Source: a virus
IMG/VR virus record: IMGVR_UViG_3300030333_007198
Span: 10,098-31,972 of that record
DNA length: 21,875 bases
Reading direction: 5' to 3' (one strand)
Part shown: positions 1-21,875 of the stretch, in pieces
Layout: every line of letters begins with the position of its first letter
Numbering within the stretch: the stretch's first letter is position 1
The notes under the pieces: generated by a model
Databases searched by the model: none
The model's input: the letters and a program-made list of their open reading frames with translations, nothing else
What the model was told of the DNA's origin: nothing
Program-made: the position numbers and the translations under genes

Positions 1-110
1 CTGATTCATGCGATCCAACTACTGAATATGTAGGAGACTCTGGGCCCGGCACAAGTTATTTAGTATCTAATGGTTCAGATTATGTAATACAAAGAAAGGA
101 TGAGCAGTAA
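1..110 (+). CDS. C-terminal end of an unidentified tail-tip gene (partial)
   Basis: A reading frame open from the left edge (first full codon at base 3) ends at TAA 108-110. It encodes 35 residues, starting DSCDPTTEYVG and ending VIQRKDEQ. The stop shares its last base with the ATG of the J-like gene (TAATG), so the two genes are almost certainly translationally coupled. In lambda-type tails the genes before J are tail-tip assembly genes (L, K, I). This position makes a tip-assembly or tip-structural protein likely, but the fragment is too short to assign a family. The gene begins outside the window. Confidence 0.7.
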   Translation, partial: DSCDPTTEYVGDSGPGTSYLVSNGSDYVIQRKDEQ

Positions 111-3100
111 TGGGTAAAAAAGACCCTAGAATACCAAGAGCGCCAATATCTGATGAGGCAGGCGTTTACATTTCTGGATCAGGATTATTTAGCGCCGTTA
201 GTGAAATTATCGTCGCAGACTTAATTTCAGAGGGGGAAATAGAAGGTTTAGTTAGCGGCGAATATGTTTTTGAAGGGAAGGAAGGCGCGATAGGCTACAC
301 TACTGGCCAATTTGTACATTATACCGCTTTGGACTCTAGCGGCAATTGCTCCAAAGATTTAGGATTTCTCAGATCTGTTTATTGGAACGAAGTTCCTATA
401 GTGGACAAGGATGGATTTTATAATTTTGCAGAAGTTAATTTAAACTGGAATAAAGGCTTACCTCAAGGCGAAATGCCTGCGCTAAGCTCTAATTTACCCA
501 ATGAAGAAAACTCAAAAGGTAATACAGATTTTGAATTAAATGTTTTTAGAAACATTGGAGAAAGATTATTTGGCCCACAAATAGACTTGTCAAAACCAGA
601 GCTAACTCCCGGCTACAAAAGAAGCCAAATAACAGGAACTCCTAACAATGATTATGGTAAAGTTTTCGGCAAAGATAGTTTCGGCAGATTAAGTGATAAC
701 CCATCTAATCCTCCTACCCTACTAGGAGAAATTGATAGAAATGCAAAAATATATACTGTTCTAAATAAAGAATGTGTGGCGGTACAGGTAAATTTAAGAA
801 TTCCTAGACTCCTTGAAACTATAGTCGATGACCCTTTCGACAATGTCAACGTGCAACGAGCGGGCAAAAGAAGGCAGAGCTTTTTCGACAAAAAAGCCAA
901 ACATAAAGATGCTCAGCTAACATTCGGTAACGGAGACATAAGAGCTAGAAAAATTAGAGTACAGATATATACTAGGCCAATATACGACACAAGAAATATA
1001 ACTACGACTTCTAATATTGCTAATAGAGATCAGCTAGAGCAGGACTTGTATGTTCCTTGGAAGCCTGTGCCTGATATAGACCACACTATCTTTGGAAAAA
1101 TAGAAGAGCCTTACTTAAAAACGTTAGAAATAAATTTTAAACGTGGTGTTTGGAAAAACCAATTTCCAAGAGACAGCAAAAGATACAAATTCTTTCAAGG
1201 GTGGGAGATAAAAATCGTCAGACTTACTCCCGATTCTGTTCAAAGTTATTTAAAAAATCAGTCTTTTGTAGACTCTTTGGTTGAGATATACGACTCTGTA
1301 GTGAAATATCCTTACTGCGCTATGGTATACTCTAAATTCAGCGCAGAGTTCTTTAGTAGAATACCCTCTAGAGCCTACGAAACAAATCTTATAAAAGTTC
1401 AAATTCCAAATACCTATGACCCTATAATGAGGACTTATACCGAGCCTGATGGTTATTGGGACGGATGCTTCAAACCTTTTAAAGCTTGGACTAATAATCC
1501 AGCTTGGTGTTTTTATGATTTAATTTCAAACAATAGATATGGATTAGGAGAGTATATAGATGCCAGCGCCCTTGATAAATGGTCGTTGTATGAAATAGCT
1601 AAATATTGCGACGTCTTAGTCCCTGATGGGAGGGGAGGCCTCGAACCTAGGTTCACTCTAAATCACATAATTGTATCCAGAGAAGAGGCGTTTAAAGTTG
1701 TTAATGATTTAGCATCTGCCTTTAGAGCTTTAGTTTATTTTGCTAATGGCAGCATATATGTTTCTCAGGATAGACCTAAGCAAATAATTTATTTGTTTAA
1801 TAACTCAAACGTCGTAGATGGAGCGTTTTCTTATTCGTCTTCTTCAAAAAAAGCTAGGCACACTGTAGCTATAGTAAGGTATAATGATAAAAATAATTTG
1901 TATCAGCCAGCTATCTGTTATACAGAAGACCAGCTTGGGATACAAAGATACGGAATTAGAGAAATAGAAACGAGCGCAATAGGATGTACTAGTGAAGGAC
2001 AAGCAAAAAGATTTGGAGAATGGATATTAAAGAGCGAATTGCTGCAAACTGAAACTATTAATTTTACGGCGGGAACGGAAGGAGCTTATATTAGGCCGGG
2101 GGATGTCGTAGGAGTTTACGATCAATTTAGAAGCGATAGAAAATTGGCGGGCAGAACCGTAAAGGTACAAGAAGAAACTTCTGGCTTCGCCCCTTCTGGT
2201 GCATTTGACAATTACGAAAGAACCAACGAATTAGGAGAATTTCCTATAACAGGCAATGGCATTATAATTGATCAACCATTAAACTTTACCCCTGATAGAG
2301 AATACAAACTTTCTATTTTAACTCCAACTAATTACCTTAACCCTGTTCAAATAACTGGCTCTGACTGTGTTGAGACTATACAAACAACCACAGAAGAAAA
2401 AGACTCTTTCGTGACCAAAGAAGTTATGGTCAAAGTTAGCTCGGAAGAAGTTACTGAAGCTATACAATTTAATAAACTAAATCCGGGAGCGGGCAAATTT
2501 TTAAACGATCCTATAAGAGTTAGCGACGACAGGAAACAACTATCTTTCTATGATGGCACAGGAGACGGGGGAAATGCCTCGACTTTTACAATTACTTCAG
2601 GTAATGCAAGGTTTAGCTCTGACGGCAAAAGTATTATAGGAACAGGTCAAGTAACTATAAAATATGTTTGGGATGACGATGCTTTTAATGTCGGTCGTAA
2701 AGCTTTGGAGTCAATTACTATAAAAAACGTAACTTGGATACAAACAGACAGTGAAACGGGAACCGATCTAGGGATAACCTTAGTCCTGAGCGAAACAACC
2801 TCTAATTTATTTCCAGAGACCACTGAAATAATAGAACCTTTGGACGGCGACTCTACTGATGACAGCATTTTTACTACAGAGAGAACCTTTGACGTCACAA
2901 GTGAAAAAGCTCAATACTCTTTTAGTTTAGATAGCTACCTGCAAAACTCAACAAATAGTTCAGCGAGTCAACAGGCAGGATTTCCAAAGAGAGTAGTTAT
3001 TGAAGATGGAGACGGAAACGTGTTAGCTCAGTCTAAATATATAGGAGCTAAGTCTATAACCGCTCTTCAAATGGGCGGAGTTAGAGCCAGAGACTATAAT

Positions 3101-6100
3101 ACGCTTCAACAAGAAAAATCTAACTACGCATTTGTTCACGGGCAAAAAGTTTTTCTCCCGAAAGCCAAGTATCTTTTTTCTAGCAATAGAAGAAATGGAG
3201 ACTTATTTAATTGCTTAGATCATTACAGCACTGACTCTGGCGTATCGGCAGCCACTAAAACTTTAGCTTTAGAAGAAATAGCTTATTTAGATTTGCAAGA
3301 AACTCCTTCTAGTTACCAGTCTGAAGATGTTCAAGATGATGGGTCTTTAGAAAACTTTAATAAAATATCAAAAAACTTAGAATTAGTGGACAAAAAAAGA
3401 GCTATATCCTTGAACTTTGAGAAGCCAAAAGATGTGACCACTTTAAAGATAAAAGTAATTCACCCAATTACTGCATTTGCTGCAAGTGATGAGCTAGCAT
3501 CTTCATTTTCAGCTAATCCAGACACTCCTTTTGGTGTTCCGGGTTATTACACGGCTCCAGCCGATCGACCAAGTACCTATAAAGATAGATTTAGATTTGT
3601 ACATCTAAAAAAGACTCATGTTTACGAGACTGTAACAGAAAAAGTTACGGAAACAAAAGTCACAGAAACTATTTCAAATAATTCAACTAATACAGACAAA
3701 TCATTGACTTCGGCTGACTATCCCGAAATTAGAAAAAGTCAGGTGCAAACTGTATATTTCAGCGGTTTTCAAGCAATACCTTTCACTGGTAATTATAATT
3801 CTGATTTTTCCGTAGGAGGCAGTGGAATTTTAACTAAAATATTATTAGACCGCCCAACACAATTAGCTCAAGGTAAAACTAATTATTTAAATTTTACTGA
3901 TTATTGCATTACTGGATATGATAATTCTTCTGTAGTAGGAGATTTAATGAAGGGCGGGTCCACAGGCGCTTACAGCTCGACTTATTCTAATGTGAACGGG
4001 TCTAATTTAGTATGGACTATTGAGCCGAGGTACAAAGACAAGACTGTCAATAGAAATTATACAATGGACCCTGAACTTGCTTCTGGGGAAATGTCTACCT
4101 ACAAAGTAATTAATATAGAAGAAGAAGACCATAAGTATAAGATTTCTGCGTTGGAATCTAATAATGCCGTATATAGCCAAGACTGGTCCCTAGTTGGTTA
4201 CGGAGGGGTGCCCGGCGGACCGGCAGAAAATATTAGAGTGGACGAACAAGACACTGGAGGTGATAGCAAAACTCCAAGCAAAAACACTCCGGACTTTGAG
4301 TATAATCCAAGTGACGAAGGCGCTTGTTGTGTCTCTATAGGAAATATTAAAACTTGTTATAGTAACTTAAAAAGATCTGAATGCGATGAGCTAAAAGGAG
4401 AGTTCTTTAAAGACGAAAGTTGTGTTGATATAAAAAACAGAGGAGAATGTACTAGCGACGAAGAGGTTACTGAACCAGATCCGGATCCTACTCCTGACGC
4501 TCAAGAAAGATTTATGAGCCTTCAGTATAAGATTGCTTTAGATATGTCTGATTTCAGTCCATCTCAAGGATTAGAAGACAATATCGCCCAATACTATAAG
4601 ATAAAACTCTTAAAAGACTCTGATGTATTTGGAGAAGCTACTGATCAGGCTTTAGAATATTATCAGTCATTAGAAGGAATGCCGTCTATAGCTTCGTATG
4701 AGGATAAAACTGATACGTATGGAGAGTTCTATCTAAAAACAGAAAAATTGTTTTTCCCTAACACATCTGATGCACTTGCAGGAATTAACTGCATGGGCCT
4801 TATCGACGACTATTGTGAATATTCAGAAGATTATATAAAATCAAAAGGATTTCATGTTGTAGAGAAGGTTATGCCGGTTGTCTCTGATAATATAAGTTGG
4901 GACAAAACAACCACCTGCAATGACCCTAAAGAGAATACTCAGATAGCTCATTTTTATAACAAGGAATATTCTGCCGCGAATATTAAATCCGGTAAAATAT
5001 ACTGGGTTGCTCCTCCAAATGAAAAATACAAAGTCTTGATACAACATTCTTTGTATACTTTTCCTGAATTTTTGAGAGATGACGATGGGAAACCTATTTC
5101 TATAGAAGAAAAGCATCGCGCTACAAAAGACATAAGAGACATAGCTTTTGAGAATCTTACCAACAACACAACTTCTCTTGAAGACGAGACGATAAAAGCG
5201 TACAAAGAAGGCTGTTTATGTGATGCTGACAATAGCCAAAAACCATTTGCTGATATAAACTTAGATTATATAGATGGAATAGTAGATAAATCTATATCAA
5301 CTAAAAAAATTGTCAAAAGTTATGCTGATTTCGGGAAATTAAATTTTTGCGATAGAACTAACTATGAGACTTTTGATTTTACTATCTTTCCAAAAACTAC
5401 ATTTAAAAGTGAAGTACAATACAAAAATGTCTTGGAAAAAGGAGAAGATAATCTGAGGGAGTATATATATCCGGGTCAATACGCTGTATTTACAGTTACT
5501 GTCTCGCCAGAATTTGATTTAGATACGGGCGGCGACAGACTAGACTGTCACGACCAAGAAGGATATAGATTTACTTTTGCTTTTAATTTAAGAGACGAGC
5601 CTAGCGTTACAAACTCTACAACCTGCAATCTTACGCCAATATTTAGCGCGGACGACCCTAGTGACTCAAATGGATTTACAACTTCGAATGCCCCTAAGCT
5701 GTTCGACACTCCGAAAAATATACAATCTCAATTTTTTGTAGAAAACGTAGATGTAGAAAAAGGAATATCCGCAAGCTCTTATATCCCAGTTCAGTACCCC
5801 GGGAAAATTTATGTAACTCAAGATGAAAATGGAGCTTCGGTATCTGATAATAGAACAGAGTGTTTGTATGTTGGAGGCTTTAGTAACTTAGATGATGACA
5901 AAAAATATGAGATAAAAGATACCACGCCTCATCAAAATCAAAACGCTAGAGGGATAGACACAAACCCAGATGGGTCGTCTAAACTTAACCCGAAATTTAC
6001 ATTTGGGTCAAATATGACAGCAACTTCCGAAGGTCTAACTATGTCTTCTAGCTATTTGGCGGCAAGTGAATGTCTTGAGACTAACTTTATTGAAAAATCC

Positions 6101-6298
6101 GATGGGACTGTAGAAAAAAATATTCACATACTTTTAGGCCCGTCTTTTCGTCATACACAAATAGCAGACAATTCAAGCAGTCTATTCTTTGACGGTAATA
6201 TAGAAACGGATTTTAGATCAGATGGACCCGATGGTGAACCTCCGGTGAAAAAGACGATAGCGAAAACGCCTATACACGAACTTTTTGCCCGTGATTAA
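110..6298 (+). CDS. Lambda J-like tail tip attachment / central hub protein, greatly enlarged
   Basis: This 2062-residue protein is the central tail-tip protein that closes the tail tube and normally contacts the host receptor. The N terminus has the J-family motif SEGEIEGL (residues 40-47). The conserved hub follows: YWDGCFKP (about 449-456), AWCFYDLISNNRYGLG (about 466-481), DKWSLYEIAKYC, VPDGRGGLEPR, and GCTSEGQAKRFGEWILKSEL (from 625) with PGDVVGVYD (to about 672). These match lambda J closely by eye. The last hub strand, YKISALE, appears only at 1343-1349, so about 570 residues are inserted relative to lambda J. A six-cysteine module (1406-1447) and an acidic Pro-rich linker then lead to about 600 unrecognised residues that probably replace the host-recognition part. 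The start is supported by AAAGGA about 9 bases upstream and by TAATG overlap with the previous gene. J-like identity is firm; receptor function of the C terminus is inferred. Confidence 0.93.
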   Translation: MGKKDPRIPRAPISDEAGVYISGSGLFSAVSEIIVADLISEGEIEGLVSGEYVFEGKEGAIGYTTGQFVHYTALDSSGNCSKDLGFLRSVYWNEVPIVDKDGFYNFAEVNLNWNKGLPQGEMPALSSNLPNEENSKGNTDFELNVFRNIGERLFGPQIDLSKPELTPGYKRSQITGTPNNDYGKVFGKDSFGRLSDNPSNPPTLLGEIDRNAKIYTVLNKECVAVQVNLRIPRLLETIVDDPFDNVNVQRAGKRRQSFFDKKAKHKDAQLTFGNGDIRARKIRVQIYTRPIYDTRNITTTSNIANRDQLEQDLYVPWKPVPDIDHTIFGKIEEPYLKTLEINFKRGVWKNQFPRDSKRYKFFQGWEIKIVRLTPDSVQSYLKNQSFVDSLVEIYDSVVKYPYCAMVYSKFSAEFFSRIPSRAYETNLIKVQIPNTYDPIMRTYTEPDGYWDGCFKPFKAWTNNPAWCFYDLISNNRYGLGEYIDASALDKWSLYEIAKYCDVLVPDGRGGLEPRFTLNHIIVSREEAFKVVNDLASAFRALVYFANGSIYVSQDRPKQIIYLFNNSNVVDGAFSYSSSSKKARHTVAIVRYNDKNNLYQPAICYTEDQLGIQRYGIREIETSAIGCTSEGQAKRFGEWILKSELLQTETINFTAGTEGAYIRPGDVVGVYDQFRSDRKLAGRTVKVQEETSGFAPSGAFDNYERTNELGEFPITGNGIIIDQPLNFTPDREYKLSILTPTNYLNPVQITGSDCVETIQTTTEEKDSFVTKEVMVKVSSEEVTEAIQFNKLNPGAGKFLNDPIRVSDDRKQLSFYDGTGDGGNASTFTITSGNARFSSDGKSIIGTGQVTIKYVWDDDAFNVGRKALESITIKNVTWIQTDSETGTDLGITLVLSETTSNLFPETTEIIEPLDGDSTDDSIFTTERTFDVTSEKAQYSFSLDSYLQNSTNSSASQQAGFPKRVVIEDGDGNVLAQSKYIGAKSITALQMGGVRARDYNTLQQEKSNYAFVHGQKVFLPKAKYLFSSNRRNGDLFNCLDHYSTDSGVSAATKTLALEEIAYLDLQETPSSYQSEDVQDDGSLENFNKISKNLELVDKKRAISLNFEKPKDVTTLKIKVIHPITAFAASDELASSFSANPDTPFGVPGYYTAPADRPSTYKDRFRFVHLKKTHVYETVTEKVTETKVTETISNNSTNTDKSLTSADYPEIRKSQVQTVYFSGFQAIPFTGNYNSDFSVGGSGILTKILLDRPTQLAQGKTNYLNFTDYCITGYDNSSVVGDLMKGGSTGAYSSTYSNVNGSNLVWTIEPRYKDKTVNRNYTMDPELASGEMSTYKVINIEEEDHKYKISALESNNAVYSQDWSLVGYGGVPGGPAENIRVDEQDTGGDSKTPSKNTPDFEYNPSDEGACCVSIGNIKTCYSNLKRSECDELKGEFFKDESCVDIKNRGECTSDEEVTEPDPDPTPDAQERFMSLQYKIALDMSDFSPSQGLEDNIAQYYKIKLLKDSDVFGEATDQALEYYQSLEGMPSIASYEDKTDTYGEFYLKTEKLFFPNTSDALAGINCMGLIDDYCEYSEDYIKSKGFHVVEKVMPVVSDNISWDKTTTCNDPKENTQIAHFYNKEYSAANIKSGKIYWVAPPNEKYKVLIQHSLYTFPEFLRDDDGKPISIEEKHRATKDIRDIAFENLTNNTTSLEDETIKAYKEGCLCDADNSQKPFADINLDYIDGIVDKSISTKKIVKSYADFGKLNFCDRTNYETFDFTIFPKTTFKSEVQYKNVLEKGEDNLREYIYPGQYAVFTVTVSPEFDLDTGGDRLDCHDQEGYRFTFAFNLRDEPSVTNSTTCNLTPIFSADDPSDSNGFTTSNAPKLFDTPKNIQSQFFVENVDVEKGISASSYIPVQYPGKIYVTQDENGASVSDNRTECLYVGGFSNLDDDKKYEIKDTTPHQNQNARGIDTNPDGSSKLNPKFTFGSNMTATSEGLTMSSSYLAASECLETNFIEKSDGTVEKNIHILLGPSFRHTQIADNSSSLFFDGNIETDFRSDGPDGEPPVKKTIAKTPIHELFARD
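4319..4450 (+). other. Six-cysteine module within the J-like protein
   Basis: Residues 1404-1447 of the J-like protein begin GACC and contain six cysteines (1406, 1407, 1416, 1425, 1438, 1447). They are followed by an acidic, Pro-rich linker (EEVTEPDPDPTPDAQE). The layout resembles the small GACC-type Cys-rich modules I recall from secreted bacterial proteins and some phage tail proteins. It marks the boundary between the conserved hub and the unrecognised C-terminal third. Disulfide bonding or metal binding is possible, and the sequence alone does not decide between them. Confidence 0.55.
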
Positions 6299-6327
6299 TA
6301 CACAAATCAGAATCATAAGTATAAAAA

Positions 6328-8346
6328 ATGGCTAAGAAAATAAATATATACTGGGACTCTTTTAATGGCGTAAATGACGACCTTGATTATATTGAGTATC
6401 AAGAATTTATTATTTTGGTAAAGTATAATTCGAGGTTTGCCTCTTCTACTTTTCAATCTCAAAAACAAGAAGCGGATGAAAACGATATAGATGAATCTTA
6501 TTTTACTGTAGACGGCAGAGATTATTTAGAGAGTTCTCCTAATGACGCAAATGTAAAACTTAAAAAATTTCAAACCTATAAACTAACTTATCTCGCGGAA
6601 AAAGCTGGCCAATACTATTTTTCTATTTGGGCCGTACTAGACGGCAAATATTATGGGCCCGCCTTATATCCTACAGCAGAAGAAATATCTCAAGGTAATG
6701 TAATAAATGTAGACGAAGATACTAATTTAATAAACATAGAAGAGACTATAAATATATATGGCCTTACTTCTACTTTTTTAAACAAAGAAGGAGTCGATGG
6801 TTCACCGGGCAGTAAAAGCTTGGGAGAAGGATTGACTGTGGCGGAATTATTAGATCAGCCTAGTCCCGGTTTTAAATATAGAGCTTCCGCGGCACTTTCT
6901 TCTAGTCCCGAAACTTCTTTTAAAGGTAAAGCAAGAGCAACTATAAGAGAACCAAGCTCTAATAATACGCCAAGCCCGAACATATACTATGAACTCTACG
7001 ACTTGGATATAGAGAATGCAAACTTTGTTTTCCCTCAAGTTCTAAACTCATTAGAGGCAGTGGATCAAATAGAAGAAGGAGAGACGTACTATCACGCTGA
7101 TGGTTCTCAAGGATCTAGGCCTTATGTTATAACTAATAATATAAAAGCAGAGCAAATTCCCCTCAGGCATTTTGATGTAGTTGTAGAAGGGTACAATACC
7201 GATACTCTTAAAACTAGTGCTGGAAATAAGCTGCACGATAACACAATAAATTTAAATCAAGAGAAAAGTTTTTCGGACGGAGGCTACGACATTTTAGAAG
7301 TTAAACTGTTAGAGCCTAGCGGCCTGCTTTTCTTAAATGAATATTCTGATAGAGATGGCTTTGTGAGCCCTCAAGAAGCCTTTGACAAAAATATACCTTA
7401 TATCATAGAGCCAAGATTAACAGACGAAGGCAATATTGACCTTACTTTTATTAAAAGCTTTAATTCCTCTACAGAAACCTCTATAAAGCCTCTATCAGAG
7501 ATAGAAGCTGAATATATAGAACCCTTGATGGGAGTTGTTATTTACTACTCTGACACTCCGTTCTCGATAAATAAAGAAGAGATATCTTTAGATGGAGGAA
7601 CTAAACAAGTTGTAACTGTAAGCGAGCAGAAAGTTACTGTGAATAGAACTTTTGTTCTTGAAGATGATTTTGAGCAAAACAGTGAAAATATTTTTACAAT
7701 TCCCGTTCCTTCTGTTTTCTCTTCAAAATCTCTAAAACAGAGCAATGTAATTATTGCAGGATTTGACGAGCTAATCTATCAAAAGCATTTCTCTGAAGAT
7801 GGAGCTCCTATAGTTAGAGAAGTAAATGGTAAGTCTGTAGAAACTATTTTGGGAGAAAAAAATCTTTCATTTAGCAAAATGGCTCCGCCTATAAATACTT
7901 TTTCGAATTATCAAAAATCCGAAGTTAAGGACACTGGGCTTACTACTTCATCTATTTTAATGTACAAAAAGTCCCCTGTAGATGAAGGCTTTAAATCTCA
8001 GGCTTTTAGAGCTTTTGCCTATATAAAATACAATAGCAAGGAAAGTATTCAGGTCGAACAAAGCAGTAATCTACAAGAAATATTCAATGATAATTTATAT
8101 AAAATACATATTCCTTTCAAAGATAAATTAAATTATATTCCTATCATAATACCTTATTTATCAGTTAGCGAAACCGAGACCGAGGTTCTTGAGGCTTTGC
8201 CTCCTGACACCAGACACAGACAAAGAGTTAGACTGGTCTCTATAACTACAGAAAAAGCTATTCTGGAAGTTACTGAAGAAGGGGGACAGGGCAGTCCGAA
8301 TCCTAGACCGATGAAAATTTTTGTTGGTTTTTTGGCTATTACATGA
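6328..8346 (+). CDS. Probable tail tip or fibre structural protein (672 aa), Fn3-like N terminus
   Basis: The gene starts 29 bases after the J-like stop on the same strand, so it is probably co-transcribed. The first ~120 residues (KINIYWDSFNGV, then KAGQYYFSIWAVLDGKYYGP) have the look of a fibronectin type III domain: a strand with a conserved Trp early and a Tyr-Tyr-hydrophobic strand before a G/P-rich end. Such domains commonly follow the hub in J proteins, so this may be a split-off tip domain. The rest is beta-rich with acidic loops, a short GSPGSKSLGEG linker near residue 155, and no catalytic motif that I recognise. No signal peptide or membrane segment is visible. The ATG lacks a clear Shine-Dalgarno sequence; the leader is A-rich. 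Virion role is inferred from position and composition. It could also be a baseplate-associated or adhesin accessory protein. Confidence 0.6.
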   Translation: MAKKINIYWDSFNGVNDDLDYIEYQEFIILVKYNSRFASSTFQSQKQEADENDIDESYFTVDGRDYLESSPNDANVKLKKFQTYKLTYLAEKAGQYYFSIWAVLDGKYYGPALYPTAEEISQGNVINVDEDTNLINIEETINIYGLTSTFLNKEGVDGSPGSKSLGEGLTVAELLDQPSPGFKYRASAALSSSPETSFKGKARATIREPSSNNTPSPNIYYELYDLDIENANFVFPQVLNSLEAVDQIEEGETYYHADGSQGSRPYVITNNIKAEQIPLRHFDVVVEGYNTDTLKTSAGNKLHDNTINLNQEKSFSDGGYDILEVKLLEPSGLLFLNEYSDRDGFVSPQEAFDKNIPYIIEPRLTDEGNIDLTFIKSFNSSTETSIKPLSEIEAEYIEPLMGVVIYYSDTPFSINKEEISLDGGTKQVVTVSEQKVTVNRTFVLEDDFEQNSENIFTIPVPSVFSSKSLKQSNVIIAGFDELIYQKHFSEDGAPIVREVNGKSVETILGEKNLSFSKMAPPINTFSNYQKSEVKDTGLTTSSILMYKKSPVDEGFKSQAFRAFAYIKYNSKESIQVEQSSNLQEIFNDNLYKIHIPFKDKLNYIPIIIPYLSVSETETEVLEALPPDTRHRQRVRLVSITTEKAILEVTEEGGQGSPNPRPMKIFVGFLAIT

Positions 8347-8358
8347 TAAAATAAGTTA

Positions 8359-9207
8359 ATGAAATTAATTAATTTCTGTGCGTCTATAAATAAAAATTCT
8401 GATGAGCTAATATGCCAATCAGACAAAGACTTTCTTAGCATAGACGAATCTTTCACTGTCAGGATAGAAGATGAGTTTTACGGTATTAGAAAAATAGATA
8501 AAAAAGAAGTCTGGTTTGATTTTAAAAATTCTGAAATGGATGGGTCTAGATATTTAATTATAAATGAACTAGAAGAGAACCAATTCTATCCTAGAGATTA
8601 TGTAGAAATTTATTTCAGTGAATATCAAGCGCAAAAATATGGCATGGTGATAGATGGCGGGAAAGGATATGAGAAAGGGCAAACTATAGTATTTGCGGGT
8701 TATGGAGGTGTGTGCAACTTTAAGATAGCTAAAGTCGGAGATCAAGGAGAAGTTCTGTCGTTGTCTATAGAAAATGTCGATAATTTCCTTTGCTCGGGAC
8801 ATAGGGAAATTTTGGTAGAAGGAGGAGGCGGCGAAGGCTTAAAAGTAATTGTAGAATTCTTAGATACTAAGAAAAAAACTATGGTGACTAAAGAAATCAG
8901 AAGCACTTTTTTCTCCAAGGGGAACAGCTATTTAGACTTTGAGTATCCAATCGAACAAGACATTGATAATGGTCAAATAAAAATTTACAGATCATCAATT
9001 ACTTTAGACAAAAAGAATTTAAATGAGCTGCCTAGTCAAGTAGTTTGTATCGCGGAAAAAATAAACTATACGCCAAAACTCAAAATACCTATTGTAGAAA
9101 GAGGCACCTTGAACGCCTACAGAGTATACAATGAAGGCGCGACTATTATAGAAGATAAATTTATGGAGCTCGAAAAAAGAATTATAGATTTAGAATCTAA
9201 ACTCTAA
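8359..9207 (+). CDS. Probable virion protein with Gly-rich beta module and C-terminal coiled coil (282 aa)
   Basis: This is the last gene of the plus-strand operon, 12 bases after the previous stop. Residues about 94-170 (GGKGYEKGQTIVFAGYGG, then GEVLSLSIENVDNF and EGGGGEGLKV) follow the GxGYxxGD / GxV..v.v / GGGGxGA pattern of beta-stranded modules seen repeatedly in phage fibre and structural proteins. The last 22 residues (KFMELEKRIIDLESKL) form a short amphipathic heptad helix, consistent with oligomerisation. I infer a tail-tip or fibre-associated structural protein. The exact function is not recognisable. Its TAA stop (9205-9207) overlaps the stop of the convergent tape measure gene. 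No clear ribosome binding site precedes the ATG. Confidence 0.6.
   Translation: MKLINFCASINKNSDELICQSDKDFLSIDESFTVRIEDEFYGIRKIDKKEVWFDFKNSEMDGSRYLIINELEENQFYPRDYVEIYFSEYQAQKYGMVIDGGKGYEKGQTIVFAGYGGVCNFKIAKVGDQGEVLSLSIENVDNFLCSGHREILVEGGGGEGLKVIVEFLDTKKKTMVTKEIRSTFFSKGNSYLDFEYPIEQDIDNGQIKIYRSSITLDKKNLNELPSQVVCIAEKINYTPKLKIPIVERGTLNAYRVYNEGATIIEDKFMELEKRIIDLESKL
9204..9207. other. Overlapping stop codons of the convergent tail operons
   Basis: The four bases CTAA hold both stops: TAA on the plus strand at 9205-9207, and TAG on the minus strand read from 9206 to 9204. The two tail operons therefore meet with no intergenic DNA. No GC-rich hairpin with a T-run is visible at the junction, so each transcript probably runs into the coding region of the other. 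Confidence 0.9.
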
Positions 9208-12200
9208 GGTCTCCTGCCTCCAGCGTAAGTAGCGTTGTCTCTTAGTAACCCTCCGGGTCTTTGCTGTCTTTCTATTTCTTTTAGGACAACACCTCGGATA
9301 GCTTCGCCAAGTTTCTTTTGCTTTTCGACTTCTTTTTCGTCTCCTCTTTCGGAGTTTTCGCCTTGGCCAGATTGACTCTCGCTTTGCACTTGGGTTTTGC
9401 CACCTTTATCTATATTTATTGCTAGGTTTAGATTATTAGTAGTAACGCTGCTGCCACCAGCTCCTCCTTGTCCTCCTACTAAACCTCCCATATTATAACC
9501 GGGCATTCTGCCGCGATTCAATTCAGCCATGAACCCTGTCCCGTATTTAGCGGTAGTCTGTGGGCTCATTATATATTCGCCGCCCATTACTAACGCAGGA
9601 GAGCCACCTCTTGCCCCTTTTTCTACTGGCTTGCCTTCCCATGCTTTACCCCCCATGGGATTTGATTCTGTTCTTGAGGGGCCGCCGCCAAACGTCTCTC
9701 CTTCGGCCTTAGAATGCAATGCTCCTGCACCTATTGTCATTACAGCGGAGATATAGGCTTGGTTTCTCCTAGATCTTTTCTGATCTTTAACTGCATTTAT
9801 AGCCAGCCGTCTCCTTTCCATTTCTTGGAGTCTATATTGTTTATAGCTGGCTAAAGTTCTTTCTCTTTCAAACATTCTATTAGTCGCAGGGTCATCACTA
9901 AATATTCCAGCGCTAGATAATCTTCTGCTCATCGCAAAGCCACCACCGGTAGGCCTTGAAGTATCCTCTCCGCTATACATAAAGTCTTTTGCGAGTGAGA
10001 CTCTAGCCTGACCGCCAGAAGCATAACTATTTATAGCGTTGAGTGTTCCGTAACCTATTTTTTGCGCTGAGCTCTTTTTAATTACATATTCGCCGCCCTG
10101 CATGAAAGTCATAACGTCGTCTCTGACTCCCGAACCCCCTGTGACAACTCCTCCTTGGTTGTACCCTCTTGGAATATATCCCCCCTGACTTTTCTTGGCT
10201 GAATTTGCCAAAGACTCAAAGAAGCCAAACAAAGCGTCTACGCCCATATCTATGCCTCTGTCAGCCATTTTCGCGGCTAAGTTTGCGAATATGTCCCTCA
10301 TAGACTCTTTGAAGTCTTTCGCTCCAGAGGCTATATCTTTTATAGCACTTTTTGTAGAACCTTTAATATCTTCTCCGAGCTCTACCATGGCACTATCAAA
10401 AGCTAGAGCCGCGTCATCTCTGTCGTACATAAATGAATCAAAGAAACCTCCTGCTCCTTGAAACCCTTGCCCGCCTCTTATTCTGGACTCTCTAAGCGAT
10501 TTAGCCGCCGCCGCTTTTTGCGCGCCAGTAACTCCGCCGAAATCTCTATCTATAACCCTCAGACCCCTAACTGTAGTTGCCGCCATTGTTATCGCGTCTT
10601 TTCTGCCTTGTAAAAAATTACCCTGCTGAAATTGTTTTCTGGCCTCCAGTTCTTCTTTTTGAGCTTTTATGTTAGCTTCTGTTACTGACCTTTCAAATTC
10701 TTTTAATTGCGTTAGGTTATTTATAGACGCGTTATTCTTTTCTAGGTCTTCTACATACTTTAATAAAGCAGTTCTATATTTAGTCAAGGCTCCAGACTGC
10801 TCTGCTGTTAATTGTGTTGTTCCTCCAAGTTGATTAAGTCTCTGTACAGACTTTCTTAGATCTGAGGCGATACCTTCTTCAGTAAATAGCCCAGCGTCGA
10901 AACCCTCTCTCATAAGAGATATCCTACTTAATTCGTCTTGTATAGGATTAAAATTCTTACCCTCTACAGTTCCGCCTCCAGAACCTGCGCCCATGCCAAA
11001 CTGATTCTGCAAAGAAGTTAGCATGCTTCCGCCAAGTTCGTTGAGTCTCTTTCCTGTTAATATCTCTCTAGTTTGATTAAGCTGTAGCTCCTCTAAGCCA
11101 TATTTGTTATCTAAGAAACCTCCTAGATTTGCAGATTGGAAATTCAGGGCAGCCATATCACCGCCTCTTATACCTGCTAGGCTAGCGCCCGATTTAAAAT
11201 CTATAGCAGCTAAGGCCTGCTTGTTGGCGGTGCTAGCTCTCAGCATTTTCAACTGATTATCTAAAGCGACTCTACCTTTAATTAAATCAATATTGCTATC
11301 TAGAATTCCATCAAGCATTTCTTTGTTAGCTTTAGTAAAGTCTTTTCGTTGTTTTACTTGTATTTGTGTATTTTTAACTATATCTTCACCAGCTTTATTA
11401 CTTGCAAGAGCCTCTCTAGCTATATCTACTAATTGGTTTTTTAATTTTACAGGCACATTTTCTCCAAGCAGGGCTTCGCCAAACCCTGCAGCAAGTTTTC
11501 CGTCTTTCACTAAAGATTGCACGACTTTTAGAAAGGAATCCTTGAAAAAGTCTGCTCCCATGAAGCTTGGTGCTTTTGCTGCGGTAGTAGCATCCATTCC
11601 CATAACAGATTTGAAACCCTCTGCTATAATTTGCTGACGAGTCTGTCCAGCTATTCCTTTGCCTTGAATGTCTGTCAAAGAAGTGAATAGGGTATTAAAG
11701 CTATCTGCGTATGTTTTTACAAACTTTTCATTGCCTCCGAAGTCTTTTAGTTTTGCATCTAAATCAGTAAGCATGCCGTGCTGAGCAGCCACATCCAGAG
11801 ACCCATAATGTTGAATCAGAGAGGGTGCTTGGCGTTCGTGCGCCTCAAAGTCTGCCTGCGTCGGTAAAGCGGCGGTCGCTGTCATCGCTCTTATATTTTT
11901 AAAAGCTGTAGCACTCTGTTTTCTGCCTTCTGCCAACATTACAGCTTCTTGCAAAGCCCCCATACCCTCTTGTTTGCCTTGAAGCTGTTCTATAAGTATA
12001 CGTCTTATAGTGTCAGGGGATCCAATACCTTTTAATGAATCTTTTTTACCTGCTCTCACAGCCTGTACATACAAAGCCTCTAGCTGCACCCTTCTCTGAT
12101 TTAATTGCTCCTCGGTTATAGTCCCATCTTTTACCAACTCCCTTAGATTCATCGCATCTTGAGCCATGGCGCTCATTGCATTTTTGAAGTCGCCAGTCTC

Positions 12201-15200
12201 GCCTAAAGTTCTTTGCAACTCTTCTTCTAGTTCTTGTAATGCTTTTTCTGTTGGATCTGCTTTACCCATGCCGTAACCAAGAGCGGCTCCTCCTGCGGCC
12301 AGTCCAGCGGTCGCCAGAAGGCTCAGGCCGCCTGTAAAAGGAGCTAATGCTGCTCCAGCCATCATACCCACACTGCCCCCAGTTATACCACCCATCAAGC
12401 CACCTTCGTCCATACCTGTCTTTTTAGCTATAGCCGGAGCCATCATATAGCCTCCCATAGACACTGCCATTCCTAGAGGCCCACCTGCACGACCAAGCAT
12501 CCTAGACAGTCTGCCTGTAGCTTTCGTGCTTTTCTTCGTTTCTTCAGTGTCTTTTTTCGTAGCTTCAGTACCTTTTTTCGTTTCCTCCTTTAGGCCAGCA
12601 CTTTCCGGCGATTCTATTATAATTTTACCGCTTGATGATATCAAGTGGGAGGGCATACCTTTATCGGCCATAAACTTTAGAGTCTTCGCGTCGGCTCCAC
12701 CTATTCCTTTTGCGTCTTCGAAATCTACAAAGTTAGGTACTCCATGAGTCTTTGGATTTATACCCATGCTTCTCGACCTACTGATACCTTGCCCTAAGCC
12801 ACCGGGTTCATGAATTGTATTATATACTCCTAAACCCCTCGGATTACCCGGACTTCTCAAAGCTTGATTTGCTCCCACGCGAATCGCAGACGCGGGAACA
12901 CCGGCCGCTCTTTCTCTTTTAATAGCGTCTGTTAAAGGAGAAAAGTTCGGAACTAACCCTAAAGCTCTACCTCTACCTCTGCCTCCGCCGACTGTAGGTA
13001 AAAGTTTTTCTGCTCTCTCTGATATTTCCTCTTTTTTTAATCTGTCCATAAAAGGAAGCGCTCCACTTTCTTTGAACAACGGACCGCTAACAGCATCTGC
13101 CGCTATTAATATACCTTGGTTATAAGACTTTTTAATTATACTTCTTATAGCGTCTGAGGTGGCAGTTCTTTTTGCGTCGGCCCTTTGAAGCATTGGGTCA
13201 AACCTCAGATGCCTTTTGAAATTTTTAGTAGGAGATCCAGACTCTTCGAAATCAAACGGCGCGTTGTCTGTGCCTCCTGTAGCCTGCATGAACCTAGTTG
13301 GGCTATGTAAAGCTAGCTGAATAGACTTTTCGAACAGTTCTCCTTCTGTAGATTTCGGGAGAAGTCTTTTCCCCATCATTTTTTCTTTGATTTTATCTAC
13401 TCTAGGACCTTGATTGCCTAATACTCCCCCTATAGCTTGCGCTCCTATTCTTGCTAAAGGATCTATCAGCTCATTGTTTATAGCTTGACTAAAATTAAAT
13501 GCGTCTTCTCCCTGAGCTTGCAGACTCCTTCTCAGCACCTCGAGAGAAGAAACTTGAATATTTTTGAACCCTATTACTTCTTTGCTTGCTCTAAGGGCCG
13601 CAGCTTCTCCTTCTGTTTTCTTGACTCTATCTATATAAGGTTTAAATACTTTTAGCTGCCCTATAGATGTACTTGTTGTGCCATTTTTCCTACTCGCACC
13701 TGTTAGGGACACCACTCCAACTTGGCCCTTGGTGTCATAATAGTCTTTAAATTTGTCTACTTTCCCGCCAGCGGGTTTTTTAACTCTTGGGTCTACTATG
13801 AAGCCTTCATTGACTAAGTTTTGTATTTGCTGATTGCTAACATCAACCTTTTGCCCCTTTTCAACCGGTCCGATACTCGCTGACGCTCTACCACGCTTAA
13901 GCATGGTTACAGTGTAATTAAAGTTAGGAACAAAGCCGCCAGCTGCGTAAGGATCGAAGCCGTGTGCAGCGCCGAAGGCCTTTTTGTAATTAGACCCGGC
14001 TGCGCTGCTACGCGGTGGCATTATAGCAGGTTGAACCATACCCGGGAATTGCTTGACGGTCTCTGCGCCATTGTACATAACGGAGCCTTCTCCGGGTATA
14101 CTCATGGTCTTTATGCCTCCTGCCCTATAACCTCCTGCTGCGGCCGCGGCTCTCTCGGCATTAGGATCGGCAAAGTTGGGAACGAAGCCGTGTGCTCTCC
14201 CGCCTCTTCTCATCGGCCCAAAAGTCATCATACTCGCAGATATAGACCTTGAAGTCGCTGCTAGCTTGGTTGCTTCTACGTTAGAAGCTCTCATAGCAGC
14301 TAGCATGTCTTTTGCTGCGGCTGCGGCTGATAGTTCTCCTCTTTCTATCTGTTTAATTATAGCAGGCTGTCTAGTCAGCTCTGCAGTGACGGCCGCTTCT
14401 ATATCTTTTCTCTGCAGTATACTTTTATTTAATTCAAAAATACCTGCTATAGCTTTACCTGTAAATTTACCAAAGTCTATAAACAGCTTACCGATTCCAG
14501 CAGTGACCAACACTAGTCCCGGCCCGCCTATAAAACTACCTATGCCTTTTAATATATCTTTGCCTATACCTTTGCCAAATTCTTCAAATCTACCGCCCTC
14601 TGAAAAAGCTCCTATAGCAGAGTTTACCAAACCCAAAACATTTTCTATAGCTGGTTTTAAAGTTGCTCCTCCTATAGCTGATCCAGCTTTAGTAAGATTT
14701 ACAAGAGTCTTATTGACTAAAGCATCAAGAGTTTGGTTTAACTGTTCGTTTTTTCTGTAAGCCTCGTCTGTGGCTGTGGCCGACTCTCTGACCGCTCTAC
14801 TGTACACGCCATATTTACTGGAAAGATCGCCTAAAGCTGCGCGTAAAATATTAACTTGGAAAACACCAGCGACACTTTCAGCTATCTGCCCCTGTTGTAT
14901 CTGACTCAGGTCTTGGAACTTGGCCGCCAAATTCTCCAAAACTTTAGTCGCTGGCAGCATGGCTCCCTGCATGTCTCTGGTGGCAACTCCAATTTGAGCC
15001 AGTTTTTTCTGTACGTCGGTTCTCTGTATTCTAGTAAATATAGTTTTGAAGGCGTTACCAATAACAGCGCCGCCTCGAGCAGTTCTTTGTTGTACTGCGG
15101 TAGTTATAGCGAGGAGCTCGTCCATGCTAACACCTGCGTCAACAGCAGATGAACCAACACGAGAAATAGCTTTTGCAAGATCGTCTGAGCTAACAGCAAA

Positions 15201-15827
15201 TGCCTGATCGACCTTTGCCATTTTGTTCACGACCTGAGCTGAATTAATTCCAGCTTTAGCAAATGAGTTTACTGCTGCGGTTAGAGAAGATACAGCTTCC
15301 TCTGCGCCCATACCTGTCAAACGCGACAGGATCATCGCATCGTTTAATCTTTTTAAAGTCTTTTCCGTACCAAGACCCTGACGAGCCAACTCGGTTGCTC
15401 CTGCGGCTATAGTCTTAAAAGATTGTCCTGTTTGAGCAGCTACCTTAAATAGTTGATCTCCAAACTGTTGCAAGCTTGCTGCGCTAGCTCCCAAAACGAC
15501 ATTAATATCAGTTAAAGATTTTTCTACCGCTACTGTAGCTTTTACAGTTTCTTTTAGAGCTTTTTGAACTTGGAATATGAGTCCTGCTGAAGCGCCAAAC
15601 GCAATAACACGAGCGTTTGCAGCGGCCATTGATTTTTCAAACTCGCCAGCATTTGCTGTAGCTGCGGATAGGCCTTCACCTAAAGGCTTAAGGGACTTAC
15701 CTCCTCTTCCGCCTATAGACGCAACCCTCTTCTCAACACCAGCTAAAGACCTATCTAACTTTTTTAGATCTTTTTCAGCCTTTGCCGTGATTATCTCTAA
15801 TTCTGCCCGTAACTTTTCCGTAGCCAC
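9204..15827 (-). CDS. Phage tail tape measure protein (2207 aa) with embedded modules
   Basis: The tape measure sets tail length, fills the tube lumen during assembly and is expected to leave with the DNA. An N-terminal coiled coil (about 1-60) is followed by an Ala-rich TP901-type tape measure domain (about 65-400; KSLTDINVVLGAS, GMGAEEAVSSLTAAVNSFAKAG). A hydrophobic Gly segment lies near 420-460. Four VPNF motifs (residues 549, 633, 959, 1030) bound unusual modules, one nuclease-like. Three TKKxTEx heptads (1082-1104) and a Gly/Ala/Met-rich, probably membrane-active segment (about 1112-1190) follow, then long helical ruler sequence. The C terminus has the typical end domain (DFKESMRDIFANLAAK) and two GGEY motifs (1911 and 2082). 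The start is GTG (15825-15827); a TAA two codons upstream excludes a longer form, and no Shine-Dalgarno sequence is evident. The usual ~0.15 nm per residue gives a tail near 260-330 nm, depending on whether the modules count. Confidence 0.95.
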   Translation of the reverse strand: MATEKLRAELEIITAKAEKDLKKLDRSLAGVEKRVASIGGRGGKSLKPLGEGLSAATANAGEFEKSMAAANARVIAFGASAGLIFQVQKALKETVKATVAVEKSLTDINVVLGASAASLQQFGDQLFKVAAQTGQSFKTIAAGATELARQGLGTEKTLKRLNDAMILSRLTGMGAEEAVSSLTAAVNSFAKAGINSAQVVNKMAKVDQAFAVSSDDLAKAISRVGSSAVDAGVSMDELLAITTAVQQRTARGGAVIGNAFKTIFTRIQRTDVQKKLAQIGVATRDMQGAMLPATKVLENLAAKFQDLSQIQQGQIAESVAGVFQVNILRAALGDLSSKYGVYSRAVRESATATDEAYRKNEQLNQTLDALVNKTLVNLTKAGSAIGGATLKPAIENVLGLVNSAIGAFSEGGRFEEFGKGIGKDILKGIGSFIGGPGLVLVTAGIGKLFIDFGKFTGKAIAGIFELNKSILQRKDIEAAVTAELTRQPAIIKQIERGELSAAAAAKDMLAAMRASNVEATKLAATSRSISASMMTFGPMRRGGRAHGFVPNFADPNAERAAAAAGGYRAGGIKTMSIPGEGSVMYNGAETVKQFPGMVQPAIMPPRSSAAGSNYKKAFGAAHGFDPYAAGGFVPNFNYTVTMLKRGRASASIGPVEKGQKVDVSNQQIQNLVNEGFIVDPRVKKPAGGKVDKFKDYYDTKGQVGVVSLTGASRKNGTTSTSIGQLKVFKPYIDRVKKTEGEAAALRASKEVIGFKNIQVSSLEVLRRSLQAQGEDAFNFSQAINNELIDPLARIGAQAIGGVLGNQGPRVDKIKEKMMGKRLLPKSTEGELFEKSIQLALHSPTRFMQATGGTDNAPFDFEESGSPTKNFKRHLRFDPMLQRADAKRTATSDAIRSIIKKSYNQGILIAADAVSGPLFKESGALPFMDRLKKEEISERAEKLLPTVGGGRGRGRALGLVPNFSPLTDAIKRERAAGVPASAIRVGANQALRSPGNPRGLGVYNTIHEPGGLGQGISRSRSMGINPKTHGVPNFVDFEDAKGIGGADAKTLKFMADKGMPSHLISSSGKIIIESPESAGLKEETKKGTEATKKDTEETKKSTKATGRLSRMLGRAGGPLGMAVSMGGYMMAPAIAKKTGMDEGGLMGGITGGSVGMMAGAALAPFTGGLSLLATAGLAAGGAALGYGMGKADPTEKALQELEEELQRTLGETGDFKNAMSAMAQDAMNLRELVKDGTITEEQLNQRRVQLEALYVQAVRAGKKDSLKGIGSPDTIRRILIEQLQGKQEGMGALQEAVMLAEGRKQSATAFKNIRAMTATAALPTQADFEAHERQAPSLIQHYGSLDVAAQHGMLTDLDAKLKDFGGNEKFVKTYADSFNTLFTSLTDIQGKGIAGQTRQQIIAEGFKSVMGMDATTAAKAPSFMGADFFKDSFLKVVQSLVKDGKLAAGFGEALLGENVPVKLKNQLVDIAREALASNKAGEDIVKNTQIQVKQRKDFTKANKEMLDGILDSNIDLIKGRVALDNQLKMLRASTANKQALAAIDFKSGASLAGIRGGDMAALNFQSANLGGFLDNKYGLEELQLNQTREILTGKRLNELGGSMLTSLQNQFGMGAGSGGGTVEGKNFNPIQDELSRISLMREGFDAGLFTEEGIASDLRKSVQRLNQLGGTTQLTAEQSGALTKYRTALLKYVEDLEKNNASINNLTQLKEFERSVTEANIKAQKEELEARKQFQQGNFLQGRKDAITMAATTVRGLRVIDRDFGGVTGAQKAAAAKSLRESRIRGGQGFQGAGGFFDSFMYDRDDAALAFDSAMVELGEDIKGSTKSAIKDIASGAKDFKESMRDIFANLAAKMADRGIDMGVDALFGFFESLANSAKKSQGGYIPRGYNQGGVVTGGSGVRDDVMTFMQGGEYVIKKSSAQKIGYGTLNAINSYASGGQARVSLAKDFMYSGEDTSRPTGGGFAMSRRLSSAGIFSDDPATNRMFERERTLASYKQYRLQEMERRRLAINAVKDQKRSRRNQAYISAVMTIGAGALHSKAEGETFGGGPSRTESNPMGGKAWEGKPVEKGARGGSPALVMGGEYIMSPQTTAKYGTGFMAELNRGRMPGYNMGGLVGGQGGAGGSSVTTNNLNLAINIDKGGKTQVQSESQSGQGENSERGDEKEVEKQKKLGEAIRGVVLKEIERQQRPGGLLRDNATYAGGRRP
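12729..14183 (-). repeat. Four dispersed VPNF motifs delimiting modules in the tape measure
   Basis: Four copies of a G-x-VPNF or G-VPNF motif occur at HGFVPNFAD (V549, bases 14172-14183), GGFVPNFNY (V633, 13920-13931), LGLVPNFSP (V959, 12942-12953) and HGVPNFVDF (V1030, 12729-12740). They separate three modules: 553-632 (contains FPGMVQPAIMPP and HGFDPYAAGG), 637-958 (nuclease-like) and 963-1029 (contains AGVPASAIRVG and GLGVYNTIHEPGGLGQG). The codons differ between copies, so the repeat is kept at protein level and is not a recent DNA duplication. A role as protease sites or as packing anchors inside the tube is only inference. Confidence 0.85.
13089..13364 (-). other. Candidate PD-(D/E)XK-like nuclease core inside the tape measure
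   Basis: Residues about 822-913 of the tape measure contain a helix with GELFEKSIQLAL (E830, E833). A short segment with APFDFEES (D859) follows, then RADAKRTATS (D884-x-K886) and a helix SDAIRSIIKKSYN. The order helix-Glu, Asp on a strand, D-x-K on a strand, then helix matches the core layout of PD-(D/E)XK nucleases. This is a by-eye pattern match; fold and activity are not shown. A purely structural domain with chance spacing of acidic residues is the main alternative. Confidence 0.45.
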
Positions 15828-15846
15828 GTATTAAATTACACTTTTT

Positions 15847-16842
15847 TTACTTAACTCCGTGTAATTTCATCATATCCTCCATGCTAAGTCTACCCCCTTG
15901 TTCTTTGGCTTTTTGATCTAAATCTATAACATCTTGGCTTTGGTCAATACCCGCTTTTGCCAAGTCTTCTTTTGTGGCTCCTACTATACTAGATGCTCCA
16001 CCCTCACCTTCGCTAGAGCTCTTTTCTAGTATTTCTTTAACATTTTTACTGGATTCTGCCCATTCGATTAATTTTTCTGGATCTTCTACTATATGATCTG
16101 GTATTTTGTCTTCAGAATTTTGAATTATACTTTTAAAATATTTACCGTAGCTAAACAACTCGGCTTGATAAAAGGTTAAATGTATTATAGGTTTCCCGTA
16201 AAAATTAAATATATTGTCATCTGACAAATAAAATATATTAGTAAAAAAATCAGATAAAGAAATTCTTTTGAGATTTTCTCCTTGGAATTTTTCATTATTT
16301 TGAGAATATATACTAAATATCTCAGATACTTGGCTTTCTTCTAGATCGTCAAATTCATTCTCTTTAAACATTCTTTTCCCATCTTTGTCTAATATAGATA
16401 AATGCATGTAGTATTCATTTATCCTTCTGTGGGCATATTCTTCTGCGGTGAACCCAACTATAGATTCTTTCTCTGCTAAAATCTCATATAATTTTTCTTC
16501 ATTTTGTTTTATCTCTTTTTTGATCTGGTCTATTTGGGCTTGAAGAAAAAGTTTGGATTTAGTTTTATTTAATCCTTTCACTAAGTTTTGAATCCTTTTG
16601 ACTTCATCATCTTTTTCGCTGGACCAGAGACCTTCTTTTATCAAATATTCTATCTTATCTTCTCTTTTGGATAGACCTTGACTGACAGCTTTTTCAAAAT
16701 AAAAATGGTTTTTGATATCAGTTTTCGCCGCATCTAAATTATTTATATGCTTTATTCTTATCTCACCAAAGTTATTTGTGTTAATCAAAGAGTAACCTTC
16801 GATTATCTCAGAAAAAACTAATTTTAACTTTTGTTTTTCCAT
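15847..16842 (-). CDS. Probable tail assembly protein upstream of the tape measure (331 aa)
   Basis: This gene ends 19 bases before the tape measure start, the place normally held by tail assembly chaperones that coat the tape measure. It has no recognised catalytic motif. Residues about 78-126 form a strong coiled coil (KRIQNLVKGLNKTKSKL, QIKKEIKQNEEKLYEIL). A mixed region follows with ISLSDFFTNIFYL and FYGKPIIHLTFYQAELFSYG (about 195-235). The C terminus is Ser/Gly-rich and ends in SMEDMMKLHGVK. I recall similar proteins of unknown function in marine phages, but this cannot be checked here. Its ATG (16840-16842) directly abuts the T-run of a terminator hairpin, so translation must initiate without a normal Shine-Dalgarno sequence; the only G-run lies in the hairpin arm. 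No in-frame alternative start lies close by. Chaperone function is inferred from position. Confidence 0.6.
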   Translation of the reverse strand: MEKQKLKLVFSEIIEGYSLINTNNFGEIRIKHINNLDAAKTDIKNHFYFEKAVSQGLSKREDKIEYLIKEGLWSSEKDDEVKRIQNLVKGLNKTKSKLFLQAQIDQIKKEIKQNEEKLYEILAEKESIVGFTAEEYAHRRINEYYMHLSILDKDGKRMFKENEFDDLEESQVSEIFSIYSQNNEKFQGENLKRISLSDFFTNIFYLSDDNIFNFYGKPIIHLTFYQAELFSYGKYFKSIIQNSEDKIPDHIVEDPEKLIEWAESSKNVKEILEKSSSEGEGGASSIVGATKEDLAKAGIDQSQDVIDLDQKAKEQGGRLSMEDMMKLHGVK

Positions 16843-16867
16843 AAAAAATAGCCCCCCGAAGGGGGCT
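16843..16867 (-). terminator. Intrinsic terminator with C(UUCG)G tetraloop, inside the operon
   Basis: On the minus strand AGCCCCC, loop TTCG and GGGGGCT form a 7-bp stem with an extra-stable C(UUCG)G tetraloop. TATTTTTT follows and runs directly into the ATG of the 331-residue gene. It lies 37 bases after the stop of the 261-residue gene. The geometry is that of a strong Rho-independent terminator and predicts reduced transcription of the downstream chaperone-slot and tape measure genes. Confidence 0.88.
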
Positions 16868-16903
16868 TGGTTTTAATACAACTAAAAGTATTCTAAATGC
16901 CCC

Positions 16904-17689
16904 TTACTTTTTCTTAGCTTCTTTTTTGGGCTTTTCTTCTGTTTTCTCCTCTTCTTCGTCAAGCTCTGTGACATTCTTTTTAAGCTCGTCGAATTGTTCT
17001 TTGCTATTAGGTCTAGCGAAGTACCATAAACTTATATTGTAGGTAAACTCTGCCACTACAGAAGTAAGGAAAGGGTCTTGGCCGTCATCAATTTCGTCAT
17101 ACTTCTCTAAACGGTCCTCAAGTTCTCCTTTGTCAAAAAATGGAGTTTCATCATCATTATAAGACATGAATAAAACCCACCAAAGAATAGCTTTATTTCT
17201 AGCACGAGATTCTGCGGTATCTTCAAAGATAGACTCTTCGGCCATATTATATCTTCTCATTGTTTCAAGATATGGCTTAGCTTTATCTTCTAGTTCTTTA
17301 TGCTTTTTCTTTTGATTGTTCGTCCTTTTCTTTTCGTCGATTACATTGATTTCTTCTTGTTGAGCATATATCTCTCGTAGCTCTTTAGTAATTTCGTCAA
17401 AAGCTTTTTGTTGAAGGTCATTCATTATACCGCCGTCATTAGTATAACGTTTATGAAGCAGCGGCCGAGTTATCATTCCGGCGCGAATAGCTTTTCCTAA
17501 CTCTACTCCATAATACAGTTCGCCTTCGTCCAGCATTGCGCGGGTAGGCCTTCTCAGGAAGAATTTCTTTTCGACTTCCTCCTCTACTGTTTTCTTTGCG
17601 GTGATTTCCTCCCCGTCTTTATTTACGTCAGGGACCTCTTTTTCTACCGTTTCCTTTTTCTTTAAAACGAATTCGTATAACCTTTTCAT
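16904..17689 (-). CDS. Probable tail assembly / chaperone-slot protein (261 aa), highly charged
   Basis: The start overlaps the previous gene by four bases (ATGA), indicating translational coupling. The protein has a charged N-terminal beta part and then FFLRRPTRAMLDEGELYYG with AIRAGMITRPLLHKRYTNDGG (about 44-87). Next comes a Lys/Glu-rich helical region (about 95-145) and an aromatic segment (AILWWVLFMSYNDDETPFF). The Glu/Lys tail is low-complexity and ends KKEAKKK. The RRP...Y...G...LL.K.Y..GG pattern resembles a family of unknown function that I associate with marine phage tail modules. The place between tube protein and tape measure suggests an assembly chaperone. There is no usable G-GT style frameshift: the frames after the slip-prone A-runs stop before the next gene. 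Function is inferred. Confidence 0.6.
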   Translation of the reverse strand: MKRLYEFVLKKKETVEKEVPDVNKDGEEITAKKTVEEEVEKKFFLRRPTRAMLDEGELYYGVELGKAIRAGMITRPLLHKRYTNDGGIMNDLQQKAFDEITKELREIYAQQEEINVIDEKKRTNNQKKKHKELEDKAKPYLETMRRYNMAEESIFEDTAESRARNKAILWWVLFMSYNDDETPFFDKGELEDRLEKYDEIDDGQDPFLTSVVAEFTYNISLWYFARPNSKEQFDELKKNVTELDEEEEKTEEKPKKEAKKK

Positions 17690-17922
17690 TTCTTTATATT
17701 CTTATGGAATTCAAGATATTTGTCAAAATATTCTTCAAGCTCACGAATAGTATCGTTTCCTTGGTCAAGGATGCGTTTCCGTATTCTTTTATAACTTTCT
17801 TCTGGGATTTGAATTCCCTCTGAGCTGAGGTCTTCTAAAATGAAGAAGAATGATTTATATAAACCTGTAATTTTTCTCTTTAATTGAAACGAGAAAAAGT
17901 TTTCGACAATATCTTTTTCCAT
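17686..17922 (-). CDS. Small helical protein of the tail operon (78 aa)
   Basis: This protein is short, Lys/Glu-rich and predicted mostly helical, with an aromatic N-terminal half (ENFFSFQLKRK, LYKSFFFILEDL) and a charged C-terminal helix (RELEEYFDKYLEFHKNIKK). AAAGG seven bases before the ATG supports the start, and the TGA overlaps the next ATG by four bases. It is the first gene after an internal terminator. No family is recognised. A small assembly factor for the tail is plausible from context. Confidence 0.65.
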   Translation of the reverse strand: MEKDIVENFFSFQLKRKITGLYKSFFFILEDLSSEGIQIPEESYKRIRKRILDQGNDTIRELEEYFDKYLEFHKNIKK

Positions 17923-17973
17923 AATGTACCTTTACTGTGCCTTTTACCTATAAATAATTACACACAAAAACAA

Positions 17974-17998
17974 GAAAAAAGCCCCTAAAAAGGGGCTT
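17974..17998 (-). terminator. Intrinsic terminator between the Pro/Glu gene and the 78-residue gene
   Basis: On the minus strand AAGCCCC, loop TTTTTA and GGGGCTT form a 7-bp stem followed by a T-run (TTTTCTTG after the stem). It has the same CCAAGCCCC 5' flank as the terminator at 16843-16867. It lies inside the tail operon, about 60 bases after the Pro/Glu gene and 50 bases before the next start codon, and should attenuate transcription beyond the tube protein. Confidence 0.85.
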
Positions 17999-18022
17999 GG
18001 ATTTTGTTTATTGTAGGTCTGA

Positions 18023-18039
18023 AACGCTTCTAGAGCGTT
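18023..18039 (-). other. Second hairpin just upstream of the terminator
   Basis: An inverted repeat AACGCT / AGCGTT flanks a 5-base loop (TCTAG on the plus strand). It lies between the stop of the Pro/Glu gene and the terminator at 17974-17998. On the minus strand a Shine-Dalgarno-like GGGAGG precedes it, but no start codon or open frame follows. Possible roles are an mRNA 3' end stabiliser or a processing site. The rest of the 138-base gap (17923-18060) holds the terminator and the ribosome binding site of the next gene. Confidence 0.5.
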
Positions 18040-18060
18040 GCCTCCCTGAAATAAACTAAC

Positions 18061-18273
18061 TTAGGCATCTCCTGCTCTCTCTATCCCTAAATCTGGGCCA
18101 TCTTCTGAAGGTTCTGGAGCTGGCTCCGGCATTGGCTCGGGAGCGGGAGGTTCCGGTTCGGGCTCTGGTTCAGGAGCGGGTGGCTCCGGCATTGGCTCTG
18201 GTGCCGGGGCGGGGGTTTCCCCCGCCATCTTAGCACCGTTTCTTCGTCTCCAATATTCTGCGTCTCTTTCCAT
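18061..18273 (-). CDS. Small Pro/Glu/Ala repeat protein (70 aa)
   Basis: After a charged start (MERDAEYWRRRNGAK) the middle of the protein is built of PAPEPMPEP and EPEP units with no hydrophobic core, so it is probably extended and disordered. It lies directly after the major tail gene, 26 bases downstream, with AAAGGA about 10 bases before the ATG. Placement before the terminator predicts high expression together with the tube protein. It is far richer in G+C than its neighbours, partly because Pro, Ala and Glu codons dominate. No family or function is recognised. Its reality rests on the ribosome binding site, its place in the operon and clean start and stop; a non-functional repeat is the alternative. 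Confidence 0.7.
   Translation of the reverse strand: MERDAEYWRRRNGAKMAGETPAPAPEPMPEPPAPEPEPEPEPPAPEPMPEPAPEPSEDGPDLGIERAGDA
18121..18198 (-). repeat. Direct repeat in the Pro/Glu-rich gene
   Basis: The same 18 bases occur at 18121-18138 and 18181-18198, exactly 60 bases apart and in frame, encoding the two PEPMPEP units. The spacing is a multiple of three, so copy-number change would lengthen or shorten the protein without a frameshift. Confidence 0.85.
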
Positions 18274-18299
18274 AATATTTTATTCCTTTAAGTTAATTA

Positions 18300-19961
18300 T
18301 TAAGCTATCGGTGTCGGTATCTGAAGATCTACCGTATCGCCACTAGCGGATATAGAATTACCTAGACTATCTTGAGTGTTTTCATGAACAAACCCTGATA
18401 ATCTAATATCCTTAGCGATTCCAGCAGTATTTGCTATAACGTTTAGCTTAGTCTGTCCAGCAGCCGTTAGGCCTAAGATGAACGTTTTATCAAGGATATT
18501 ATTAGTTAATACATAATCACTTGTATGAGTGAGGGCTGCGAATGGTGAAGTTACGGCAGTGCCGTCGCCTATTCCTGTAAACAGAGAGAAGTCCGCGACA
18601 GTTAGATCTCTAGTGCCTCCAAAAGTAACAGACTCATTGAAGTCAAAGAGATATTGACCAGTAGTAGTTCCTGCTCTATACTGATCAGCACTTGTGACCT
18701 CGAGAGTGTTAAAGGTCGGTCCAGAAGTATCAACATTGTTAGTCTGAGTGATACCAGCCATGAACAAGCCAACGTCTGTCTGTCTCGGTCCACCAATTTG
18801 AGTACTGAAGTCAAGAGTCACTGACTTATTGTCGCCGATAGAAGAACTAAATGACTGAGAGTCTGGTTTCATGTCTTTCAACACGTACTTACAGACGGTA
18901 GTTTTAGCGTCTGATCCGCAAAGATCTCCAGTAACACCTTTTAGCTCGATTTCGACATTGTAGGACTTCTCGCAATCAATAAGATCATTTAAGTTTCCTG
19001 TGGTCAGATCTGTTAAGATGGCGTCAAAGCTTAATCCTACGCTAACAGGAAAGTCTACCTCGCGGGCAAAAGCAAACCTGTTGCCAAGTCTTTGGATTGG
19101 AGTTCTCCCTAAGTCGAAAGAGATGTTGTAGCTCTGAATATTGGCAGAATCAGTAGCGTCTCCAGCGCTTGTTGGTAGCTTGGCGCCTCCTAAAGAGTAG
19201 TTGGTGGTGCCAAATACTGGAGTGCCATCGTTTTCAGCTACCTTAATAGTAATATCGCCCGGGCGGAGAGTACTAATAGCCAGAACTCCAGAGCTGTTCG
19301 AATCTGAAGAAACTAAAGCTGCGTCTCCGCTGACAGGAGGCAAAGATACTTTATTTGCTGCTGGAGCAGCAGTTCCGTCTACTCTGTTAATACCCGGATT
19401 AGGCAACAACTGAGTTCCGGTTGAAAAATTCATATTCATACCCTCTACAGAAACAGAAACTGTAGGAAAACCTCCAACAGAGGCTTCTGTCGAATAAGAG
19501 GTCATGAAACCGTTACCAATACCAATAGTAGAGGCATTCTGAGTACCGTCTAAATTGTCTCTACTAGTGTCTCCAACAGCGTCTTCACCTTCACGAGATG
19601 TCTGAATGAAATAGTTTCTTTCGTCTTCGGTTTTATTTAAAACCCCAGATAAAGCAGAAGTCATGCCTTCTACAGTAGTGCTGGTTTCATTAACGAAAAA
19701 ACCTAAGTTTTCCTCGTTAGCAAAATTTGCCAAAAGATAAGAAAAATCTAATGATACAGTAGGAGTGTCTAAAACCACTCTGTCAATAGCGGCCAACTCG
19801 CCGAATTGGTTAACGTCAGTTCTGCTAATATTAAAAGAATAGTTGGCAGACTGTACTCTGTGGATTTGCTTTATATCTCCCTGATTGTGTGTATCAGTGA
19901 CTCCAGTCTTTTGACCGGCGAATAAAGCTTCACTTTGGTATATTACTCTATTTTTAGCCAT
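18300..19961 (-). CDS. Major tail tube protein with C-terminal Ig-like domain (553 aa)
   Basis: This protein forms the stacked rings of the tail tube. The N terminus (IHRVQSANYSFNISRTDVNQFGELAAIDRV, about residues 34-63, shown in shortened form as VQSANYSFNISRTDVNQFG) followed by PTVSLDFSYLLANFANEENLGF fits phage tail tube proteins I associate with marine phages. A Ser/Thr/Gly-rich central part and a return to the tube fold follow (VDFPVSVGLSFDAILTDL, then VTLDFSTQIGGPRQ near 385-398). Residues about 409-553 form an extra domain that starts DTSGPTFN, contains YLFDFNESVTF and ends DSLGN, the look of an Ig-like decoration domain on the tail surface. The position before the chaperone slot and tape measure agrees. 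AAAAAAGG seven bases before the ATG is a good ribosome binding site. The gene precedes the first internal terminator, consistent with high expression. Confidence 0.85.
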   Translation of the reverse strand: MAKNRVIYQSEALFAGQKTGVTDTHNQGDIKQIHRVQSANYSFNISRTDVNQFGELAAIDRVVLDTPTVSLDFSYLLANFANEENLGFFVNETSTTVEGMTSALSGVLNKTEDERNYFIQTSREGEDAVGDTSRDNLDGTQNASTIGIGNGFMTSYSTEASVGGFPTVSVSVEGMNMNFSTGTQLLPNPGINRVDGTAAPAANKVSLPPVSGDAALVSSDSNSSGVLAISTLRPGDITIKVAENDGTPVFGTTNYSLGGAKLPTSAGDATDSANIQSYNISFDLGRTPIQRLGNRFAFAREVDFPVSVGLSFDAILTDLTTGNLNDLIDCEKSYNVEIELKGVTGDLCGSDAKTTVCKYVLKDMKPDSQSFSSSIGDNKSVTLDFSTQIGGPRQTDVGLFMAGITQTNNVDTSGPTFNTLEVTSADQYRAGTTTGQYLFDFNESVTFGGTRDLTVADFSLFTGIGDGTAVTSPFAALTHTSDYVLTNNILDKTFILGLTAAGQTKLNVIANTAGIAKDIRLSGFVHENTQDSLGNSISASGDTVDLQIPTPIA

Positions 19962-19988
19962 ATTAAAACCTTTTTTAAGTTGTTATTT

Positions 19989-20006
19989 GATATTACAGTT
20001 AATATC
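19989..20006 (-). other. Perfect inverted repeat in the leader of the tail tube gene
   Basis: GATATTA, spacer CAGT and TAATATC form a perfect 7-bp inverted repeat 28 bases before the tube gene start codon. It has no T-run after it on the minus strand, so it is not a terminator. A 5' mRNA-stabilising hairpin or a protein-binding site is possible. It overlaps the -10 of a candidate promoter. Confidence 0.5.
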
Positions 20007-20029
20007 GCTAAAAGAGAAATAAAAATCAA
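20001..20029 (-). promoter_or_regulatory. Candidate sigma70-like promoter before the tail tube gene
   Basis: On the minus strand TTGATT (20029-20024) and GATATT (20006-20001) are separated by 17 bases. Each matches the sigma70 consensus at four of six positions. The -35 covers the TGA stop of the upstream gene. It would give the tube gene its own transcription start. In AT-rich DNA such matches arise by chance, so support is weak. Confidence 0.3.
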
Positions 20030-20895
20030 CAATTTCGCGGATATCTGAACTTAGTAAGCTCGAAATCAATAATACTAGTGAAGATATCAGGATTAAGAGA
20101 CCTGATCTTACTTTGCACTCCTCGCTCTAGATTTGAGACAAATACGTCTTCGACAAAGCAGGAAGCGGCAGATCCTTTTGAGCTTGTAGCGGTAGAAAAG
20201 TTATATTGAGAGCCATCTTTATAACCACCAAATGAATTAAATGGCATTTCACTAGCTTCAAAAAGTGGGACTAGGGTCTTTTGGGTGTCTCTGAATATCG
20301 ACCCCACCGCGTCTAACTCGAATTGACTTTGCGCTAAAACTATAGCTCGAATGTTAATAGTAGTTTGATCTTGGCCGCCAAAAGATATAGGCTCGTTAGA
20401 AGTTCCCATATTTTTTAAATATACCACAGGATACGTCTTTGTATCAGCCTCTAAGCCAGTTGGTGTTAAGTCTATTCTGTTTCTTTCTGTATATTTCGTT
20501 TCAAAAAGAATTTTATCTTCTGGTTGATTTGTCAGGTAAACGTTGAAGTCTTTTATTGCAAAAGAGCCTGTTATATCTGCAGTCTGCTCTCCAGAAAAAT
20601 AAACTTTTCCATCTAAATAATTTATATCAAAAAGACCTGTCGCTCCTCCTTGGCCGCGATTTACTAAATTATTGGCCCCAACATATAATCCAGTTGGAAT
20701 AGTAGCTCCAGTGATAGACGCGTCAGCCACAAATTGTGAATAAGAACTAGAATATGTTTTATATCCTCCGTATTCTTCAGAAGCGTCGTAAAACTTACCA
20801 GTTACATTTTCGAAAGCCTCACCTTTATCTAATAGTTTGTTATCAAACCATAGAAAAAAGCTAGACATTACTTTGTTATCAAATTGTGGCTTCAT
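20026..20895 (-). CDS. Probable neck or tail-terminator-region virion protein (289 aa)
   Basis: The gene lies just before the tail tube gene, where tail terminator or connector genes usually sit, and its start overlaps the previous gene (ATGA). The protein starts with SSFFLWFDNKLLDKGEAFEN. It continues through beta-rich sequence (FYDASEEYGGYKTYSSSYSQF, given here in part, and DGKVYFSGEQ) to a conserved-looking stretch, NIRAIVLAQSQFELDAVGSI (about 182-201), and ends LTKFRYPRNC. I recall proteins of this kind annotated only as virion structural in marine phages. It is longer than the classical tail terminator (about 130-150 residues). No enzymatic motif is visible. Its role at the head-tail junction is inferred from gene order. 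Confidence 0.65.
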   Translation of the reverse strand: MKPQFDNKVMSSFFLWFDNKLLDKGEAFENVTGKFYDASEEYGGYKTYSSSYSQFVADASITGATIPTGLYVGANNLVNRGQGGATGLFDINYLDGKVYFSGEQTADITGSFAIKDFNVYLTNQPEDKILFETKYTERNRIDLTPTGLEADTKTYPVVYLKNMGTSNEPISFGGQDQTTINIRAIVLAQSQFELDAVGSIFRDTQKTLVPLFEASEMPFNSFGGYKDGSQYNFSTATSSKGSAASCFVEDVFVSNLERGVQSKIRSLNPDIFTSIIDFELTKFRYPRNC

Positions 20896-21494
20896 AATCC
20901 TAAGTTGGCTCTAAATTTATTTATAATAGGAGACAAGTAAGGGACTGGTTTATAATTAAAGTCTCTTACTATATACTCTGACTGAATAGCTGTGCCAGAC
21001 CTACTTGTTCTGTATTTCGAATTAGCTAAGGTATAATTAAAATTGCTAATACCTCCTTTTTCTATAGCCCTTACCCAACTTCTGCCGCCGCCCCAAGGGA
21101 GAGGGGTTTGGGTGTAAATTTCTGTAAGACTTGGAAAGTTTACTGTAAAATCATAACTTATCCTAGTAGGGGTGATTTTCTTTTTTAAAGGAACTCTTTT
21201 TAAATGTATAAAATTTGAATAAGCGCTTCTTAAGACTTCAATTGGCTTATCTCCTGCGCTAAATCCTAAAAATTCAAACAAATTTGCCTGATACCCTAAA
21301 GCTGAACTCTTTGTTCCGCCTTCTATACTTTGCGTTACTTCATGGTTGTCTATTTCCTGCAAAAGTATTTGCTGGGCCGTTTTAAGTTTTTTGGAAGCTG
21401 AACTAAAAGCTAAATTTTCCAAAGCTTTTGATTTTGTTGGATCAAACTGCTTTTTTAACATTTGTTGCAAATTTAACTTTAATTTTCTAGCCAT
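20892..21494 (-). CDS. Probable neck / tail completion protein (200 aa)
   Basis: This is the second gene of the connector group in the window. A Lys-rich helical N terminus (LQQMLKKQFDPTKSKALEN) is followed by a Gly/Ser turn, NLFEFLGFSAGDKPIEVLR, and then beta-rich sequence with TPLPWGGGRSWVRAIEKGGI and TSRSGTAIQSEYIVR. The PWGGGRSWV...IE.GI...SRSG.aIQ pattern looks like a conserved neck-type family that I recall from phages. The start ATG shares one base with the preceding stop (TAATG), and GAGG lies about 10 bases upstream. Assignment as tail completion or neck protein follows from its place between the head-closure candidate and the tail tube gene. Confidence 0.65.
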   Translation of the reverse strand: MARKLKLNLQQMLKKQFDPTKSKALENLAFSSASKKLKTAQQILLQEIDNHEVTQSIEGGTKSSALGYQANLFEFLGFSAGDKPIEVLRSAYSNFIHLKRVPLKKKITPTRISYDFTVNFPSLTEIYTQTPLPWGGGRSWVRAIEKGGISNFNYTLANSKYRTSRSGTAIQSEYIVRDFNYKPVPYLSPIINKFRANLGL

Positions 21495-21875
21495 TACGTA
21501 GTTGCCTCTAAATAAAACACAAAATATTTTTGACCGAGGTATTCTCTTGTCCCGTCGTCTGTAATTACATTGTAGTTTTTCCCTTGAACTACTATAGATT
21601 CAGTTTTTCCATTATTTTTAATATAATCCCTACAGTCTTGCTCTACTTTAATTCTTACTTCGCCTCTAATATCTTCTACTTTTATGTCATCAACTATCTG
21701 CTCATCTTGCCTCTCTTTAAAGTTGACTAATGCGTCAAAAGTGTTGCTAACAGTTTGATACTCTACAATTTCTTTTTGGGCTCCGTACCCAGCGTATATA
21801 CTTTGAGACTGGTTAGTGATAACCTTTTTTGGCTGTTTGAATATAGTTATAGTTTCTTTAAACGTATCAAAATGA
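21494..21875 (-). CDS. Probable head-closure / head-tail adaptor protein, C-terminal part (partial)
   Basis: A frame open from the right edge (first full codon at 21874-21872) ends at TAA 21496-21494 and gives 126 residues. The sequence includes FKQPKKVITNQSQSIYAGYG, TFDALVNFKERQDEQIVDD and VVQGKNYNVITDDGTREYLG. It ends FVFYLEATT. The small beta-rich end with a GKNYNV turn and its position before the neck gene are typical of head-closure (stopper) proteins. The start lies outside the window. Its stop shares one base with the next ATG, so the operon extends to the right. Family assignment is by context and general appearance only. Confidence 0.55.
   Translation of the reverse strand, partial: HFDTFKETITIFKQPKKVITNQSQSIYAGYGAQKEIVEYQTVSNTFDALVNFKERQDEQIVDDIKVEDIRGEVRIKVEQDCRDYIKNNGKTESIVVQGKNYNVITDDGTREYLGQKYFVFYLEATT

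Follow-up and report, generated by a model that had tools for sequence, protein, structure and literature searches.

Tail tape measure proteins (TMPs) are often viewed as rulers and channels. The locus described here raises the question of what a module with the residues of a nuclease active site would be doing inside such a protein. The window, by which we mean the whole 21,875-nucleotide stretch of DNA analysed, comes from a viral record of 33,072 bases, and an earlier note on it had recognised by eye a PD-(D/E)XK-like core within a TMP. What escaped that note is the main feature of the locus: the domain forms a cassette that phages exchange and that has VPNF motifs at its borders.

The tape measure protein and its cassette

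The 2207-aa protein that houses the module is a TMP. In a Pfam scan of the whole protein its N-terminal part matched PF10145 (PhageMin_Tail, E 3.6e-30); it also matched several PHROG tape measure families, the best being phrog_4211 (tail tape measure, E 5.5e-52), and its gene lies in a tail gene cluster. The identification made in the earlier note is thereby borne out. Because a lambda J-like central tail fibre is also encoded there (window 113-6298), we regard the window as a siphophage tail region. The TMP gene and a convergent 282-aa gene (8359-9207, plus strand) overlap by four bases at their stops (window 9204/9207), and owing to this strand switch no co-oriented gene follows the TMP. Upstream of the TMP, between a 553-aa gene and a 78-aa ORF (17686-17922), sits a 70-aa ORF of Pro/Glu/Ala repeats (window 18061-18273, minus strand; PEPEPEPPAPEP...).

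The TMP contains VPNF at residues 549-552 and 633-636, the two ends of an N-side linker, and at residues 959-962 and 1030-1033, the ends of a C-side linker; at 71-72% mean column identity, both linkers are much better conserved than the cassette that they enclose. On translation, residues 822-913 correspond exactly to 13089-13364, as the earlier note had placed them, and all four residues that it had singled out (E833, D859, D884 and K886) stand at those positions in the translated TMP. The features are:

9204..15827, minus strand: tail TMP, GTG start, 2207 aa; PF10145 and phrog_4211; adjoins the lambda J-like central tail fibre gene
13920..14183, minus strand: N-side linker, residues 549-636, first VPNF to second VPNF; 71% mean column identity in 12 divergent TMPs
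13920..13931, minus strand: second VPNF, residues 633-636, upstream border of the cassette; DNA similarity to L002, L003, L005 and L113 ends here
12954..13919, minus strand: nuclease-like cassette, residues 637-958; no or weak DNA similarity among relatives whose flanks align; conserved motif; AF2 model m7c09c0c53474
13089..13364, minus strand: active-site-like core of the earlier note, residues 822-913; holds E833, D859, D884, K886 and K900
13329..13331, minus strand: E833 codon, in GELFE, helix; E in 79/82 homologues
13251..13253, minus strand: D859 codon, in APFDFEE; D in 81/82 homologues
13176..13178, minus strand: D884 codon, opening the DxK, strand; of 82 homologues, 58 have D and 21 have E
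13170..13172, minus strand: K886 codon, last residue of DxK; K in 80/82 homologues
13128..13130, minus strand: K900 codon, helix after DxK, absent from the earlier note; K in 78/82 homologues
12942..12953, minus strand: third VPNF, residues 959-962, downstream border of the cassette; DNA similarity resumes here for L002 and L003, and at most 20 bases before it for L005 and L113
12729..12953, minus strand: C-side linker, residues 959-1033, third VPNF to fourth VPNF; 72% mean column identity in 19 TMPs; query for 188 IMG/VR relatives

Relatives and exchange of the cassette

Used directly as a query, the window cassette matched nothing in viral contigs, isolate phages or the PDB, and relatives were therefore reached solely through the TMP N-terminus and the linkers. 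The N-terminus led to 7 viral contigs, a cassette alignment (A1) to 24 loci, the C-side linker (A3) to 188 confirmed relatives in IMG/VR (best 80 of 188 kept) and the N-side linker (A5) to 204 confirmed relatives (best 80 of 204 kept); the A1, A3 and A5 sets overlap. All relatives are uncultured, and no match to either linker or to the cassette of relative L099 was found among isolate phages. Genome collections yielded 3 matching contigs, of which 2 belong to Flavobacteriales/Flavobacteriaceae MAGs. L113 (NZWA01000041.1), a contig of 77 kb that was binned into a Flavobacteriales genome, has a cassette and TMP closely related to those of L005, and its presence in that MAG is a possible host lead.

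For 51 pairs of TMPs, identity exceeds 85% in both linkers but stays below 40% in the cassettes. At the DNA level, L105 and L112 share 90.5% identity up to the second VPNF and 95.7% from the third VPNF onward, with an unalignable cassette in between; L006 and L114 show 95.7%, 96.9% and 99.1% identity around unalignable cassettes; and over the ~11.7 kb aligned between L108 and L127 the cassette is the only break. Breakpoints between near-identical phages lie at or next to VPNF codons. Similarity between the window and L002, L003, L005 and L113 likewise stops at the second VPNF and returns within ~20 bases of the third, with one 300-base patch at 67% persisting within the cassette in the comparison with L002. 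The converse case is provided by L112 and L159, whose cassettes are 85% alike and whose backbones are 67% alike. What is seen is the horizontal swapping of one defined cassette and not fast divergence alone. Two phages that are near-identical elsewhere also differ in a second short variable segment immediately downstream of the fourth VPNF (L006:10582-10887 against L114:1730-2018).

The swap-like pairs and the DNA breakpoints thus display a variable module on a conserved carrier, one of the two hallmarks of polymorphic toxins; the other, a linked co-varying immunity gene, was not seen in L108/L127, the sole pair compared for it. The same observations could suit a selfish, allele-excluding cassette that, in an in-frame, homing-like manner, cuts competing TMP alleles in co-infected cells and replaces them while having no role in the injected cell. 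In its favour are the fixed slot, the rapid replacement of alleles among near-identical phages, the lack of a co-varying partner gene in L108/L127 and the existence of TMPs that lack the module, such as L051, a complete TMP (PF10145, E 5e-28) with the C-side linker and without the cassette. Yet L051 has lost the N-side linker along with the module; PF10145 was the sole above-cut-off match in the Pfam scan of the whole window TMP, which thus showed no HINT, HNH, LAGLIDADG, GIY-YIG or intein domain; and the staphylococcal nuclease and nucleotidyltransferase-related domains found in other VPNF-bounded segments (see below) do not fit homing. We therefore consider a selfish cassette improbable.

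Conservation of the active-site-like residues

Conservation was assessed in 82 non-redundant cassettes picked by the N-side linker alone, with no motif selection. E833 is kept in 96% of these, D859 in 99%, D or E at 884 in 96%, K886 in 98% and K900 in 78/82. Position 884 is occupied almost exclusively by D (58 cassettes) or E (21 cassettes; 79/82 together), and this freedom to change from D to E is confined to it, as in (D/E)xK. The strict motif G-x-x-F-E ... D ... (D/E)-x-K is found in 69/82 cassettes, whereas 200 rounds of shuffling gave 0.14 on average and never more than 2, which puts the motif at ~500 times the shuffled expectation; of the 300-aa stretches taken upstream in the same proteins as a control, 1/79 contained it. 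E833, D859, K886 and K900 all fall within the six most conserved columns of the cassette. In the unfiltered alignment A2 (24 members) the invariant cassette residues are G829, F832, E833, K886 and K900, plus G957 beside the third VPNF, with D859 at 90% or more. Alignments A4 and A6 show like conservation; A4 is biased by the motif filter used to assemble it, and the claim therefore rests on the unfiltered sets, A2 and the 82 linker-selected cassettes.

The mean pairwise identity of cassettes between TMPs is ~27%, so residues that had been chosen before any alignment turn out to be among the most conserved positions of a highly divergent module. Related cassettes are under purifying selection (median dN/dS 0.27), and the ordered, conserved E ... 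D ... (D/E)xK series by which PD-(D/E)XK enzymes are recognised is present across the 82 homologues. It might be argued that a module lying inside a structural protein and matching no fold (see below) has no catalytic activity and serves the tape measure as a structural spacer. This we find scarcely credible, given four catalytic-type residues kept at 96-99% despite so low a mean identity, for an acid-acid-acid-lysine pattern would not persist in a spacer.

Fold and family membership

AF2 models of the window cassette (pLDDT 78.6, pTM 0.69) and of the L099 cassette (pLDDT 83.8, pTM 0.70) agree on the order of secondary structure: three or four strands come first, then helices, then the helix bearing the E; beyond it the D lies in a loop or at a very short strand, ahead of a short helix, the DxK strand and a helix with the conserved K. 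In the window model (m7c09c0c53474) the E lies in helix 189-204, DxK in strand 246-250 and K900 in helix 255-273. Both models thus place the E on a helix, as on alpha-1 of PD-(D/E)XK enzymes, and the (D/E)xK on a strand that is followed by a helix.

Neither model matched any PDB chain in Foldseek (best E 0.88 and 2.6), so that no superposable alpha-beta-beta-beta-alpha-beta core was found, and the window model had no match in the viral library either. Searches of Pfam, NCBIfam, PHROGs, PADLOC and PDB profiles gave no link to a known nuclease family. With the PD-(D/E)XK superfamily the cassette has in common the order of E (helix), D and (D/E)xK (strand) and the K conserved in the helix that follows; it differs in the three strands predicted upstream of the E-helix, which depart from the canonical order, and in a gap of ~25 residues with a short predicted helix between the D and DxK, where the superfamily has a tight hairpin. 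Two identities suggested by weaker matches were rejected: plant lectin, for which the PDB-profile matches had only a G-x-F-E repeat behind them, and Cas4, for which the weak PADLOC match (L018 residues 43-139) lay upstream of the motif.

The PD-(D/E)XK core proposed in the earlier note consequently divides in two. Its signature stands, in the order and conservation of the residues and in their placement on helix and strand: the helix that it had described after DxK is predicted at residues 891-909 (AF2), and the homologues, whose loss of D859, D884 and K886 it had named as a refutation, keep all three among their most conserved residues. The fold did not follow, since the profile search and structure prediction that it had called for over residues 637-958 matched no known PD-(D/E)XK fold or family and the predicted strand order departs from the canonical one. 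The fit of the active-site signature to PD-(D/E)XK is therefore supported, whereas a PD-(D/E)XK fold of the cassette is not established; the module may be a strongly rearranged member of the superfamily, a new fold, or a structure mis-modelled from ~50 sequences.

Other cargo in VPNF-bounded segments

VPNF-bounded segments elsewhere hold other enzyme domains. A staphylococcal nuclease domain is found in L060 (L060:4795-5412; PF00565, 24.9 bits against a cut-off of 21) and, with a weaker PF00565 score, in a TMP-type ORF of L193 (L193:7503-8123), whereas the L194 ORF at 4788 carries in residues 1062-1726 the HIGH-nucleotidyltransferase-associated domain PF16581 (33.3 bits against a cut-off of 26.7). 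The same L194 segment also has a P-loop-like GTAGIGKTT stretch. L070 has a ParB-like segment that scored below the cut-off, and an HD-like or tRNA-nucleotidyltransferase-like domain is present in L063, a VPNF-rich protein with its N-terminus cut off. Four of these proteins and their kin, L053, L060, L061 and L070, are TMPs by PF10145. Together with the PD-(D/E)XK-like module, the PF00565 domain of L060 and the PF16581 domain of L194 place diverse enzyme domains on a common carrier, as is seen in polyvalent proteins.

Further segments were noted by eye. The VPNF-rich proteins L058, L059 and L063 have ADP-ribosyltransferase-like segments (LTLYRGQ...TSFSTSETVA), the single one of which that was scanned had no Pfam match. 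HEYSH in L061 (residues 839-1087; HExxH-like) and ELTH in L053 (residues 914-1261) suggest, from the motifs, a putative metallopeptidase cargo in TMPs; neither segment had a Pfam match. Canonical-looking PD-(D/E)XK sequences were seen in L060 (VDFVRPGRLPIEAK) and L058 (VDFIGKGLMPIEGK). Profile-profile comparison of the main family with the canonical-looking types (L060/L058, L193 and L089) gave no significant match, and we therefore claim no homology between cassette types.

These segments bear on a further alternative, namely that the cassette is an exchanged, delivered effector of another fold and chemistry (a phosphodiesterase, a nucleotide-signal hydrolase or a nucleotidyl enzyme) whose residues merely resemble those of PD-(D/E)XK. 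The diversity of the enzymes in VPNF-bounded segments, among them the nucleotidyltransferase-related domain of L194 and the HD-like domain of L063, would accommodate it, as would the missing structural or profile link between the cassette and REase-fold proteins. The order and spacing of the conserved residues and the D/E freedom nevertheless agree with PD-(D/E)XK, and some VPNF-bounded segments are textbook-like PD-(D/E)XK by eye (that of L060 above) or a known nuclease (staphylococcal nuclease). An enzyme of another kind seems to us rather unlikely, if worth keeping in mind.

Proposed function and mechanism

On balance, we lean towards the cassette being a metal-dependent PD-(D/E)XK-like nuclease that is delivered with the TMP during DNA entry; its catalysis, its DNA substrate, its delivery and its benefit to the phage are what we infer. 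Against this reading stand the negative profile and Foldseek searches, the departure from the canonical strand order and the fact that no gene for immunity or self-protection was identified. A module with a putative E...D...(D/E)xK...K active site is set mid-way in a siphophage TMP, where the two conserved VPNF-ended linkers would hold it in a fixed slot, so that homologous recombination could exchange it and leave the ruler function undisturbed. During infection the TMP, which occupies the tail tube, exits before the DNA, and the virion would therefore most likely bring its copies of the nuclease to a new host's envelope or cytoplasm. There, at the onset of infection, they could cleave DNA of the host, of rival phages or of plasmids, or else neutralise a defence. 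Exchange and diversification suggest such an antagonistic target, be it host DNA, resident or competing elements, or defence.

Phages produce the TMP late, and the nuclease might act in the producing cell or during assembly, on host DNA at that late stage or at the tail on the trailing end of the genome, and not in the next host. A precedent exists in gp4 of T4-like phages, a virion-associated REase-fold DNase reported to be necessary for packaging (PMC7824862). Rapid exchange and extreme divergence would be unexpected for an assembly enzyme, however, and at least one TMP of the family (L051) has no module, which makes a role in the producing cell very improbable. Going by the TMP-borne enzymes already known (see below), the cassette is most likely carried along with the TMP and active at or within the new host.

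For the group as a whole, we tentatively put forward a broader proposal that we hold to be slightly less likely than not: in a large group of uncultured siphophages the TMP may act as a cartridge system whose VPNF linkers form a socket for recombined enzymes. Most of these would be nucleases of a new, fast-diversifying family, with enzymes of other kinds in some lineages, and the tail would inject them as a first weapon. Near-identical phages differ by a clean cassette within the TMP, and nearly all cassettes have the catalytic-type signature. If these are nucleases delivered with the TMP, the ruler may serve phages as a changeable injection cartridge, and the TMP slot would be a natural place to search for further injected enzymes.

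Comparison with known systems

There is precedent both for enzymes housed in TMPs and for nucleases borne on TMP-like effectors. Virions of the siphophage P23-45 contain an enzymatically active RNA polymerase fused to the TMP (PMC10770324), and so share with the cassette the setting of an enzyme within a siphophage TMP; that polymerase is N-terminal and belongs to a small phage group, and the available portion of the report describes no cassette exchange. Tme, a TMP-related endonuclease effector of the contractile injection system (CIS) of Streptomyces davawensis, likewise bears a nuclease domain on a TMP-related protein (PMC11126660), but as a CIS effector of bacteria it carries an EndA-type (DRGH) nuclease at its C-terminus, whereas the PD-(D/E)XK-like module of the window is exchangeable and lies in the centre of a phage TMP. 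TMP-like CIS effectors of the Sle1 type also combine a TMP-like scaffold with exchangeable functional domains (PMC13277306); these are actinobacterial CIS effectors rather than phage virion proteins, and their variable functional domain is C-terminal.

Polyvalent proteins of phages and plasmids are multi-domain proteins thought to be injected with DNA, with mixtures of nuclease, ADP-ribosyltransferase, peptidase and nucleotide-enzyme domains (PMC5512222). The word 'tape' is absent from the text of that paper, and the carrier here is a TMP with single cassettes bounded by VPNF linkers. The conserved carrier and the very divergent, swapped enzymatic module recall polymorphic toxins, from which the cassette differs in being internal and in the co-varying immunity gene not seen in L108/L127. 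A survey of phage protein mosaicism did not confirm recent domain shuffling in TMPs (PMC10684548), and no phage paper using the term VPNF was among the matches listed, which is weak evidence given the partial coverage of the literature. An exchanged nuclease-like cassette that is widespread in phage TMPs and bounded by VPNF thus appears to be a further form of the TMP-borne enzymes already known, and it is the exchange of the cassette, more than the presence of an enzyme, that is the surprising part.
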